Source: Pseudoalteromonas viridis
GTDB taxonomy: Bacteria; Pseudomonadota; Gammaproteobacteria; Enterobacterales; Alteromonadaceae
Direction: 5' to 3'
Assembly (NCBI RefSeq): GCF_017742995.1
Contig: NZ_CP072425.1
Coordinates: 372,001-436,000 of the forward strand
DNA length: 64,000 bases
The notes beneath the pieces are model-generated. The model was not told the origin of the DNA. It did not search any database and worked only from the letters and a program-made list of their open reading frames with translations. Position 1 is the first letter of the stretch, and each line of letters opens with the position of its first letter. The position numbers and the translations under genes were made by a program. Positions 1-64,000 of the stretch are shown here, piece after piece.

Positions 1-416
1 GGCTCCATAAAGAAGTGACTGGCAAGTCACCTTGTCCTGGTCAATTGCCAGAATCTGATGCCATCGTCAAAAGCAGAAGAGCATTAGTTGAAGGCTCCCT
101 GCTTATGGCGCTTTATGTCAATATTGGTGGTGATAATGTCTACAAGCAATTAAATATCGATGCTTTGATGAAGGCTTACGATGCGTATTTGGTTGCAAGA
201 GAAGAAGCAGATCTTCCAGCTGAGATCCCCTGGAAAAAACTGACCATCAATGAAGGTTGGGTTCTAGCTCGTGATTTAAGATCACAGCTTGCATCCTTAC
301 ACCGGTGTCGATGCGGCAGTCTGTATTTGACGGTATCACAACAGCGCATTCAGCTTAAATGCCCTGTGTGTGAGATTATGGCCGAGCAAACCACTAGAGC
401 ACTTTTTGAGAACTAA
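1..416 (+). CDS. setC: SetC, FlhC-like transcription activator (5' end cut off by the window)
   Basis: The frame is open from base 1, so the annotatable GTG at 15 is internal and the true start lies outside. The fragment aligns by eye with FlhC: LHKEVTGKSPCPGQLP matches the LYKELRGSPPPKGMLP region of E. coli FlhC, and the C-terminal CRCG...CPVC cysteines match the FlhC zinc site. In SXT/R391 elements SetC and SetD form an FlhDC-like complex that activates excision and transfer operons. The plus orientation, next to eex and facing traG, is the family's usual arrangement. setD and setR should lie just outside the window. Family knowledge supplies the function; the fragment and the motif are seen directly. 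Confidence 0.9.
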   Translation, partial: LHKEVTGKSPCPGQLPESDAIVKSRRALVEGSLLMALYVNIGGDNVYKQLNIDALMKAYDAYLVAREEADLPAEIPWKKLTINEGWVLARDLRSQLASLHRCRCGSLYLTVSQQRIQLKCPVCEIMAEQTTRALFEN

Positions 417-473
417 CATGCTGATGCATGATTTGATTGTGCACCGTCTGTGCACTTTGAGAGTACTAAGAAG

Positions 474-905
474 ATGACAAACTTACTTAAATCTTTACCA
501 GCACGCTGCTGGTTTATATCACTGGGGCTTTTTCTGGCAACTTTGGCAGCGGCTCATTTTTTTCCATCAGAAATATTTACGGCATCTGCCAAGTTAGCGG
601 CTTTGCCATTTCTGTTTTGCACCATCGTTTTTTTCAGCTACTTGGGATTCAAAGCAACTGCTACTCCTATCGGCCTTATAACCATCACCACTATGTGTTT
701 AGCAATCGCATATTGGCAAGCGAGTTGGGCAATTTTATGTGTCGGTTTAGCTTTCTTAGGCTTAAGCGGACTAATCCATTTATTTCAAAGACAACTGAAA
801 GATACCGGTCGAGAACTAAGCCTGAGCGAAAAAAAATATTGGTACTGGGTAAACGAATTTGCAGACGGTCGCTCATCTATCCTCCCCAAAAGGCCAAAAA
901 AATAG
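474..905 (+). CDS. eex: Eex, inner-membrane entry-exclusion protein
   Basis: A hydrophobic protein with several predicted membrane segments in its first ~110 residues and a basic C-terminal tail. Eex of SXT/R391 ICEs sits in the recipient inner membrane and blocks entry of an element whose donor TraG belongs to the same exclusion group. The ATG at 474 gives 143 residues, the length I recall for the family; an upstream start at 450 would add eight residues with no better ribosome site. The gene lies between setC and the end of traG, convergent with traG, as in the family. Which exclusion group it belongs to cannot be read from Eex alone here, but TraG carries the R391-type triplet. Confidence 0.85.
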   Translation: MTNLLKSLPARCWFISLGLFLATLAAAHFFPSEIFTASAKLAALPFLFCTIVFFSYLGFKATATPIGLITITTMCLAIAYWQASWAILCVGLAFLGLSGLIHLFQRQLKDTGRELSLSEKKYWYWVNEFADGRSSILPKRPKK

Positions 906-927
906 CCAGCCCATCACAAGCTGGCTA
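896..927. terminator. Terminator between eex and traG, probably bidirectional
   Basis: An 8-bp perfect stem (903-910 with 920-927, TAGCCAGC/GCTGGCTA, 9-nt loop) lies between the convergent genes. Read on the minus strand it is followed directly by seven U (A-run at 896-902), a good intrinsic terminator for the traFHG operon. Read on the plus strand a weaker T-run follows 7 nt later. The eex stop codon lies inside the stem. Confidence 0.8.
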
Positions 928-937
928 CCTTCTGTTT

Positions 938-3900
938 TTAGTTCCTTCCTGAAGCCTGGTTATAGGCCCTAATATCGATCAAGTTGTTCTGAGCATAATC
1001 TCCAGCAAGGGATGCATTTGAGATCACTGCAATCTGCTTATCCACAAATGCTTTATCTTCTTCGGACACACTGTCGGGGATGTAAGCACCGCTCTCATCT
1101 TTTTGACGATACTCATTTAGCATTTGCTCCCTTAGACCAAGCATTTCAGGCGACCAACTCGATGAGTCTTCAGAGTTGAAAACGCGCCCCGCCAAACCTT
1201 CATTGAAAGCTTGAGCGAACACTTGACTTTGAATCGGGGTCAATCCCATTCTCTGCCCTTCGCTGTATGCTTCCTGTTTAAAATCATCGGCATACTGTTC
1301 TAAGAACTCACCATATCGATTGTTAACTGCCGCACCGAATGCCCCAGCCAACATGGCTTCAGACTTAGTACCCCAGTTTACTTCGGAGGCATACTGCGAA
1401 CTCGATCCACTGTATGCATCATTAAACGCCGTCAATGGGTTTTCCAAAGAGGTTCCGGCGTCAACGGCTGCTTTTAAGCCATCCCAGGTTGATTTACTGG
1501 CCACCGTTGCATTGTGCAAGAAACCTCGTGAGCTAGGGTCTTCAAGTGCTTGCTCCTTGTAACTCTCATAGTCTTCGCCAAAGTGATTCAAGGTATGCAG
1601 TGCTGCATCAGTATGCTTGCCACTGAAGTCACCAATAGCACTGGCGCTGTTGAAGAACATTTCAGCACCAGAAACTCCGCTATCATCAGCCATAATGCGA
1701 GATCGCCACTGAGAGCCAGCTTCACGGTTTAGTCCAGATTGATAGGTACTTGTGTCAGAAACTACGGCCTGTTGGGCTTGTTGTTGATGCGCATTTAGTT
1801 GTCCATCAACACCAGACAAATTAGTTTGGTAAGCTGATTGAGCTGCGTTGAACTGAGTTTGAACAGTTGCAGCATCCTCGTAGCCGCCCAATACACCCGA
1901 TTCCACTTGGCTTTGAGTGCCACCAAAAGTAGGTGCAGTTGATGACAAGCCTTCATTAGAGCGTGGCTGAATAGATCGTAAATCGGCTCCGGTAGCCATG
2001 GCCATAACAGTCATTGCTGCTTGATAGTCATTGTCTCGTTCAGCGGGCGTCGAGGAGTTGCTATAGGTTAAAGACTCCATAGCTGCGGCCACATACGCCT
2101 GATTATCATCAAGTAGCAAGCGCTGATACATTGGAAGGTTTTCACGTAATCGGTTACCTGCTTCAACATGCTGGTTCATATAGCGACCTAAATAATCCAT
2201 GACTTCAGGATTATCCGCTGCTAATCGAGTTAACGTCGCACCATCCGTGTTCCTTTGTCCTGATAGACTGTAGCTGGCCTGATCAAGCTCACTAAAGCGG
2301 TTTGATGCCGTGATAACGTCTTGTGCTGAACTCTGAAGTGACTGATAGTCTTGATTAGACAACGACATCTCAACGCCAGAGCGTCTTGAATCTGAAAGGT
2401 CCTTAACCATTGCATCGCGATACTCAGCACGTCGTGAATCACTTGATGCCAAGCTTTGCATCTCCCCAGTGAGCGTATTTGCGGTCGTTGACCGAGAACT
2501 GCCCTCTGATGACTCAACTTGGCCACTAAAGTTACCACCTAAATCCAAGCCTGCTCGTAACCGTGATATTTTTGGCACTCTTGATGATTCAGGCTTATCC
2601 ACTCCTGGTAGGTTGCCTTGTGGGGAGTCATTCCCTCCTGTACCAAGTAATCTTCCCAAGAACCCTTTATCTGCTACTTCTTTATCACCGGTATTTGTAA
2701 TGGTTCCATCTCCACCGACCCTAAGGCCTCCCGATAACACGCCCGATACCAAGCCACGTACAGCGTCTTTTTTATCGTCTCCGAAACCATACCGTGTTTG
2801 CAGGTCATCAGTAACCTGATTAACAACGGCGCTAGATGCGGAATTAGAAGAACCGATCTGACGTCCAACCGAAGAAAGGTTGTCGTAACTTAGCTTTTCA
2901 CCAAAAGTTCGACTCATGGTATTGCCAACTTGACGGCTAAAGGCTTGAGTTGCCTGAGTCATGGATTCTTTTGCAGAACCGACCATTGAACCCACCGCAT
3001 TTCCGACAGAGAAACTGCTTAGTAAGTTTGACGCACCGGTCATTGCAGAACCTGTGAGGGCTGAATTTTGGAACATTGACTGTGATTGCATCACCGGGGC
3101 ATTTTTCGCGACATCTGGACTTGCCATCTTTTCATCAATGGCATCACCGTTTTGAAGACGTCCAGCCAAGTGGGTAGCGGTTATTGCTGAGCCATACACG
3201 AGCATGAGCGAAATCGCCGGAACACTCGACGCCAACATGCCGCCAGTAGCTATCCAGGTTTGCAGCACTGAATCCATCTGCATCATCCCAGCAAAAGATG
3301 GCACTTCTGTACCTGCAAAGGCATCAAGAGCCGACATTTTCCCAGCAACGGTTAAATGAATATACAGGTTAATGATGGCCATGACAGGCATCCAAAGTTG
3401 AATCCAAAGCAGGATTAACAAGTACTTCCCGGCCATTCGCATCCCGATTTGGCCAAGGGCAATCACAAAGGCCATCAATGGGGTGATGGCGTAAATGAAC
3501 CCCTCAAAAAACGTCATCATCGGACGAACGATGCTTTGGAACAGGGTCTGCTCCGCCGCCCATTGCGTATTGCGCTGCTCAATCGCTTGGTTAACCATAA
3601 CGGCGGCGGTGAAAGCTTGATCATCCATATATTTGCCCGTCACGCTTTGCTCATAGATAGGCAAAAGCACCGACGCGGTCATGTACTCTTGGGTGTTAAC
3701 CGAAGCCAAACCAAGGTTATTCAGTGCATTTCGGATCACGTCATCAGTATCCGTTGCTGACGAAGTTCCCAATGAGGCCGACAGAACCTGTTTAAGCCTT
3801 GGAATGAAGGTTGATTCTGTCATGAGTTTCAGTTGGCTGTAGGCATCGGTGCAGTCCAGATCGCTACTGCTACCACTGAGCATGATTCGAGTGCCATAAA

Positions 3901-4507
3901 TGCGCGAATCAAACCTAATCGCAGTCATCGGGTTAGGATCACTCAGCACCTGATCGAGGTTCTTTTGGCCAATGTCGATACCAATCAAGGTGCACTCTTT
4001 GATGTAGTTAAACCACGATTGCTCGATGTCCGAACCGGCGACACGATTTGCATCACCCAACCCAGAGCGATCCATCACCTGTTTTCTCACTTTAATCAGT
4101 GACTGTAAACTGGATGCAAAGCCGTATTCCGTCATGGCGGGAGTTGAGAACGCCGTTTCAAACAATCGTGTGATTTGAAAGCCAACAGTCGAAATTGTAC
4201 TGCCTGCGGCAGCAACACCGATGGGCACATTATCAACCACTCGAACTTGTCCCGTGTACGCATCCTCAATGCTCACTCGGGTACTGGGCCCAAACATGGT
4301 TGCAAAGACTAGCCATGAGACTAAAACATGTTGAAAGTTAATCCCACGACCACCTTGCATTAAGGCCTGAACAGAGACCATCAATACCCCAATGAGCAAG
4401 CCAATTCGAACCATTGAAGTAAAGTCGCCTGTACCAGTGATCATTGCGACAGCGTTCAAGACCTGCTCTAAAAAAGCCGAATCCCCGATGGAATAGATTT
4501 CCCACAT
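938..4507 (-). CDS. traG: TraG, mating-pair stabilisation and exclusion target
   Basis: 1189 residues, the length known for SXT/R391 TraG. The N-terminal ~450 residues carry several hydrophobic membrane segments (about 25-80 and 330-450). The rest is a long Ser/Gly/Gln-rich hydrophilic domain. TraG acts in the donor inner membrane in mating-pair stabilisation and is what recipient Eex recognises. Residues 606-608 are Thr-Gly-Asp, which in published SXT/R391 work marks the R391 group (SXT has Pro-Gly-Glu). The ATG at 4507 lies 3 bases after the traH stop, so translation is probably coupled. It is the last gene of the traF-traH-traG operon and ends at a terminator. Confidence 0.95.
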   Translation of the reverse strand: MWEIYSIGDSAFLEQVLNAVAMITGTGDFTSMVRIGLLIGVLMVSVQALMQGGRGINFQHVLVSWLVFATMFGPSTRVSIEDAYTGQVRVVDNVPIGVAAAGSTISTVGFQITRLFETAFSTPAMTEYGFASSLQSLIKVRKQVMDRSGLGDANRVAGSDIEQSWFNYIKECTLIGIDIGQKNLDQVLSDPNPMTAIRFDSRIYGTRIMLSGSSSDLDCTDAYSQLKLMTESTFIPRLKQVLSASLGTSSATDTDDVIRNALNNLGLASVNTQEYMTASVLLPIYEQSVTGKYMDDQAFTAAVMVNQAIEQRNTQWAAEQTLFQSIVRPMMTFFEGFIYAITPLMAFVIALGQIGMRMAGKYLLILLWIQLWMPVMAIINLYIHLTVAGKMSALDAFAGTEVPSFAGMMQMDSVLQTWIATGGMLASSVPAISLMLVYGSAITATHLAGRLQNGDAIDEKMASPDVAKNAPVMQSQSMFQNSALTGSAMTGASNLLSSFSVGNAVGSMVGSAKESMTQATQAFSRQVGNTMSRTFGEKLSYDNLSSVGRQIGSSNSASSAVVNQVTDDLQTRYGFGDDKKDAVRGLVSGVLSGGLRVGGDGTITNTGDKEVADKGFLGRLLGTGGNDSPQGNLPGVDKPESSRVPKISRLRAGLDLGGNFSGQVESSEGSSRSTTANTLTGEMQSLASSDSRRAEYRDAMVKDLSDSRRSGVEMSLSNQDYQSLQSSAQDVITASNRFSELDQASYSLSGQRNTDGATLTRLAADNPEVMDYLGRYMNQHVEAGNRLRENLPMYQRLLLDDNQAYVAAAMESLTYSNSSTPAERDNDYQAAMTVMAMATGADLRSIQPRSNEGLSSTAPTFGGTQSQVESGVLGGYEDAATVQTQFNAAQSAYQTNLSGVDGQLNAHQQQAQQAVVSDTSTYQSGLNREAGSQWRSRIMADDSGVSGAEMFFNSASAIGDFSGKHTDAALHTLNHFGEDYESYKEQALEDPSSRGFLHNATVASKSTWDGLKAAVDAGTSLENPLTAFNDAYSGSSSQYASEVNWGTKSEAMLAGAFGAAVNNRYGEFLEQYADDFKQEAYSEGQRMGLTPIQSQVFAQAFNEGLAGRVFNSEDSSSWSPEMLGLREQMLNEYRQKDESGAYIPDSVSEEDKAFVDKQIAVISNASLAGDYAQNNLIDIRAYNQASGRN

Positions 4508-4510
4508 TAT

Positions 4511-5899
4511 CTATTCCCCCAGTGCCGTAGATTTAACGGTGTAATAACGCTGCTTGCGAATGGTCTGAATCACCTGATTAAAATGCGCCAGCAATTCTTG
4601 CTCTGAACCGTATCTTCGCTGTAACGCGGCGTATTCCTCATTGATTTGGCGACGTGCACGTTCAAGGTCTTCAGTTAACAACTTCGCATAGGCATGATCT
4701 TCTACACCAGAGGTGCTTCTAGCTGCATTGAGCATGTCTTCAACCAATGCTCGGGCCATCTCAACAGCAATAAATGGCGCCGCTCGTGAAGCAAACGACC
4801 TAGCAGCCCCTTCATTTAATGCAGAAAGTGTTCGAATCATGCCGCCAATGCTCGCAGGAGCCGATGTCATAAAAGCCTTTTCGGTGGTGCTAGCAGCTCC
4901 TGTATTTCGAGCAAACTTAAAAATAATGCCGTTACTGGAACCTGTACCAAGAAGTAAATTTTCTACTTGGGTTGATAACCCCGTCAGGGTCACGTTAGTG
5001 ATTGTCGGATTCAGACAGCCGTCTTGTGTCACTGTGTCACATCGGTACATAGCGACGTTACCGCCGTGAATTAGATGCTCAATAGTCACTTTATTGCCAT
5101 TCAGTCTGGTCAGTTTTGGGGCTTTACCTTGGCCATCAGCGGCATTCGCTAAATCACCAACGATGATCGAACCAGTCACCGACATAACCGCTTCAAGAAA
5201 ACGGTCATCCCCCGATGCAAACCAGCTTGATGCCGAGTGACGTTTCAGTGCTCGCCAGACCAAGTTACCTTTAATCGTTTTGTTCACATCCGATGCTGCG
5301 ACACTTGAAGCATTCTCATAAGGGTTCTTACCGTTGGACTCACTCCAACTGGTAAAAATGTCTCCAGCCCCTTTAAGTGAGCTCAACATGCTGGCTTCTG
5401 TTTGCCCCTTTTTACCAAAAGCAGCCAGGGTATCGTTCACGACTCCCTGAGCCATTTGACAGGAATTGCCAAAATACTCGTTCAACTGCTGGATTTTCTT
5501 TTGCAGTGTCTCCATGTGCTGGGAGCATTTCTCACACATAGCACTGAGCGCCAATTGGAATGCGTACCCCTTGGCGTTTGCAGCAACAGAGCGAAGTAAT
5601 TGAACAAACTGATCCGCATTAACAAATGACAAACTTCCAGCGAACATATCAATGCCGCCACAACCAGCTTGGAATGACGGAGGCACCATAGAGACGAGGT
5701 TTTCGTTCATGATCCTGTTACGAACAACAACGCTTCCGCCAGATATCACACCACGACGTTGACTCTCGAATACACCAGGCGCAGTGGTGTTGGTCATTGA
5801 ACCAAACAACTGGTTCATCTCCTGTTGCAAGCTTGCTTGGCTCATAGATGAAAAACCAATCGCACAGGCGATTAGCGATACTCGGAATACTTTTTTCAT
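4511..5899 (-). CDS. traH: TraH, F-type pilus assembly / mating-pair stabilisation protein
   Basis: 462 residues with a clear signal peptide (MKKVFRVSLIACAIGFSSMSQA), so the protein is periplasmic. Paired cysteines around residues 80 and 115-150 (including CEKC) and a C-terminal coiled-coil-like stretch rich in Arg/Glu/Gln are typical of F-type TraH. It works with TraF and TraG in pilus extension and stabilisation of mating contacts. It starts two bases after the traF stop and ends three bases before traG, so the three genes form one translational unit. Length and order match SXT/R391 elements. Confidence 0.93.
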   Translation of the reverse strand: MKKVFRVSLIACAIGFSSMSQASLQQEMNQLFGSMTNTTAPGVFESQRRGVISGGSVVVRNRIMNENLVSMVPPSFQAGCGGIDMFAGSLSFVNADQFVQLLRSVAANAKGYAFQLALSAMCEKCSQHMETLQKKIQQLNEYFGNSCQMAQGVVNDTLAAFGKKGQTEASMLSSLKGAGDIFTSWSESNGKNPYENASSVAASDVNKTIKGNLVWRALKRHSASSWFASGDDRFLEAVMSVTGSIIVGDLANAADGQGKAPKLTRLNGNKVTIEHLIHGGNVAMYRCDTVTQDGCLNPTITNVTLTGLSTQVENLLLGTGSSNGIIFKFARNTGAASTTEKAFMTSAPASIGGMIRTLSALNEGAARSFASRAAPFIAVEMARALVEDMLNAARSTSGVEDHAYAKLLTEDLERARRQINEEYAALQRRYGSEQELLAHFNQVIQTIRKQRYYTVKSTALGE

Positions 5900-5901
5900 C
5901 G

Positions 5902-6846
5902 TTATAACCCTCCTTGTGCACGCAGATAGCGAACAAGGAACTCAGGGTCCTGTAATATCTTTTCGTTAAGCTCTTGGGCTGACATCGCGAGTGACACGCC
6001 GGGTTGAACAGGTCGGGTGGCATAGTAAGTTTGATCGTCAATCCAACCGGCTTGATGGGCTGCGAGAATAATTCGATTATTGAGCTCATCAAGGCTCATT
6101 GCACCTTGGCCAATGGGAGTGATGACATTAGGTGGATCAACTAAGAACACGGCAGGGACAGTCGTAACGGACAACGATTGAGCTTGTCCTGAATCGACTT
6201 TGAAATTGGGAAACTCTCCACCCGGTAAAGGCAAGCCATCGACAGCAATAGCAAATACCTCGAAACCGTAGTTCAAAGCCATGGATTCGATGATAGGCGC
6301 TTGAGCATGGCAGTAAGGGCAATCTGAACGATAGAAAAAGAACAAGCCTGCTCGCTTTGCTACTTCACCTAAAGCAACATCCCGTTGAGCGCCAGCTTCT
6401 CGGTCCATCCGATTAGCAGCGTAGGTCGCCAAGGGTCTGCGACTGATTTCATCCAAAACAGGATCGCCCATGACCACCTGCTGACTAACATCAGCAAACT
6501 GTGAGCCCTTATCCATCATGACTCTCTGGAGATACAGATAGGCTCTGACATTCTCATTCGTCGGCTCATCAATTGCCTTGTCCATGAACGACTGCATGTG
6601 CTCTCGGAACCAGGCAGCACTGAAGGGTTTTAGCTCGTCCTTTGTGGGCTCCATGACTCCAGATTCCGGCTTTATTTGCTCTTCAGACTCCGCTGGCTCA
6701 GGAATGACCTGATACCAAAACCAGCCTTCCTGACCACGCTGATAGAATTGCCCATCACTGGCATGGGCGGGCAAGATGAATAGAAAGAAAATAATGATTG
6801 GGATGGTCACCCATAGGATGAACCAAGGTAACAAAGGCGTTCTCAT
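5902..6846 (-). CDS. traF: TraF, periplasmic thioredoxin-like conjugation protein
   Basis: From the ATG at 6846 the protein has 314 residues and a signal peptide beginning MRTPLLPWFILW. An upstream GTG at 6867 is in frame, but GGAG 7 nt before 6846 supports the internal ATG. The C-terminal half has a thioredoxin fold with the active-site motif SDCPYC around residue 150, as in F-type TraF, which helps assemble disulfide-bonded pilus proteins with TraH. First gene of the traF-traH-traG operon, next to hotspot 3. A short inverted repeat covers the ribosome site. Confidence 0.9.
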   Translation of the reverse strand: MRTPLLPWFILWVTIPIIIFFLFILPAHASDGQFYQRGQEGWFWYQVIPEPAESEEQIKPESGVMEPTKDELKPFSAAWFREHMQSFMDKAIDEPTNENVRAYLYLQRVMMDKGSQFADVSQQVVMGDPVLDEISRRPLATYAANRMDREAGAQRDVALGEVAKRAGLFFFYRSDCPYCHAQAPIIESMALNYGFEVFAIAVDGLPLPGGEFPNFKVDSGQAQSLSVTTVPAVFLVDPPNVITPIGQGAMSLDELNNRIILAAHQAGWIDDQTYYATRPVQPGVSLAMSAQELNEKILQDPEFLVRYLRAQGGL

Positions 6847-6875
6847 TGTCAGCTCCAGATATTTCACAGAGCTAA
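6847..6875 (-). promoter_or_regulatory. Shine-Dalgarno-hiding hairpin before traF
   Basis: On the minus strand AGCTC (6869-6873) can pair with GAGCT (6851-6855), enclosing 13 nt. The GGAG ribosome site of the 6846 ATG overlaps the second arm. The 5-bp stem is the weakest of the RBS hairpins noted here. Confidence 0.4.
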
Positions 6876-6938
6876 CATGCTAAAGATCCCCGTAAGAGCG
6901 ATTGGCCAGATAGATGAAGGAATCGTGTGTGTTTCTGA

Positions 6939-7643
6939 CTATCTATTAAACACTGTTACTAACGTAAGTGCTTTGGCTGATGGCACCATCACAAAGTGCA
7001 TACCAGAGCTCCCATGACACCAAAACTCTGCCTGTACGAAATATTTTTTTGCTTTCTTTGAAGCTATACATTCTGGCAATAAAGATTTTGCCAATTCTGT
7101 GCTACACAATTTAGCGCACAAAGCCTTCCAAGGATGCTTAGGAGCACCGTCTGAAAGCCGTTCCACAAACCGTTCCAGTGCATGACGAGTCACCACGACA
7201 GGTCCAATGTTCGGAACGTTGATGACCTCATCGATATCTCTCACTGTAGCATTATCGACGCTGTATTCTTCGAAGGAATGTGAGAGCCAATCGTCCCGCT
7301 TCTCTACCGAGATCTGTGCTTCCTGGTATCGAGTGAGCAAAAACCTAGTCAGGCTGTAAAGTGAATGCTGAGTTGAGCGTTGTTTCTGTAACTTTTTGAT
7401 AGCTCCTTTACTAACTCGGATTTGAAGCCCATTACCGCTTCGGTTACTCCCCATCACCTCTTTCACTGACAGTAGGTGATGAATAGCATAAAGCTCAGCT
7501 GCAATTGGCTTTTGCTGCTCAGGTAGCTTGTCGTATTGTTCACCTAAATCGACCTTTAGCTCACCACCTCTTCGAAGGCCGGTCTTCCAGTAAACCGTAA
7601 ACTCACCATCAATCTGCTTTGTTAACAGGGTTAATACCATCAT
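6939..7643 (-). CDS. Hotspot 3 cargo protein of unknown function
   Basis: 234 residues in the site between traF and the Toprim gene, which is hotspot 3 of SXT/R391 ICEs. AGGAG lies 8 nt before the ATG at 7643 (a second ATG follows at once). There is no signal peptide or membrane segment. The N-terminal part is basic and mixed. The C-terminal ~90 residues begin VVTRHALERFVERL, then W and F residues, and end in a hydrophobic strand (ALTLVTVFNR). That pattern recalls small RNase-toxin-like folds of the BrnT/DUF4258 type, but this is weak inference. It lies after a strong terminator, so it should have its own promoter. No antitoxin partner is visible. Confidence 0.6.
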   Translation of the reverse strand: MMVLTLLTKQIDGEFTVYWKTGLRRGGELKVDLGEQYDKLPEQQKPIAAELYAIHHLLSVKEVMGSNRSGNGLQIRVSKGAIKKLQKQRSTQHSLYSLTRFLLTRYQEAQISVEKRDDWLSHSFEEYSVDNATVRDIDEVINVPNIGPVVVTRHALERFVERLSDGAPKHPWKALCAKLCSTELAKSLLPECIASKKAKKYFVQAEFWCHGSSGMHFVMVPSAKALTLVTVFNR

Positions 7644-7706
7644 GTTTGTTTCTCCTATTGGTTATCTATTTTTCATTCTCCATGTTTTTTCAAATATGCA
7701 AGGCGC

Positions 7707-7730
7707 AAAAAAAAGGGGCCGAAGCCCCTT
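7707..7730 (-). terminator. Intrinsic terminator of the DNA-processing operon
   Basis: On the minus strand AAGGGGC-UUCG-GCCCCUU forms a 7-bp stem (7724-7730 with 7713-7719) closed by a UUCG tetraloop, followed by eight U (7707-7714, the first two overlapping the stem). It lies 4 bases after the stop of the Toprim gene and separates the recombination operon from hotspot 3 and traFHG. Confidence 0.92.
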
Positions 7731-7733
7731 GGA

Positions 7734-8807
7734 TCAGATATGAACTTTCGGAAAGCCTATGGCACCGTAAACATTCAGCACATCATTCCAATCCCAACTT
7801 TTCACGCCGAGTGACGTTGGTATCGGAGGGATCAAGACTTGTGTCAGAATGCCTTTTTGCCAGGCTTTTTTCTTGAGTTCATTCGCTGCATTCAGGCCGG
7901 TCTCAGAGAGATCGTGGTCTGCCCAGATGTACAGCATTTTCACATTACTTGGTGGTTCAAACCTAGCCAGTAGCGTTGCATTCACAACCGACCAACATGT
8001 TTGCCCCGTTGCTCTGGTTACCGCTAGGGCCGTTTCTATACCTTCAGAAACACCTAGGACTTCACCAGGCTCACCTATAGGAATGGCACCACCAGTGATT
8101 GTTCTGTCACTTGGTATCGGCATCATCTTTTTAGGCTTTTCAACCGGCGCTTTGAATCCATCTTCACTTAGGTAGATCCGATGAAACGTGGCCGAACGCC
8201 CTTGCTGAGTAACGATTTTACCTAGCAGCGCTGGGTAGCTATCGATAAACAGACCATCTTCATCATGGTAAGGCAAGCTTGGATGAAATCTCAGCACCGA
8301 ATCCCATTCAGGACGAAGCCGCGTAACAATGCCACGACGATGCAAGTAGTTCCAAACTGGTTGCGCACGAGTATCTGCAAGAGATAGCGTTTCTCCCCAA
8401 GTTTGATTCAAGCGATGGATAATCGCTTTGTCCTCGTCCTGCTTTCTAGCCTTCCAATCAACAGCGTTACGCGTTATTGCCCGAGAAGGTGCTTGTATTT
8501 GTCCGGGTTGAATACCTAGAACTTGGCCGATTGCTTCAATAGACTGAGCAAAGTTCCATCCATTAATCCAAGACAACAGTTCAAAGCCATCATGAAAGAT
8601 ACCGCAGGTGTTACAAACGCCACCTCCGGTATATTCAGCATCTTTGAACAGCCTAAAGCCATCACGACCGCCATGAACAGGACAAGCCACATGACGGCCT
8701 TTTCGAGCAATAGCGGCATCAAGTTCTGGCACCAACGCCGCCAGTATTTGAAGCCATTGGCCATTAAGATATGGCCTTACTGTTTCAATTTGTAAAGGTA
8801 ACGCCAT
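7734..8807 (-). CDS. Toprim / zinc-finger primase-like protein
   Basis: 357 residues. An N-terminal CHC2-type zinc finger is visible (C42, H45, C65, C68: ACPVHGG...VCNTCG). A Toprim domain follows in the second half, with GVSEGIETA (catalytic Glu) near residue 250 and the acidic WADHD near 290. This architecture is that of phage and plasmid primase-helicase N-terminal proteins; no helicase motor follows. By position (next to hotspot 3) it corresponds to s073 of SXT. It is the last gene of the DNA-processing region and is followed by a strong terminator. A role in priming transferred DNA is an inference. Confidence 0.8.
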   Translation of the reverse strand: MALPLQIETVRPYLNGQWLQILAALVPELDAAIARKGRHVACPVHGGRDGFRLFKDAEYTGGGVCNTCGIFHDGFELLSWINGWNFAQSIEAIGQVLGIQPGQIQAPSRAITRNAVDWKARKQDEDKAIIHRLNQTWGETLSLADTRAQPVWNYLHRRGIVTRLRPEWDSVLRFHPSLPYHDEDGLFIDSYPALLGKIVTQQGRSATFHRIYLSEDGFKAPVEKPKKMMPIPSDRTITGGAIPIGEPGEVLGVSEGIETALAVTRATGQTCWSVVNATLLARFEPPSNVKMLYIWADHDLSETGLNAANELKKKAWQKGILTQVLIPPIPTSLGVKSWDWNDVLNVYGAIGFPKVHI

Positions 8808-8895
8808 ATAACCTCCTTAAGTAAAAAGCCGACTCCTACCACAAGTGATAAAAGTCAGCTCTGGGCCTGCATTGAGCCGTTTGGTTAATGCAGGA
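8808..8895 (-). promoter_or_regulatory. Divergent leader before the Toprim gene
   Basis: An 8-bp perfect stem (CCTGCATT 8866-8873 with AATGCAGG 8887-8894, 13-nt loop) is followed on the minus strand by a weaker GACT/AGTC pairing and AAGGAGG before the ATG at 8807. It resembles the two-hairpin leaders further along but lacks the GC-rich core and the hidden ribosome site, so it may be a degenerate copy. Confidence 0.35.
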
Positions 8896-8898
8896 ACG

Positions 8899-9240
8899 TT
8901 AGTCAAGCTGGATACCATGTCGTCTTAATAGCCACATGATGGAGTCACGAAGCACATCAGGATCGACAACCGCAGCCATTGCGCAAACACGAAAGCAAAA
9001 TGGCGCTATTTCGTCATTCTGAATCCACGACAACACATCCTTTCGCAATCGAGTACTGACACGACCGTCCAGCAATACACGGATCGCATCCAATAGAATG
9101 CCTTCGCGTAACTGCCAGATTTCCGTGTCAGACCAAGTGACTGGGGCATCATCAAACTCAAATAGAAATTCGAGCTGTGATGATGTGTGTTGATGGGACT
9201 GCTTTTGTGATGGAGGAGAATGGGCAATGCGCCCATTCAT
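8899..9240 (-). CDS. Conserved ICE protein of unknown function downstream of radC
   Basis: 113 residues from the ATG at 9240, which overlaps the radC stop by one base (TGATG), so translation is likely coupled. Soluble and mostly helical by composition, with an acidic N-terminal third and a basic region containing RLRKDVLSW. I recognise no domain. The one-base overlap with radC and the shared operon suggest that it works with RadC or in the same DNA-processing step, but that is inference. Confidence 0.7.
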   Translation of the reverse strand: MNGRIAHSPPSQKQSHQHTSSQLEFLFEFDDAPVTWSDTEIWQLREGILLDAIRVLLDGRVSTRLRKDVLSWIQNDEIAPFCFRVCAMAAVVDPDVLRDSIMWLLRRHGIQLD

Positions 9241-9737
9241 CAAAGATAACCGCGTTCGGCAAGCGAAACACAGCCCTCGGATGCGACCACAACATGGTCA
9301 AGCGTTCGAATATCAACAAGTGACAAGGCGTCACGAAGTCGATGAGTAATGCGTTTATCAGCTTCACTGGGTTCAGGATCACCCGATGGATGGTTATGAA
9401 CCAGTATCACTGCTGCCGCATTAAGTTCTAGCGCTCGTTTTGTTACTTCCCTTGGATACACGCTCGCCGCATCTAAAGTGCCTTTGAACAGCTCTTCAAA
9501 TCGAATGACGCGATGCTTTGTATCAAGAAACAGCACACCAAAAACCTCGTGCTCATACTCGTGCATCAGTGTTTGCAGGTATGAGAACGCCGACGATGGC
9601 TGTTCAATTTTTCGACCTTTACTTAATCGACCACGGGCAAGCTTGAGCGCCATATCTAAGATATCCGCTTCAGTCACTTGCTCAGGAACGATATAAGTAC
9701 CGGTTTCTTCGCCAGCTAAGAACTTTTTGTTTTTCAT
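9240..9737 (-). CDS. radC: RadC-family JAB/MPN-domain protein
   Basis: 165 residues from the ATG at 9737. An in-frame TTG at 9749 overlaps the ribosome site GGAG and is rejected. The JAMM metal motif is intact: HNHPSGDPEPSEAD (His-x-His, Ser, Asp) near residue 115-128. The N-terminal helix-hairpin-helix of chromosomal RadC is missing, as is usual for RadC proteins on mobile elements. The biochemical role of RadC is unsettled; the old DNA-repair assignment came from a mutation in another gene. It is preceded by the best copy of the repeated two-hairpin leader. Confidence 0.9.
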   Translation of the reverse strand: MKNKKFLAGEETGTYIVPEQVTEADILDMALKLARGRLSKGRKIEQPSSAFSYLQTLMHEYEHEVFGVLFLDTKHRVIRFEELFKGTLDAASVYPREVTKRALELNAAAVILVHNHPSGDPEPSEADKRITHRLRDALSLVDIRTLDHVVVASEGCVSLAERGYL

Positions 9738-9804
9738 AGGAGTCTCCAAAAAAAAGCGGAGACGAACCCATGCCCTGACGGGGACGGAATCGTCCCCGCA
9801 GGGT
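9738..9804 (-). promoter_or_regulatory. Two-hairpin leader before radC (radC-RNA-like)
   Basis: Upstream stem: CCCTG (9773-9777) with CAGGG (9799-9803) and CGGGGAC (9779-9785) with GTCCCCG (9792-9798), 12 bp, one bulge at 9778, 6-nt loop. Ribosome-site stem: GTCTCC (9742-9747) with GGAGAC (9758-9763), 6 bp. The minus-strand GGAG of the ribosome site lies inside that stem, and the loop is a U-rich run. This is the strongest of nine such copies and resembles the published radC RNA motif. Confidence 0.8.
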
Positions 9805-9820
9805 GGTAAAGTTGATGTGG

Positions 9821-11476
9821 TTACTGAATTAACAGTTGTTGTGTTACTTCGAATAACTCACGCTTCAGATCTTTGACATCGTTAATCACAATGCTTTGAG
9901 GAAAGAATTTCTCAACACTGCGTGTTTGAATCCCTATTCCCAGAAGCTCAAAGCCACTTCGTCTGCACCGGTCAACAATGTCATGCGTAGCAGCCCAATC
10001 ATCTGGGTCACCATCCGTTAGCACTATCATTAGCTTTCGCTTCTGTTTTTGCGCTAACAAACTGTTTGCCGCAAACCACATTGCTTGTGCCATAGGCGTA
10101 CAACCTCGTGGTTTTTGGTCAAAACAGGCGGCCCGATGTCGAACCGATTGCTTGGGCAATAACGCGATAGAAACTTCCTGATGAATACCAGGAAAATAAC
10201 TGACCGCAGGTACAACACCCGGTATGCCTTCCAGTGCCATGGCCAAAGCCAAAGCGGCTTCATTGGCAACATGAAAGTACTTGCGATTACCTTCGCCAAT
10301 GGGCTTACCCATTGAGCCCGATATATCGACCAGCAAGTGCACAGCAGCATTGGGCGCAATGCGCGGCAGCCTTTGAATAAACAATCTCGATTCACCTGCT
10401 TGTGAGGCGGCAAGACGATGGGTTGCAACTCGAAGACCGTGCCTTTTGGCATGATTCCGATTGTCCTGACTGGACTGAACCATTCCCCTAAGTCGGGCTC
10501 GAATTTGAGCGGACTCAGACGCCGATAAGGTCAAGATGGCCTCATCACCCAACATAGCTTGCTCTGCTTGGGGCAAACTGAGTGGAGTGACACCCTGATG
10601 TCCTTCAGCTTGTTCCGACAACACTTCTGCCACTTGGGCAAAGGTATCGGGTTCAAACTGAGCGGCACTGGCCTCTAAGGCTTGTCGCAAATTGTCAGCT
10701 TGATCAGAGTTATCTGAATCCCCCGTTTCAGCAGCATCCCCCATTGCAGACGGTGCTGCTTCTGGGGTTTGACTGTCACTACTGTTATTGCTGTCATTAC
10801 TTGCATCTTGTCCCATGTCATTACCGTTATCAGCATCCGACTCATCCTGTGGTGGACGAGATTCTTCTTCCAACATGGCAACGATGGCATCGACAAGTTT
10901 TAGCACTTCACCTGTAGACGCTAGGCTAGGCACTACTGTCAGCATGGCGCTTAACCGGCTCATCGCTGCGGCAGGGAAGAGTTGTCTGACTCTTTCATCA
11001 ACAACTTGATACAAAGGCGTCAGTGCTTTCTGACCGAGAAAATGGCATCTCAAGCGGAACAACAACCATGCTTGCAAGTTAGATGCAGGCTCAAGCTGTT
11101 CAGGTACACACATTTGCTGTGTGTCCACCATGTACTCAATCACTTGCGAAATACTGCGCCGGGTTCCGGGGTAATCCTTTGCCAATTCGTTTTCAATGCG
11201 AACGTCCTCAATGATATTGAGAAGTGCCTTACGGATCGGTTTGGACGACGCCTTCTGCACCATGTCAAAATTGGTATGCCGAATATGCGCCGCTTCATGA
11301 GCCAGATAACCCCAAGCTATCTGTTGATAGTGTGGGTCGTCTGGGTTTGCTGTTGGGATCACAATCCGCTCACCATCGGTAAACGCATCTTGTCCTTGAA
11401 TAAGCACCTTCACACCAAACTTTTCGCCATAAGCGGCGGCAACGATTGGCAGTGCGTTTTTTAATGGATGATTCAT
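9821..11476 (-). CDS. CobT-like VWA protein with an N-terminal HExxH motif
   Basis: 551 residues. The C-terminal ~170 residues are a von Willebrand A domain with an intact MIDAS motif (DISGS near 383, a conserved Thr in GCTP, and TDGDPDD). The middle is acidic and low complexity (Asp/Ser/Asn-rich, ~210-265), like CobT of cobalt chelatase. The N-terminus has HEAAH at 60-64 within a short helix, the consensus of zinc metallopeptidases. With the MoxR/CobS-like AAA+ protein encoded upstream (13867-14826) it forms an AAA+/VWA pair; such pairs act as metal inserters or chaperones. No cobalamin genes are present, so a nucleoprotein-remodelling role is more likely here (inference). Confidence 0.8.
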   Translation of the reverse strand: MNHPLKNALPIVAAAYGEKFGVKVLIQGQDAFTDGERIVIPTANPDDPHYQQIAWGYLAHEAAHIRHTNFDMVQKASSKPIRKALLNIIEDVRIENELAKDYPGTRRSISQVIEYMVDTQQMCVPEQLEPASNLQAWLLFRLRCHFLGQKALTPLYQVVDERVRQLFPAAAMSRLSAMLTVVPSLASTGEVLKLVDAIVAMLEEESRPPQDESDADNGNDMGQDASNDSNNSSDSQTPEAAPSAMGDAAETGDSDNSDQADNLRQALEASAAQFEPDTFAQVAEVLSEQAEGHQGVTPLSLPQAEQAMLGDEAILTLSASESAQIRARLRGMVQSSQDNRNHAKRHGLRVATHRLAASQAGESRLFIQRLPRIAPNAAVHLLVDISGSMGKPIGEGNRKYFHVANEAALALAMALEGIPGVVPAVSYFPGIHQEVSIALLPKQSVRHRAACFDQKPRGCTPMAQAMWFAANSLLAQKQKRKLMIVLTDGDPDDWAATHDIVDRCRRSGFELLGIGIQTRSVEKFFPQSIVINDVKDLKRELFEVTQQLLIQ

Positions 11477-11536
11477 GGGAGTCTCCTAATCATTAGGGGG
11501 AATACTCCCTCAGCGGGAGCGTTTCCCCGCTGGGAA
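11477..11536 (-). promoter_or_regulatory. Two-hairpin leader before the CobT-like gene
   Basis: Upstream stem: 11511-11518 (CAGCGGGA) with 11525-11532, 8 bp (the last a G-U wobble in RNA), 6-nt loop 11519-11524, extended by 2 bp outside a bulge at 11510. The second arm differs from other copies: the region before the ATG contains CCTAATGATTAGG on the minus strand, next to GGAG, and GGGAG/CTCCC could pair around it. Confidence 0.65.
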
Positions 11537-11545
11537 TGTAAGTGT

Positions 11546-11986
11546 TTAAACCTGTGCTTTTAGCTTATCCAGATCGTATTTTTGACCTAACCAAGCCACC
11601 AATTGAGCTGGACTCTCGTGCTGCTCAAATGACGTTTTAAGCTGGTCTAAATTCAGGATGTCATCCAATGTCAGACCGTACTGGTCTTGTAACTGAGTAG
11701 ACACCTCGTGTTGATATTGCAGCCAGGCCCTCTCAAAAGCGGTTTGCTGCAATGCCATGTTTGGAACAAATACCATGGCCGTTACCCAAGCTCCTTGTGC
11801 GTCCGCATCTGCGATCAAAACAGGGTTCTTGGGGATCACGACACTATGTGTTGAGTACGACCGTTGTACTAACGTTCGACAACACGCCACTTCTGGTATC
11901 GATTCACTTTCAACCGCATCAGTCACACCACGAAAATGTGCTTCAAACTGGTTCAGTTGGCTGGGGTTATGGATGGTTGATTGCAT
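11546..11986 (-). CDS. Conserved ICE protein of unknown function
   Basis: 146 residues, soluble, no domain recognised. The sequence is Gln-rich with a helical C-terminal half (DQYGLTLDDILNLDQLKTSF) that looks like a protein-protein interaction region. The ATG at 11986 has AGAGGA 5 nt upstream, inside a hairpin. It lies between the DUF3150 gene and the CobT-like gene and shares their operon, so it may be an accessory of the AAA+/VWA pair; this rests on context only. Confidence 0.65.
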   Translation of the reverse strand: MQSTIHNPSQLNQFEAHFRGVTDAVESESIPEVACCRTLVQRSYSTHSVVIPKNPVLIADADAQGAWVTAMVFVPNMALQQTAFERAWLQYQHEVSTQLQDQYGLTLDDILNLDQLKTSFEQHESPAQLVAWLGQKYDLDKLKAQV

Positions 11987-12045
11987 AATTTCCTCTTACA
12001 TAGTTCAGAGGACATGCGCCCTTCAGGGCAACATGCCCTCAAGGA
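11987..12045 (-). promoter_or_regulatory. Two-hairpin leader before the 146-residue gene
   Basis: Upstream stem: CCTT (12020-12023) with AAGG (12041-12044), then AGGGCA (12025-12030) with TGCCCT (12034-12039), with one 1x1 mismatch and a 3-nt loop. Ribosome-site stem: TCCTCT (11991-11996) with AGAGGA (12007-12012), 6 bp, 10-nt loop; the minus-strand AGAGGA at 11991-11996 is the ribosome site of the ATG at 11986. Confidence 0.72.
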
Positions 12046-12047
12046 AG

Positions 12048-13001
12048 TTAGAAATAAAATGAGTTTGGTACAGTCGAACCAAGGTTTGGTCTGACGGTTG
12101 GTTGTGGTATTGCACGTAAGTTATCTGCCTGAGCAGATACTGGCTGTGCGGGTTTAGGTTCAGGTTTGGGCATCAGTTGTCTGATATCCAATTGACCTTC
12201 ACCATGCATTCTCATCTTGTCTGGATCAGACAAAATTAAAATGGTCGCCATTAGTTCGTGATAGAGATTGTCTGTCACAGGGCCGGTCTTCGGCAGACGA
12301 TCAAATAAATTGTCCATCGCTTCGACCATCGGCTGGACTCGATGATCCAGGAATGACAAACCATCCAACTTGTCTCTTAACCGCTTCATAGGATTAAGGG
12401 CTCGCTGGCTGATTTGATTCTTACCTGCAACGGAACGCTCAAACAGTTCATTGGCATCACGAGCCACCTCCCTAAAGAGGGTGTGTCCCATGCCATTGAC
12501 CTTGTCATCTAAGCCACCAGCTTGTTCAGCCGGTTGCATTCGATAGATGGCATAATCGAACTGAAGCCGTTGTTCCACGTCTTCGATGGGTGACAGCGCA
12601 CGCCGGATTGCATCTGCAAATTCCGGGTGTTTTGCAACCCAGTCAAACGTCACCTGGTCATAGTTGTCCAAGAACAACTGCTTGCACTCCGCAAACTCCT
12701 GACCGATCCGGTCAAGCTCTGGAACAATCTGATCAATTCGGTCCTCAGGGACGGCATAGCCACCTAAAAACCGCACACCGACTTGCTCACACAAGCGCTG
12801 CGCTTCTTTCTTAAGCCTTTCAAAGTTCGCCAATGCCTCTGGGTCGCAAATTTTTTTACTCCCTAAGCTTGCAACATCCTTCGGTGGAAGTTGGCTGCCA
12901 TTGGCTAATCTGAAATCTTCAGGCCTTAGTTTTTTTCTACCGCTCCAGATGGAACAGTCGATGTGACAAATCAAAAGTTTGTCGAGGGTTTGAATACTCA
13001 T
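12048..13001 (-). CDS. DUF3150-family protein
   Basis: 317 residues, matching by eye the DUF3150 proteins that accompany CobS/CobT-like pairs on ICEs and plasmids. Largely helical, with no membrane segment. The C-terminus after about residue 265 is Pro-rich (PKPEPKPAQPV) and ends Ser-Phe-Tyr-Phe, a tail shared almost exactly with the exonuclease of the same region. Function unknown; the constant co-occurrence with AAA+/VWA genes suggests an adaptor or substrate protein of that machine (inference). The ATG at 13001 has GAGG upstream within a weak hairpin. Confidence 0.75.
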   Translation of the reverse strand: MSIQTLDKLLICHIDCSIWSGRKKLRPEDFRLANGSQLPPKDVASLGSKKICDPEALANFERLKKEAQRLCEQVGVRFLGGYAVPEDRIDQIVPELDRIGQEFAECKQLFLDNYDQVTFDWVAKHPEFADAIRRALSPIEDVEQRLQFDYAIYRMQPAEQAGGLDDKVNGMGHTLFREVARDANELFERSVAGKNQISQRALNPMKRLRDKLDGLSFLDHRVQPMVEAMDNLFDRLPKTGPVTDNLYHELMATILILSDPDKMRMHGEGQLDIRQLMPKPEPKPAQPVSAQADNLRAIPQPTVRPNLGSTVPNSFYF

Positions 13002-13067
13002 AGTGCATCCTCATGCGAGATGGGGACGCACCGCTCCCAACAGGAGCAATGGCCCCCATTTGGGTGG
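13002..13067 (-). promoter_or_regulatory. Two-hairpin leader before the DUF3150 gene
   Basis: Upstream stem: CCCAA (13036-13040) with TTGGG (13060-13064), then 13042-13047 with 13052-13057 including two positions that become G-U wobbles in the minus-strand RNA, 4-nt loop. Ribosome-site stem: 13006-13012 with 13017-13022, 6 bp with one bulge, covering GAGG. Less regular than the copies before radC, bet or exo, but in the same place and order. Confidence 0.6.
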
Positions 13068-13099
13068 TAGTAGTTGACGCGCTAATGGCAACATCACTG

Positions 13100-13867
13100 T
13101 CAGAAATAGTAATTTTGCGAATTAGGCGACGATTGGTTGAGATCGATTTTCACAGGCATTAAGTCCAGTGCTTCAGCTATCGGGCGAACCCGCTCTAAAT
13201 CACTGCCTAAAAGCCTCAATACATCTTTTTCCAACTTCAGTTGGTCGGATACTTCTATCCCCTCAGGACTCGCTACTGTGAGCGAACACAGTGGTGGTAA
13301 TTGACGCTTAAAGGCCAGTAACAGCAACAATGGCCACGGGCCATCATCCGTGTTAACAATGCCAGCGCCTTCACCTGACACCATGCTGATTTGATTGGTA
13401 TTAGGTAATCCTCTTTTGCAAAACCCTAATGACCATGCTCCAATCCTGACCTGGTTATCATCAATAACAGCCAAGCCATAGGCTTCAAGCAGCTTTGCGA
13501 TATCGAACAACGCTTTTTGTGCCAGCGAGATTTGGCCATTGACGTCCTTGCGAGTACGAAACTCCCAACTGACGTTATTGGCGCACGCGACGCTATCTAG
13601 CGCATTTGAGAGTTCAAATGGCCGCCCTTGATGATCAATGCCGACCTGTCCAACCAATCGATAACCCTTGTTGATTTTCTCATTGATTCGTCGGTCTACT
13701 TCAGCGTTAGGATCAGTCGAATCAATCAATCGCTGCTGCGACAATTGACCAGCTTTTCCAAACCGAACTTCAATCTCCTGGGTATCTGATCCAACGTAAA
13801 TGGCCCATTCTTTGGCTGTCCCATCAGAATGACTGTAACGGTAAAGAGCAAAGCACTTTTCCATCAT
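13100..13867 (-). CDS. WGR-like domain protein
   Basis: 255 residues from the ATG at 13867, which overlaps the cobS-like stop (TGATG) with GGGAGG just upstream; a TTG three bases earlier is less likely. The first ~80 residues look like a WGR domain (KEWAIYVGSDTQEIEVRFGKAGQ, then a helix with INEKINKGYRLV), a nucleic-acid-binding module known from PARPs and MolR-type proteins. The rest is not recognised. It ends Asn-Tyr-Tyr-Phe, similar to the Ser-Phe-Tyr-Phe tails of two neighbours. Coupling to the AAA+ gene suggests joint function. The WGR call is by pattern only. Confidence 0.65.
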   Translation of the reverse strand: MMEKCFALYRYSHSDGTAKEWAIYVGSDTQEIEVRFGKAGQLSQQRLIDSTDPNAEVDRRINEKINKGYRLVGQVGIDHQGRPFELSNALDSVACANNVSWEFRTRKDVNGQISLAQKALFDIAKLLEAYGLAVIDDNQVRIGAWSLGFCKRGLPNTNQISMVSGEGAGIVNTDDGPWPLLLLLAFKRQLPPLCSLTVASPEGIEVSDQLKLEKDVLRLLGSDLERVRPIAEALDLMPVKIDLNQSSPNSQNYYF

Positions 13868-14826
13868 CAATCCTCCCAGTGGTCACCGAAGACATCAGCG
13901 GCAATACGGTGAATGGCTTCACGTTGCTCCAACTCAGCACGAGCCGTCAAAGACCGAACCAGTGCATACTCCACTGCGTTAGGAGCGCCTTTAAAAGCAA
14001 GTGTTAACTTTGCCCAGCGCACCAAGGTCCGAGTGGACATGGTGATACTAAGCTCTGCACCGCCATCCGTGCCCCCAATAAAAAGACGACGGATGTCAAC
14101 AGCCACTTTCACCATTTTTTGGCGAAAGACTTCTGGCAAGCCAGGCGCAACGTTCTCCAGAATGGCTTCCTCTACAGAAGGCTCTGCATAGGTCGCTTCG
14201 ATGATTCTAAAGCGATCAAGGAAAGCCAAATTCTGTTGGAGCACACCTTGATACAAGCCCGTTTGGTCACCGCTGCCCGCACTGTTGCCGGTTGCGATAA
14301 AACGAAACTTGTTATGTGGCATGATGATCTCACCGCCATTTTGTGCGATGACCAATGGGGCACCTTCCAAAATGTCATTGAGCCCAGCCAGTTCAGCAGG
14401 CTCAGCAAGATCCATTTCATTAATGATCAGCAAATGGCCATGCTTTACAGCCAGTGCCAGCGGTCCATACACAAAGGTCATGTTGCCATTAACCAGCGTG
14501 TGGTGACCGATAAGATCGGACAACTCCAATCGACCGTGTGCAGTAATTTGCTGAACAGGCCAATTCAATCGAGAAGCAACTTGGCAAATTAGCGAGGTCT
14601 TACCGCATCCGGTGGGGCCTGTAATATACAAACCGTCACCGTCTGGGTGAGACAAGAACGCCAATACGTCACGTAAGTCTTCTTTTCTAAAAACGTACTC
14701 GTCCTTGCGAACGGGAATGTTTGGATGGGTAGTGTCGGCACCAAATCCTTCCAGAACGAAAGCATCAGGAGCCGGGACATTAAACGCTTGATTCACTTGA
14801 ACCAAAAATGGGGATTGTTCAGTCAT
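13867..14826 (-). CDS. CobS/MoxR-like AAA+ ATPase
   Basis: 319 residues from the ATG at 14826 (GAGG 9 nt upstream); the open frame extends to 14943 but that part overlaps the repeated leader and is rejected. The Walker A motif GPTGCGKTS lies near residue 70, Walker B is LLIINEMD near 130, and a sensor-1 Asn is in FIATGNSAGSG. This is the MoxR/CobS branch that works with VWA partners such as the CobT-like protein at 9821-11476. Known in SXT as the cobS-like core gene. The protein it remodels is unknown; recombination genes flank it. Confidence 0.85.
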   Translation of the reverse strand: MTEQSPFLVQVNQAFNVPAPDAFVLEGFGADTTHPNIPVRKDEYVFRKEDLRDVLAFLSHPDGDGLYITGPTGCGKTSLICQVASRLNWPVQQITAHGRLELSDLIGHHTLVNGNMTFVYGPLALAVKHGHLLIINEMDLAEPAELAGLNDILEGAPLVIAQNGGEIIMPHNKFRFIATGNSAGSGDQTGLYQGVLQQNLAFLDRFRIIEATYAEPSVEEAILENVAPGLPEVFRQKMVKVAVDIRRLFIGGTDGGAELSITMSTRTLVRWAKLTLAFKGAPNAVEYALVRSLTARAELEQREAIHRIAADVFGDHWED

Positions 14827-14888
14827 GGTAAACCTCATCTGTTTTGACGAGGCCCCATGCCCCAACAGGGAATGAAGTCCCCGTCGGG
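14827..14888 (-). promoter_or_regulatory. Two-hairpin leader before the cobS-like gene
   Basis: Upstream stem: 14861-14871 with 14878-14888, 11 bp when two A/C oppositions are read as U-G wobbles in the transcript, 6-nt loop. Ribosome-site stem: 14833-14839 with 14845-14851, 7 bp including one wobble, 5-nt loop; it contains the GAGG ribosome site. Keeping pairing through wobbles supports an RNA structure read from the minus strand. Confidence 0.75.
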
Positions 14889-15008
14889 TGGTGTGTTGAT
14901 TGTGGTATGGCTGTGTATATAAGAGTTCAGCTCGCTCTATCATTCGTACCCAGCATTGGCTACGAGTGAAACTGCTTTCTGATGCACTCGATGTAAGCGC
15001 ATGAGAAA

Positions 15009-15026
15009 GGAGCCGAAATCGGCTCC
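15009..15026 (-). terminator. Hairpin after exo, weak terminator
   Basis: GGAGCCGA (15009-15016) pairs with TCGGCTCC (15019-15026). On the minus strand the stem is followed by TTTCTC, a poor U-tract, so termination would be partial. It lies 10 bases after the exo stop. The 120 bases from here to the cobS leader contain a TATATA-like hexamer on the minus strand near 14915-14923 and otherwise nothing I can name; a separate promoter for the cobS-radC group is possible. Confidence 0.5.
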
Positions 15027-15035
15027 AAGTGAACG

Positions 15036-16052
15036 TTAAAAGTAAAATGAGCTCGGCGAGTCACCTGGCAGAACCAAGTTCTCTTGCTCAAGACTGATTT
15101 TGATTGGTGTTTCAACGGGCTGATCTGGCTTATTGGTGCTGATGCGCAACCGCTCTTGTGGCGATTTTCGGTAAGTAGCTAAAACCTGTTCATCCAGCTC
15201 GCCTAACTTATCGGTGGCCAATTGCTTATAGTCCACCGTGCCCGCCATCATGTAGCGACTGAGTTTGACCCCAGCATAGTCGGCATGAGCGTAGTTACCC
15301 ATCATAGCGACCAATTTTGACTGAGCGTCTCGCATTTCCTCTTTCAAAGATTTAATGTGATTTTCCAGTCGAACCACTTCGGCATGTGCTGAGCAATACT
15401 GGCGGGACAGCGATGTCCAGCGGTATTGGGCTTCACCCTTGGGAACAAAACAATCTTGTTCAGGGCATTTTGACGGTTCTTTTTTGGTCTGTACTAACTC
15501 CCAAAACTGAAGCGCTGTTTCTTGCAATTCAGTTAAGAACGCCGCGTCTCGTTGTATTTCAAACTCAATCAGTTGATCCTCAAAATAGAATACCAACCAA
15601 CCACGCGTGCTATTGGCGACCAGTATTTGATGCTGTACTTGCACCCAATACAACTGGTACGCCTCGCTTTGTTCTCGGTGAGCTTGCACATCCTCAAAAA
15701 CTGACTGGCAAGGACATTTCAGTTCAACGGGTTCGCCCGCATCGTTGATGCCATCAAAGCTGGCTCGAAAGATTGCGTTATGATCGGCTTCTGCACATAA
15801 CGGCAGAAGAAAGTCATTATGCGCATTCTCAAATGCTCGCCTTGCTTGAGGCTCCAACCTTATACCGCGAAGCACATTTGGATTATTCGACAGGTCTTCC
15901 GGTAATACGAATCCGGTTTTTTCTGCCCATAATCGCCAAGGTGTTTTGTAGGGTGAACGCCCCATAATAATTGGGGCTTCAGATGCCGTAACCCCTGCAA
16001 TGCGCCACTCGTGCCATGCAGGAGTACGTTGTGATAGGTCGATAACCTTCAT
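15036..16052 (-). CDS. exo: Exo, YqaJ-type lambda-exonuclease-like alkaline exonuclease
   Basis: 338 residues, the length of the characterised SXT exonuclease. YqaJ-fold catalytic residues are visible: the Glu in GIRLEPQA (~65), the Asp in RASFDGI (~96), and the E-x-K of VELKCP (~110). The enzyme resects one strand of double-stranded DNA from an end so that Bet can anneal the single strand; the SXT Bet/Exo pair promotes recombination between ICEs. A coiled coil occurs around 220-250. The last residues are Ser-Phe-Tyr-Phe, shared with the DUF3150 protein. GGAGAC before the ATG is inside a hairpin. Confidence 0.93.
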   Translation of the reverse strand: MKVIDLSQRTPAWHEWRIAGVTASEAPIIMGRSPYKTPWRLWAEKTGFVLPEDLSNNPNVLRGIRLEPQARRAFENAHNDFLLPLCAEADHNAIFRASFDGINDAGEPVELKCPCQSVFEDVQAHREQSEAYQLYWVQVQHQILVANSTRGWLVFYFEDQLIEFEIQRDAAFLTELQETALQFWELVQTKKEPSKCPEQDCFVPKGEAQYRWTSLSRQYCSAHAEVVRLENHIKSLKEEMRDAQSKLVAMMGNYAHADYAGVKLSRYMMAGTVDYKQLATDKLGELDEQVLATYRKSPQERLRISTNKPDQPVETPIKISLEQENLVLPGDSPSSFYF

Positions 16053-16105
16053 ATTGTCTCCTTTGAGGGGGAGACTCCCCCGAAGGAGAGAACTCCCCTT
16101 CAGGG
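16053..16105 (-). promoter_or_regulatory. Two-hairpin leader before exo
   Basis: Ribosome-site stem: GTCTCC (16056-16061) with GGAGAC (16070-16075), 6 bp, hiding the minus-strand GGAGAC. Upstream stem: 16082-16088 with 16095-16101, 7 bp including one wobble, 6-nt loop, extended by CCC (16079-16081) with GGG (16103-16105) across a one-base bulge. Confidence 0.75.
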
Positions 16106-16113
16106 TTAAGTGG

Positions 16114-16257
16114 TTACTTTGCAGCTTGTGCTAACGCTGTTTGGTGCTGAACAACACTTGCTTGAACCGAATCAATTGCCGCTTTACCGGCTTGAATCGA
16201 ACCTACGACAAGGGCAACAACCAATACCAAGCGAAAAAGTGAGGCTGATTTAGTCAT
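16114..16257 (-). CDS. Small single-membrane-span protein between bet and exo
   Basis: 47 residues. The start MTKSASLFR is followed by a hydrophobic helix (LVLVVALVVGSIQA, ~10-23) and a short Ala/Gln-rich tail ending AQAAK. Either a signal-anchored inner-membrane peptide or, if cleaved after the Ala-rich region, a small periplasmic peptide. GGAG lies 7 nt before the ATG inside a 10-bp hairpin. SXT has a small gene (s066) at this position. A membrane peptide within a recombination operon is unexpected; its role is unknown. Confidence 0.7.
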   Translation of the reverse strand: MTKSASLFRLVLVVALVVGSIQAGKAAIDSVQASVVQHQTALAQAAK

Positions 16258-16317
16258 GGAAGATCTCCAAAAAAAAGACGAGACCTTCCCCCTGACGGGA
16301 GAATAATCCCGCCAGGG
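16258..16317 (-). promoter_or_regulatory. Two-hairpin leader before the 47-residue gene
   Basis: Ribosome-site stem: 16258-16267 with 16280-16289, 10 bp including one wobble, 12-nt loop with a U-run; the GGAGA ribosome site spans the stem-loop junction. Upstream stem: CCCTGACGGGA (16290-16300) with TCCCGCCAGGG (16307-16317), 11 bp with one wobble, 6-nt loop. Its U-run loop and CCTGACGGG core closely match the radC copy, so the two are probably homologous repeats. Confidence 0.78.
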
Positions 16318-16339
16318 TTAGTAAAATGAATGCGTGGCG

Positions 16340-17158
16340 CTAAGAAGCTAAAGGCTGTGAGAGCGCTTTGGCTGCTTGTTGTTGTGCATTAAATATTTCT
16401 TGTTTCGCAAACGTCAGTTCAACACCCTGAAAATGTTCATTGGCATATTCCAATGCACTATTCCAAGCGTTTGAAGCTTCCGCCCGCTCGATAAGCTTGT
16501 AAACAAGCCCTCGGGTTCGATCATCAACTTGCTCGGGTGGAATCACAGGTGGCTCAACAACGTGTGTTGCTTGGCCTTCGATAATTCGCTCCGCTTCGTC
16601 TTGATCGAAAATTCCCACAAAGCCAAACGCAATGCGGGAACACTGGATCATGGATTTATGCCTTAGCATTCGCTTAGTGTGCGTCTGCCATGGACCATCT
16701 ACCCGGTAAGGGCCATTTTTGCCGTTACCTTCAAAAGGTGGTCGATAGACTTCATCCAGATACTCAGTGATTTTGACTGGGTGCGAACGGTCGCGCCGGT
16801 AGATGATGCATTCCATCCATTCAGGGCATTCTTTCGCGCCATCCAGTGAGACTTTGTTTTCTGAAGTCTTAAACTCCATGCCATCAAACTGGTCGTGTTG
16901 ATTGATGATGCGAGACCATCCATCGACACCTACCACTGGAATAATTCCAGCTTGCTTATCAGGGAACGCAAAAATCTCTTTGGTGAAAGGGTTCAAGCCG
17001 TACTGATCTGCAACCACCAAGAGCGCCATCATCTGCTCATTGGTCGGTGCACTACCGTCACGTTGCTTGAATGCTGTTGCTTTTAGGGTATCGAACAACT
17101 TGTTTGGATCGACACTAAAGCGCTCAGCAAAGCGTTGGATTAGCTTTGGTTTTTCCAT
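16340..17158 (-). CDS. bet: Bet, RecT/Redbeta-family single-strand annealing protein
   Basis: 272 residues from the ATG at 17158, the known length of SXT Bet; a TTG at 17173 would overlap the ribosome site GGAG and is rejected. The phage recombinase Bet signature is visible: the N-terminal LLVVADQYGLNPFTKEIFAF, then VVGVDGWSRIIN and a C-terminal region with the typical WQTHTKRMLRHKS. It anneals single strands produced by Exo and mediates recombination between related ICEs. Lies between ssb and the small membrane gene in the same operon. Confidence 0.95.
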   Translation of the reverse strand: MEKPKLIQRFAERFSVDPNKLFDTLKATAFKQRDGSAPTNEQMMALLVVADQYGLNPFTKEIFAFPDKQAGIIPVVGVDGWSRIINQHDQFDGMEFKTSENKVSLDGAKECPEWMECIIYRRDRSHPVKITEYLDEVYRPPFEGNGKNGPYRVDGPWQTHTKRMLRHKSMIQCSRIAFGFVGIFDQDEAERIIEGQATHVVEPPVIPPEQVDDRTRGLVYKLIERAEASNAWNSALEYANEHFQGVELTFAKQEIFNAQQQAAKALSQPLAS

Positions 17159-17218
17159 TGTGGACTCCGACAATCAAAGTGGGAGTCTGACCCTGACGGG
17201 AAAGTACTCCCGGCTGGG
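17159..17218 (-). promoter_or_regulatory. Two-hairpin leader before bet
   Basis: Ribosome-site stem: GACTCC (17163-17168) with GGAGTC (17182-17187), 6 bp, holding GGAG. Upstream stem: CGGGA (17197-17201) with TCCCG (17208-17212), 6-nt loop, extended by a G-C pair and CCC/GGG (17191-17193 with 17216-17218) across two mismatches. It shares the CCCTGACGGG core with the radC and 47-residue-gene copies. Confidence 0.78.
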
Positions 17219-17237
17219 TTAAAGCGTTTTCGCTCGG

Positions 17238-17657
17238 TTAAAAATCTGGTTCAGGATAAGTTTGTGCCCAATTAGTTTGGGAGCTCGCATCATCCGCCGG
17301 TGATGGCTCAGATGCTTTGTTCACATTATCAAGAAGCAGAAACTCGTCCGCGTCCACTTCGGTCAATCGATGCTTAATGCCATCTTTCTCCCATGAGCGC
17401 GTGCGCTGGGGCCCTTGAACAAAAAGCTTCGCTCCTTTTTGGATCAAATCTTTTGCCCTTAGCCCTAACTTAAATCCACCACGATCTCGAAAAACGACCC
17501 GATGCCATTCCGTATGCTCTTTGAGCTCATTGGATTGACGGTCGCGCCATTTCTCAGAAGTGGCCAGCGAAATGCTGGTCACCAAATCACCTGATGGATA
17601 GGCTCGCGTCTCTGGCTCAGAGCCAACGTAGCCTATCAGTGTTACTTGGTTTTTCAT
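17238..17657 (-). CDS. ssb: Single-stranded DNA-binding protein
   Basis: 139 residues with the OB-fold pattern of bacterial SSB: MKNQVTLIGYVGSEPETR, then a strand ending WHRVVF and KGAKLFVQG. The C-terminal linker is acidic and ends TYPEPDF, close to the DDIPF tip that recruits partner enzymes. It probably coats transferred single strands and cooperates with Bet and Exo. Second gene of its operon, 15 bases after the preceding gene, with a plain GAGGAG ribosome site and no hairpin leader. Confidence 0.95.
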   Translation of the reverse strand: MKNQVTLIGYVGSEPETRAYPSGDLVTSISLATSEKWRDRQSNELKEHTEWHRVVFRDRGGFKLGLRAKDLIQKGAKLFVQGPQRTRSWEKDGIKHRLTEVDADEFLLLDNVNKASEPSPADDASSQTNWAQTYPEPDF

Positions 17658-17672
17658 GATGTTCTCCTCGTC

Positions 17673-17999
17673 TTAGTTGAACTCTGTGCACACAGTCGCT
17701 TCTACCCGGCTGGGCAAAGAAGACTGACGACGCAGATAGGTTGGTATTTCGAGTAAAGCCATGTCGTACTGATGTGGCTCTTTGTAAAACGCAGATGTCA
17801 AACAGGGCATACCAGGAGCTTTAGGCACTGCCATTGGACGACGTTTTGGTGTTGGTGTGAGCAACCGCTTGATTTGAGTAAATACAAATCGAAACGGGCG
17901 CACGCTTTGACGAGCAAGCAATCGCAAAAGCGACCAGCTCAGTTTTGCAAGCAACATAATGCCTGCGATTTGGATAATAAATCCGAAGATATATTCCAT
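17673..17999 (-). CDS. Small membrane-anchored protein heading the ssb operon
   Basis: 108 residues: one N-terminal membrane helix (about 3-30, GFIIQIAGIMLLAKLSW...), then a strongly basic juxtamembrane stretch (RQSVRPFRF, KRLLTPTPKRRP) and a soluble tail. No domain recognised. The basic region would face the cytoplasm and could contact nucleic acid or lipid. It is the first gene downstream of the intergenic region shared with the plus-strand s063-like gene, and carries an 11-bp ribosome-site hairpin. Confidence 0.7.
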   Translation of the reverse strand: MEYIFGFIIQIAGIMLLAKLSWSLLRLLARQSVRPFRFVFTQIKRLLTPTPKRRPMAVPKAPGMPCLTSAFYKEPHQYDMALLEIPTYLRRQSSLPSRVEATVCTEFN

Positions 18000-18063
18000 T
18001 GGTGACTCCTTAATTTGGTTGTGAAGGAGTCACCCCAACTGGGGAAAACTCCCCCAGTTGGGT
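18000..18063 (-). promoter_or_regulatory. Two-hairpin leader at the head of the ssb operon
   Basis: Ribosome-site stem: 18001-18011 with 18024-18034, 11 bp perfect, 12-nt loop; the AAGGAG ribosome site is fully inside. Upstream stem: 18035-18040 with 18056-18061, then GGGGA (18041-18045) with TCCCC (18050-18054), 4-nt loop, one bulge at 18055. The longest ribosome-site stem of the set. Confidence 0.8.
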
Positions 18064-18365
18064 GGTGAAAAAGCGAACCGTAAGGAACGCATAGTTGAGC
18101 ATGTAGAAACATGCAGGCTATTTGTTTAAGGAGGCTAGCTACCTCTTAGTGCCACTGAGAAAACTCAGCAGCGGGCTTCCTTTGAGCTCATGCTCTCAGG
18201 CGCAGATATCACTGAAACAGATCAGCAATATTTAATAGTCAGTTTAACCGTCTTATCCAGACAGGATAGTCAGAAAGATGCTCAATTCTTCCACCTAGCT
18301 GAAAGGCCATTACCGCACAGAGGATTAGGCTAGGGACTGATTATTGTCATATCAGGAGCAAACTT
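18064..18365. other. Divergent intergenic region between the ssb operon and the s063-like gene
   Basis: About 300 bases with no credible reading frame. It must hold the promoters of two divergent transcription units. In SXT this region is a SetCD-responsive promoter site, but I cannot identify a SetCD box by eye. A small repeat GCATGT...ACATGC lies near 18090-18115, and CTGAT/ATCAG flanks the area just before the plus-strand ribosome site (AGGAGC near 18354). Confidence 0.5.
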
Positions 18366-18968
18366 ATGGCCCAAGCAAAACCCAATTATTCAAAACCCAT
18401 CTTTGAACAATCATTCACAATTAATAGCTTACAGGCGCAACGTGTCGTTGACCGTGTTTTTAGACGGACGGTCAGTGCGCTCTACGGAATCGATGTCATC
18501 CTACGCATCATTGGCGATGAGAACGAAATTGATGAAGTGGAACAGATCATTAGCCAGCTGATCGAGGATTGCGCTAAGGCGGTAGACAACGAACAAGCTC
18601 GTTTGGACAAACTGATGGAGTCCAACGGAATCGATGAAGTACCTGACTACACCGATCCGATTACCTTCAACGCCAAAATCAGCTCGCCTCAGGTTGGCCA
18701 GTTTGTTGGCTTAGTGCGCAAACTCGATGCGTTGATGATCTCAATGGACACACTCTGGTTATCTAGCGTGCTTAGCAACAAGCAACGTGTTGATGGCAAC
18801 TACGCATGGCAACAGCGCATTATCAAACTTGCACGACGCATTATTGATATCGAAATTCGAGCACGAAAATCAGCCCAAGCTAAGGGTAAAGAAGCAGAAG
18901 TTGAACAAGCGGTGCCTTCAACCGATGACGATATCACTGAAGAGGAAACAGATACCCCCGCCAACTAG
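18366..18968 (+). CDS. s063-like conserved ICE protein (AcaB/DUF1845-like)
   Basis: 200 residues, plus strand, between the ssb operon and hotspot 4, the position of s063 in SXT. The protein is helical and charged, without membrane segments, and ends in an acidic tail (DDDITEEETD). The family appears to be DUF1845, renamed after AcaB of IncC plasmids; AcaB is described as a regulator, but I rely on memory and weak pattern for that. AGGAGC lies 8 nt before the ATG. Transcribed away from the ssb operon and into hotspot 4. Confidence 0.75.
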   Translation: MAQAKPNYSKPIFEQSFTINSLQAQRVVDRVFRRTVSALYGIDVILRIIGDENEIDEVEQIISQLIEDCAKAVDNEQARLDKLMESNGIDEVPDYTDPITFNAKISSPQVGQFVGLVRKLDALMISMDTLWLSSVLSNKQRVDGNYAWQQRIIKLARRIIDIEIRARKSAQAKGKEAEVEQAVPSTDDDITEEETDTPAN

Positions 18969-18989
18969 CCAGCTAGGCTCCCATCACAC

Positions 18990-19008
18990 AGCCCCTCTCG
19001 AAGGGGCT
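18990..19008 (+). terminator. Weak terminator-like hairpin after the s063-like gene
   Basis: AGCCCCT (18990-18996) pairs with AGGGGCT (19002-19008) over a 5-nt loop. The following sequence (TGAGACTGTTG) lacks a T-run, so it may only pause transcription. It marks the left edge of hotspot 4; the AT-rich 200 bases after it lead into the peptide gene at 19219. Confidence 0.4.
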
Positions 19009-19218
19009 TGAGACTGTTGAAAATTTCTAAAAATACAATTAGAACTGTTGTAGAGTTTATTCGAGTAGACGTAGGCAAGAGCAAAGAGCACCGCAACCTT
19101 CACCAGCGAATCAACAAATACGATAATTTGGCAAATAACAGATAGCTTATTAAGCTAAGTTAGATTAATTTATATAAGAGTTGTACTTCAAATTAAGATA
19201 GCATAAAGGAGAAGAGCT

Positions 19219-19389
19219 ATGCACAGTGATTTAAATAACGCAATTACACCAAAGACTGATTCTGCAGGAGAAGTTTTTACTCGTGAGGTGTTGAAGTTGA
19301 GCGAGCTAGACTCTGAATTATTGTCCGATGTATCAAATATGTTCGGTAAGTGGTTTGAAACTGATCATTGCGATAAAGACATTCGCTAA
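19219..19389 (+). CDS. Putative RiPP precursor peptide
   Basis: 56 residues, with a strong ribosome site (AAGGAGAAGAGCT before ATG). The N-terminal half is polar, then comes a leader-like acidic helix (LKLSELDSELLSDVSN), reminiscent of leaders bound by RiPP enzymes, followed by a short C-terminal segment containing Phe, Gly, Lys, Trp, Phe, His, Cys and ending DKDIR. It is the first gene of a four-gene plus-strand unit with an LRR protein, a JmjC-type oxygenase and a radical-SAM/SPASM enzyme, a typical setting for a ribosomally made, modified peptide. No double-Gly cleavage site, transporter or protease is visible. The core boundary is unknown; residues near Trp45, Phe46, His50 and Cys51 are the obvious targets. 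Confidence 0.6.
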   Translation: MHSDLNNAITPKTDSAGEVFTREVLKLSELDSELLSDVSNMFGKWFETDHCDKDIR

Positions 19390-19400
19390 TTTTTTATTGA

Positions 19401-20606
19401 ATGCTTCAATCCCTGCATGTTATATCAGGCTTGGTTCGAAGAAGCTCTGGTGAGACAATCTTTATCGATGCCCTAAAAGCTCTGGGCATCGATTTAAGTT
19501 TTAATAGTCTATACGATAAAAGCCTTGTAACGAATAACTTAGAACATCTTGTCGTTGTGGTTATTTTGCCTATTTTGGGTGATAACGACCTAACGGATGA
19601 AGTGCGTAATGGCATTGCAAATCTCACATCTCTTGATAGTCATCGGAAGTGCAGCATTGTAGTTGTCGCGCAAGGCGATCGCCATGAATCCGATGAGTTG
19701 GTTACGCGTGACACTCCATTTAGCATCAAAGTTCGTCACTTGTTCAGTTGTTTCGGGAACTTCGAGTTGTTGGAAAAAAAACTGGATCAATTTACTGCAA
19801 CTGCCCTTGCTAGCGAAATTTATGATTATTGCAATGCAACGAACATTCGTGATGTATTAGAAATAAACAGACTTACTCAAATTTTATCCAGGGCACCGAA
19901 ATGGTTAGTGCGCAAGCGCCTGCTTGATTTTTACGATCCATACTCTGGTGTTAGTCTGTTGAAACATTTTGATCGAGCTACACTGAACCGGATCGCAGCG
20001 CATATTCAAACAATCAGCCCACAGATTTTGAAGATAACTCATGCCTCTTTAAATGATAGAGCGTTAGATGAGCTGGGTGATGCACTCAATGCTAATGTGC
20101 TTGATCTTGGGAGTAACAATTTTTCTTGGGATAGGCTTCTTCCGAAACTGAGTCAATGTCGCTGGCTTAACTTGGCAGCGAACAGCCTTACACAGATTCA
20201 GCTACCGCTTCTTTCACAAAATATTGAGCAACTCTATTTGCACAAAAATGATATTTGTGAATTTACCACAACGCTCGGTCATGTGGAAAGGCTAAAGTCA
20301 CTGAGTATATATCGAAATCGAGTAGAGGTTTTCGATTGGCCAGCAGGGCAAATGATGCTTGAGAACCTAAATCTTGGAGCAAACCCTATATCATCTCTAC
20401 CCGATACACTAAGTGACTGTGTCACCTTGAGACGTTTGGGGTTGGCTAGAACTCAGCTTTCAACTTTGCCTGAATGGCTCTTTTCTATGCCAAACTTACA
20501 TGAAATAGATATTAGTTATATAGAAAATCAGATTCCGGCAACACAGCTCTCTCACTTACGCGCTCAGCGCGTTTCGTTAATTACTCGACCTGGTTTAATT
20601 TTATAA
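19401..20606 (+). CDS. Leucine-rich-repeat protein of the putative RiPP cluster
   Basis: 401 residues. The C-terminal ~190 residues hold about seven irregular leucine-rich repeats (LNLAANSLTQI, LYLHKNDI, LSIYRNRV, LNLGANPISSLP, LGLARTQLSTLP). The N-terminal ~200 residues look alpha/beta with hydrophobic strands (LEHLVVVVILPILG, KCSIVVVAQG) but no P-loop. No signal peptide. It starts 11 bases after the peptide gene without a clear ribosome site, and its stop overlaps the next start by one base (TAATG). A scaffold or substrate-recognition role for the modifying enzymes fits; so would an immunity or sensor function. Neither is shown by the sequence. Confidence 0.75.
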   Translation: MLQSLHVISGLVRRSSGETIFIDALKALGIDLSFNSLYDKSLVTNNLEHLVVVVILPILGDNDLTDEVRNGIANLTSLDSHRKCSIVVVAQGDRHESDELVTRDTPFSIKVRHLFSCFGNFELLEKKLDQFTATALASEIYDYCNATNIRDVLEINRLTQILSRAPKWLVRKRLLDFYDPYSGVSLLKHFDRATLNRIAAHIQTISPQILKITHASLNDRALDELGDALNANVLDLGSNNFSWDRLLPKLSQCRWLNLAANSLTQIQLPLLSQNIEQLYLHKNDICEFTTTLGHVERLKSLSIYRNRVEVFDWPAGQMMLENLNLGANPISSLPDTLSDCVTLRRLGLARTQLSTLPEWLFSMPNLHEIDISYIENQIPATQLSHLRAQRVSLITRPGLIL

Positions 20607-21511
20607 TGAGTGAAAACAACAATTCTCTTTTGCAGTTCCTGTTAGGTGATATACCTTCACAGTATTTTTTCAGTGAAATTTATAATAAGCGCCCGCTTCA
20701 CGTTTCAGGGGCGTCGAGTAAGTTTTCTCATCTGTTTTCACTGGAAGTCCTAAATGCAATTCTGAACTTTTCATCGTTGCAATATCCCCGTATTCGCGTT
20801 ACGGATCATTTTAATACAATCCATAAATACGACCTGATAGATGACAAGGATCGCTACAGCAACAACCTTAACAATGAATTGAATCGTAAGAAGATTCTGT
20901 TCGCTATTGCGCGTGGTGGGACCCTTGTATATGACCGTATCCAAGAATTCCACTTGCCACTTGAGAGATTTATCGATCAACTCAGCGAGGAAATTAACAC
21001 TCGCATGAGTATCAACGGTTACTATACTGCGCGGCAAACAAAAGGTGTCAATGTTCACTTCGACCGACACGATGTATTTGCCATCCAGATCCACGGCAGT
21101 AAACGTTGGTTCTATCGAGAGGACTCTCATGTATTATCAAAAGCGATGCGCCACCAATCTGTTCCGCCTGTAGATGAGAGTTTTACGGGATGGCAGTCCG
21201 TACTCTTGAAACAGGGTGACGTATTTTATTGCCCACGCGGACTCTGGCATTTTACCCATACAGAAGACGAACACTCCGCTCATTTGGCAGTCGGTTTGTA
21301 TCCGTTGACACTCGGTGATTGGCTCAAGAAATTGGAGTCGCATCCTGAAATTAGCGAACTACTGGAGGAGTACGTGCATCAACCTGGCATGAAAGCAACT
21401 TCCATTCAAAACGCCCACGTACTCGACAAATTTATTGATGCATTGCGTAATGAAGCCAATCGCCCAATCTCCCCGATGACTCAGCCACGACCGTATATCG
21501 AGCTTGAATGA
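20606..21511 (+). CDS. JmjC/cupin-type Fe(II)/2-oxoglutarate oxygenase
   Basis: 301 residues, resembling the ribosomal-oxygenase (YcfD/ROX) branch of JmjC enzymes. The iron triad is visible: H-x-D in VNVHFDRHDVF near residue 155, and a distal His in WHFTHT or HSAHLAVGLYP near 214-227. The segment IHGSKRWFY and GDVFYCPRGLWH are also typical. YcfD hydroxylates an Arg in ribosomal protein L16; within this cluster the likelier substrate is the 56-residue peptide. The ATG overlaps the LRR stop (TAATG) and the stop overlaps the next start (ATGA), so the three enzymes should be made together. Confidence 0.82.
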   Translation: MSENNNSLLQFLLGDIPSQYFFSEIYNKRPLHVSGASSKFSHLFSLEVLNAILNFSSLQYPRIRVTDHFNTIHKYDLIDDKDRYSNNLNNELNRKKILFAIARGGTLVYDRIQEFHLPLERFIDQLSEEINTRMSINGYYTARQTKGVNVHFDRHDVFAIQIHGSKRWFYREDSHVLSKAMRHQSVPPVDESFTGWQSVLLKQGDVFYCPRGLWHFTHTEDEHSAHLAVGLYPLTLGDWLKKLESHPEISELLEEYVHQPGMKATSIQNAHVLDKFIDALRNEANRPISPMTQPRPYIELE

Positions 21512-22542
21512 TGGAACAGTTTTATTTCATTATCACCGAACGCTGCAATCTAACGTGTTCACATTGCATCAGAGACTCTTCTCCTAACCGCAATGAAACT
21601 GCGGAAGCTAGCATGATCAAAAAAGCATTAACACAGATTGCGAGTAGTCATCCAGACAGTTTAGTCTTGATGAGTGGTGGAGAGCCCACGCTACATCGCC
21701 ATTTCCGGGAGTTACTTGATTTTGGCCTTCATCTTGGGCTAACCATGACGATAAATACAAATGGTGTAACTTCGTTCTTTAAAGATTCAACGCTGAAAGA
21801 ACTATCACAGCATCCACGTCTATCTGTACAAGTGTCTCTAGATGGCGATGAAGCGATGCACGATTCAATTCGAGGCCCTAATTCCTATCGTAAAGCGGTG
21901 CGAACTTTGAAGCGGCTTGTTGATAATGGAGTTCGCTGCAGTGTCTCAACGACGGTCGTAGATGTCGACTTCATGACTCGTGCCGATACTTTTATTTCAT
22001 CTCTGGATAATATTGGGCTGGCGCACATTGCAATCAAACGAGCTACGTATGCAGGCAGAGCGGCAAGCGGCATCGACGTGAATGGTAAAAAATGGAACGA
22101 ACACGTTTATCGCTTGCGAGCACTGCCGACAAAAACTCTTCTAAAAATAGCACCGATGTATGACTTTGATCGACTCGATTCACTTTCTGATGATGCACTA
22201 AATTCACTTGCATTACCCCCGTCCGCCACAAATTGTGGAGCAGGCACAGCCAAGGTATATGTCTATACCAACGGGGACGTATGCCCATGCACCTGCTTCA
22301 AAGATAAGCCTATGGGAAATTTGTATCTTTCAGACCTCGATACTATTCTCACAAAGCCTCCAAGTGTTCAAGTCAAGCATCCAGCTTGCAACGCATGTCG
22401 CTATTTTAGACTATGTCGCGGAGGCTGCTTGGGGAGCGGTTATCAAACAACGGGAACAATAGGAATGCCAGACCCGCGATGCCCCAAGGTAGCTATTGTG
22501 GATAGAGAGCTCGAAACGATTGCATATTTTCAGCGTTTTTAA
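21508..22542 (+). CDS. Radical-SAM enzyme with C-terminal SPASM domain
   Basis: 344 residues. The radical-SAM cluster motif is CNLTCSHC near residue 13-20, followed by GGEPT near 57. The C-terminal third has a SPASM-type auxiliary-cluster pattern: C in NCGAG, VCPCTC, then CNACRYFRLCRGGC and a final Cys in DPRCP. Such enzymes form Cys-Calpha, C-C or C-O crosslinks in peptides. Start overlaps the oxygenase stop (ATGATG). The SPASM domain normally indicates a peptide or protein substrate, which supports reading 19219-19389 as its precursor. Followed by a short gap and a convergent operon. Confidence 0.88.
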   Translation: MMEQFYFIITERCNLTCSHCIRDSSPNRNETAEASMIKKALTQIASSHPDSLVLMSGGEPTLHRHFRELLDFGLHLGLTMTINTNGVTSFFKDSTLKELSQHPRLSVQVSLDGDEAMHDSIRGPNSYRKAVRTLKRLVDNGVRCSVSTTVVDVDFMTRADTFISSLDNIGLAHIAIKRATYAGRAASGIDVNGKKWNEHVYRLRALPTKTLLKIAPMYDFDRLDSLSDDALNSLALPPSATNCGAGTAKVYVYTNGDVCPCTCFKDKPMGNLYLSDLDTILTKPPSVQVKHPACNACRYFRLCRGGCLGSGYQTTGTIGMPDPRCPKVAIVDRELETIAYFQRF

Positions 22543-22620
22543 CACAAAAGAGATCTTGCAAGTTCTCATCTGTAATTTCGGTAAAGCGCTGAATACTCAA
22601 CTCATGTACACGTAACAGCG

Positions 22621-23205
22621 CTACCTAAGGATTTTTTCTGGCCATCCATTTATAAACACTGAACCATCTGCTCTCAGGCGAATTTCAAGATTACGTTCAA
22701 CGTTTCCACTACTCTCAATCCTCATATCGTAACGCCCTGTCAGGTAATTAAATTGCTGGTTCAAGGAGCCTGCCCATCGGCGACTATTGTCAGGCAAATC
22801 TGAGTCATAAGGCCCATCGACCAAAACATCCGTATATCTAAGTAGTCGCTCCGTCCCTGGTAAACACAACTCATTTAGTTCTTTTAGGGTATATCCACTA
22901 AATACCATCACCGAAAGTCCCAGCGACTGGGCTCCTTGTGCAACGACAGCCAAACCTTGTGCTTGTAATATGGGCTCGCCACCGAGAAAGGTCACCCCTT
23001 CAAGATCATATGTTTGGTGCGCATTCTCCAACCATTCGAGAACAGATTCTGCCGAAACAAGATCACGTTCAACTAGCTGCAGATATCCAGGGTTACAGCA
23101 ACCAAGGCAACGCTTGTTGCAACCTTGCACCCACAAGGCTGCTCTGCGCCCAGGCCCTTCTGCCTCGGTGCAAGCTAAGCGAGATGCTATATTCAGGTAA
23201 TACAT
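22621..23205 (-). CDS. NrdG-like radical-SAM activating enzyme in the helicase-PIN-Clp operon
   Basis: 194 residues from the ATG at 23205 (GGAG 7 nt upstream, overlapping the preceding stop); a TTG at 23223 is less likely. The cluster motif is CNKRCLGC near residue 28-35, followed by TFLGGEPIL near 70. It is the size of NrdG-type activating enzymes with one 4Fe-4S cluster and has no SPASM domain. Such proteins put a glycyl radical on a partner enzyme, but no glycyl-radical enzyme is encoded nearby, so an unusual target or radical chemistry is implied. Last gene of a five-gene operon and convergent to the RiPP-like cluster. Confidence 0.82.
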   Translation of the reverse strand: MYYLNIASRLACTEAEGPGRRAALWVQGCNKRCLGCCNPGYLQLVERDLVSAESVLEWLENAHQTYDLEGVTFLGGEPILQAQGLAVVAQGAQSLGLSVMVFSGYTLKELNELCLPGTERLLRYTDVLVDGPYDSDLPDNSRRWAGSLNQQFNYLTGRYDMRIESSGNVERNLEIRLRADGSVFINGWPEKILR

Positions 23206-23209
23206 AATT

Positions 23210-25072
23210 TCACTCCAACTCAAACATCAAGTTGCCACCTGCGATATGAACCTCAATCACTTTGCTTCGAATCTGATTAGAACCACCTAATTGTTCAAAT
23301 AGAAAATCGGCTAATGGATCAATCAGTTTATTAGTTAGCGCGTTGGGGACGCCGCGACCACCCGTCCCGCGATCCACATCTTTAACCAGCAAGGCCAGTA
23401 TCTCGGCCTCCTTAACAAACTTCAATTCCGAAACGCCCCATTTATCCTTCAATCCTTTGCGCAATAGCTCCAGCTTGGAGCGAGCGATGTCAATCAAGAA
23501 GCTATCGTCACGTATAAAGTTAAATGGAATGATGTTAGCCTCGCCTATTCTTCCCAACAATTCTGGGCGCTTTAGCTCTTGCACGAAATGTTGCCGTACC
23601 TTTTGGATGAATTCATTCCGCACATCTTGACTTTCATAACTGACTTCGGCTGCGCCAATATTTGAAGTGAACACGATAACGGTATCTGAAAACATCACCG
23701 TTTCACCCTTCCCATCCGTTAAGCGCCCATCTTCAAGAATCTGTAAGAATTTGTCGAGAATGCGAGGATGCGCTTTCTCGATTTCATCGAATAGTAATAG
23801 TGAAAATGGTCTTTGCTTGACCGCATTGGTCAGCTGTCCACCAGCTTCATAACCCACATACCCAGGTGGTGCACCAACCAACCTTTGATCAGCATGTTCG
23901 TGATTAAACTCTGACATGTCGAAACGAAGACAAGCTTCCTCGTCGCCAAAGAGGAATTCGGCAATAGACTTTGCCAGTTCAGTTTTACCGACCCCCGTTG
24001 GGCCTACAAAAAACAACACGCCCTTGGGAGTGCGTTGCCTGTACGAGTGTTGAAGCCCAGATAGTCCCGTAAAGGCACGAACGAGGATGCGCCGTACCGA
24101 TTCAATGGCTTCACCTTGCCCTTTAACCCGCCGCCCCAAGGTTTCGACAATGGTCTGAAGTTTCTTATGATCCAGTTGCTCCCAAGGACTGTGTCTGCGT
24201 CCGTGGCGATAAAGATTGAGCAAAGATAAGGCACTAGAGGCTTCCTTTTCCTGTCGTGAAAGTCTTGCGAGATTATGAATATCGCGGATACTCTGACCTT
24301 CCAAACCGTCCACGAAATCAGCCAATTCACGCCCTCCTTGCTGCAAAGTATGCTGCAACCGAAACACTTCTTTCAAACCCAGTACAGCAAACTCTCGAAT
24401 CTGCCTAGTCGGCAAGGGAATTGCTATCTCCTTAAATAGTGGATTGTTCAGATAGAGTGATGGTGGCAATACGTTCAATCCCCCGCACAGTAGCACTAGT
24501 AGTGATTGAGGCTGGTTAATGCTTTCAGGATCGCGAACTACAGCGGCATCTCGGGTCGCTTGCCCTAAGCGCAGAAGCCATCCGCGCTCGTTCTCACTCA
24601 ATGAATTGACGCTACCAAACAAATATTGCGTCCAGTCCAAAACAAAAGCTACAGGTTTTTCCCCGCGCGGTTGCCGCAGTAATTGCGCAGCGACAGCCAG
24701 TAAGTCATCTGCGCTGGCCGTGATGCCGTTGGATGCAGTGCTCACCACAGGTGTAGGCGGCAAACCACCCATGTCATACGCATTTCCTCCAGGTGTACTT
24801 TCTCTTGAAGCAGGCGGAGTAACTGAGCTTAGCAATTCCCCCCAAGTCCTCGCATCGACACCACTCACACCATTGACGCGGTTCCAGAAGACCACATGCT
24901 GATATCCACGCTTACGCAGAAGGCTCATCAATGCAATAGGCAAAGCTGTCCATTGTCCTGGAGCTTCGGGATCGGATGTCAAATCACCCGTATTACCGTG
25001 TAATATCAGTCCATGTCGTATTCCACACTCGCGGTGAAAATCTTCTTGCCAAGGTAACAAATTTGAATTCAT
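23210..25072 (-). CDS. ClpB/ClpA-like AAA+ protein with degenerate N-terminal ATPase-like half
   Basis: 620 residues. The second half is a canonical Clp D2-type AAA+ module: Walker A GPTGVGKTE near 348, the pore loop GYVG near 395, Walker B LLLFDEIEKAH near 418, sensor-1 TSNIG near 460, and a Clp C-terminal domain with GGRGVPN. The N-terminal ~300 residues keep only an HGNTGDL-like loop and look like a decayed AAA domain. Clp proteins thread or unfold proteins; no ClpP-binding loop was recognised. Overlaps the coiled-coil gene by ATGA, so translation is coupled. Likely a remodeller for the nuclease and helicase of the operon (inference). Confidence 0.82.
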   Translation of the reverse strand: MNSNLLPWQEDFHRECGIRHGLILHGNTGDLTSDPEAPGQWTALPIALMSLLRKRGYQHVVFWNRVNGVSGVDARTWGELLSSVTPPASRESTPGGNAYDMGGLPPTPVVSTASNGITASADDLLAVAAQLLRQPRGEKPVAFVLDWTQYLFGSVNSLSENERGWLLRLGQATRDAAVVRDPESINQPQSLLVLLCGGLNVLPPSLYLNNPLFKEIAIPLPTRQIREFAVLGLKEVFRLQHTLQQGGRELADFVDGLEGQSIRDIHNLARLSRQEKEASSALSLLNLYRHGRRHSPWEQLDHKKLQTIVETLGRRVKGQGEAIESVRRILVRAFTGLSGLQHSYRQRTPKGVLFFVGPTGVGKTELAKSIAEFLFGDEEACLRFDMSEFNHEHADQRLVGAPPGYVGYEAGGQLTNAVKQRPFSLLLFDEIEKAHPRILDKFLQILEDGRLTDGKGETVMFSDTVIVFTSNIGAAEVSYESQDVRNEFIQKVRQHFVQELKRPELLGRIGEANIIPFNFIRDDSFLIDIARSKLELLRKGLKDKWGVSELKFVKEAEILALLVKDVDRGTGGRGVPNALTNKLIDPLADFLFEQLGGSNQIRSKVIEVHIAGGNLMFELE

Positions 25073-26214
25073 TTGCTTTTCTCCTGTGTGGCATCCGGGT
25101 AAGGGCGAGCATCCTGATCTTGATCATCGGGATTAACCCAAATCACGCGCTTATCACTTAGACTAATTCCGTAAGCATCTTGTAGAGTTGCCATGACGGG
25201 GGCGATATCCTTCTCGCACGTTTTGCCTTTGTATTGATGAAATTTGTAGTTGAGGTGCCCGCTCAGGTTGACTCGGAAATCTGCTTGCGCACCAGCAGGA
25301 CGACGGGCGCGAATCAGCACTTCGTCATGCCCTTGCGATGTAAAATGCTCGGGGCCATCCACGACAAAGCCAGCTTGTTGCAGTGACAGATAAACTGCCC
25401 GCACAACTTCTCGACGCTGGCTTTCGTCTACAGCAGCTTCATCCTGCTCTTGCGCCAGTTTGCTTAAAACTTCAGCCTGCTCTTCAGGAGCAAGCCCTAT
25501 CGCATGAGCTAACGCCTCGCGCAATTTGGCGGCGCGATCGCCGCCACTCTTTTTCGCTTCCTGCTCCAACTGCTCTCTTTGCAGCGTAAGTACATCAGTA
25601 ACGGCTTCACGCTGTACCCGATTTTTCATTTCCAGCAACTGACGTTCAGCATCCGCTTCATACCGTAGCCGAACTTCGCTCAAAGCAGCTAAAATTTGCG
25701 CCGAGGTCATGTTACCGGCGGCATTACCAAGTAGCCGCGCCCGCAATTGCTGCAACTCAGCAAACGCCGCGTTGAGTGCGACAGGTGTGCTCCAGTTGCT
25801 CAAGCCCTCGCGCCATGCGGCCTCGAGTTCTGCCCTTATCTGCAATTGTCGTTCGGCCTCTGCTTGCTGCGCTTTGCGGAATGCTTCAGCGGCGGCTAGC
25901 TCCGCATCTTGACGGGAACGACGCTGCTCACGAGCAAATCTTGGTAATCCGTGAAATCGTCCCCCCAGAGAACGGCTCATATCCCTGACAGCAAATGGGT
26001 CGGTGTCCAACAAAGCCTCCATTCGGTCAAGGGCGATGCTCAACTCACGGAATTCTTCTGGAACGACGGCATCTAATCCATGACCGATTACATCATTTAT
26101 TATAGTGCGGTAGCGCTCAATGAATGGACGCGTTCTTTCGCGAACACGCTGTCGATCAAGCTCTTGCTTACGTTGCCGTTGAATTTGGTAGCGATATTCG
26201 TCTGCCCGACTCAT
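25069..26214 (-). CDS. Coiled-coil protein of the helicase-PIN-Clp operon
   Basis: 381 residues from the ATG at 26214, 4 bases after the PIN stop with AGGGA upstream; the open frame runs further back but inside the PIN gene. Residues ~1-280 are almost entirely charged helix (RYQIQRQRKQELDRQRVRER and many Glu/Arg/Gln heptads), with Ala-rich stretches, suggesting a long coiled coil. The last ~100 residues form a small globular domain (GPEHFTSQGHDEVLIRARR...). No known domain recognised. Probably a structural or DNA/RNA-bridging subunit; conserved placement between PIN and Clp genes should be tested in other genomes. Confidence 0.7.
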   Translation of the reverse strand: MSRADEYRYQIQRQRKQELDRQRVRERTRPFIERYRTIINDVIGHGLDAVVPEEFRELSIALDRMEALLDTDPFAVRDMSRSLGGRFHGLPRFAREQRRSRQDAELAAAEAFRKAQQAEAERQLQIRAELEAAWREGLSNWSTPVALNAAFAELQQLRARLLGNAAGNMTSAQILAALSEVRLRYEADAERQLLEMKNRVQREAVTDVLTLQREQLEQEAKKSGGDRAAKLREALAHAIGLAPEEQAEVLSKLAQEQDEAAVDESQRREVVRAVYLSLQQAGFVVDGPEHFTSQGHDEVLIRARRPAGAQADFRVNLSGHLNYKFHQYKGKTCEKDIAPVMATLQDAYGISLSDKRVIWVNPDDQDQDARPYPDATQEKSK

Positions 26215-26218
26215 GGTT

Positions 26219-28621
26219 TCATTCCCTTTTGTTTTTTCTATTGCCTTGCTTCCGTTGCTGCATACTTGCCGAAGAAGCCGGTATACGTCGAGAAGGCGTA
26301 TATGACTTGGAGTCTTGTGTGTTAATGCCAAGCGACTGCGCTTTATTGCGTAGATTGATGTCATTACTTAGAAACAAAACGTCATTCAACCGGAAAAACA
26401 ACGCAGTTGAAAGAATGGAATGATCGGGTTGCTTAGCATCCCACTCTGCGGGCAGCAAGCCCGTGTATTCTGTTTCATGGCGGATACGGGATGAGTTTGC
26501 ATCCAGCTGGCGAATAGCTGCCCGGGCTTTAGCTGCACGATCTCCATCTTCGCTGCTTTTTAAGCCATCCAACTCGCTCAGAACCAGATGAGGAACAACC
26601 GGAATATCATCTGAACGTAGATCCTGCAAAAGTTCAGGCGTATCCATCAGAGCGCTAGTGTCGAACACTAAAATGCGGTGTCCATTCTCAACCGGAGCAA
26701 GCATGTCCTGCGCTAGACGATTCCAGCTTTCCACTGTTTTATTCAATGTATCCCAGAGAGGGAATGATGTATTTAAAGCTTGGAAATGCTCATCTGCTTT
26801 GCGCCAAGCGCGCACGGCATTTAATGCACCTGGGGTCAGAGTACGCACATCTATTTGGCCGTTTCTCGCCGCCTGCAACGCCTGTTCGCCAATACTCCGG
26901 TAAATATCCTGGACGGCTTTCTCAATAAATTGCATTCGTTGCTGTATGGAGTGTGGACCGTACAGCTTCAACTCTTTGCGCTGCAATATATGCTCAAGCC
27001 ACACTTGTCGTAATTCAATAGAAAGCAATTCTTCGGGAATTTCAGTGAATGAAGGCAAAACAGAACGCAACTTTGCCAACGAGTCCAAGGTGAATATGGA
27101 GGCCGTATGGCGCAGCAGCGCAGCTTGCAACGGCGCAGCTTTGTCGGCAGATAGTACCTGAGCTATCTGGATTAATAGAGGAACGACATCTTCAGGATCT
27201 AGCTGATAGCGCGTATTTTTCAGCGACATTTCAATAGCTTTCGACAGATATTCTTCCCAAGCAGCTTTCCAATCTTTCCTACCTGAGCGCCACAAACCAA
27301 TTGCTTGTTTCACAGGTTCCACCAGCGCCATCAGCTCATCCAATGGCCTCTCAGCGCGCATAGCAAGCCATGGCCAAACTGTTTCTCCGAGTTCATCGGA
27401 ACTACGCCATGCAACAGGCATCAACGCAATTAGCGGATCATCGGATGGCTCACAAGAGAGCTCTAATTCTTTGCGTAGCGTTGCCCAAAGCGCGGTTGCA
27501 GCCTGGTCGTTCAAAGTGACCGCCAGGCCGCACGAGCGCGGTTGTCCGGCCCAATAGAGGCGAAAGTTACCGGCTACTTCTACTTGAACGCTCGCTCCGT
27601 CGGTCTGGTGCAGAAACAAGCTACGAAATCCCGTCATAATTCCTGCTGGAGCAGGCACGAGCAGTGTGAATGCGGGCGGTTGTTTGCCATTGGCAACCAG
27701 TGCGGGTGAGTTCACTTCAGACGACAAAACGATAGAGGGTGTTGTTGCATCCGCTGTCGCAACCCCTTGCGCAACGATGCAGAACCGCGCCCTAGTTGCC
27801 CCCCCTTTAGTTGCGGCAATAGGGCGGGCAGTACGGGCATCTCGTAAAACAGAAGAGTCAACGATGGGCAGCAAGGAATCCGGCTCGCTTGTCAGAGCAT
27901 CAGCAAGCAGTATTCCCCATACCAGTTCTGGTTGCGCTTGCTCCAGCCAACGCTGCAACGCTGCATCACGCGGAGCGCTCGCAGACAGTACGCCATCCTC
28001 GCTGCACGAGAACTCGAGTCGTCTCTCTCGCCATCCCGCAGGATGCACCATGGGCGCGATGCGGTCAATAACTGTCGCAGGGTTTTTCCAGTCATACGTT
28101 TCCTGCGCTATGGCGCGCTCAACCTGCGGCAGTGGATTTTGCGGCCTTAAAGCCTGATCCGCAACACTGACGCGACTGAAATCACTTTGGCTCGGACGCG
28201 CTCCATCATTTTGTGTGGGTTTAATCTCGTCGCTGATGGGATCATAGCTGTGCCAGACCTTAACCGTTCGCGAGCGTACCGGCAAGCTATCACGTCGCAA
28301 GAATTGCAAGCCATCGGCAGTCAACGCAAGCTCAGTCAAAGGCATATCAAGCCTATCCTGAGCGTAGCGTTTGGGTAGAGCTCCCAAAGCCGAAAGTTCA
28401 GATACGCAGCCTTCCAGCAATTCACGCACATCACCTGTACCCAGTTGATCGCGGAAAACACCCAACAAAGACAAGTTTTGTTTGTCGGGCAAATGGAGCC
28501 CAGGATCACACAGTCGCAACACCATACGTTCAAAGACTGTGGGCTTGCGCTCGGTGTGATAGGTTACATCGGATTCAATGCGATACAAGGGCAAGGGAAC
28601 AGAAATTTCAACTAACTTCAT
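26219..28621 (-). CDS. Large protein with C-terminal PIN nuclease domain
   Basis: 800 residues. A PIN domain occupies about 645-770 with its acidic tetrad visible: D in VFDTSALMD, E in LSELDGLK, D in PDHSIL, and D in SNDINLRNKA, the last pattern typical of PhoH/Smg6-type PIN domains, which are metal-dependent RNases. The N-terminal ~120 residues could be a winged-helix unit (VRELLEGCVSEL...LTADGLQFL). The middle is unrecognised. A basic tail ends the protein. It overlaps the helicase stop by ATGA. A helicase with a PIN nuclease recalls Upf1 and Smg6 of eukaryotic RNA decay, though this likeness is only architectural. Confidence 0.8.
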   Translation of the reverse strand: MKLVEISVPLPLYRIESDVTYHTERKPTVFERMVLRLCDPGLHLPDKQNLSLLGVFRDQLGTGDVRELLEGCVSELSALGALPKRYAQDRLDMPLTELALTADGLQFLRRDSLPVRSRTVKVWHSYDPISDEIKPTQNDGARPSQSDFSRVSVADQALRPQNPLPQVERAIAQETYDWKNPATVIDRIAPMVHPAGWRERRLEFSCSEDGVLSASAPRDAALQRWLEQAQPELVWGILLADALTSEPDSLLPIVDSSVLRDARTARPIAATKGGATRARFCIVAQGVATADATTPSIVLSSEVNSPALVANGKQPPAFTLLVPAPAGIMTGFRSLFLHQTDGASVQVEVAGNFRLYWAGQPRSCGLAVTLNDQAATALWATLRKELELSCEPSDDPLIALMPVAWRSSDELGETVWPWLAMRAERPLDELMALVEPVKQAIGLWRSGRKDWKAAWEEYLSKAIEMSLKNTRYQLDPEDVVPLLIQIAQVLSADKAAPLQAALLRHTASIFTLDSLAKLRSVLPSFTEIPEELLSIELRQVWLEHILQRKELKLYGPHSIQQRMQFIEKAVQDIYRSIGEQALQAARNGQIDVRTLTPGALNAVRAWRKADEHFQALNTSFPLWDTLNKTVESWNRLAQDMLAPVENGHRILVFDTSALMDTPELLQDLRSDDIPVVPHLVLSELDGLKSSEDGDRAAKARAAIRQLDANSSRIRHETEYTGLLPAEWDAKQPDHSILSTALFFRLNDVLFLSNDINLRNKAQSLGINTQDSKSYTPSRRIPASSASMQQRKQGNRKNKRE

Positions 28622-31600
28622 ACTCGGCCTCCCCGGCTACCATGCTTGTTGTTTTTTGGCGTAACTGTCCGATTAGTCGAAGCACTAGACCAGTTGGGCT
28701 GTTGTTTCTGTTGGGGTAGCATATCAGGCGACATCAAGTGTCTTGCTGGAACTAGACGTGCATCGCGTTCCAGTTGATCCAAGATGTCTTTGTAAACAGT
28801 TCGCTTCACGCTGCCTGCGCTGTCCATGCGCGGCAAGTCCACCTCGTAAGAGGCATACATACTTTTCGCACCAAAGACGATCAGCAGTTCCTGCGCACGC
28901 GAAAATGCCACATTAATAAACTCAAACCGAGCAACATTGGCCTTGCTGGAACGACGTCGGGGTTGATTGCCTGAACGCAAGGGGTCGTATCCATCATGAC
29001 GCACCATGCTAACCAGCACGATGGACTTTTCTTTGCCCTGATAACGAATCACGGTATTGACTTCCACATCCAAGCAATCAAATCGCCCGTTTGACTCTTT
29101 GGGTCTGCGGCGGCGGATCGCGGCACGAATTTCTCGGCATTGGTTGGCATAGAAAGACACCACGCCGACTTTGCGTTTGTTTGTTCGTGAGTAGCCTTGC
29201 GTAGCGGATTGCCGTTCGATTTGTTCTAGCGTTTCAGCGATCAACTCCGCTTCCAGTTTATTGGTGCGCCGTGGCTGGTTACCATCCATGTCCTCACGAT
29301 GAATCTGGTTGTGCAGGTTGTAGGTTGTGTCCACCCACAACGCGTGGTCACCCGGAGTGAGCAAAGATGAGCCACCGTCAACATTCTTCAATGTCAGTCC
29401 GTGAACACGGCGAAGCTTCGGGTCTGGGTCATCATCAGGCCGAAGGAGGCCACATTCCAACTGCCCTTCGTAAAAATGGTTCACCATCGCCATGATTTGC
29501 GGATGCATGCGGAACTGCACATTGAGTCGTGCACGGTTGGCATCGTCCGCCATCTCGAAATGTGATTTGAACAACGAGGCTGTGACCATCTTCTCGAAGC
29601 GACGCAAGTTGTCGCGGGTCAGCAAAGTTTGCGCTTCTGCAACATTGCCTGTTCCGCTCTCCTTAGCATTGGCTTCGTTTTCCTCTACTTCATCCATGAA
29701 GCTACGAGCTTCGTCGCCCTCCTGGAACAGCGGAGGTAACTGACGGTGGTCGCCGACCAGCACAGCGCGACGCGCACGCATCAAAGGCATCAGCAATTCC
29801 AACGGCGTAGCCTTGCTCACCTCATCAATGATTGCGACATCAAAACTCGTCTGCCCGGCTTCATCAAGCGTTCGCTCGTTTTCATTGCAGGTAATGGCCA
29901 CCACATTGCAACTTGCCAGAAAATCGGCGCCCAAGTTCTGCCAGTCTTCCTGTGCAGCATTGCTACGGCTCAAATCTCGCATCCAATTTTCCAGTAACAG
30001 TCCCCATGTCTGGCGTTCATATTGTTGGCTAGCCTGGCGTTGTTCCAAGGCCCTAATGACTTGGTCAACGCTTCCGATGCGCTGTGACAAAGTTGCTGCA
30101 GGTTCTGTCGGCAAGCGGTTGCCTTGCGTGATGGCATTATCCTGCAACAGGGACTTAACCTTCTGCTCATGCTGCCCACGCAGCTCTTCCCAGTTGTCCA
30201 GCTTGCTTTGAGCGCTGCGCTCTTGGTTCCTCGCTGCTTGCACAAGGCCATTGTTCGGTGCTTCAGGCACTGGCTGCGCCAGCTGTGTCCGCAAGGATTG
30301 GTTCAGGCTTTCCGTTGCATCTTCGATGACCGGCTGCATACTATCCAGCGCACGCAGGCTCGCATCTATGTCGTCAGCCAGTTGAGTGGCGCTTTTAATC
30401 GGGGCGCACCATTCAGAAGCTTGGCGAAATAGGCCGTCATAACGGCTGAGCTCCAAGCCAACGCCAGCCTGCTCCAACTCTTTAAGCTCATTTCGCTTAG
30501 CTCTCCAAGCGCCCACGTAAGCGTCGTCCTTAGCCATCTGCTCCATTAAGGCGTTAACCTCATTTCGGAGCGATTCAATGCGTAGCTGGGTGTTTGCATC
30601 CTGAATGGGGCCATCCGCTGCTTCACGCAGGCGGCGAATATCCGCAGCAATGGCTTCTCGCACATTCGTGAAACGCCGCCACAGGGCCAGCATATGCGCT
30701 AGCATCCCGCCCCGACTGCCTGCGTGAGCCAGCCAATCATCCATAGAAAATTTCACAAGCAAGCCTGCCGCCTCGCAAGAGACAAGGCCTTGCGCCAACT
30801 TTCTGGCTGGCATCTCTACATCCCGCAGGTCGCCACACAGAGCATCTGCTTCACCGCGCAGGAAGAGCTGAACACTTTGCAGCCGCAGACGCTTGGCCTT
30901 GTCTTCATCCAGCATCGCGCAAGCAGCGTCATACACCTGCTGAGCCAGCGTTGTCTGACTGCGAGCTGATTCCAAATCCATTTCAAGTTGCCCGCGTTTG
31001 GCGTTCAACTCTTTCTCGTCGTGCAACACAAAAGCCGCGCGGTCATGCCACTCCCGCAAGAGGCGCAAGTCTTCGTCAACACGCTTCCACACTGCGAGGC
31101 GATCTTCTGTTTGTGCTGCCAAAGCCTTGTAATAACGCTGCAAGGATGCCTGCCCCGCAAAGGCAGCGCCATCTTCTGTCACTTTGCGTTCGTTCCGTGC
31201 CAAACGCACTACGCGCAAGGAGCCGTCATGGCTCAGCCTATCCAGTGCATTGTCTACGGCGGTATGCGCCTGCGATGCCAGCAACACCCGCTGCCCGCGC
31301 CGAGCTAGTTGGACAATGGCCTCCGCAATCACGGTAGTCTTGCCCGTGCCCGGCGGCCCTTGAACCAAACACAAATCCGGCGCAGAAAGAATTTTGACTA
31401 CGGCTTCTTTCTGTGCTGGGTTAAGCTTGTCGTTGGCCCACTGCGCCACTGGCTCGAGGCGCTGTGGCACTGAAATCTGAGCAGCTTCGAACAGATATTC
31501 CGTCAGGTATGGCGCATAACCACCTTGTTCCTGCAACTGCCGCAGCGCCTGTTGATGCCGTTTGATCAAGCTCATATCGCCTGCGGTTGAAATAGACAGA

Positions 31601-32574
31601 AAGCCGGATTCGGGAATTTGGTTGAGAATGCGCTCGCGCACGACTTCTGGTTCATCGGCATTAGCAAGATCGTTCGCGTCGTCTTCAGTCAGCGAGACAA
31701 TCAGCTCGGCAACCACGGGCGTAGGCCAAGGACATTCCGGCAAGTTTTCGTCCTTGGGTAATTTGCTATCTTTCGGCAACGGTGTGGGCTCCGAGAGTTT
31801 GCCTGCCTGCCCCAGTCGAGGAAGGCGACGCTCCTCCCTTTCAGGCAATCCGAACACCCAGGGATCTTTGGATTGCCCAATATGAAACGCCACCAGGTCA
31901 TCCCGTCCCAAGGCCTTGCGGTCTTTTTGCATGGTCTGAGCGTTCTGCGAGATCAAGGAAAAAACCAACTGTTCGTCACGCCACTCGCGGCTGATGTAGC
32001 GCAAACCGCGCGCCTTGTGGCGAATTAGGCTTTCTTTCCATCGAAGAAATTCGGTCCACTCGGTCAACTGCTTTTCGGTTTGCTGCGTGATTGGCGGCAA
32101 GTCGGCCAGCAATTGCGGCGTGAGTAGGTTATTGACGCGCTGAATGCGCTGCTGGCCCAGCGCCGATTGCAAGCTGTCATGCACCGCAAATGCTGTGAAT
32201 TCACGTTCGAAAGAGCGCGCAGGCAGGTCAGCTGTCTCAATAAAACCGTTGATTAGGAAGAGTGGCGAAGGTGATTCGGTGGGCCAACTTCCCGTGGCGA
32301 TGAAAGCGCATCCTTGCCGAAAGGGCCATTCTCTTCCCACTGCATTAATCCTAATTGCCATCTGAGCATATCGTGGATTCGATTTGTCTCTCTGCCTATT
32401 AGAAACATAACCCGTAATAGGCATATTATTTGGGAAAAGCAACTCGTATAGTAATTCTTCTGGATTACGACCAGAACACAAATCTCTAAACTTCTGGTGC
32501 CTCCTCAAGATATCAGACAAAGCTCGCTCATTTTTTTTTATATTAGGGTGATCGAGGGAAACATAGAGATTCAT
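28618..32574 (-). CDS. Large Upf1-like superfamily 1 helicase
   Basis: 1318 residues. SF1B motor with Walker A GPPGTGKTT near 408, motif II AIIDEVSKATPLE near 918, motif III VGDHRQLPP near 945, motif V-like VNTVIRYQGKEKSIV and motif VI NVAFSRAQELL near 1240. A ~450-residue helical and coiled-coil insertion separates motif I from motif II. The N-terminal ~380 residues are unrecognised. Members of this group (Upf1/Dna2-like) translocate on RNA or DNA, and many serve in phage defence. First gene of a five-gene operon; the AT-rich 440 bases upstream should contain the promoter. Its bases look richer in G+C than the adjoining RiPP-like cluster. Confidence 0.88.
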   Translation of the reverse strand: MNLYVSLDHPNIKKNERALSDILRRHQKFRDLCSGRNPEELLYELLFPNNMPITGYVSNRQRDKSNPRYAQMAIRINAVGREWPFRQGCAFIATGSWPTESPSPLFLINGFIETADLPARSFEREFTAFAVHDSLQSALGQQRIQRVNNLLTPQLLADLPPITQQTEKQLTEWTEFLRWKESLIRHKARGLRYISREWRDEQLVFSLISQNAQTMQKDRKALGRDDLVAFHIGQSKDPWVFGLPEREERRLPRLGQAGKLSEPTPLPKDSKLPKDENLPECPWPTPVVAELIVSLTEDDANDLANADEPEVVRERILNQIPESGFLSISTAGDMSLIKRHQQALRQLQEQGGYAPYLTEYLFEAAQISVPQRLEPVAQWANDKLNPAQKEAVVKILSAPDLCLVQGPPGTGKTTVIAEAIVQLARRGQRVLLASQAHTAVDNALDRLSHDGSLRVVRLARNERKVTEDGAAFAGQASLQRYYKALAAQTEDRLAVWKRVDEDLRLLREWHDRAAFVLHDEKELNAKRGQLEMDLESARSQTTLAQQVYDAACAMLDEDKAKRLRLQSVQLFLRGEADALCGDLRDVEMPARKLAQGLVSCEAAGLLVKFSMDDWLAHAGSRGGMLAHMLALWRRFTNVREAIAADIRRLREAADGPIQDANTQLRIESLRNEVNALMEQMAKDDAYVGAWRAKRNELKELEQAGVGLELSRYDGLFRQASEWCAPIKSATQLADDIDASLRALDSMQPVIEDATESLNQSLRTQLAQPVPEAPNNGLVQAARNQERSAQSKLDNWEELRGQHEQKVKSLLQDNAITQGNRLPTEPAATLSQRIGSVDQVIRALEQRQASQQYERQTWGLLLENWMRDLSRSNAAQEDWQNLGADFLASCNVVAITCNENERTLDEAGQTSFDVAIIDEVSKATPLELLMPLMRARRAVLVGDHRQLPPLFQEGDEARSFMDEVEENEANAKESGTGNVAEAQTLLTRDNLRRFEKMVTASLFKSHFEMADDANRARLNVQFRMHPQIMAMVNHFYEGQLECGLLRPDDDPDPKLRRVHGLTLKNVDGGSSLLTPGDHALWVDTTYNLHNQIHREDMDGNQPRRTNKLEAELIAETLEQIERQSATQGYSRTNKRKVGVVSFYANQCREIRAAIRRRRPKESNGRFDCLDVEVNTVIRYQGKEKSIVLVSMVRHDGYDPLRSGNQPRRRSSKANVARFEFINVAFSRAQELLIVFGAKSMYASYEVDLPRMDSAGSVKRTVYKDILDQLERDARLVPARHLMSPDMLPQQKQQPNWSSASTNRTVTPKNNKHGSRGGRV

Positions 32575-33017
32575 TGTTTAGATAATCCATTACAAATTTT
32601 GACAAAATCCAATAGTTAGCACCACCAACTAATATCACTACAATTTAAAATTTGGGGTATGCTAAAAGAGCATTTTTATTAGTCTTTGATGTTATCAAAA
32701 TTATGAAACACTGAATAACATAAAGAATTTATCACTCCAAAAACCTATGCTACACACTTTGTTTTCGGAGCTCTTAAATTTAAAGGTTTCTGGGAAAAAA
32801 GGCTATATCTCTATTGCTTTCAAACAGTCAATATCAGCGATATCTGTTGGTCGACAAATGCGAGTTCACATCCAGAGAGTGCTAGATTACAAAGCCTCTA
32901 GAGAATGCAGCCTAACCCGCTAATTTCCCACAGTTATTTTGGTTATCGCTCATGTGAGGAATACTATGTTAGGTTCAAACACATAAAATTTAATCGCATA
33001 CCTTTCTGAGAAAAAGA
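32575..33017. other. Right edge of hotspot 4, AT-rich, largely non-coding
   Basis: Lies between the start of the helicase operon and the end of traN. It must carry the promoter of the helicase operon on the minus strand; I see only weak matches (TTGTCA and TATCTA 15 bases apart, too close to the start). A 58-codon plus-strand frame at 32747-32923 has no ribosome site or recognisable product. No terminator with a U-tract is obvious after traN. Confidence 0.5.
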
Positions 33018-36000
33018 TCATTTATTCCCCGAAATCTCTTCCGTCGCCTCCTGACGCAGTTTCTGAGCATCTATTCCGTTTAGCCGATCAATGGCTCTGT
33101 CTTCGGCACTTTGACGGTTTCCATCCACGTTTAGGGTACTTCCTGAGCCAGTAAGTCTTTCCAGATCCAGTGACGGTACTTCGGGTAGGTTGCCCGTGAT
33201 CGATAAGATACCTATCCATTCATCCAGATTGACTTGGCTCCAATCTACCTGGTTTAACTGACTCGCAGTCAAACCTTCACAGTTTGGTGACTTCGCACTG
33301 CCCCAACCAAGGCCCAATTGCGGACGCACTTGTTCTTGAATGATCCGTGAAAGCGGCGAAGTAAAGCAGCAATATGACTGCCGTTTCTCAACACAGGCAC
33401 CTAAGAACTTAGACTTGCAGTAAGAGCCTACGTAGTGGCAACTCTTCAATACTCGCTTGGCGTTCATTTCAAACTCACTCTGCTCACATTTCCAGATAAG
33501 CTGAATGAGGATCATGGTGACTGAATAAATCATGTAGGCCGTCATAACCGTACTCAGAACCGCGCCAGCAGCGCCACCCAGCGCGAAGTTACCACCTGAA
33601 ACAACACCATCGGCTCCAACCGCGCCACCAACGTTACTAAACAGTGCCGATTGCGCCCCCGAACCAAAGGTCGTGCCTACCCACTCAGCCGTTTTGTTGG
33701 TCAACACCTGCATGAAGCCTGTCGCAGCTTGCTCCGCTCCCGCGCCAGCAGCCGTTGATGGCCCAGCCCCCATGAGAGAGTCCCATGCAGACACAAAAGG
33801 CTCTTTAACCGCACTCCAGGTACTCGTTATCGGTTCCCTAAGCGTATTCCACGAACCATAGATTGCCGAAGACGGATTCATGGCCATGACTGCCGTATCA
33901 AGCTTGTTAACCGCCACTATCATCGTAATGTAGTCCGATAACGACACGCCACTTGGCTTTTCACAGCAATCCACTATGCCGCCAACGGCTTTTTTGCACT
34001 GGCCAGCATTACCTTTAAAGATCGTACACTCAACGTTATCTTGGCCATCAGCTCCCGTACAAGACATATCATTGGTCATAAACTGCGCCGCATTAAGCAT
34101 CGCTGCGGCTTCTGCAAAGTTAGCCTGCTTGATTGACTCTGGCTCTAAACAATCTGTGCCCATACAGCGAACTGGCCCCTCACAGTTGTATTGAGTTTCC
34201 ATGCGAGCGTTTTGCACTTCAACGCTTTGTCCACAGTCATACACCAAACTTTGGATATAACAGAAGCCTTCATGACCAGCCCCACCTTCAGTGCATTCGG
34301 TTCTGACATACTGGCAGGCCGGGTTTTGCTCCAGCGCGGCACACGTATTGGTGGTCGTGTTTTGTCCGTTATTGACGATGGTTTGTGTATTACCATTGGC
34401 ATCTACCCAGCTATCTGAGCTGCCCATGTTGAACTCTGGATGAGCAGTCGAAGCATTGTAGGTCGCTCTTGCCCTCCAGCATGAGAGCCCCAGTCCATCA
34501 GAGCTGCCACGACTGGTTAAATGAGCAGGAGACGAAACAACCGCCGGATAAAGGCTTCCAAGATTGGACAACTCGCCACTACCAACTGTTAATCCGTCGA
34601 TTCGTTTTGTGCCCGTATCCAAACACTGCCACTGCACCGCAGTAAACTGATCCGTTTGCATCAAGCATTGGTCTATGCCCGGATCACTTGATTGATGAAC
34701 AATGTCTTGCTCTAAGTATTTGCCAGAGAAGGTCAATGAAGCGCTCAGTTTCGCAGGAGCCAAACACTTCTGAACTTCTCGGCTGCAAGTATCGAAATCG
34801 ACTTTGTTCCAGCCAGACTCACATCTGGAACGAGTGACTTCCTGGGGTTCATGCCACGAAATAATCGACCCATTAACGACCTTGCACAATGAGCCAACCA
34901 AGGTTCCTTTTGGACAGGTCATTTCAGGGTACTTAATGGACGGTTTCGTCTCAGTCACCGTTTCCTTATTGCCCGTCAGTGAGAGTGTCGTTTTCCAACC
35001 ATTTGCCTTGGATGGCGACTCGGTAATTTTTATCTCAGTATTTTGATTATCAAAAATTCTAAGTATCGCGTTCCCAGTTTGCATAGTGCTGCTGTGCTGT
35101 GGAACAAAGCTGAGCGTTTCAGAGCTAAAGCAACCGCGCTCAATGGACCAGCTTTGTTGATGGGTTTCAGCGGATACACGTCGTTCTAACTGACACTCAG
35201 TAAGCGTGCTGATCTTCTCGCACACCTGGTAATCCGGTACATGCTTGGTTTCAGTAAATGGCGTAATCGTCTGAGTAGGCTCACAGGCCTCAAAACTACT
35301 CGGCATAAGATTGGATACCACGCACTTTGGATCGTTGGTTTGCAATCCACAGTCAAAGGTATCGGTAAAACGAATGCATTCACCTCTATCATTGGTTTCG
35401 GCACATTCTGACGACATGAAGCCACAGGAAGGGTTCGCTTCAAGCACTTGGCAGGCCTGATTTTCAATCCCCTTATAGCTTTCATCATCCACACTCACTT
35501 GTACACGCCGACACAAAGGCGATATGCCAGCCACTGGGCTTGGGGCAAAGTAGGATTCACAAACTGAAACACCATTAACCACCGTACATCCGTTGGTTGA
35601 AGACGGCTGATCCGTGCATTGAATGCTGTAGTCTGAAAACTTTGTCGGAATATCCGCTGCTTGTTCGATACAGGATTGTGGCGACCAACTATCATTCATC
35701 ACCACCTTGGTTGGATCAAAGCGCACCTTGATGCGTGCATACCCCTCACCACTACCCGTTACCGATACGCGAATTTTGACTGGCACTTCTAAACCGGGCT
35801 CTACCGCTTTTAGCTTGGCGGTTAAGTCAGTATTAGGATTGCGCTCCCAACTGGTACTGAGCTCGCAGCGACCTGCCGTTTCTGGTGGAAAGTTATTGTT
35901 CGGCCCAGACCAGACTTTCTGATCGCCAAGCCACACTTGCATGTAGTCATCCCATTTAGCGTACTCAAGAACGGCTGAGGTAATCGCATCGGGGTTCACG

Positions 36001-36710
36001 ACTTTGAGTGTGATGGCCTGTTCAAACACTTTACAACTGCCACTCCAGTAGTTGTCACCAATTCGTCCAATCCAAACTTCAAGACATCCCTCACCACAAG
36101 AGCGAAGGTTCATTGGTCCTGAAACATGCTCAATAATGCCTGCCGTGTAATCGTGAGTAATAGTGCAGCTGTTAACCGCTGTATTGAGCCTGTCGCATTG
36201 CTGGTAATTGGGGCTACCTTCACCTTGAGACTCACAGCCTGGGAAGCTTTGTGTTAATAGATTTGGGTCAGTTTGAACCGCATCGGTTAATGCCCAAAGC
36301 GGATCATTGACCATATATGGCCGCGACCTGTCTTTGATTTGCTGTAGCGAACGAAACGCTTCACCCGTAGCGCCACTTTCGGATGCCATGCTCTCTTGGC
36401 GCTGTGTCCCCAATTGATTCATGCTGGTATCAGAGCCATAAACGCCCGTTAAGACATCCAATGAGCCCTGATCCATACCAGGGAAAAGCTCTTGCAAGTT
36501 AATCGTCTCATTACCACTGCCATTCGGCACCGACAATGTATTGCCATTGAGTGCGGGCATCGTCCAGTTTTGCAGCAATTGCTTACCTTCTTGTTGTCCG
36601 CTTAAGCCGGATTGGCGCTGCACATCAGCGGCGACACCATGTAGGGGCAAGCACGCCATAGTGATAGATAAAATACCCGCTAACACTCGGGTGAAAAGTG
36701 TTGGTTTCAT
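33018..36710 (-). CDS. traN: TraN, outer-membrane mating-pair stabilisation adhesin
   Basis: 1230 residues with a signal peptide ending near GVAAD. Very Cys-rich throughout, with repeated C-x6-10-C and CxxxC spacing as in F-type TraN, which spans the outer membrane and contacts the recipient. It is about twice the length of F TraN but in the range of SXT/R391 and IncC TraN. A hydrophobic, Gly/Ala-rich segment lies around 1020-1070 (FALGGAAGAVLSTVMTAYMI). The ATG lies 2 bases after the traU stop. Last gene of the dsbC-traN operon and left neighbour of hotspot 4. Confidence 0.93.
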   Translation of the reverse strand: MKPTLFTRVLAGILSITMACLPLHGVAADVQRQSGLSGQQEGKQLLQNWTMPALNGNTLSVPNGSGNETINLQELFPGMDQGSLDVLTGVYGSDTSMNQLGTQRQESMASESGATGEAFRSLQQIKDRSRPYMVNDPLWALTDAVQTDPNLLTQSFPGCESQGEGSPNYQQCDRLNTAVNSCTITHDYTAGIIEHVSGPMNLRSCGEGCLEVWIGRIGDNYWSGSCKVFEQAITLKVVNPDAITSAVLEYAKWDDYMQVWLGDQKVWSGPNNNFPPETAGRCELSTSWERNPNTDLTAKLKAVEPGLEVPVKIRVSVTGSGEGYARIKVRFDPTKVVMNDSWSPQSCIEQAADIPTKFSDYSIQCTDQPSSTNGCTVVNGVSVCESYFAPSPVAGISPLCRRVQVSVDDESYKGIENQACQVLEANPSCGFMSSECAETNDRGECIRFTDTFDCGLQTNDPKCVVSNLMPSSFEACEPTQTITPFTETKHVPDYQVCEKISTLTECQLERRVSAETHQQSWSIERGCFSSETLSFVPQHSSTMQTGNAILRIFDNQNTEIKITESPSKANGWKTTLSLTGNKETVTETKPSIKYPEMTCPKGTLVGSLCKVVNGSIISWHEPQEVTRSRCESGWNKVDFDTCSREVQKCLAPAKLSASLTFSGKYLEQDIVHQSSDPGIDQCLMQTDQFTAVQWQCLDTGTKRIDGLTVGSGELSNLGSLYPAVVSSPAHLTSRGSSDGLGLSCWRARATYNASTAHPEFNMGSSDSWVDANGNTQTIVNNGQNTTTNTCAALEQNPACQYVRTECTEGGAGHEGFCYIQSLVYDCGQSVEVQNARMETQYNCEGPVRCMGTDCLEPESIKQANFAEAAAMLNAAQFMTNDMSCTGADGQDNVECTIFKGNAGQCKKAVGGIVDCCEKPSGVSLSDYITMIVAVNKLDTAVMAMNPSSAIYGSWNTLREPITSTWSAVKEPFVSAWDSLMGAGPSTAAGAGAEQAATGFMQVLTNKTAEWVGTTFGSGAQSALFSNVGGAVGADGVVSGGNFALGGAAGAVLSTVMTAYMIYSVTMILIQLIWKCEQSEFEMNAKRVLKSCHYVGSYCKSKFLGACVEKRQSYCCFTSPLSRIIQEQVRPQLGLGWGSAKSPNCEGLTASQLNQVDWSQVNLDEWIGILSITGNLPEVPSLDLERLTGSGSTLNVDGNRQSAEDRAIDRLNGIDAQKLRQEATEEISGNK

Positions 36711-36712
36711 GG

Positions 36713-37741
36713 TTAACCTCCCGAGTTACAGCAGTCTTGCCAGCGCCACAAAATGTAGAGCGCATCTTCACCGGCACCAGGGATTGTTCGCCACTCTCCC
36801 CATTTCATAGTGCTTTCACCGATGACATGCGCACTTTCAGTTTCCGGTACAGGGAAGAACATACTCATCTTGTATTGGGATTTCGGTAGCATGGGTTCGA
36901 TAACAGGTCGGCATAGCGCACTGTTCCCCATTGTTCGCCTAGCAAGACCACGCCTGTGTTGAGCCGCGATTGCACGCGCCGCTAAATGGCTGGTGTTTTC
37001 TGCTAATGAGCCGAAGGCTAAGGTGTGGCCAGATAACGGGTAGAGATGGCCCCAACTGCCAGCACACCAAAACAACTGGTCTATGGGTTTACCAAGCGTT
37101 GATGAAGCAGCGTCAGCGGTACAAGCAGATATAGCCAATGGATTGGCAACGGCAGCCGCTTCAGGCTGAGTAAAAAAGGCCAGTTCATCGTTCAGCCATG
37201 TTGGGTCCAATTCCGACAAATACATCAAGTCAAAGTCCATGTAACCATCGGCATTGCAATTGCCATCCATGAACAAATCGAGCATGACCAAAAGCGGAAA
37301 GGCGTAATAATGGTAATGGTAGAAAGCAAGATCACCGGTGTCGTATTCACCCTCGCCATGACCACCTTGCAGTCGTCTATCACCTAACGGTAAACGAATC
37401 CCTCCCAGGGAAGGCGAACAACCCGGCGTCCTGACCAGTTCAATCAGACGCGCTGGCTCCCACATGCTGGTAACAATACCTGGCCCTGGCACACCTAAGT
37501 TGTCTTCACATAAGCAAAATGACTTGTTTGATGCGCCGCTTGGGATATTGCCAGAGCCAAGAGGAAGACCAGCAACCCGGATAGGAAAAATGCATGACCA
37601 GCAAACATCCGTCAGCAACTTGCCGGACAATAACCCCGAGTCTGGGCAAGTCAATTCGGCTTTTGCAGGAATAGATGCGCTTATGGCAAACATGACAACG
37701 AGAGTCCGCATCAGGCGATACGTATTATTGAGCTTTTTCAT
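36713..37741 (-). CDS. traU: TraU, periplasmic pilus-assembly / DNA-transfer protein
   Basis: 342 residues from the ATG at 37741, preceded by AGGAG; a TTG two codons earlier is less likely. Signal peptide present (MKKLNNTYRLMRTLVVMFAI, cleaved near IPAKA). Numerous Cys residues (TCPDSG, CWSC, CLCED) as in F TraU, which needs disulfide-bond formation, consistent with dsbC and traF in the element. The start lies inside the last codons of traW, so translation is coupled. Confidence 0.93.
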   Translation of the reverse strand: MKKLNNTYRLMRTLVVMFAISASIPAKAELTCPDSGLLSGKLLTDVCWSCIFPIRVAGLPLGSGNIPSGASNKSFCLCEDNLGVPGPGIVTSMWEPARLIELVRTPGCSPSLGGIRLPLGDRRLQGGHGEGEYDTGDLAFYHYHYYAFPLLVMLDLFMDGNCNADGYMDFDLMYLSELDPTWLNDELAFFTQPEAAAVANPLAISACTADAASSTLGKPIDQLFWCAGSWGHLYPLSGHTLAFGSLAENTSHLAARAIAAQHRRGLARRTMGNSALCRPVIEPMLPKSQYKMSMFFPVPETESAHVIGESTMKWGEWRTIPGAGEDALYILWRWQDCCNSGG

Positions 37742-38852
37742 GAACAAGCTCCTTTGCTGGAATTTCTTCTATTTCAAACGCGAGCCCCTTTGCTTGCACA
37801 AACGATGGGGTGACTTGCAAATCAAAGCGCTGCTTTAGCGAGGCATTGAGAAGGTAAACCGGACTATCCAATGTCTTTTCGAGCGCATTGAGGCTATTCC
37901 AACCTTGAGTACGGTCGAGCTGCGTGGTGATAAGCGTAATGCGGCGCAGTGTCCTATCTTGCGTCTCAAGCCAATGCGCAACTGCGTCCACTTCTTCAGC
38001 GTTCGACGCATTAAACACCACAAGCTGCTGAGTAAACGGCAAGGCTTTTAGCGGGTTAATACGCGTTCCTGCTGGGATCAATGTTCGGCCATTGGCATCC
38101 AATAGTGGCCGCATCATGACGATGGTTGGATCAACCGTTCTTATCCGATACTGCGTGGCTTTGGGTAAGTCAGTGAAAGTTTGGCGAGACCAGAAACGCT
38201 CAATGGCGTTTTTCTTTAACGCATCCAAGTCAAGCGACTGTAAACGCTGCATCGCCACTTGCATCAAATCCGGTTCTAAAATGGAATGAATAGGACCGCG
38301 TTGACCCAATGAACCGGTATTGCCTGTTTCAATTTGACGCTGCAACCAGTCCTTGCTGTAAACCCCTAGTGCACTTGCAGTCACCTTGTCATCTTCTATG
38401 CGGAAAATGGCAGGCACGCTAGTCACCCGCCAGTGCACAAAGGCTTTCGGATCGATTCGAACCTGAGGAACAGGATCAAGTCCCACCATCAGCGTATGCC
38501 AATCACGGATAGCCGCCCCCAAGGTCTTTCCTTCAGGAATTCCCCGAAACAACACAATAGCGCCGGTAGCACTGGCCTCTTTAAATAGCTGCTTCAGTGA
38601 GGAATCCCCCAGTGAAGACGACGCAAATATCAACCATTCATCGCTGTGTTTGAGCGACGCAGGTTGTTCAATCGGTGAAAAAGGCTCGATAAATTCAGAT
38701 GAACCATCCACAGCACTTTGTAAAATGCTGCGGCTCATTTCGACGATCTTTTTGTCCTCGTCAGACAACGGATAAGGCTCTTGTGCCCAGGACACTTGAG
38801 TCCAAGCCAATGAAGCAACCAACAAAAATAAGTGACATAGTCTTTGCATCAT
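37725..38852 (-). CDS. traW: TraW with fused TrbC-like N-terminal part
   Basis: 375 residues, longer than F-type TraW (~210). The N-terminal half after the signal peptide resembles TrbC (WLIFASSSLGDSSLKQLFKEA, then DPKAFVHWRVTSVPAIF near 130), and the C-terminal ~180 residues resemble TraW (AIERFWSRQ, TQYRIRTVDPTI, PAGTRINPL, VTPSFVQ). Both are periplasmic pilus-assembly proteins that interact in F, so a fusion makes sense. Two adjacent ATGs (38852, 38849) follow GGAGG; the second has better spacing and the choice hardly matters. Eight bases after the trhF stop. Confidence 0.9.
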   Translation of the reverse strand: MMQRLCHLFLLVASLAWTQVSWAQEPYPLSDEDKKIVEMSRSILQSAVDGSSEFIEPFSPIEQPASLKHSDEWLIFASSSLGDSSLKQLFKEASATGAIVLFRGIPEGKTLGAAIRDWHTLMVGLDPVPQVRIDPKAFVHWRVTSVPAIFRIEDDKVTASALGVYSKDWLQRQIETGNTGSLGQRGPIHSILEPDLMQVAMQRLQSLDLDALKKNAIERFWSRQTFTDLPKATQYRIRTVDPTIVMMRPLLDANGRTLIPAGTRINPLKALPFTQQLVVFNASNAEEVDAVAHWLETQDRTLRRITLITTQLDRTQGWNSLNALEKTLDSPVYLLNASLKQRFDLQVTPSFVQAKGLAFEIEEIPAKELVHEKAQ

Positions 38853-38859
38853 CTACCTC

Positions 38860-39372
38860 CTACCAAAGCGGCCAAGCGCGACCGACAATCTGCTCGTGCC
38901 TAACGGCATTCCAATAGCGGGAGTCGAAACTCGTTGCAGCCTCGCCGGAAAACCAATATTCGTTTTCTTGCAGCGTCAATGAGCGGCTAAATTCTGTTTC
39001 AGCCACACCAAGACGCTGGGCTAATGCCATGCCGGTTGAGACTTCAGCACCGTTCACCAGCACATGCTCAGGCGTCACATTGACTTCATCCCCAGGCATC
39101 CCTGTTAGGCGTTTCAACATACGAGTACCGTCGTTATATAACGGAGCGAGTCCTTTTGAGTGGAAGGCATACAAACCATCCTTAACGGGCTCTTTATTCC
39201 ATAGGTCAATCAGATACACCGTGGTATCAGGCAGGCAGCGCTCTTGCTGGGTATCAATACCTATTCGGTAGCGCATCATGGCGTAGGTGCCTACCAAGGC
39301 CATGATTAACGCAAGAATGGTCAAACGGATGAGATATGGCCGCCAAGGCATTCTTTTACGGAGTATCTGCAT
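38860..39372 (-). CDS. trhF: TrhF, S26-type conjugative signal peptidase-like protein
   Basis: 170 residues with one N-terminal membrane helix (YLIRLTILALIMALVGTYA). Signal-peptidase features are the Lys region RMLKRLTGMPGDEV near 85 and a C-terminal ENEYWFSGEA...SFDSRYWN. The position expected for the nucleophile reads ERCLPDTTVYL, with Cys where RP4 TraF-type peptidases have Ser before Leu-Pro. It probably processes or cyclises the TraA pilin, as TrhF/TraF does in related systems. Overlaps the end of the trbI-like gene by 17 bases. Confidence 0.85.
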   Translation of the reverse strand: MQILRKRMPWRPYLIRLTILALIMALVGTYAMMRYRIGIDTQQERCLPDTTVYLIDLWNKEPVKDGLYAFHSKGLAPLYNDGTRMLKRLTGMPGDEVNVTPEHVLVNGAEVSTGMALAQRLGVAETEFSRSLTLQENEYWFSGEAATSFDSRYWNAVRHEQIVGRAWPLW

Positions 39373-39703
39373 GAGACACCTCCTTTGAGCCTACTGGCAC
39401 AAATACGGAATCATCAGCACCTACCACCGCTTGGGCATCCAGCACGATGAAACCGGCTGCTTTTAGCTTTTCAATTTGCTGATTGGTCTGAAGCAACCTG
39501 GATTCGATGTCTTGTTCACTGGCATTGGGGCCCAGTGACAACACCGCCTCCCCAAAATCCACGACTGCAATGGGCGTACTTAACGCCAACTGGCTGTGGA
39601 TGGGTTCGAGTGTTTTCATTAAGAGCCAACTGGTCATTAAACCGCTACCAGCAATAGACAAGGTAATAGAGGCCATAAATGGCCAAAGCGTGGTCTTATT
39701 CAT
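39356..39703 (-). CDS. TrbI-like F-type conjugation protein
   Basis: 115 residues: an N-terminal membrane anchor (WPFMASITLSIAGSGLM), then a periplasmic part with AVVDFGEAV, a helical stretch and AAGFIVLDAQAVVGADDSVFVP. That order and the ending match F-plasmid TrbI (VILVSPAVVQGAPDI), a regulator of pilus retraction. It overlaps traC by 8 bases and trhF by 17, consistent with coupled expression. The assignment is by pattern and context; no catalytic motif exists in the family. Confidence 0.75.
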   Translation of the reverse strand: MNKTTLWPFMASITLSIAGSGLMTSWLLMKTLEPIHSQLALSTPIAVVDFGEAVLSLGPNASEQDIESRLLQTNQQIEKLKAAGFIVLDAQAVVGADDSVFVPVGSKEVSHADTP

Positions 39704-42095
39704 AGCCTCGCTCCTTCAACAACTGAGAGATGGCATCAGCAACAGAAAGGCCTTTGCGCGTTAACTGTTTAATCGCGTTTACATCTTCTGCACGGGACGA
39801 GTACAACAGCTTGTGAAACGGATCGACGATGAGGCGGCCAATCCCGGTGCCCATTTCGGTAATAAAAAAAATTTCGGAATAGACACCCGTGACGGTATGA
39901 ACGGTTTTCAGGTATTCATAACCGCCTTCACCTAGTGGCAAGCGGCCTTCTTTTTTGAGAGCGTTGATGGTTTCGGCTTTTTGACCAAGCAGGTACATAT
40001 TGGCCGAGTTTTCAGCGATGGCTTTACCTGTAGGGCTGTCATACAAATCGTTGACCGACTGCGTTACCGTTACAGCACTGCCGCCATATTTTCGAAATCG
40101 CCGGTAACCCGTCTCGATGAACTTACCGACATCACCTTGAGTCAGCAGATCCCAGGCTTCGTCGATGAACACAATCTTGCGACGATCCCGCTCACCTAAG
40201 TACATCTCTTGTTGGATTTGGTAGATAAGCTGAAGCAACACCACTTGTTGTAGATGCTTACGCCCCTTGAGCTCCTCTAACTCCAGAACGGTGAAACGGT
40301 TTTTGAAGCGAATATTATTGTGGCCATTAAAGAAGCGGCCATATTCGCCCTGTGTCGTAAACGGATATAGCTGCTCACCCACGTCTTGCACACGTCGGTC
40401 TTCGTGATTTTTCAAGGCCTCTGCCACATCATCAACTAACATGGCACGACCTTTTTTCTCCCACAGTTCACGGGTCTGACGTTTTAAGTTGGCCATCTGA
40501 AAATCCGTTAATGACTGCGTAGGTGCGGCCATTGCGGCCAATAACCCAACCAGTACATCCGCTTCTTCGTCATAGTCCTCAACGATTTCAAACGGGTTTA
40601 AGCAAATGCCACTGTCCCGCCCGAACTGTAAGAACTCACCGTCATAGACTTCACACAGCTTTTCATAAGAGCGGCCAACATCAATCACCCAGCATTGGCC
40701 GCCTTCAGATAAGTAGGAGGAGATGATTTCGTTCACCAGGAATGACTTACCCGACCCCGATTGCGCCGCGATGCAACAGTTGTAATTACTGCCCGAGTCA
40801 TAAAGGGACACACTCATGATCTGGCCATTACGGGAAACAAAGTTAATCACTGGCGTACCTGTACCTTTCCAATCCGCAAACAAAGGCAACAGAGGGATCA
40901 CATGCCGTGTCGCCATGGTCTTGAATCGAAACAAGTCGTTCATCGCCTGGCGGTCGGCACCAAATGGCAGGGCATTCAGAAAAATGGGCAAACAGAAGTA
41001 CTTGTCTTCCATCAGCTCAAATCCGAGTTCTTTGAAATAAGTTCGAGCATTTGAAACAGAGCTGATGGACGCCTCTTCCGTTGGGGAAAACAGCGTTAAG
41101 GTCATATTTGCTCGAATAGGACGATCACCTTCTTGCAAAGCTTCAAAAAGAACATCAAATCCCTTTTTCTTGGCTGCCAGCACCGGCACAAACTTGAGCA
41201 TCGGACCATAGGCCTGATTGACCGCCCATTGACGCTTCGTCTCTAAACGAGATCGCATCGCCTCGGCTGAAGGAAAGTGAATGGTGACATTCAGCAAAAA
41301 GCTTCCGCGTAAACCGCGACTGCCAGTCATCATATCGCCCGCAAAACTTGCGGCATGACCAAACCAGATCCGCTCAGGCAGGCGCTTAAACGATAGGGTT
41401 TTAACTCGGTAATCACCCAGCATCAGACCTTGACTATCCACTTTGATAGCCCGGTCATAATCCAACACTTGCTCCCTAAGTGGTTTATCTGCCTCACTGC
41501 GGATTGGTGATGGATTACGCCAGGAAGCATCTTTTCCCCAGTTAAGCTGCGCACTTAATGCCGCGAGCCAGTTTCGGTCAGTCATCTCAGTAACGCGAAA
41601 ACCAACCGTTGCCAGCGCTTGAGAGAAAGAAGCCCGAAGCGCGGATGCTCGACTCAACTCACGCTCCGTCGGTATAGGACTTTCCAAAGGCAATTTGCAG
41701 GTGACGATCAGTTGAAAGTTGCGTACCTGAGTCTGGGTCGATTCTTCTATCGGTTGAACCGTGCCCCCATCGAGGAAATCCGCACGTTTGCGTATCGACG
41801 CCCTGAGTAATGGATCGGATTGACGATGCCGTAAGCCCATCATGCGCTGAAGGTCTGTTTGAATATCAGGCGAGGCGTACAGGCCAAATTGCAGCAAAGT
41901 ATCTTTTGGCCAGTCGTTGTTGAGTAGAACATTAACCCTGTCTGCAACAGACTCATCACCACCCGGCAATGGGTCACATAGAAAACCAAAGCCAACACTT
42001 TGGTCTTCCATGAAAAACAGTTGCTCATCGTCTGAATAGGCCAATACTGGCAAGAGCTCTGAAGCGCGTTGCCCTGAATATAGAGAGGCTTTCAT
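39696..42095 (-). CDS. traC: TraC, VirB4-like ATPase of the transfer apparatus
   Basis: 799 residues from the ATG at 42095, which overlaps the dsbC stop by one base (TAATG) and has GGAGGGG upstream; the frame extends 6 codons into dsbC with no better start. Walker A is AAQSGSGKSFL near 455, Walker B is KIVFIDEAWDLL near 655. The N-terminal half matches the TraC/VirB4 N-terminal domain. The ATPase energises pilus assembly at the inner membrane. Order dsbC-traC-trbI-trhF-traW-traU-traN is the standard SXT layout. Confidence 0.94.
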   Translation of the reverse strand: MKASLYSGQRASELLPVLAYSDDEQLFFMEDQSVGFGFLCDPLPGGDESVADRVNVLLNNDWPKDTLLQFGLYASPDIQTDLQRMMGLRHRQSDPLLRASIRKRADFLDGGTVQPIEESTQTQVRNFQLIVTCKLPLESPIPTERELSRASALRASFSQALATVGFRVTEMTDRNWLAALSAQLNWGKDASWRNPSPIRSEADKPLREQVLDYDRAIKVDSQGLMLGDYRVKTLSFKRLPERIWFGHAASFAGDMMTGSRGLRGSFLLNVTIHFPSAEAMRSRLETKRQWAVNQAYGPMLKFVPVLAAKKKGFDVLFEALQEGDRPIRANMTLTLFSPTEEASISSVSNARTYFKELGFELMEDKYFCLPIFLNALPFGADRQAMNDLFRFKTMATRHVIPLLPLFADWKGTGTPVINFVSRNGQIMSVSLYDSGSNYNCCIAAQSGSGKSFLVNEIISSYLSEGGQCWVIDVGRSYEKLCEVYDGEFLQFGRDSGICLNPFEIVEDYDEEADVLVGLLAAMAAPTQSLTDFQMANLKRQTRELWEKKGRAMLVDDVAEALKNHEDRRVQDVGEQLYPFTTQGEYGRFFNGHNNIRFKNRFTVLELEELKGRKHLQQVVLLQLIYQIQQEMYLGERDRRKIVFIDEAWDLLTQGDVGKFIETGYRRFRKYGGSAVTVTQSVNDLYDSPTGKAIAENSANMYLLGQKAETINALKKEGRLPLGEGGYEYLKTVHTVTGVYSEIFFITEMGTGIGRLIVDPFHKLLYSSRAEDVNAIKQLTRKGLSVADAISQLLKERGYE

Positions 42096-42787
42096 TAACG
42101 CCCCTCCAACCAAGCAGAAAGATCATAAGGACGGCCTCGACTGATGCGACCATCATTGGCGACGATGAAAGGCACACCTTGAATGCCCAGAATTTGAGCC
42201 GTCACCAAAGTACGCTGCATTGGCTCTAAGTTGCAGGCATCATCCTGTTCTAGGTTACCAATCCGGCCATTGAGCAATGCATCGGTGGCCGCTTTCTTGT
42301 CACGCGCACAGCCAAGCTGGCGAACCTGACGCTCTGAATCAGGACCAAGCACTGGCACAGGGAGAATTTGGAAGGTGTATTCTTTGGTGAGTGGTAAGGC
42401 TTGTTTCAAAAGCTCATGGCAATGCGGGCACCGGGGGTCAACAAAGACCACCACTTTCTTTTTGCCTTCACCCAGCGTCAGTGGATTCAAATCATCCATT
42501 TTTAAGCCAAGACGACTTAAGTCCAGCGTGTTCGCCGCTTCACGAATTTCTTCAAGGCTGGTAAGCGGCTTTTTCGACCAGGCATCATAGAGCGTGCCAT
42601 CAATGACGAACCGGCCACTGTCTGACATGAAAACAATACGGCCATTGCTTTCGACCGCTTTCATACCCGTGACCGGCAAAGAAACCATGCCGTCAATTTT
42701 GCCAACGGGCGACACTCCAGACACAGGTTCAGCTTGAACCAATGGAGACAGCGCAAGCGCCAGAATAATTGGAGATAGTTTTCGCAT
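42095..42787 (-). CDS. dsbC: DsbC-like periplasmic disulfide isomerase
   Basis: 230 residues with a signal peptide (MRKLSPIILALALSPLVQA). Two domains: the N-terminal dimerisation part (~25-85) and a thioredoxin fold with VFVDPRCPHCHELL near 118-130 (active site CPHC) and the cis-Pro region VPFIV near 205. It would shuffle disulfides in the Cys-rich TraN, TraU and TraH. First gene of the dsbC-traN operon, bordering hotspot 2. Its ribosome site lies in a bulged 9-bp hairpin. Confidence 0.93.
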   Translation of the reverse strand: MRKLSPIILALALSPLVQAEPVSGVSPVGKIDGMVSLPVTGMKAVESNGRIVFMSDSGRFVIDGTLYDAWSKKPLTSLEEIREAANTLDLSRLGLKMDDLNPLTLGEGKKKVVVFVDPRCPHCHELLKQALPLTKEYTFQILPVPVLGPDSERQVRQLGCARDKKAATDALLNGRIGNLEQDDACNLEPMQRTLVTAQILGIQGVPFIVANDGRISRGRPYDLSAWLEGR

Positions 42788-42820
42788 GAGGAGTCCTCGT
42801 TAATGTAAATCGAGGCTCCA
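42788..42820 (-). promoter_or_regulatory. Shine-Dalgarno-hiding hairpin before dsbC
   Basis: GGAG (42790-42793) pairs with CTCC (42816-42819) and CCTCG (42795-42799) with CGAGG (42811-42815), with one bulge at 42794 and an 11-nt loop. The minus-strand CGAGGA ribosome site for the ATG at 42787 lies inside the stem. Confidence 0.6.
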
Positions 42821-43095
42821 GTCTATGCAGTTGTCCTATGTGGACTCGGTTAGATAGATTGAAGAATTGGATGCCTTGCTAGGGTGCCACTTGTTGTTAC
42901 GCACTATTTGTAAGGGTATAGCTTTCATTCTGCCAGCCTTACAGACTTCCCCTCAAGTCATCTGGTTTAGCTGATTCCTTTTTTTCATACCTTAGGTGTT
43001 AATTTTTGCAATGTTTTAAACCAGAAAGAGTGACATCCCCTCGAAATCAAACTGACCTACTCTCAAAGTTTCATGCCCAACAATTCGTATATCCA
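42821..43095. other. Hotspot 2 boundary and dsbC promoter region
   Basis: About 270 bases between the dsbC leader and the toxin-antitoxin promoter. No credible gene: an upstream extension of the antitoxin frame to 43006 has no ribosome site. In SXT this region carries the SetCD-dependent promoter of the dsbC-traN operon; I cannot locate it by eye. Nothing else is recognised. Confidence 0.45.
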
Positions 43096-43144
43096 TTGAC
43101 TACACGGAAAAGTCATTTAAACTGTGTATTAAATAGATATACAG
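43096..43144 (+). promoter_or_regulatory. Promoter and operator of the toxin-antitoxin pair
   Basis: TTGACT (43096-43101) and TAAACT (43118-43123), 16 bases apart, are a fair sigma-70 promoter. Just behind it an imperfect inverted repeat, CTGTGTAT (43122-43129) and ATATACAG (43137-43144), overlaps the -10 end and is placed as expected for autorepression by a ribbon-helix-helix antitoxin. The start codon of the antitoxin follows at 43156. Confidence 0.6.
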
Positions 43145-43155
43145 AGGATGGTGTC

Positions 43156-43422
43156 ATGGCTACAAAGACAGCCCCAATCAACATGCGAGTACTGCCATCG
43201 GTAAGAGACATCATCGATGCCGCAGCAAGTTTAAAAAAAGTTGATAGAACCGTGTTCATTCAGCAAGCAGCGCTCAATGAAGCGCATAGTATACTCGCAG
43301 AACAGCGGGATTTTGTTCTAGAAGCAAAGGCTTTTGAAGCGTTTGATAACGAACTTCGTGCAGAGCCACAGACTCTTGAAGGTATGAAAGATCTGTTTAA
43401 GAGGAAAGCGCCTTGGGAATAA
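43156..43422 (+). CDS. DUF1778 ribbon-helix-helix antitoxin
   Basis: 88 residues. The N-terminal ~45 residues form a ribbon-helix-helix (PINMRVLPSVRDIIDAAASL, then KVDRTVFIQQAAL), the rest is a helical acidic tail ending LFKRKAPWE that would wrap the toxin. This is the TacA/AtaR-type antitoxin, which blocks the acetyltransferase and represses its own promoter. The ATG at 43156 is chosen over the longer frame from 43006 because the family starts with this short Lys/Thr-rich stretch. Its end overlaps the toxin start by 10 bases. Cargo of hotspot 2, where SXT carries mosAT. Confidence 0.88.
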   Translation: MATKTAPINMRVLPSVRDIIDAAASLKKVDRTVFIQQAALNEAHSILAEQRDFVLEAKAFEAFDNELRAEPQTLEGMKDLFKRKAPWE

Positions 43423-43919
43423 GTGCACCAACCCTCCTCACTGATGAGCACCAGCTTAATGCCTTTCAATGTGGCATTGAAGAGCTCGATACTTGGTTAA
43501 GAAAACAGGCGTTAAAGAGTCAAAAGCGGGGAACCGCGAGGGTGTATGTGGTCAATGACACTGACGCCCATCAAGTGGTCGGGTACTATGCCATTCCCAT
43601 GGGATCAGTTTCCAGAGAGCAAGCTTTCAGTTCATTAAGAAGAAATAGTCCAGATCCCATTCCCATGGTGATTCTAGCTAGGCTTGGAGTAGATAACGCC
43701 TATCAAGGTCAAGGCATTGCGGCAGGTCTTTTAAAAGATTGTATCATTCGCTCAGTACAAGCAATGAACGCTGTCGGTGGAGCAGGAATCTTAGTCCATG
43801 CTATTGATGGTAGTGCGCAAACGTTCTACAAGAAATTTGGCTTCAAAGAATCGACGTTTGATCCTTTAGTACTCATGGCAAGGATCTGCGATATCGAAAA
43901 ATCATTGTCGATAGACTGA
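43413..43919 (+). CDS. GNAT acetyltransferase toxin (TacT/AtaT type)
   Basis: 168 residues with a TTG start at 43413 and GAGG 9 nt before it; no nearer in-frame ATG exists. The GNAT signature is ARLGVDNAYQGQGIAAGLL near 90-108 (acetyl-CoA loop), and the catalytic Tyr lies in FYKKFGF near 143-149. Toxins of this family acetylate the amino group of aminoacyl-tRNA and stop translation. Together with the antitoxin it should stabilise the ICE by killing or slowing segregants. Convergent with traA; an 8-bp repeat (43922-43929 with 43947-43954) lies between them without a T-run. Confidence 0.9.
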   Translation: MGISAPTLLTDEHQLNAFQCGIEELDTWLRKQALKSQKRGTARVYVVNDTDAHQVVGYYAIPMGSVSREQAFSSLRRNSPDPIPMVILARLGVDNAYQGQGIAAGLLKDCIIRSVQAMNAVGGAGILVHAIDGSAQTFYKKFGFKESTFDPLVLMARICDIEKSLSID

Positions 43920-43960
43920 GATGACGGCTCCCCCTTTCACAAGAGAAGCCGTCAATATTA

Positions 43961-44347
43961 TCAGGTGCCCAGTAAAACGGCGCTGATTGCTGGAACGGTT
44001 GTGCCAATGACTTCTTGAGTGCTGGCAACAACAGGTAAGGTTGCAGACATAACACTTTCAACGACTGTTGGCGTATTGTAGAGACCCATACCGCCACCAA
44101 TGCCCAAGGCAAAAGCCATCAAGCTTTGGCGAGCGATACCGCCCACAATACCCACCAGAACCATGGCTCCTGCTACGATCCGTCCTAAAGTACCTTGGGT
44201 CCAATCTTTTAGGGTATCCCACACATCGGTGAAAGCATCACCACCGGTGCCCGCAAATGAGGGCTCCGAAATCATTAACGCCATTAAACCAAGCGCACCT
44301 ATGGTCATTAGGCGCTGAGTTTGAATGCTGCGAACTGCATTTGTCAT
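43961..44347 (-). CDS. traA: TraA, conjugative pilin precursor
   Basis: 128 residues: a long N-terminal leader with a hydrophobic stretch (MTIGALGLMALMISEPSFA), a probable cleavage site after SFAG or nearby, then two hydrophobic helices (IVAGAMVLVGIVGGIARQ and FALGIGGGMGLY) separated by a short basic turn, the classic pilin layout. The last ~40 residues are hydrophobic and Ser/Thr/Val rich. Overlaps the traV stop by ATGA. Last gene of the traLEKBVA operon, and left border of hotspot 2. Confidence 0.9.
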   Translation of the reverse strand: MTNAVRSIQTQRLMTIGALGLMALMISEPSFAGTGGDAFTDVWDTLKDWTQGTLGRIVAGAMVLVGIVGGIARQSLMAFALGIGGGMGLYNTPTVVESVMSATLPVVASTQEVIGTTVPAISAVLLGT

Positions 44348-44916
44348 TCGTTAGTTTCTCCGTAGATACTCAAGTTATCGCGCTTACCATCAGCTCCCGC
44401 TGAGGCTGAATCGCTTTGAGTCTGAAGTGGACGTAGCACTGGCGAAACCGTTCGAGGTGCTGACACCCCAATATCCCACCGGCGCGGTTCAATTTCGGTA
44501 AACACGTAGCTGGATAAATTCAGATCCCCACGGTCATCCTCCCAAGGCGCAATCCAAATCCGCATTACCCTTGAAGGAATGCGAAGAGGTGCAGATTGCT
44601 GCGTCTCAGGTAATGCAGGATGGCTCAGCAGTCCTGTCTCTAAATCAGATTGTGAATACCCAGAGGGAGAACCAATTCGAGTCGCCACAGCATCAATCGT
44701 CTTGGGTGCAGCGCCATTACTGGTAAGCTCATAGACTTCACGAGCGGATAAACAGCGCACACCGTCAGGCATACCTGGGCATCCATATTCACTACTCCCA
44801 AGACCCAATGAACTACAGCCAGACAATAAGGTTGAGCCGACTGCCAATAAAAGTAATCCAGCTTTAGACCACTGTTTTGGCTGGTGCTTTGAGTTGTTCT
44901 GCATTGATGTCGTCAT
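44344..44916 (-). CDS. traV: TraV, outer-membrane lipoprotein of the secretion channel
   Basis: 190 residues from the ATG at 44916 (GAGGAG upstream); an upstream start at 44994 would put 26 extra residues before the signal peptide and overlaps traB, so it is less likely. Lipobox LLSGC near residue 35, followed by a short conserved Cys segment (YGCPGMPDGVRC) as in F TraV. TraV is the VirB7-like lipoprotein that anchors the TraK/TraB core complex. Tail rich in Ser/Gly/Asp. Confidence 0.9.
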   Translation of the reverse strand: MTTSMQNNSKHQPKQWSKAGLLLLAVGSTLLSGCSSLGLGSSEYGCPGMPDGVRCLSAREVYELTSNGAAPKTIDAVATRIGSPSGYSQSDLETGLLSHPALPETQQSAPLRIPSRVMRIWIAPWEDDRGDLNLSSYVFTEIEPRRWDIGVSAPRTVSPVLRPLQTQSDSASAGADGKRDNLSIYGETNE

Positions 44917-44990
44917 GGTTAACTCTCCTCTGGATACACATCTTATTGTCTGAAACGGACTTCGATCGGTTAGCAACATGCAGGATTTTT

Positions 44991-46280
44991 TCATCTTCTT
45001 GCACCTCCCCTTTGCGAAGTGGCCAACGACAACGAGGCCCCACGAGTGACTATGACTTCAATTTTCCTTGCAGCGTCTACCTCTATGACTGGGAACATAT
45101 TTTCAGCCATGTCCAAATAGAACTTGGCCACTCGATCCAATGCTTTACCGGTGCCTTTAATCGCAGCACCTTGTAATGCTTCTTGGCTCATGACTTGCTG
45201 GTACAACTGAGTATCACCGGCATTACCCGTCTGAATCGTTGGTACAGGATTCACATCAAATGCGCCTGCCAAGCCCTGAAGGAATCCGGCCATCATCGAT
45301 TTGGCCACCAACTGGCCTTGTTTCGACACTAATCGGCCACGAATACCGGCTTTGCCGTCTTCACCTACGGCATAAGAATCCAGTCGTGTTTCAATGACGC
45401 CACCATCTTCTCTCACACATGAAATGGTCTCGCCTCGCAAATAAGCACGCTCAGAGCTCAAATCACCGTAACCTGCGGCGATCAAGAAACACTCTTTGAT
45501 ATCCGCTCTAAATCGGTTGGGTAAAATGGCTTCCTTTTGAATCCTCAGCAATGCAGGAAAAGGCTCGCGTCTTGCGGACTCGTGAGTAGGAGCATCCAAA
45601 CCTGTGATCAAAGTACCTGAGATGATGCTGCCCGCCGGTAGATACAAAGGCGGCGCTTCTTGCACAACAACCTCTGGTTCAGCAACCACTTCAGGCTCAA
45701 TCATACGAATCGTGATTGGCGGCAATGGAACATCTCGTGCTCGTGTACCTTGGCCATTGGCTGGCTGCTGATAGAGCGGATCAGGCAGCGGCGCATTGGC
45801 AAAATAGTCGTCTGGGTTAGACGGCAGAGGCTTTTCTTCTTTAGGCAATTCCATGGCAGATAAAGGCACTTCGAAACGGCTAGTTGTGCCTTCAACTGCT
45901 GCATCACCTCCAGCGCGAACATCATCAAGTTCCGCTCGAAGGCGGGCTAGCTCCGCATTGACCTCACTTGGTATAGAAGGCGAACCTGGGCTTAGCCGTC
46001 CTGAATCGACGTCACGACGCAAGCGCTCAACTTCACGACGTAACTGTTCATTGCGCTCACTAAGTAGTTTTACGTTCGCAGCCAAACTATCGACCCCAAC
46101 ATCACGAGTATTGGTATCCGTAAGAATGTGCCGGATCGTTTCCTGCCGGTTCCGACTGCTTGAGCCATCGTCAGGAGTAGGTGAAAACACCATCACCATA
46201 AAGATGAGACCACCAGCAATACCAGCAACCGATAGACCCCGCTTCATGTTCGGGCTCATTTGTTCCCATTGTGCTTTCAT
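44991..46280 (-). CDS. traB: TraB, VirB10-like core-complex protein
   Basis: 429 residues: one N-terminal membrane helix (RGLSVAGIAGGLIFMVMVF), a coiled coil (LLSERNEQLRREVERLRRDV near 75-95), a Pro-rich linker (~150-205), then a C-terminal VirB10/TrbI beta-barrel domain (YLPAGSIISGTLITGLDAP, CFLIAAGYGDL, LVSKQGQLVAKSM). Spans both membranes in the channel. Its start is 2 bases after the traK stop and its end lies beside traV. Confidence 0.93.
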   Translation of the reverse strand: MKAQWEQMSPNMKRGLSVAGIAGGLIFMVMVFSPTPDDGSSSRNRQETIRHILTDTNTRDVGVDSLAANVKLLSERNEQLRREVERLRRDVDSGRLSPGSPSIPSEVNAELARLRAELDDVRAGGDAAVEGTTSRFEVPLSAMELPKEEKPLPSNPDDYFANAPLPDPLYQQPANGQGTRARDVPLPPITIRMIEPEVVAEPEVVVQEAPPLYLPAGSIISGTLITGLDAPTHESARREPFPALLRIQKEAILPNRFRADIKECFLIAAGYGDLSSERAYLRGETISCVREDGGVIETRLDSYAVGEDGKAGIRGRLVSKQGQLVAKSMMAGFLQGLAGAFDVNPVPTIQTGNAGDTQLYQQVMSQEALQGAAIKGTGKALDRVAKFYLDMAENMFPVIEVDAARKIEVIVTRGASLSLATSQRGGARR

Positions 46281-46282
46281 CG

Positions 46283-47182
46283 TTATTCACCTCCCACAAG
46301 AAGCGAAGGTCGCTGACTTTCCACCGCTTCTTCACGATGATTGCGAACAACCACGTACAACTCTGTCTTTTCACCCGGCAACAAGATATTGCGAGGCCAG
46401 TAGGCGCTTGCCACTATATCTGGTGCATGACAGGCTATTTCACTGGCTTCTATCGGCTCATCGGCAAAGCTTTCAACCAGTCCTACAAAGACGGTGAAGT
46501 AATGTCCCGTCACAATTTGCCCCTGCTTAAAACCAAACTTTAAGCCCGGCTGAAAACATTTCGGGCTGGTATCACTCTGAGAGGCCAAACGAATGTCATA
46601 GCCTTGTGGTAACTCATTTAGTGCAAGGCGTCTGAGTAAATCACGTAAGCTATCGACGTATGGCTGAGCCGTTTCCCAAGTGGCGGCTTTTCGGTTCACG
46701 ACGCCCTTAATAGGCCACTGCTGACCATCAATAGCTAAGGTGATTTCACGCGGTGGAATACGACGGGGTACTAAGGTGACTGATAATGCTGGCGCTTCCT
46801 GACCAGGCGGAGTGATGTAAAGTGAAACCGGTGATTCTTTGTCCGTGGCCACATATACAACATTCCCCTTGATTTGCGTCTGAGCATCACTGGTTGTTCT
46901 CACCTGAGGCGATTCAAACGGAGTCACAATTCGATTCAGATGACCAAGTGCTACAGGGATCAGTTCATTAACCCCCGGTGTCATCAGTAGCGTTGTTGGC
47001 GTATCCGCTGCAACCGAATTGCTTTGAACCGGTGGATTTGCAGTAGCAGACTGCTTCATCACACTGGCTGGCACAATCGGCAATTCCACGTCTGCATACG
47101 ACGCTTGAGATAACAGGACGCCACTCAAGCTCATTGCGATTAAGCTTGGTGTTATCCATCGACTAATTTTGGTTCGCATCAT
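46283..47182 (-). CDS. traK: TraK, secretin-like core-complex protein (VirB9-like)
   Basis: 299 residues with a signal peptide (SLIAMSLSGVLLSQASYA). Beta-strand-rich, including HLNRIVTPFESP near 90 and the C-terminal QIVTGHYFTVFVGLVES, as in F TraK. It forms the outer-membrane ring of the channel with TraV and TraB. Two ATGs (47182, 47179) follow GAGGG; both lie within the traE end (20-base overlap), implying coupled translation. Confidence 0.92.
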   Translation of the reverse strand: MMRTKISRWITPSLIAMSLSGVLLSQASYADVELPIVPASVMKQSATANPPVQSNSVAADTPTTLLMTPGVNELIPVALGHLNRIVTPFESPQVRTTSDAQTQIKGNVVYVATDKESPVSLYITPPGQEAPALSVTLVPRRIPPREITLAIDGQQWPIKGVVNRKAATWETAQPYVDSLRDLLRRLALNELPQGYDIRLASQSDTSPKCFQPGLKFGFKQGQIVTGHYFTVFVGLVESFADEPIEASEIACHAPDIVASAYWPRNILLPGEKTELYVVVRNHREEAVESQRPSLLVGGE

Positions 47183-47789
47183 TCACCCTCCGGTTTTGCT
47201 CTTGGGTCAACTTTTCACGAACTCGCTTCGTTCTAGCTTGCCCCTCATATGTATCCATCCAACTGAGCTTTGGACGGTATTGCTCAATATCGATGTCAAA
47301 CTCATAGGTGCGAGTTTGGCGCTGTTCATCTCCAGATGGCCCAGAAACCAAGGAATAACCGGTCACAAAGACATGGCCGGTTTCATACTCATACTCCACT
47401 TGTCTGGGTTGGAATTTGAGCGTGACTCGGTCTTCACGGATCTGTCTTGCCTGAATCTCCAGTGCATCGACCACTTGCTGGTACACCGCTGGAGAAAGTA
47501 GCGGCTCAATGGCAACCCGGATGAAAGACACATTACCCGGCGTCACGTTGCCCATAAGCTCAGCCAGGTAGAGTCCCCAGGATTCAAGGTAAGGTTGAGT
47601 GGCTTGGTTTCGTGACACTTCAGCCGTTTCAGACAAGGTTGGTGGTTGAATAGCTACCACTGTATTGCGAGAAAATGCCGCTATCGCAAGCAGCAAATTA
47701 GATAGCACCAGCACCGCAATCAGGAACCGCTGCCATCGGTTCTCTAATTGCGTGCCTTGCCATGATTTTAAAAACACGTCGAACTTCAC
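47163..47789 (-). CDS. traE: TraE, VirB8-like inner-membrane transfer protein
   Basis: 208 residues: a single N-terminal membrane helix (FLIAVLVLSNLLLAIAAF) and a periplasmic domain with the VirB8-like pattern (PYLESWGLYLAELMGNVTPGN, then the ending PKLSWMDTYEG). Required for pilus assembly. It overlaps traL by 4 bases and traK by 20. Confidence 0.92.
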   Translation of the reverse strand: MKFDVFLKSWQGTQLENRWQRFLIAVLVLSNLLLAIAAFSRNTVVAIQPPTLSETAEVSRNQATQPYLESWGLYLAELMGNVTPGNVSFIRVAIEPLLSPAVYQQVVDALEIQARQIREDRVTLKFQPRQVEYEYETGHVFVTGYSLVSGPSGDEQRQTRTYEFDIDIEQYRPKLSWMDTYEGQARTKRVREKLTQEQNRRVNDANQN

Positions 47790-48067
47790 GGCAGATAGCT
47801 CCTGATAAATGGGTTAGGGATCGTCTTGGCTTTGGTTGGCAACAGCCCAGCCCAGTAGATGGCGTGAAGAATAAAACCATCTGGGCGACCATCACGAAAA
47901 CGCCGATAGAGCTTGGTTGTCACCAACCCCAACAGGCATAAAACCAAGGCATTACCGGTAAAAATGCCGATCACTAGCCCCAACAGAATGGGAGCCATCT
48001 CATCGGCACTCCAAAGCAGGAAGTGCGGCGGGTCATCGATATAGGACGGAATACTCACAGGTTCCAT
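47786..48067 (-). CDS. traL: TraL, small inner-membrane transfer protein
   Basis: 93 residues from the ATG at 48067; a GTG two codons upstream is in frame but the GAGGAG ribosome site fits the ATG. Typical TraL sequence: IPSYIDDPPHFLLWSADE, two membrane segments (APILLGLVIGIFTGNALVL and the second following), then YRRFRDGRPDGF. VirB3-like component of the F-type apparatus and first gene of the traLEKBVA operon. Its ribosome site is hidden in a hairpin. Confidence 0.92.
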   Translation of the reverse strand: MEPVSIPSYIDDPPHFLLWSADEMAPILLGLVIGIFTGNALVLCLLGLVTTKLYRRFRDGRPDGFILHAIYWAGLLPTKAKTIPNPFIRSYLP

Positions 48068-48098
48068 AGTCACTCCTCGTTGTTTGAATTGAGAAGTG
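48068..48098 (-). promoter_or_regulatory. Shine-Dalgarno-hiding hairpin before traL
   Basis: CACTCCTC (48071-48078) pairs with GAGAAGTG (48091-48098), 8 bp with one position read as a G-U wobble in the transcript, 12-nt loop. The minus-strand GAGGAG of traL is inside the stem. Confidence 0.6.
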
Positions 48099-48187
48099 AA
48101 GGATGCCTTGGGATTGGCAGCTTCAGTGGTCAGCTAGATGCCGAATTCTTGAAGGTTTTGAGGGTTCTACTCAGACAATACTAACAA

Positions 48188-48215
48188 TTGATCTTTTTGA
48201 TGCGGTTGATATGAT
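48188..48215 (+). promoter_or_regulatory. Candidate promoter of the hotspot 1 gene
   Basis: TTGATC (48188-48193) and TATGAT (48210-48215) are 16 bases apart on the plus strand, 140 bases before the gene at 48356. The -10 matches the sigma-70 consensus in 5 of 6 positions, the -35 in 4 of 6. The remaining bases between traL and this gene show nothing else I can name. Confidence 0.35.
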
Positions 48216-48355
48216 GGGGATATTGGTCGTGTCGAGACCAGCTGCCCACTTTAGCAAACCCGGATGGGACGACATGCATATCAAATTTATTTTTTGCTTA
48301 GGTTTTTTCTGCGACCTCGGCAGTGGGCACCGTATTCGCTAATAGGAGAAACTCA

Positions 48356-48943
48356 ATGCAAATTACTAAAATCATTTCCTCTGCCACGGTTGAACGTTTA
48401 AAGCAAAAAGCACGAAAGCTTAAACGTGAAAAATCTATTCCACACACTCAAGCACTCGATGAAATTGCAAACTCTGTTGGTTTTAATCATTGGCATCAAG
48501 TTGTACAAGCTAATGACTTACTGAAGCCATCAGAAGTGGCGTTATCTTCAGGATGTGTCATGGCTTTTGATGTCAAAGATGGTATGGATGTCGATACCAG
48601 TGATGGGGTTTTAATTGAAGACCACTTCTTGGAGATGCTTACTGAAAAGCAGCTATTTGAAATTTATGCCGATTCCCCTGATGAGGACGACGAACAAAAC
48701 AGGCCGCTAAAAGAAACTCTATCGGATTCAGAGCTTCATGAGTACTTTCGAGATGATTGCTCATTCATGTACTTCCGTCTTGCCGAATCTCATGCAAACA
48801 AACCGTTAAAAGAAGTATTGGCTCTTATACGACAGTACTCGTTTTGGATGCCGCAATATATTTGGCTTCAAGGTCATCTTATTGATACTTATCATTTGCC
48901 AGCGGAAGACGAGAATGGCAATACCGTTGGCGTAAGGTTTTAG
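48356..48943 (+). CDS. Hotspot 1 cargo protein of unknown function
   Basis: 195 residues from the ATG at 48356 with AGGAG 8 nt upstream; the longer frame from 48323 lacks a ribosome site. The first ~60 residues form a short basic helix-rich unit (ATVERLKQKARKLKREKSIPHTQALDEIA, then GFNHWHQVV) seen in many small plasmid and ICE proteins, possibly nucleic-acid binding. The rest is acidic (SPDEDDEQNRPLKETLSDSEL). It occupies the site between traL and the traJ-like gene, hotspot 1 of SXT/R391 ICEs, against the transfer direction. Function unknown. Confidence 0.7.
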   Translation: MQITKIISSATVERLKQKARKLKREKSIPHTQALDEIANSVGFNHWHQVVQANDLLKPSEVALSSGCVMAFDVKDGMDVDTSDGVLIEDHFLEMLTEKQLFEIYADSPDEDDEQNRPLKETLSDSELHEYFRDDCSFMYFRLAESHANKPLKEVLALIRQYSFWMPQYIWLQGHLIDTYHLPAEDENGNTVGVRF

Positions 48944-48969
48944 CTCTACAAGATGAGGTCTAACTGGCC

Positions 48970-49605
48970 TCATATCTTCTTCTGCAAGTGGCTTAACGCC
49001 AACCCTGCCATCAATGCCAAGCCGATGATCATCGACGGTAGAACCACCGGTGGAATAGCCAACGGGGCGAACAATCCCATAAACAGTAAGATGACGCCTG
49101 AACCCAGAATTATCATGCTATAGCGGTGAATGATAGGGCTCGAAAAATCAAAGGTTGTCTTCTTAATCTTCCAGGTCATCAAGCCATCCCACAACGCCGG
49201 TAACATGAGAATAAGCGCAAAGGGCAACCAGACCATCAGCAACGCAAATCGAGTGAACACTTGGTACAACACATCAAAAAATGCCTGAATACGGTCTTCT
49301 ACCCAGACAAACCAAAATCCGCCCATGTTCTCCATCCCTTTAGAGCGCAGTCGCTGCTCTTCAGTGGGGATTAGAAAATCTCGCACAGATTGCTCCATCT
49401 GCGTATCTACAACCCATGATTGATACCAGCCATGGCTAGTTTGACCAATCCAATAGCTTGTTTGTGCGCCCAATTGATTTTGGATCATCTGCTTCTCTTT
49501 ACTAATAACCCGGCCAGTCCAATCACCGGGCACTAATACGCCAATGGCAATAATCTCCAGCATCAGTGCCAGACACAGCAGCCAAGCCGACTTATGCTTG
49601 CTCAT
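48970..49605 (-). CDS. TraJ-like DUF4400 membrane protein
   Basis: 211 residues from the ATG at 49605 (GAGG 9 nt upstream). The ATG at 49614 would directly abut the ribosome site and is less likely. Four predicted membrane helices: one near the N-terminus (AWLLCLALMLEIIAIGVLV), two near 115-165, one near the end. Matches by eye the DUF4400/TIGR03747 proteins of ICEs, called s043 or TraJ in SXT and required near the coupling protein. Its start overlaps the end of the upstream gene by 14 bases. A 6-bp repeat (48953-48958 with 48968-48973) lies at its end, facing the hotspot 1 gene. Confidence 0.8.
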   Translation of the reverse strand: MSKHKSAWLLCLALMLEIIAIGVLVPGDWTGRVISKEKQMIQNQLGAQTSYWIGQTSHGWYQSWVVDTQMEQSVRDFLIPTEEQRLRSKGMENMGGFWFVWVEDRIQAFFDVLYQVFTRFALLMVWLPFALILMLPALWDGLMTWKIKKTTFDFSSPIIHRYSMIILGSGVILLFMGLFAPLAIPPVVLPSMIIGLALMAGLALSHLQKKI

Positions 49606-50152
49606 GCCAAACATCCTCTTCTACTCGGGCCAGCATGGCTGCAACGGTTGGCGTCATAATCCGGGCTTTAATCACTTGTTGAAGCCGCTTTGTCGTCGTA
49701 TGACCACTGACATAACGCACCTCGATGCGTCCTTCAGTCAGATACACCATCCGATTTGGACGATTACGAATCCAGGAGTGGAAATAGACACCATCCACAG
49801 CGGCCCACTCGAAATGGTCAGGATCACGCAGGCGAATCCCCGTTAAAGCACTTGCGGCAGTCCAGGTCAGTGCCTCAATGAAATACCACAGGCGTACACT
49901 GTCATCATCACAACTGACTTCTTCATAACTGCCCAAGCCATTACAGAGACACAAATCAAAGATGGAATGGCCATCTAACGTGAACGCATCCGTTAAGTAG
50001 TCCGCCAAGCAATACACCGAGGCCAAAGCATGAGGCCAGTCGGTTTCAAGCAGTCTTAAGGTTTCCTTGAACTGGGGGTTATGTTGCTGCCACTGAGCGA
50101 GCATTTCTTTACTGGTAAGTGTTGTCATTTTCAGACAGACAGAATGATGCAT
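49592..50152 (-). CDS. Conserved protein between traD and the traJ-like gene
   Basis: 186 residues. AAGGAG overlaps the traD stop and precedes the ATG at 50152, so this start is well supported. Soluble, acidic N-terminal half, with Cys residues at LCLCNGL and a Trp-rich centre (RLWYFIEALTWTAASALTG). Resembles ICE proteins of the traD-adjacent 'coupling' operon; I recognise no enzyme domain. Because it is locked between traD and traJ it probably assists relaxosome delivery, but this is inference from position only. Confidence 0.7.
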   Translation of the reverse strand: MHHSVCLKMTTLTSKEMLAQWQQHNPQFKETLRLLETDWPHALASVYCLADYLTDAFTLDGHSIFDLCLCNGLGSYEEVSCDDDSVRLWYFIEALTWTAASALTGIRLRDPDHFEWAAVDGVYFHSWIRNRPNRMVYLTEGRIEVRYVSGHTTTKRLQQVIKARIMTPTVAAMLARVEEDVWHEQA

Positions 50153-50161
50153 ACAGACTCC

Positions 50162-51982
50162 TTATGCTGCCTGTGTAGAGCTGGTTAAAATAGGAATGCG
50201 GCCTTTGATCACGCGGCCACCTGAAAGCTTGGCGATGTACTCCAGGTTGGGAAGCTGGCCTAATAACTGCGGTGGAAACATATCGCCTTCTTCCTCCATC
50301 AAGCGTTCGCCATGATTGCCGGTAAACAACGCGGGGCTGTCCGAGTTGGACGACATACCTTGAGTTTGCATGATGTACTGCAACCGAGTCTTAGGCAGAT
50401 TGTCGGTAATGTACTGCTGTGTTTCGGCGTCCATCACCCGAAGGGCTATCAAGTTGTTGATGTTACCTAACACCTGGCGAGCCTTAGCTTCACTGCCTGT
50501 TCGAGCTGCAAAGTCAGCAAAGGTCTGAGTAGCAATCACACAACGCATTTTTGCGCCACGACCTTTGTTGAGCAGTTGAATGAAGGGATCGTTGACGACT
50601 TCAGCCGCCTCATCGATGAAGATATTTACGGGACGATTTTCAACACCATAGTTATAGCGGTCACCGGCCACGGCGGTGAGATCGGATAAAAGCAACGAAC
50701 CAATGGCGCTGCCAACCATGGCGTCGGTCAATGAATCCAACCCGATATACGCCACTTGGGCATTGTTGATAATACGGCCAGAATCCGTAATTAACCGGCT
50801 GTCATCCACATCGTTTGCAATCGGTGATAGCAATGGACCTAGTTCACTTGATGTGAGCATATTGAGCACCGGCATCAATGAGGCCACCATCTTTGAATAG
50901 TGGGTTCTGTCATGCTCAAACATACTCAAAAGGCCCTCCAAATCAGTATTGGCGGCAACGGGCTGAATGCGTTCGTAGTAGAAAAGCAGCATCGCAATGG
51001 CTTGTTTAGCCAAGGTATTGGCCTTTTCGTTAAAGCGCTTGATCTCCACACTAAAATTGGGATACACCCGCTCCCCCCAGGCTGTGACGGCTTTTACTAC
51101 CAAGCCTTCTGGGCCACCTTCCAAAAAACGCCTCAGTGTTTTCAGATCAGGACGTTGTGACGTAAGCAACAAACCTTGCACGATGTTATTCAGTGCCATT
51201 TGGCCAAAGGCTTTAAATGGATCAGCACCGGTTTCAGATGGGATTAGTGCCGCAATACGGCTGGCAATTTCAGTGCCTCGGTTAAAGTTTCTCAGGGGAT
51301 TAAGACGTACTGAATGCTCTGGAAAGCCCGGATGAAAATACACAAAGCGCTCAGGACTACCGGCGGCAATACAGGCTCGCTGCGCATTATCCTTAAGTTC
51401 CTTGTCTCCCTTAGGGTCAATAATAATCACGGCTTCATTACGCAAAATAGCCTGGGTGATCATCGCATCAAAGCATCGGGTTTTTCCCGCACCGGTCGTA
51501 CCGACAATTAAGGTGTGCCCCTCAGTGTGACCAACTGGCTGGTACACATCTTCTTCTTTGGGCTCAACACCATGAATCCAGGTCGAACCCATTTGCTTAC
51601 CGTGCCCCTGGTTAAGCAAGGTTTGCTTATCCCGCTTTAAGATTTCATAAGCGCGTTGAGCATGACGTTGGTCCCACTCAAAGCCATACCCTAACCACAA
51701 TTCATCTGGATGTTTTGCCATCACCTTTTGCAAATGCGACAGCTCCATAAAAGCCAATGGTTTGCCTTTTAGCCCCTTCTGCAACTTATAAAGGCGATAA
51801 GCCTCAGGAAGGCGGTACAACGCCATGCCCGAGGAAATCCCGGTCATCCACCAAAATGGCTCAGGTGGTAGCTCAGTCAGCATTTCTGCGGCAATTGCCC
51901 CAGTGGCCCCAACCAGCCAACCTGCTGCTGCCATGGCTTCATAGTTCGTGCGCCAAGGCATCTCGTATGCGTTTTCTTTCAT
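50162..51982 (-). CDS. traD: TraD, type IV coupling protein
   Basis: 606 residues, standard SXT length. Two N-terminal membrane segments (~15-60), then the P-loop GTTGAGKTRCF near 155 and Walker B IFIDEAAEVV near 440. The TraD/VirD4 fold recruits the relaxosome and pumps DNA into the channel. The residues RVIKGRIP near the C-terminus are typical of the SXT protein. Ends just before the next gene, whose ribosome site overlaps its stop. Separated from the traI end by 48 bases. Confidence 0.94.
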   Translation of the reverse strand: MKENAYEMPWRTNYEAMAAAGWLVGATGAIAAEMLTELPPEPFWWMTGISSGMALYRLPEAYRLYKLQKGLKGKPLAFMELSHLQKVMAKHPDELWLGYGFEWDQRHAQRAYEILKRDKQTLLNQGHGKQMGSTWIHGVEPKEEDVYQPVGHTEGHTLIVGTTGAGKTRCFDAMITQAILRNEAVIIIDPKGDKELKDNAQRACIAAGSPERFVYFHPGFPEHSVRLNPLRNFNRGTEIASRIAALIPSETGADPFKAFGQMALNNIVQGLLLTSQRPDLKTLRRFLEGGPEGLVVKAVTAWGERVYPNFSVEIKRFNEKANTLAKQAIAMLLFYYERIQPVAANTDLEGLLSMFEHDRTHYSKMVASLMPVLNMLTSSELGPLLSPIANDVDDSRLITDSGRIINNAQVAYIGLDSLTDAMVGSAIGSLLLSDLTAVAGDRYNYGVENRPVNIFIDEAAEVVNDPFIQLLNKGRGAKMRCVIATQTFADFAARTGSEAKARQVLGNINNLIALRVMDAETQQYITDNLPKTRLQYIMQTQGMSSNSDSPALFTGNHGERLMEEEGDMFPPQLLGQLPNLEYIAKLSGGRVIKGRIPILTSSTQAA

Positions 51983-52030
51983 TCATGCTCCGCAAAATAA
52001 CCGTTTGCAATCCGCTCAACTTCAAATGGA

Positions 52031-54181
52031 TTAACGTTTAGCATGAGCGGTAAACAGAACCGTTTCCCCCTCATCAAACTGGCATTGGTCACTGGCCGAG
52101 ATCCCCCGAAGCAGCTGTCCGGCTGGAATGCAATGCTCCTTGGCGACTTGGCGTAAGGTTTGAATCGTGACGCGAATACCATCGGCACTATGATCCACGT
52201 CTGGGTAATCGCCATCGGTCAGTAAGATGGGCAAATCTTTCACAAAATTAACCATCTGTTGCCGCTGCGCGTGTTTGGGGTCGGTACTTGAGTTCGCATT
52301 GGCCGCAATCGGCTTTTGCTTTCGCTCCGTTCTTGTGGCGGGTTCTTTTGCTTGGGCATTGGTTGTCTCAGTTCGACTCGGTCGCGGTGAAGCCTCTTCG
52401 TTCTGAATTGCTGCCGCCGGTTCTGCGTCTTGTTTGGGAAGGTCAATCAGTGCAGTAAGCCCTTTAGAAATCGATATTTTCAGCAGCAACCCTTGCTCCT
52501 GAACGCCATCTTTCGTAGTAATAGTTCTGGCCTTACGTGTCGGGTTTGCGGGATCTAGTTCAAGCCAATCTAATCGACTGAGTTCAGCAAGCAGTTTTCG
52601 GGGAGCACACCAAGGTCTTACGGCATCGGGATAGCGGATCAGTATCTGTTCACCAACCACAACCAGCGCGCTACTGGCCTCTGGGAGCCATGCCAAAGAT
52701 TCAGGCAGATTCAATGCTTCTGCATCGTGCTGGTTTACGTTATTTGAGATAGCGCTATCATATGAATTGTTAGGCTTTTCACATCCATCACCTGGAGCAT
52801 TTTCAGTTGCCTGGGGGTTATTAACATCACTGGCAAGACGAAGTTCATCATCTTGTTCGGACGAGTTTGTCGATGGTGACTCATCCGATTTTCTATGTTC
52901 GATTGATGATGACGCTTCAGGCAAGTCTGAATGCTCACTGGAGCGACTCTGTGGCTCTGCTTGTGTTTGCTGTGTTGCTTCCCACTCAGATTTGCTAAAC
53001 AGTCTCACACTACTTGGTACATTCGAGCTGAACAATAAATCGGCCTCAGATATATGCAGCATGGGTAACCAGATGGGCTTGTCGTCTTTGATCAGCACTT
53101 CAGGGGCAAGGCTTTCATATCGCTCATTCGAGGCGGATTTAGTGGCCAATCCTCGCTCAATGAGGATGTCCGCAAGGGTATCGGGATCTCTTGGAATGCC
53201 AGGTATCTTGTCTTTGGCCAACAGCTCAATGATGTCCTTAGCCGCGCTTTTCCACACCAGGTAAAGATGGGTTGATTGATTCGATTTTCGTATCCAAACT
53301 CTGGCATCTCGCTGATTGACCAACCACTGAGAACTGGCAAGCAATCGCCTCATGGCATCAAGTAGATAGCGTTCGACTGGGACACCAAGGGCATTGTCGT
53401 CAACGGAAATTCGTTGCGCTTTCAGGTCTCGCTGGACACTGGTTTGGTCGGCTTCAATGACCAGTTTAGACAGGACATGCTCGGGATCGGTATTGCCAAT
53501 TGCCTCCAGCATGGCTTGCAAAATCTCAGGGCCCGGCTGGGTTAACCAGGCGAGTAACTCAGGTGTCATCACCCGGTTTAAAACCAGAATTGAAAATTGC
53601 TCGTGCCGCTTGCACCGTCCGTCGCGCCAGCGAATGAAATAGCGTTCAATGCTATTATTAGTGGCCCACTGAGATAAGGTTTCTAAAAAAGGGTTCCACT
53701 GATAGCGTCCATCTTCGTCTGTAATGGACAAGTCTGAAACAGGCTTACCAATATCATGGAACAAACCGCCAAGAGCCGCCGCGACACGCCACCTTGGCTC
53801 TAGCTCTTTTTTCTCAACCGGTGTGCCACTGGCAACAAAGATGATCCCTTCAGCTGCTTGTGCCGCCCAGAAAGCAACTTCCAACGAATGACGTAATAAA
53901 CCACCAGCACCACTGTGATGATGATGCTCAGAAGCTGGCAACAAATGAACATAAGCAGCCAGATGGTCAATGCAGGGCTGAATCAGACGTTGAAAATCAC
54001 GCTGGTTAAAGCCAAGTACCTGGCGCAGTTTGTCAATTAGCTCGTCTTGTGTGGACTGCAAATCCTCGGGGGACGCAGCTGGCAACCCCTTCAGGAATGG
54101 CGGGTAGCGTGGGATTTCTGCATCGAGTTGAGATGACAGTTCTGGTAGTGCTTTGGTTTGAAAAAATAGGTTTTTGAACAT
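52031..54181 (-). CDS. traI: TraI, MOBH-family relaxase
   Basis: 716 residues. The N-terminal third has the HD-type MOBH relaxase features: HHHHSGAGGLLRHSLEVA near 85-100 and GGLFHDIGKPVSD near 135, which bind metal and nick oriT. The centre (~400-470) is low complexity (Ser/Glu/Asp/Asn), the C-terminal region has the TraI_2 C-terminal domain. No helicase domain, as in SXT/R391. The ATG is the first base after a long hairpin. First gene of the traI-traD-traJ operon and the right border of hotspot 5. Confidence 0.93.
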   Translation of the reverse strand: MFKNLFFQTKALPELSSQLDAEIPRYPPFLKGLPAASPEDLQSTQDELIDKLRQVLGFNQRDFQRLIQPCIDHLAAYVHLLPASEHHHHSGAGGLLRHSLEVAFWAAQAAEGIIFVASGTPVEKKELEPRWRVAAALGGLFHDIGKPVSDLSITDEDGRYQWNPFLETLSQWATNNSIERYFIRWRDGRCKRHEQFSILVLNRVMTPELLAWLTQPGPEILQAMLEAIGNTDPEHVLSKLVIEADQTSVQRDLKAQRISVDDNALGVPVERYLLDAMRRLLASSQWLVNQRDARVWIRKSNQSTHLYLVWKSAAKDIIELLAKDKIPGIPRDPDTLADILIERGLATKSASNERYESLAPEVLIKDDKPIWLPMLHISEADLLFSSNVPSSVRLFSKSEWEATQQTQAEPQSRSSEHSDLPEASSSIEHRKSDESPSTNSSEQDDELRLASDVNNPQATENAPGDGCEKPNNSYDSAISNNVNQHDAEALNLPESLAWLPEASSALVVVGEQILIRYPDAVRPWCAPRKLLAELSRLDWLELDPANPTRKARTITTKDGVQEQGLLLKISISKGLTALIDLPKQDAEPAAAIQNEEASPRPSRTETTNAQAKEPATRTERKQKPIAANANSSTDPKHAQRQQMVNFVKDLPILLTDGDYPDVDHSADGIRVTIQTLRQVAKEHCIPAGQLLRGISASDQCQFDEGETVLFTAHAKR

Positions 54182-54217
54182 AGTGAACCTCCGACACGAT
54201 AGTGTGAAGGTTCACTA
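54181..54217 (-). promoter_or_regulatory. Long ribosome-site hairpin before traI
   Basis: TAGTGAACCT (54181-54190) pairs with AGGTTCACTA (54208-54217), 10 bp, enclosing a second 4-bp stem (54194-54197 with 54202-54205). Minus-strand GGAGG (54188-54192) is partly in the stem. It ends exactly at the start codon. The rest of the 94-base gap to the Mrr-like gene shows no other element I can name; the SetCD promoter of traI should be here. Confidence 0.6.
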
Positions 54218-54275
54218 ACAATTAGGATGTTAGATAGTCGCAAGAAACATGCACTTATCTGTAGCGGTGATAGAG

Positions 54276-55145
54276 CTAAAGACTTAAAAACCAGTCTGGT
54301 TCAACTGTTACTTTTTCAACTAACTCTGTTTTAACACCTAAACTAAGTTCTTTGAGCTTATCTGCTAACTGATCACCATCAACCAAGTCAATCGGAGCAA
54401 CACCATCACGGTTGGCTTCTTCAATAGCGGCCTTGGTGAAGCTTCCTGTGGTGATGAACATACCTCGGTCAGCGCGACCAACGATGGCACCTCGAAAGTT
54501 CCTAATCTCCGGCGCGCCCACAGAGCCTTTGTATTTCTTGCATTGAAAGGCGATGTGAAAACTCATCAAGCCATTGATTCTGGCGATGCCTTTTCCATCG
54601 ATGCCACCATCACCGGTACGGCCGGTGACTTCGACATGAACAAAGCCTGATTCTCTGAGCATCCGTTGTGTAAGCCGCTCAAAGGCGTCAGGACTCATTT
54701 CCTCAATCAGAATATGATGCAACTTCTCTCGCCAGGCGAGAACTTCTTCCGGTGACTCATCAACAGACGCTGCCGGATCGGATGGGTCTGTCGCATCTTG
54801 AGAAGCCTTTCTATCCAGTGACCGCACATAATTCACGATCTCGCGGCTATCAATTTCTGGGGCCTGTCTGGCCTTATCTGTTAATGCCCAGACACCGCGT
54901 GACGAGTTCTCAAGAAACCCTGCCTTCTTCAGATAGGTGCGAGCCCAGGCCAAGCGATAGCCGATTTCTGTTTGACTGCTTTTTTCGGGGTTGTGCAAAA
55001 TGGCAAGCGTTTCTTCGTCGAACTTCTCAAGCTCGACCACAGCCTCATAGATCTCATCGATGCTGCCGGAGCCACCCAGGTTAACCAGCGCCTTCATCAA
55101 AGGCAGCATGAGTTGATCGTAAGTCACCATTTTTCCAGCACTCAT
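54276..55145 (-). CDS. Mrr-like restriction endonuclease
   Basis: 289 residues. The N-terminal ~90 residues match the winged-helix Mrr_N domain (YDQLMLPLMKALVNLGG...IGYRLAWARTYLKKAG). The C-terminal domain is PD-(D/E)xK: GRTGDGGIDGKG (catalytic Asp) and FQCKKYKG (Q-x-K) near 185-205. Mrr-type enzymes cut modified or foreign DNA. The ATG overlaps the stop of the PLD-SNF2 gene (ATGA), so it is part of the same unit. Being last in the array and next to traI, it may be the effector or an independent restriction module. Confidence 0.88.
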   Translation of the reverse strand: MSAGKMVTYDQLMLPLMKALVNLGGSGSIDEIYEAVVELEKFDEETLAILHNPEKSSQTEIGYRLAWARTYLKKAGFLENSSRGVWALTDKARQAPEIDSREIVNYVRSLDRKASQDATDPSDPAASVDESPEEVLAWREKLHHILIEEMSPDAFERLTQRMLRESGFVHVEVTGRTGDGGIDGKGIARINGLMSFHIAFQCKKYKGSVGAPEIRNFRGAIVGRADRGMFITTGSFTKAAIEEANRDGVAPIDLVDGDQLADKLKELSLGVKTELVEKVTVEPDWFLSL

Positions 55146-57892
55146 TTGCTTTCACTCCATCCGGATGTCATCAGTTCAGTAAAATCTCGGCGCGAGAGTA
55201 CGTTGGAGCAATCCCGCCAATCTTTTTCGGATGGAGACATAGTCTCTGTGTAGCGTAGATCAAATCCATTGGCCTGTTTCTGGGCGTTGATATACTCATC
55301 CATTTTTTCGCCCATGGTTTCAATATCCTCAATCCATTCGTCGCGAATGGTATCGGGCAGCGAGCCAAACAGGTTGTAGCGATCTTGCATTCGTTCGGAC
55401 AGCTTCTCGTAAACTTTTTCGTCGACTGTTTGTTCGTTGACGAGGTTTAGCATGTCGACCTTTTCTCGCACTTGACCAAAGCGCTTGATTCGACCGATAC
55501 GTTGTTCTAAACGAGTAGGGTTCCATGGCAGGTCGATATTGATCAGGGTTCCCAGAGTCTGAAGGTTCAATCCTTCGCAGGCTGCATCGGTGGCCACCAT
55601 GATTTCGAGCTGGTGCTCAGCCACCATACGTTTCAGCGTCTCCCGTTCAATATTGACGCTGTCACCCTTTTGGTACAGCCGACTGCGGCCTGCGCCGGCA
55701 TACAGGCCTACCGCCTGGTCTGGATAGCGTTCGGCGAGCGAATCTGCAACCCATTTGGCCGTGTCGTAGTACTGGCTAAAAATAATGACGCCAAACTTCA
55801 GCCACTTCTCTTTTTCAAGGTAATGGATTACTGCGTTGAGCTTTGGGTCTTCTTCAATGCGCTCAAGCCGGGCGATCATTCGCTCGAGAACGGCAATTTC
55901 ATCCGGGCTTTCGGCTTTAACCTCTATCAACTGCTCGTCACTTTCCTCACGAACAGTTCGGCCTTCCAGCAGCATTCGAGCAGTGTTCAATCCAGCCGCA
56001 ATACTTGAGCAAATCCGTTGTTCCATCAGGTTTTTCATAAACCCGCTGCCTTTGCCACTTTGAGCAAGGGCTTTACCAAAGTGCCGCGCTTCGGCGTAGG
56101 CCTGCCTGAAATCCTCGCTTGTTCGCAGCGCTTTACCCTCGAACAAGCTGTTAAATTGATGGACTTCCTTCGACAGCCCCCGGTCGGGATGCAAGTCGAC
56201 GCCTATGCGTGGTAAAAGTCCGGCATCCTCGAGCGTTACACGTTTACGTAAAACGACATGACGGATAAATGGATTTTCCCGCTGGAAAAAACTGGCACCC
56301 GAAATATTTCTATCCAATTCATCTTCAAGATATTCTAACGAGTCATCTGATAGATCAGAAAGCGTGCTCTTAATGTCCCACTTGTCGTTCTGATTAATTA
56401 ATCCAAGATCCTGACGAAGAGAGCTGAATAAACGGCGTGCGAACTGCTCGTTGGTTGAATCGACAACGGGTAGTGGTGAGCGAAGCAGTTCCCAGGCGAA
56501 GCTCGGCTCGGTAACGCGCTGCTCACCAGATAAAATAGGCAGTACCTCAGGTGGACGGTGCCATTTGGCAAAGTCGTTGCCGAGTACGAAATTGCCACTG
56601 CCCTGATGCAGAATGCCTATCAAGTCCCACAAATCTTCGGGGCGGGTTTGGATAGGTGTCGCCGTACCCAGAATGACATGATCTGAACGGGCAGCAATCT
56701 CGCGCATAAAGGCCAGTAATTCATTGTGGGTGCCGGCGTCTTTGCCGAAACCCTGCCGACTGCGCGCCTTATGGGCTTCATCCAATATAGACACGCCAAA
56801 GCGCAACCCCAGCAGATGCTGCTTTTCTAAAGAATCGCGCATCATTAGCCCGGTGGATACGATGCCAACGCGCAGCGGACACTTGGCAATATGCTCTTGC
56901 CCTGAAGGAGAAATAATTCGTCCTTCAGGATCCAGCCATGCTTTCTTTTGCGTTTGCCAGCGGGCACAGGGAATGCCCAGCTTATCAATCATTTCTACTT
57001 GCCACTGCTCGCAGAGGGTAGCTGGGGCGAAAATGATGACGGGCTTACGCTTCTTGTTCTCTCTGTCGCTCAGCAAACAAAGCGAAAGCGCCGCCGTGGC
57101 CATGGATAAGGTTTTACCCAGGCCAACCTCATCAGCAATCAGTAAACGCACAATACCGTGGTTGTGATAATGGCGAACACACTCGCTGACAAAGCCTTGT
57201 TGCCAGGGCTGCAATGAGAAGCCTTGGCGATACAGCGGGGACTCAATCAGCGCAGCGGGTGCAATATCATCGTCTTCGACAATATCTTCAAACAGCACCT
57301 CTCTGCGATAGCCACGGCGTTTCACCTCTCGGATCACTGCTTCAGGTAATGGGCGAGCCGCGTTCCACAGATACTCAAACTCCTGCTCAATCCACTGCAC
57401 ACCTTCCGGTGATTCGTCTTCCCACAGGATTTCATAGTGACGTTGCCAGCCGCTGCTGGTCTCGTTCATCGAGCCAATGAAGCCAATTTTTTTGCCATCG
57501 GCCAGCTCAATAACACCCGCTTTGCCATGCAAAAATCCACAAATGCTGTCGGGCGCAACGCGGATGACCTGGCCATGCTTGGCAAGGAAGCTGTCCAGGC
57601 GGCGATAGCGGTCACGGTTGAGTAAGCTTTCGGCTTCAATATCCCGCTCATTCCAGCGGCCGATCATCTTGGACTCACGCAGCTGAGCCACCTTCAGGTC
57701 GTCGGGATGGATATCCACGTTACAGACGATTTTCACATCGGGGATGGACTCAATCAGCTCGTTGGCCACTTCAAACAGCGAGCTAGTAAAGTAACCGGCA
57801 ATACGCTTATAGCTGCGAGCACCCTTGAGGTGCTCAAGCAAGAAGCTACTGTCGAGCCTATGGGTGCGCGATGAAAATCGACGAATGCTCAT
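55142..57892 (-). CDS. PLD-SNF2 helicase of the DUF499/DUF1156 defence system
   Basis: 916 residues. N-terminal phospholipase-D-like domain with HGKAGVIEL...GSMNETSSGW near 115-145 (one HxK...GS.N motif, so probably a dimeric nuclease). The SNF2-type motor follows: motif I ADEVGLGKT near 255, DEAHKARS near 375, GTATPIQT near 415, and motif V/VI ATDAACEGLNL, RIGRIKRFGQ near 785-815. Databases label this kind as an anti-phage PLD/helicase protein next to DUF1156 and DUF499 genes. The preceding gene lies 75 bases away. Confidence 0.88.
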   Translation of the reverse strand: MSIRRFSSRTHRLDSSFLLEHLKGARSYKRIAGYFTSSLFEVANELIESIPDVKIVCNVDIHPDDLKVAQLRESKMIGRWNERDIEAESLLNRDRYRRLDSFLAKHGQVIRVAPDSICGFLHGKAGVIELADGKKIGFIGSMNETSSGWQRHYEILWEDESPEGVQWIEQEFEYLWNAARPLPEAVIREVKRRGYRREVLFEDIVEDDDIAPAALIESPLYRQGFSLQPWQQGFVSECVRHYHNHGIVRLLIADEVGLGKTLSMATAALSLCLLSDRENKKRKPVIIFAPATLCEQWQVEMIDKLGIPCARWQTQKKAWLDPEGRIISPSGQEHIAKCPLRVGIVSTGLMMRDSLEKQHLLGLRFGVSILDEAHKARSRQGFGKDAGTHNELLAFMREIAARSDHVILGTATPIQTRPEDLWDLIGILHQGSGNFVLGNDFAKWHRPPEVLPILSGEQRVTEPSFAWELLRSPLPVVDSTNEQFARRLFSSLRQDLGLINQNDKWDIKSTLSDLSDDSLEYLEDELDRNISGASFFQRENPFIRHVVLRKRVTLEDAGLLPRIGVDLHPDRGLSKEVHQFNSLFEGKALRTSEDFRQAYAEARHFGKALAQSGKGSGFMKNLMEQRICSSIAAGLNTARMLLEGRTVREESDEQLIEVKAESPDEIAVLERMIARLERIEEDPKLNAVIHYLEKEKWLKFGVIIFSQYYDTAKWVADSLAERYPDQAVGLYAGAGRSRLYQKGDSVNIERETLKRMVAEHQLEIMVATDAACEGLNLQTLGTLINIDLPWNPTRLEQRIGRIKRFGQVREKVDMLNLVNEQTVDEKVYEKLSERMQDRYNLFGSLPDTIRDEWIEDIETMGEKMDEYINAQKQANGFDLRYTETMSPSEKDWRDCSNVLSRRDFTELMTSGWSESK

Positions 57893-57967
57893 TGCTGCGG
57901 AATCTCCATCCTTGGTTCTTATTCAACTAATCGTTTCATTGGCTTCTTATCTTTGCTGTTTCAATTA

Positions 57968-60900
57968 TCATTGCCCAAGAGCACGCATATTCTTCAAGCG
58001 CGCACCTAACACTTCAGCGGCATCGCGAGTGACTTTTTCTGGGGCCTTTTTCTCAATAAAGGTCAGCATGTCGATCAGTATTGGCCGGACCTCCATAAAG
58101 TCTGGCAAGCCTGCTTGCAACTGACTGATAACCGTCTGCGGCTCTTTTTCATTGAGTATCTGTTGCAAACCAATAACCAGGTGACCCAGCCAAGTGGAGC
58201 CGATTTCAGTGCTATCTGTCAGGTCGCGAGAGGCAAACTCAGGGATCCGCTTCAGTTGTGCCTTGTTGGCAGTCATATTGCCCATTACCCGGCCGTAATC
58301 TTCAACGCGGAAGGCTTTGGCAAAGTTCTGGTAGTTGTCGAGCTTAGAGGCGCCGGTGGTTTCAATGTCCATCATGCGCAAATAGAAGCGCTGAATGCCG
58401 TTGATCTTTTGCCAGGTATCGGCAGACAAACCTTCCGGCACCAGCAAGCTGTTTGCGGCTTCAGCGGCTTGTTGCACGATCTCATCCACAACCGTCACTT
58501 CACCCTTGGTGCGTGGCCGCAGGGCAAAGCTGGTAACATCTTCACCGCCAATATGGGTATAGGAGGTCAGCACTTTGAGAGCCGCCGCATAACCGGCCAT
58601 TTGCAGATCGGAATCGTTAAAGACTGGTTCACCCAGCTTGTCTTTCACCTCATCATTCAGGTGCATCATGGTTTCGATCTGGCGCTTTACCTCCGCGCGC
58701 ACAGCGGGGAGCAGTCGTTGTTTGAAACCTGCGTTTTCACCGGCAGGACGCTTACGCAACATTAGTATCACTGTACCTTGCACGTAACCGCCTTTTTTCA
58801 GCTCGGTACTGGTTTCCGTGGCGATGTACCATGCGCCAACAACCTGCAAACCGGATGCCCAGAAAATACCGATCATGTCTGACCAAACGCCTGTATCCTG
58901 GTGGGTGAACATTACGCATTGCATGCCGTTGTCGGGCATATGGTCGGCCATGGCTTTATAGGCGTTGACCATGCCCTTGCGGAAGTCGTCACCAGAGCCC
59001 TTGATGGCTAGGGCGCGGCGCGAATCCCAGGTCCATTCATCAAATGGCTTGGGTGGATTCTTACGTAGCCATGCGATGAAGTACTCAGTGATTTCGTGAT
59101 AATGAACAGCATCGGCATAAGGAGGATCAGTGATGTAAACGTCGTTCGACTCAGTTAATGCCGATGCTTCATGATTTTTAATTTTTACAGTTACATCAGG
59201 AATTGGCGCATTGGCAAAACCAAATGATCGCCCAGCCTCATGACTGGTAAAGCAGCGGATACCGTAATTAAAAAATGTATTAAGAGCTTGGTTATAAAAA
59301 ACGTTGTTAGTCTTTTCCCAATGAATCATCCAGTTGGCAATTCGCGCATTCCAGTCCAGTGTCTTCGCGTTAAAAATGTAGTCTTCTGGAGTGGAGTTTT
59401 TGAAATACAACGCGAACAGTAAAAGTTGCCTCCCATTAAAAAGATGATGCCAATAGGTCCATCCCCTTTCCCTGATGGGTTGTGTAGTGTTGTATCCAGG
59501 CTCAATTTTCATGTCTGGGATAAGGCCAGATTGCTGCCAAGCTTCGATATTCTTCCGAACAATATCGTTAACTAAGGCCTCCCGTTCTAAATCTTTTTCA
59601 GTGACACCTGTAAAAAATGTTTCTTGGCGGCTCTGATCTAAAGTGTCTTTGGTTATCCAATGGATGGCATAGAGTCGCTCTTGAAAAATGTCGTCCGTAC
59701 GCGGAGCAAAATCTTCTTTCTCCCAAAGACGAAGTCGGTTTTTCGTATTTCCATCAGCGTCTTTGTAATCGCCTCTCAGGGTTTTTATTGGAGTGCGATA
59801 GGTTTTTCCATCCAACTCATACACCAGAGCGCCATCTCTTACGGTTCCTTGATCTGCCGCTTTCATTTCAGCAGCACTGGCATTTGTAACCACTTCAATA
59901 TTGAAGCGCTTATGATCGTGATCGGGAACCAGTTTTGCGATGACATTCTTTAACTTGGAAATAACCCAGCTCGGAGACATTGGCACCATCCAGCCGGTTT
60001 CTGGGCATTTGGTTTCCAAGCAATACAGGTACGACTTTGCACGATTACCGTGGTGGTCGTGTTCAATGCCTAGAGCAGTTATTTCTTGATCGACAATGTT
60101 TGCCACGTTTTTCTGGGCGGCTTCAATTTCTTGCTTTCTTTCTGGTGAGGCGCCGATCACATTCATAGCGCCCCAGGTCAGCATAAGTGCAACTGGATTT
60201 AAATCAGATGCATATACATCGCATCCCAATCTGGCTGCTTCAAACGGAATTGAGCCACCACCACTGAAAGTGTCGGCTACTTTGGGACGGTGCCCATAGC
60301 GAAGTTGACCAAGCTGCTCTATCAGTTCTTGATGTGATTTGGCCTTAATGCTGAGGCTTTGATAATGTCGATTGACGCTGGACCAAATGTGTTCATAGAG
60401 CCACTCCTGGTCTACTTCTTCCGGTCTTTTGCAAAGACTTGCCTTTGCCTCGTAGCCTTCGACGGTTTCTAAATAGTCACGATAAATAGCGAGCTTTTCA
60501 TTCTCTTCAATGTCGCGACGCCAGCGCAGCTTTAAACCGAGCGCATCGCTGATGATGGGAAATTGCAAAGTATCAATATCATTGAAATTAGCGTCAGTGA
60601 CTTTGACGTTGTGACTAAAGTAATCCCAGGGATTGTGCAGCTGAATGCGAGCTGCGATTTCTGCGGGTTTAATGTCATTTTGTATAAGTGCGCGCTTAGC
60701 AAGACTTTCGATATCAAAGCCCATTAGCATTTCGAATATTTCGAGATCTTTTTCAGTGTCTTCGGTTTGAGGCAGCAGCGTGCCGAGCACCACGGAGCGA
60801 ACAAGGATCAGCGGTTTTCTACCTTTCCAGTAGGACCCCAAACCTGTTAGCGTTTGACCAAGATTGGCTTTGCGTTCTTTTTGCGCTTCGAATGATATTT

Positions 60901-60970
60901 TCTGCGCGGGATAGACCGCTTCAATGAGTGCGGGCGCATCCTTGAGTGCGAATGGTTTTAGTTCTGTCAT
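57968..60970 (-). CDS. DUF1156 N6-adenine-type DNA methyltransferase
   Basis: 1000 residues. The N-terminal ~60 residues match DUF1156 (APALIEAVYPAQKISFEAQKERK). The SAM-binding part is split: the motif I-like FSGGGSIPFEAARLGCDVYASDLNP near 240, and the catalytic DPPYADAVHYHEIT near 615, characteristic of adenine methylases. The distance between the motifs is unusually long. It belongs to the anti-phage DUF1156/DUF499/DUF3780 group. In such systems methylation would mark self DNA. It may need the ATPase and helicase for activity (inference). Confidence 0.87.
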   Translation of the reverse strand: MTELKPFALKDAPALIEAVYPAQKISFEAQKERKANLGQTLTGLGSYWKGRKPLILVRSVVLGTLLPQTEDTEKDLEIFEMLMGFDIESLAKRALIQNDIKPAEIAARIQLHNPWDYFSHNVKVTDANFNDIDTLQFPIISDALGLKLRWRRDIEENEKLAIYRDYLETVEGYEAKASLCKRPEEVDQEWLYEHIWSSVNRHYQSLSIKAKSHQELIEQLGQLRYGHRPKVADTFSGGGSIPFEAARLGCDVYASDLNPVALMLTWGAMNVIGASPERKQEIEAAQKNVANIVDQEITALGIEHDHHGNRAKSYLYCLETKCPETGWMVPMSPSWVISKLKNVIAKLVPDHDHKRFNIEVVTNASAAEMKAADQGTVRDGALVYELDGKTYRTPIKTLRGDYKDADGNTKNRLRLWEKEDFAPRTDDIFQERLYAIHWITKDTLDQSRQETFFTGVTEKDLEREALVNDIVRKNIEAWQQSGLIPDMKIEPGYNTTQPIRERGWTYWHHLFNGRQLLLFALYFKNSTPEDYIFNAKTLDWNARIANWMIHWEKTNNVFYNQALNTFFNYGIRCFTSHEAGRSFGFANAPIPDVTVKIKNHEASALTESNDVYITDPPYADAVHYHEITEYFIAWLRKNPPKPFDEWTWDSRRALAIKGSGDDFRKGMVNAYKAMADHMPDNGMQCVMFTHQDTGVWSDMIGIFWASGLQVVGAWYIATETSTELKKGGYVQGTVILMLRKRPAGENAGFKQRLLPAVRAEVKRQIETMMHLNDEVKDKLGEPVFNDSDLQMAGYAAALKVLTSYTHIGGEDVTSFALRPRTKGEVTVVDEIVQQAAEAANSLLVPEGLSADTWQKINGIQRFYLRMMDIETTGASKLDNYQNFAKAFRVEDYGRVMGNMTANKAQLKRIPEFASRDLTDSTEIGSTWLGHLVIGLQQILNEKEPQTVISQLQAGLPDFMEVRPILIDMLTFIEKKAPEKVTRDAAEVLGARLKNMRALGQ

Positions 60971-61089
60971 TTAATATTCGTCTCCAAACATACTGAGCAA
61001 ATGCTGATTTCTTGCTCCCGCTGTTTTTCGTTTAATTTTATATTCTTCAAAAGCCAAAAGTGTTTTCTAGCTATTGCAACGGCGGTTGT

Positions 61090-62172
61090 TCAGGCCTTTT
61101 TGCCATAGCCTAAATCTTTTAGGCTATGGCCTTGCAAATCTTTCCATGCATCCATGCCGCTGCGCGGATTACCAGCTATTACACAAGCGGCAGAGCTGGG
61201 GCTTTTGAACAAATAATCTTGTGAGAAAGAATAAACTTCCCCTTGTTGAAGCAATATTCCTTGTTCAAGCATCTGTTGGCGTAAATCTCTAATAGCAGGA
61301 CGTAATGATTTGGCCATTGCGATGTTTGCGGTAGACCCCTTTTTCACTAAAAACTCAGGGCTACTCTTATTGCCAACAGGAAGTCCGATCGCTTTGGCAT
61401 GCTTTGCTTCAAACAGAAATAAGTTTTCTTCGCCTATCGCTAAATCATCTTGGTCAAGTTTAGTGCTTGCATGAGCCAATGGCAGCAAAGGGTTGCCATT
61501 CTCAGACGAGACATGAAGCAATAAGCCTGAACCATTATTTAGTTGCTTATCGCTATAGGTTTCTGATGTTTCTTTAATATCTTGTGATCGTGTTACTCCA
61601 CGAGAATAATTTGCATCTTTGTTTTGGGAAAATTCTACCTGTTCAGCCTGAACAATATCACCTAGGGCATGACGCAGTGCAATACGCCAACCGACGTCAC
61701 GGTCTTCTGCAGATCCTGTGCTTCTTGCTGTCATACCGAATAACCACCAACGCTCTTCCGGTACTAATGCCAACCAGTTACGCACAGCAACTGGAATATT
61801 TTCAACATCCATTCCTTCAATGGCCCATGCTAGAACACATAGCTCTTTGCCCAAAAGGCGATCAACGACGTTTTCTCCTACTTGCCATGAGCTTGTGTTT
61901 AAGCCATAGCTTTTCAGCCTAACATTAAATGTACGCTGGACTTCTGAGCGTATTGCTGTCCAACGGGAACGATCAAGCAATACCCTTTCAATCATGGCAA
62001 ACTCGTCACTTTGAGCTTGTAAGCCTAAGTATTCATTAATTTGCACTTGACCATTATTTGATTTGGGAATGATAACTTTAAAGTGATGTGGATCGCTTGT
62101 AGCGGGCACACCAAAGCCCAGCGTCGCATGCTTCACCGCTGTATTGCTTGTCTTTGATGGTGCCTTTGCCAT
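61090..62172 (-). CDS. DUF3780 anti-phage-associated protein
   Basis: 360 residues from the ATG at 62172 (GAGG 9 nt upstream); a TTG at 62208 is possible but has no clear site. The start MAKAPSKTSN, the segment LGFGVPATSDPHHFKV near 20 and the central NWLALVPEERWWLFGMTA near 130 fit the DUF3780 proteins that accompany DUF1156 methyltransferases. No catalytic motif recognised. Lies between the DUF499 and methyltransferase genes, 45 bases after DUF499 and 119 before DUF1156. The name is from recall; the role in defence is unknown. Confidence 0.8.
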   Translation of the reverse strand: MAKAPSKTSNTAVKHATLGFGVPATSDPHHFKVIIPKSNNGQVQINEYLGLQAQSDEFAMIERVLLDRSRWTAIRSEVQRTFNVRLKSYGLNTSSWQVGENVVDRLLGKELCVLAWAIEGMDVENIPVAVRNWLALVPEERWWLFGMTARSTGSAEDRDVGWRIALRHALGDIVQAEQVEFSQNKDANYSRGVTRSQDIKETSETYSDKQLNNGSGLLLHVSSENGNPLLPLAHASTKLDQDDLAIGEENLFLFEAKHAKAIGLPVGNKSSPEFLVKKGSTANIAMAKSLRPAIRDLRQQMLEQGILLQQGEVYSFSQDYLFKSPSSAACVIAGNPRSGMDAWKDLQGHSLKDLGYGKKA

Positions 62173-62217
62173 ATTTATTGCCTCTATTTCTTCAAACGTG
62201 TCGCTCAAATGCGACGC

Positions 62218-64000
62218 TTACTCGTCCTGAGCAATGTCTCCAGGTTTTAACTCAATACCAACTAATTTGGCGAACTCTTTTGCTTCAAAGCCGTTCTCAA
62301 AATCGATGCCGTCTCTGACTGCAATTGAGACATTGGCATCTGCTTCATTCAGTACATCGCGCAGGCTATTAACGGTCGCCTCGATCATAGCGGCGGTGAT
62401 CTGCCGTTCGCCAAAGCGAATACCCACAGTGTTTTCACCTTCGCCAATCTCGATACGTACACCTTTGAAACGGGTGTTGGCCTGGTCTTTAAAGCGGTTA
62501 ATAACCGTGAAGACTTTGTCCGTTGTATCCAGTGGAACACGCTTGCCGCTGTTCAGGCGCGCAGGCTTGGAGTCATCAATCTGGACTGTTTTATCGCCGC
62601 TATGTGGGATCTGGAAGTCGGCTGTTTTGGTTGCTTCACCTGACTTTGCATAAACCAGCAATCGGGCCGCTTCCGAACCCACTTCGAACGGAGCGGTGTA
62701 GTGTTGCCCGTCTTTGGGGTTTGAACCATCCAACGTGTAGAACATGTCGGCTTTCGGTGTGCACTGTAGGGTGACCTTACGCTTATCGGCGGATGGTTCA
62801 ATCTGGTGTCGCACCTTAAGGTCTGCCACCCAGCGGATGGCTGGTCCAGTCTCGTATTTTCCTGTCGGATCGGCGACCTTGAAATACAGCGTGCCTTCCG
62901 CAGTGCTGAAGTTTTCCAGATCGTCAATCTTAGGGTCGGTCTCGAGAACTTCAGGTTTGGTTGAGTAATAGATAACCGGACTCTCACCCGCATTACGCGG
63001 TGTTAGGCTGATTAGCGACTCTCCCGTATCAGGGCTGGTTCCCAACAGCGAGACGTTGACACTGGTTTTCTCTTTCGGGAATGGGCCTTTTTCAATATAT
63101 CCGTCTTCGCCCAAGCGCCAGCGACCTTGTTTCAGGGCCTCGGTTTTTAAAGTATCCATGCCACCGCTACCCGGCATCCAAGGCCAGCCCGGATTGCATT
63201 TGGCGCGGTTGACGACATCTTTCCATGGGGTGCGACGGTTGTTCGCACCAGAAGGCCACAGTTCAGATTCGGCCATAGCGAAGTACTGCCCGAAGTCATC
63301 TTTCAGATCAGCGGCCAGTTTGTAGTTAGCCCGTGGGTCAGCCATCAGGTTTTCGATTTGTACTTCAGCTGATTGATCACCTTCACCCACTTTCAAACCA
63401 TTGTCTATGGTAACTTTGAGCAGTCGTTCAGAGCCATCGATCTCATCTATACCAGGGAAAAGAATGGTGTTGTAAGCGGCGGAAAGTGCCTTGGTAAAGC
63501 GGCCTTCCGCTTCTTCGAGTCGGTCTCGAGCTTCTTCAAATAAAGTGTCGCCAGACTTGAGACGTTTCTCTATCTGCTCAATAGCATAGAGCTCGCGCAA
63601 GCGTTCTTCCACCGCATCGGCCATGATGCTGTCTTGGCCAGTAAGCACCAATAGATTGTTTTTTTCTTGCTGGAACTCGAAGAAGTTGATGAGTTCATTA
63701 GGTGGTACTTTGCCATCTGGCTTTATCACAATCAGTACACGAGGACCACTCAACTTGAGTTCGTCCATACGCGGAAGAATCTGCACTTCCTGATAAACGT
63801 TGCGCCGATTAGGTTGAAGAATTCCCTTGAGCCGGTTAATCAGAGCTTGATCAATTTTGGGCTGGGGAATTTCCTTAGCGTTACGCTCTATCTGGCGAGA
63901 GAGGTTTTCGGTTTCTTTAATAAAGAAACGCTGGTCTTCACGGTGTAAGTACCAAGCTTGCTCACGCAGCTTTTGAAGGGCTTCTAAGAATTCATCAGCT
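62218..64000 (-). CDS. DUF499 ATPase, C-terminal part (5' end beyond the window)
   Basis: The frame is open to base 64000, so the GTG at 63786 is internal and at least 593 residues are present. This part is the C-terminal region of anti-phage DUF499 proteins: an ELINFFEFQQEKNNLLVLTG region (a conserved segment after the ATPase core), a helical part, then repeated beta units with Lys/Asp-rich strands (FYTLDGSNPKDGQHYTAPF near residue 350 of the fragment). The P-loop is expected upstream, out of the window. First visible gene of the hotspot 5 array, all on the minus strand toward traI. Confidence 0.85.
   Translation of the reverse strand, partial: ADEFLEALQKLREQAWYLHREDQRFFIKETENLSRQIERNAKEIPQPKIDQALINRLKGILQPNRRNVYQEVQILPRMDELKLSGPRVLIVIKPDGKVPPNELINFFEFQQEKNNLLVLTGQDSIMADAVEERLRELYAIEQIEKRLKSGDTLFEEARDRLEEAEGRFTKALSAAYNTILFPGIDEIDGSERLLKVTIDNGLKVGEGDQSAEVQIENLMADPRANYKLAADLKDDFGQYFAMAESELWPSGANNRRTPWKDVVNRAKCNPGWPWMPGSGGMDTLKTEALKQGRWRLGEDGYIEKGPFPKEKTSVNVSLLGTSPDTGESLISLTPRNAGESPVIYYSTKPEVLETDPKIDDLENFSTAEGTLYFKVADPTGKYETGPAIRWVADLKVRHQIEPSADKRKVTLQCTPKADMFYTLDGSNPKDGQHYTAPFEVGSEAARLLVYAKSGEATKTADFQIPHSGDKTVQIDDSKPARLNSGKRVPLDTTDKVFTVINRFKDQANTRFKGVRIEIGEGENTVGIRFGERQITAAMIEATVNSLRDVLNEADANVSIAVRDGIDFENGFEAKEFAKLVGIELKPGDIAQDE

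Follow-up and report, generated by a model that had tools for sequence, protein, structure and literature searches.

Two-hairpin leaders in the bet-exo operon of an SXT/R391-type element contain an alternative pairing that could switch translation

The window, the whole stretch of 64,000 nt analysed here, is an SXT/R391-type ICE. Its minus strand carries the genes for a 108-residue protein, ssb, bet, a 47-residue protein (p47), exo, cobS, a WGR-like protein, DUF3150, a 146-residue protein, a cobT-like protein and radC, and nine leaders lie on the minus-strand transcript of this bet-exo operon (Table 1). According to the operon passages of PMC4344509, SXT contains one large SetCD-activated operon starting at s089; based on its position and on those passages, the 108-residue gene probably corresponds to s089, the operon's first gene. 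The SXT/R391 ICEs and the IncC plasmids are described as important resistance-gene carriers (passages in PMC4344509 and PMC7826253).

Table 1. Positions of the nine leaders and of the stretch that they serve, with A:C pairing energies and matches to covariance model R3
Feature	Position	Strand	H1	C	D + ATG	A:C (kcal/mol)	R3 match	Basis or remark
Stretch served by nine leaders	9240..17999	-						open reading frames, gene order
radC leader	9735..9803	-	9773-9803	9756-9772	9735-9747	-19.5	E=4.1e-7	
CobT-like (VWA) gene leader	11474..11534	-	11507-11534	11493-11506	11474-11489	-11.7	E=0.12	weak match
146-residue gene leader	11984..12043	-	12019-12043	12007-12018	11984-11996	-16.5		missed by R2 and R3
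DUF3150 gene leader	12999..13064	-	13036-13064	13020-13035	12999-13014		E=8.2e-6	
cobS leader	14824..14888	-	14860-14888	14846-14859	14824-14839	-18.0	E=0.0032	
exo leader	16050..16105	-	16078-16105	16066-16077	16050-16064	-14.9	E=4.7e-4	
47-residue gene (p47) leader	16255..16317	-	16290-16317	16277-16289	16255-16268	-12.3	E=1.9e-6	U8 loop
bet leader	17156..17218	-	17191-17218	17177-17190	17156-17171	-11.3	E=0.012	
108-residue gene leader	17997..18062	-	18034-18062	18021-18033	17997-18011	-13.3	E=1.8e-5	

Each leader consists of a hairpin H1, formed by segments A and B, followed by a hairpin H2, formed by segments C and D, with the RBS located within the 3′ arm of H2 (D). Segment A comprises the 5′ arm and loop of H1, segment C is the 5′ arm of H2, and A is also complementary to the C of the same leader. 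Two mutually exclusive folds are available to each leader: A:B together with C:D, where the start is hidden, or A:C, where the start is free. Folding calculations placed all nine leaders where an earlier note on this DNA had claimed them, on the minus strand. They also bore out its second stem hiding the RBS in seven or eight copies, as eight of the nine full leaders have their SD region paired within H2; the exception, the DUF3150 leader, takes the alternative fold, its whole-leader MFE being already A:C. Across the nine leaders, the H1 energies vary between -12.6 and -25.6 kcal/mol, and the energies of H2 folded alone between -3.2 and -17.4 kcal/mol. The lowest H2 stability belongs to the cobT leader, where the C arm and the end of H1 overlap; in the whole-leader fold, this arm does pair. 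In the leader of the 146-residue gene, A:C is near balance with A:B and C:D.

The common sequence CCCTGACGGG (plus strand) occurs, as had been noted, in the radC, p47 and bet leaders. The genes listed as having no copy indeed have none: the ssb, WGR-like and 113-residue genes leave no room for one (a 15-nt gap or an overlap), and the Toprim gene has 91 nt available upstream with no leader there. Within the SXT family, leaders are nearly identical to one another; one C-G pair of the cobS leader is U-A in pR997 (L006) and in genome G692 (L151). Cross-element difference lists for some copies of the radC, exo, p47 and p108 leaders were left out, as they showed apparent shifts of the ungapped comparison.

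We built covariance models on the A:B and C:D pairs only, without A:C. They were seeded from four alike leaders and then iterated; MAFFT alignments of mixed leaders had H1 out of register. Model R2 was built from 18 leaders, two of them from the window, and model R3 from 76 leaders, five of them from the window. Across the 5.55-Mb genome that carries the window, R2 gave at least six matches at E≤1 when 150 of 589 first-look candidates were scored, and all matches among those scored lay within 9.7-18.1 kb of the window (five leaders and one opposite-strand shadow). When 712 kb were searched, R3 recovered eight of the nine window leaders at E≤0.2; the one it missed, that of the 146-residue gene, has the same folding pattern. 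Both helices covary across homologues in SXT/R391 and IncC elements, a check that the earlier note had asked for: among the 76 sequences, 19 of 22 model pairs vary on both sides, 92.4% of cells are paired, and the covariation score is 0.485, compared to 0.144 for shuffled and at most 0.064 for slid alignments, the alignment being fitted to the tested structure.

Covariance model matches number 24 in one IncC plasmid, 26 in an Aeromonas plasmid and 27 in a Vibrio plasmid, with further matches in many islands and none in four other plasmids; in total, leaders precede 77 gene families. The claim of nine copies in one region, each before one gene, therefore stands as to repetition and one-per-gene placement, but nine is not the maximum. 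A cobS-based scan of genome and viral contigs was swamped by P-loop ATPases and its loci were left out of the analysis, including the only close one, a 55% relative on a short viral contig (L022).

The leaders are tied to gene starts. Among the best 150 of 275 R3 matches, 142 finish at the start ATG of a reading frame, compared to 16.5% of random positions. Removing five matches without a reading frame, three with a non-ATG start and five repeated sequences yielded a set of 137 leaders. A set of 102 leaders was derived from 130 matches, of which 111 had a reading-frame start and 109 were distinct; seven were dropped because they lay on the minority strand of their locus or had a non-ATG start. 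The SD-like site is at least three-quarters paired in 78 of the 102, while the start codon itself is paired in a minority (39).

The alternative A:C pairing is specific to each leader. In the 137-leader set, A pairs with its own C at -16.2 kcal/mol, compared to -10.66 kcal/mol with the C of other leaders (p 5e-5, the lowest value that 20000 permutations allow); in a set of 42 leaders, the values are -13.85 and -8.69, with p≤5e-5 within each of four elements. Within-source permutations of the 102 leaders, confined to the 11 sources with at least four leaders, gave p≤0.0005 in six (L001, L002, L003, L089, L092 and L099), and L089, L092 and L099 had played no part in first spotting A:C. The window alone gave p=0.007 by permutation, and sets of four leaders gave weak results (L094, p=0.13; L097, p=0.04). 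Compared to shuffles preserving both hairpins, A:C has a z of -3.04, and 117 of 137 leaders are at p≤0.05, whereas the control pair B:D shows no excess complementarity (z -0.26). In one A:C test, the DUF3150 leader of the window gave p=0.62, which reflects a failure of the automatic split on a leader that has the A:C fold as its MFE. Column-wise A:C covariation is modest (75.3% paired versus 71.5% shuffled in the model alignment), and one of five column-wise measures was no better than shuffles.

One alternative is a static translational damper, where H2 lowers initiation, H1 protects or insulates the mRNA, and A:C has no function. The folding predictions agree with such a damper, as the full-leader MFE is A:B plus C:D in 134 of 137 leaders and this fold survives in 93 of 102 when 60 nt of flanking sequence is included at both ends. 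However, A:C is kept specifically between unrelated leaders and B:D is not, and the kept pairing includes H1 loop bases that neither hairpin needs: these pair with their own C at -16.13, compared to -13.21 for same-length loops from other leaders (Wilcoxon 1e-20; 134 of 137 testable), while arm bases alone give -9.81 and -7.69, respectively. When D is removed, the best fold becomes A:C in 102 of 137 leaders, compared to 36 of 1370 shuffles; the remaining 35 leaders have no A:C preference even then. We consider the damper unlikely. The earlier note had read the second stem as an RBS hairpin, which was right about the stem and overlooked A:C; with the alternative pairing, the RBS hairpin becomes a two-state switch.

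Several observations place the leaders at the RNA level, as the earlier note had proposed. A:C is more stable on the coding strand than on its complement in 79 of 102 leaders, and so is the whole fold in 64; G-U pairs also exceed A-C (106 GU versus 31 AC cells, in an alignment that favours GU). A DNA-level element, such as a single-stranded DNA hairpin, a promoter or a recombination site, would account for GC-rich inverted repeats ahead of conjugative-element genes and for a whole-leader folding energy that favours the coding strand only mildly. The strand preference of A:C, the G-U pairs, the fixed position relative to the AUG and the lack of a sigma-70-like promoter at leaders in a simple scan make it highly improbable.

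A transcriptional attenuator or pause site would use the same pairings differently: A:C followed by the U-rich H2 loop would stop or pause RNA polymerase before D, and A:B would be the antiterminator. U makes up 40-56% of the seven positions that follow A:C, 35 of 102 leaders have four consecutive U within nine bases, and the radC and p47 leaders have U8. The other 67 leaders have no four-U run, however, and the U richness may merely reflect an avoidance of G in the loop. Moreover, terminating ahead of every gene in one operon would be costly, and an antiterminating A:B would lead to a hidden RBS. We therefore hold attenuation to be quite unlikely.

Instead, the reading that we favour on these models, as probable though by no means certain, is that each leader acts in the mRNA as an autonomous translational switch with two states, serving a single gene. 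In its ground state (OFF), A would pair with B and C with D, so that the RBS, and in some cases the AUG, is hidden. In the alternative state (ON), A would use its arm and the H1 loop to capture C and leave D single-stranded, while B would close on itself as a small CCC..GGG hairpin. Segment A would then be the anti-sequestor and C the sequestor, and H1 would decide whether A is available. At equilibrium, the OFF fold is favoured by about 9 kcal/mol on average, so the ON state requires a trigger or a kinetic route. The nested-path barriers, as upper bounds over 101 leaders, have medians of 14.7 kcal/mol from A:C to A:B plus C:D and 18.9 kcal/mol from A:B to A:C. Consequently, an H1 that has already formed would probably exchange slowly by itself during transcription, unless the exchange is initiated by the loop, a route outside what nested models can represent. 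With both folds predicted to persist for long, the decision most likely falls during transcription of the leader or rests with a factor acting on H1, opening or blocking it.

No conserved ligand pocket was seen in the leaders and no controlling factor was found. An RNA-binding protein, encoded by the element or the host, could bind H1 and repress all genes at once, with A:C as the default ON fold. In its favour, up to 27 copies per element share a constant H1 frame (ACCC..GGGG..CCCC..GGG), and the action of such a protein would be compatible with the switch. Yet no candidate protein was found, and arm and loop sequences differ among copies within one element, which argues against a single antisense RNA as well; we regard this reading as very unlikely. 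A divergent AcaB/DUF1845-like protein (s063 family) that flanks many leader operons was dropped as a candidate trans factor: for some leader operons no neighbouring copy was found, and the operons L004 and L135 have one although they carry no leaders. Coupling to an upstream ribosome, as in erm-like leaders, was rejected because the distance from the upstream stop to the leader is not fixed, varying from overlap (three cases) to 289 nt among the 102 leaders; an upstream frame of at least 60 codons is present for 98 of them, and some distances are too long because shorter upstream genes were ignored. A ROSE-type RNA thermometer was likewise set aside: across 20 loci, the Rfam models gave a single leader match, at L074, and it was below threshold (E=0.24).

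The radC RNA precedes radC and anti-restriction genes and, like it, the leaders sit before DNA-handling genes of mobile elements. The resemblance that the earlier note had seen does not extend to family membership. The radC RNA model (RF01754; membership from 40 bits upward) has no match in the window at its gathering score, nor at E≤10 over 7-20 kb; there was none at E≤5 in L001-L003 and none at E≤1 in 20 of the 29 loci L060-L088. It matched 0 of 60 relatives and five of 398 genomes of the phylum, the genome that carries the window not among them. The radC RNA has 149 positions, a different structure and a GCUGACGUUGUCAGC-type hairpin, and the leaders do not have that architecture; at the leaders, every Rfam family stays below its cut-off. 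What does hold is adjacency: a two-hairpin leader lies between the radC RNA and the start codon in five of 11 cases by model, where the radC RNA ends 9-21 nt before the leader, and in three more by eye, with three having none. The radC RNA, labelled cis-regulatory in Rfam, occurs in Pseudomonadota and in the same element regions (RF01754; passages in PMC2864571). Its hairpins and conserved bases differ from those of the leader, which is a separate element downstream.

These relationships suggest a broader, tentative picture that we put forward as less likely than the switch itself. Proteobacterial conjugative elements may have an RNA-level control parallel to their transcriptional activators, in which an unnamed bistable leader, in up to about 27 copies per element, makes a long-lived ON/OFF decision for each DNA-processing or establishment gene during synthesis of the mRNA. 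Larger sensor RNAs, the radC RNA among them, would plug in directly upstream to bias it, and the leader would thus be the missing expression platform of the radC RNA. If the switch reading is right, the incoming-DNA-handling genes of SXT/R391 and IncC, elements important for carrying resistance genes, would be gated by an RNA class that reaches no Rfam cut-off, and operon transcription need not equal protein. The unexplained radC RNA would gain a physical partner, and well over a hundred compact, sequence-diverse two-state RNAs would be available for folding studies.

We found no published description of this leader RNA class. For the SetCD/AcaCD-activated bet-exo operon of SXT/R391 and IncC, whose genes and transcript are the same as those here, the pertinent passages of PMC4344509 and PMC3118119 describe transcriptional control and enzymes; leader RNA is not among the features in those passages. 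In the expression platforms of translational riboswitches and attenuators, mutually exclusive helices likewise decide whether the RBS is free. Unlike these, the leaders show no aptamer, precede unrelated genes in as many as some two dozen copies per element, and take their anti-sequestor from the 5′ arm and loop of a short hairpin of only about 30 nt. The metastable mRNAs of hok-like type I toxins also control translation by mRNA folding (see also PMC6733600), but there it is one toxin with its antitoxin RNA, while the leaders precede many ordinary operon genes.

All nine leaders that the earlier note had placed in the window, before radC, the CobT-like gene, the 146-residue gene, the DUF3150 gene, cobS, exo, the 47-residue gene, bet and the 108-residue gene, fold as two hairpins ahead of a start codon. 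Their arms run 5′ to 3′ as A and B (hairpin H1), then C and D (hairpin H2); the Shine-Dalgarno site lies in D, which continues into the AUG. The genes lacking a leader are those without space for one, the Toprim gene being the sole exception. The H2 loops of the radC and 47-residue gene leaders are U8 runs, apparently of variable length among SXT relatives (judged from shifts in an ungapped comparison).

The homologous operons of an IncC plasmid (L001), an Aeromonas plasmid (L002) and V. alfacsensis pVA249 (L003) carry the same leader before most genes, in quite different letters; it was not seen in a Moellerella plasmid with related genes. We started a covariance model from four alike leaders and improved it twice, modelling only the A:B and C:D pairings; its E-values are rough. 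The covariation sought among homologues was found: in 76 model-aligned leaders, 92.4% of cells are paired, both partners vary in 19 of 22 pairs, and covariation scores 0.485, compared to 0.144 (sd 0.008) when shuffled and at most 0.064 when slid. This covariation is not decisive by itself, because the alignment was fitted to the A:B and C:D structure.

The leaders' position before AUGs and their genome-wide specificity are support independent of covariation. A reading frame opens where 145 of the best 150 matches end (275 matches in 37 sources in all), with ATG as the start in 142, compared to 16.5% for random positions. Across the 5.55-Mb genome, in which the window lies within one contig, all six matches of the 18-leader model at E ≤ 1 fall within this operon (150 of 589 first-look candidates scored), and the same search found none at the window's transfer genes. 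With strict filters and the own genome counted, this model had matches in 17 of 369 genomes drawn from the class (E ≤ 0.001), and the 76-leader model in 16 of 398 drawn from the phylum. Whole-record searches showed the matches to be clustered; four other plasmids with related or distantly related genes had none (whole records, E ≤ 0.01).

Leader matches and associated features by record. Match counts cover whole records at E ≤ 0.01 and include opposite-strand shadows (1 in pS21, 2 in pKAM339_1, 1 in pR997).
Record	Position (strand)	Feature
IncC pS21		24 matches
IncC pS21	54.5–81.8 kb	20 of 36 annotated genes with a match ending ≤5 nt from the start
Aeromonas pKAM339_1		26 matches
V. alginolyticus plasmid NZ_CP014052.1		27 matches, in clusters of 7 and 20
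V. alginolyticus plasmid NZ_CP014052.1	147–156 kb	SXT-like leader operon, 7 matches
V. alginolyticus plasmid NZ_CP014052.1	177–209 kb	IncC-like leader operon, 20 matches
pVA249		14 matches
pR997		8 matches
IncHI1 plasmid		5 matches
P. aeruginosa megaplasmid		3 matches
IncC locus L001	8906–8979; 13741–13814	cobS and DUF3150 leaders, shared stretch
IncC locus L001	8325–8384	strong match without gene
Aeromonas locus L002	7552–7611	strong match without gene
Moellerella wisconsensis pXJ22MSE3-1 (L004)	3563, 4544, 5324, 6929, 10011, 11373, 13257, 14692	TAAATYTATTAA, examples
Window	15009–15026 (−)	terminator-like hairpin with T run, between exo and cobS
Window	7713–7730 (−)	terminator-like hairpin with T run, after Toprim gene
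Window	18366–18968 (+)	divergent gene adjoining the operon, s063 by position

From the same best 150 of 275 matches, 137 distinct ATG leaders precede genes that single-linkage blastp sorts into 77 protein families, 53 with a single member. By annotation or reading the genes include RadC, DUF3150, a CobS-like ATPase, Bet, exonuclease and SSB, and by Pfam DUF3577, ArdC-type anti-restriction proteins, RecT and DNA methyltransferases; of ten proteins compared with Pfam, four had no match. In the IncC locus, a stretch of at least 74 nt is identical between the leaders of cobS and DUF3150; it takes in the whole of H1 and most of C and points to a leader having been copied recently from one gene to another. 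Two strong matches (L001, L002) end at neither an annotated gene nor a frame of at least 40 codons, and are possibly short unannotated genes or remnants. A different repeat, TAAATYTATTAA, often stands just 5′ of a gene start in the leader-less Moellerella relative (30 matches at ≤2 mismatches versus 5.6 expected).

Reading the relatives, with islands L089, L092 and L099 left out, we spotted that each leader's C is complementary to its own A plus H1 loop, as in the window's radC leader (GCGGGGACGA / UCGUCUCCGC) and in pVA249 (GGUAAACCU / AGGUUUACC). When C arms were swapped among 42 leaders, own pairs averaged −13.85 versus −8.69 kcal/mol (p ≤ 5e-5 inside each of four elements); with 137 leaders the values were −16.2 versus −10.66 kcal/mol. 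For 102 leaders, p was ≤ 0.0005 in six of 11 testable sources and 0.002 (L090), 0.007 (window), 0.008 (L100), 0.04 (L097) and 0.13 (L094) in the others; orthologous leaders are non-independent, which within-element permutations correct only in part. Against shuffles preserving every pair of the two hairpins, A:C has a mean z of −2.79 (84 of 102 leaders at p ≤ 0.05), and −3.04 in the larger set (117 of 137), while the control pair B:D has −0.26. The near-zero control indicates that A:C is not a mere by-product of A:B and C:D, nor of inverted repeats drifting to perfection. The bases of the H1 loop, which neither hairpin uses, also favour their own C (−16.13, versus −13.21 for equal-length loops of other leaders; Wilcoxon p = 1e-20, 134 leaders), as does the A arm alone (−9.81 versus −7.69). 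In the alignment fitted to A:B and C:D, the A:C columns do modestly better than every one of 500 shuffles by three of five measures (75.3% paired versus 71.5% shuffled); 2 and 286 of the 500 shuffles reached them on the remaining two.

Whole leaders fold as A:B plus C:D, the OFF state, in 134 of 137 cases, favoured by a predicted ~9 kcal/mol. With D removed, 102 of 137 fold as A:C, compared to 36 of 1370 shuffles that preserve the structure. Seven of the window's nine leaders behave this way, the exceptions being the 47- and 108-residue gene leaders, and the DUF3150 and 146-residue gene leaders are near balance or adopt A:C even with D present. Median direct-path barriers of 101 leaders are 14.7 kcal/mol for leaving A:C towards OFF and 18.9 kcal/mol for going from A:B to A:C; these are upper bounds, with loop-started (pseudoknotted) exchange excluded, and both states are therefore predicted to be long-lived. 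On this wholly computational support, the leader would be a two-state switch in which C sequesters the ribosome site, A acts as anti-sequestor and B occupies A. The fold would be decided during transcription, before D has been made, or dictated by something holding H1 open or closed. In 79 of 102 leaders A:C is more stable on the coding strand, and in 64 so is the whole fold, a preference that favours RNA. An attenuator or pause is retained as a rival to such a switch, and sequence 3′ of A:C is U-rich (U4 in 35 of 102 leaders). One antisense RNA for all leaders is disfavoured because sequences differ among copies of one element, and coupling to an upstream ribosome because the distance to the upstream stop ranges between overlap and 289 nt (98 of 102 leaders, ignoring upstream frames <60 codons).

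The window's 9.2–18.1 kb stretch is ~97% identical to SXT/R391-type elements, with full-length matches in 4 of 72,556 plasmid records (three Proteus mirabilis, including pR997, and one Vibrio alginolyticus) and 7 of 5426 complete E. coli genomes. Gene functions throughout are from annotation. The 108-residue gene is by position s089, from which the SetCD-activated SXT operon runs (PMC4344509), and most of the nine leaders should therefore sit within one polycistronic message. Given the terminator-like hairpins, what was published as one operon may comprise two transcripts. The divergent s063-position gene shares 53–57% identity with divergent genes in the equivalent position of IncC and Aeromonas plasmids; it belongs to a remote AcaB/DUF1845-like family, also found beside leader-less operons, and is perhaps the operon's DNA-binding regulator. 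In the ICEHin1056 island, a conserved replication-gene module is reported to matter for transfer (PMC3739013).

No Rfam family reached its gathering score in the window, or over leaders in the sources searched; relaxed thresholds gave two unrelated sub-threshold overlaps with leaders, HCV_SLVII (E = 0.56, pVA249) and ROSE_3 (E = 0.24, source L074). We found no description of the leader in searches of an open-licence library, which leaves most subscription journals outside. The earlier note likened the leaders to the radC RNA motif, but membership of that family is not supported: the radC RNA in Rfam is distinct and larger, and its model has no match even at E ≤ 10 over window 7–20 kb. Among 11 radC RNA copies in 5 of 398 genomes drawn from the phylum, a leader found by the 76-leader model begins 9–21 nt past the end in five, which was confirmed on longer versions of the loci; by eye, three more have a leader-like hairpin pair and ATG behind them, and three lack it. 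The radC RNA and the leader are separate but often adjacent, and this adjacency suggests the leader as a possible expression platform for the radC RNA.
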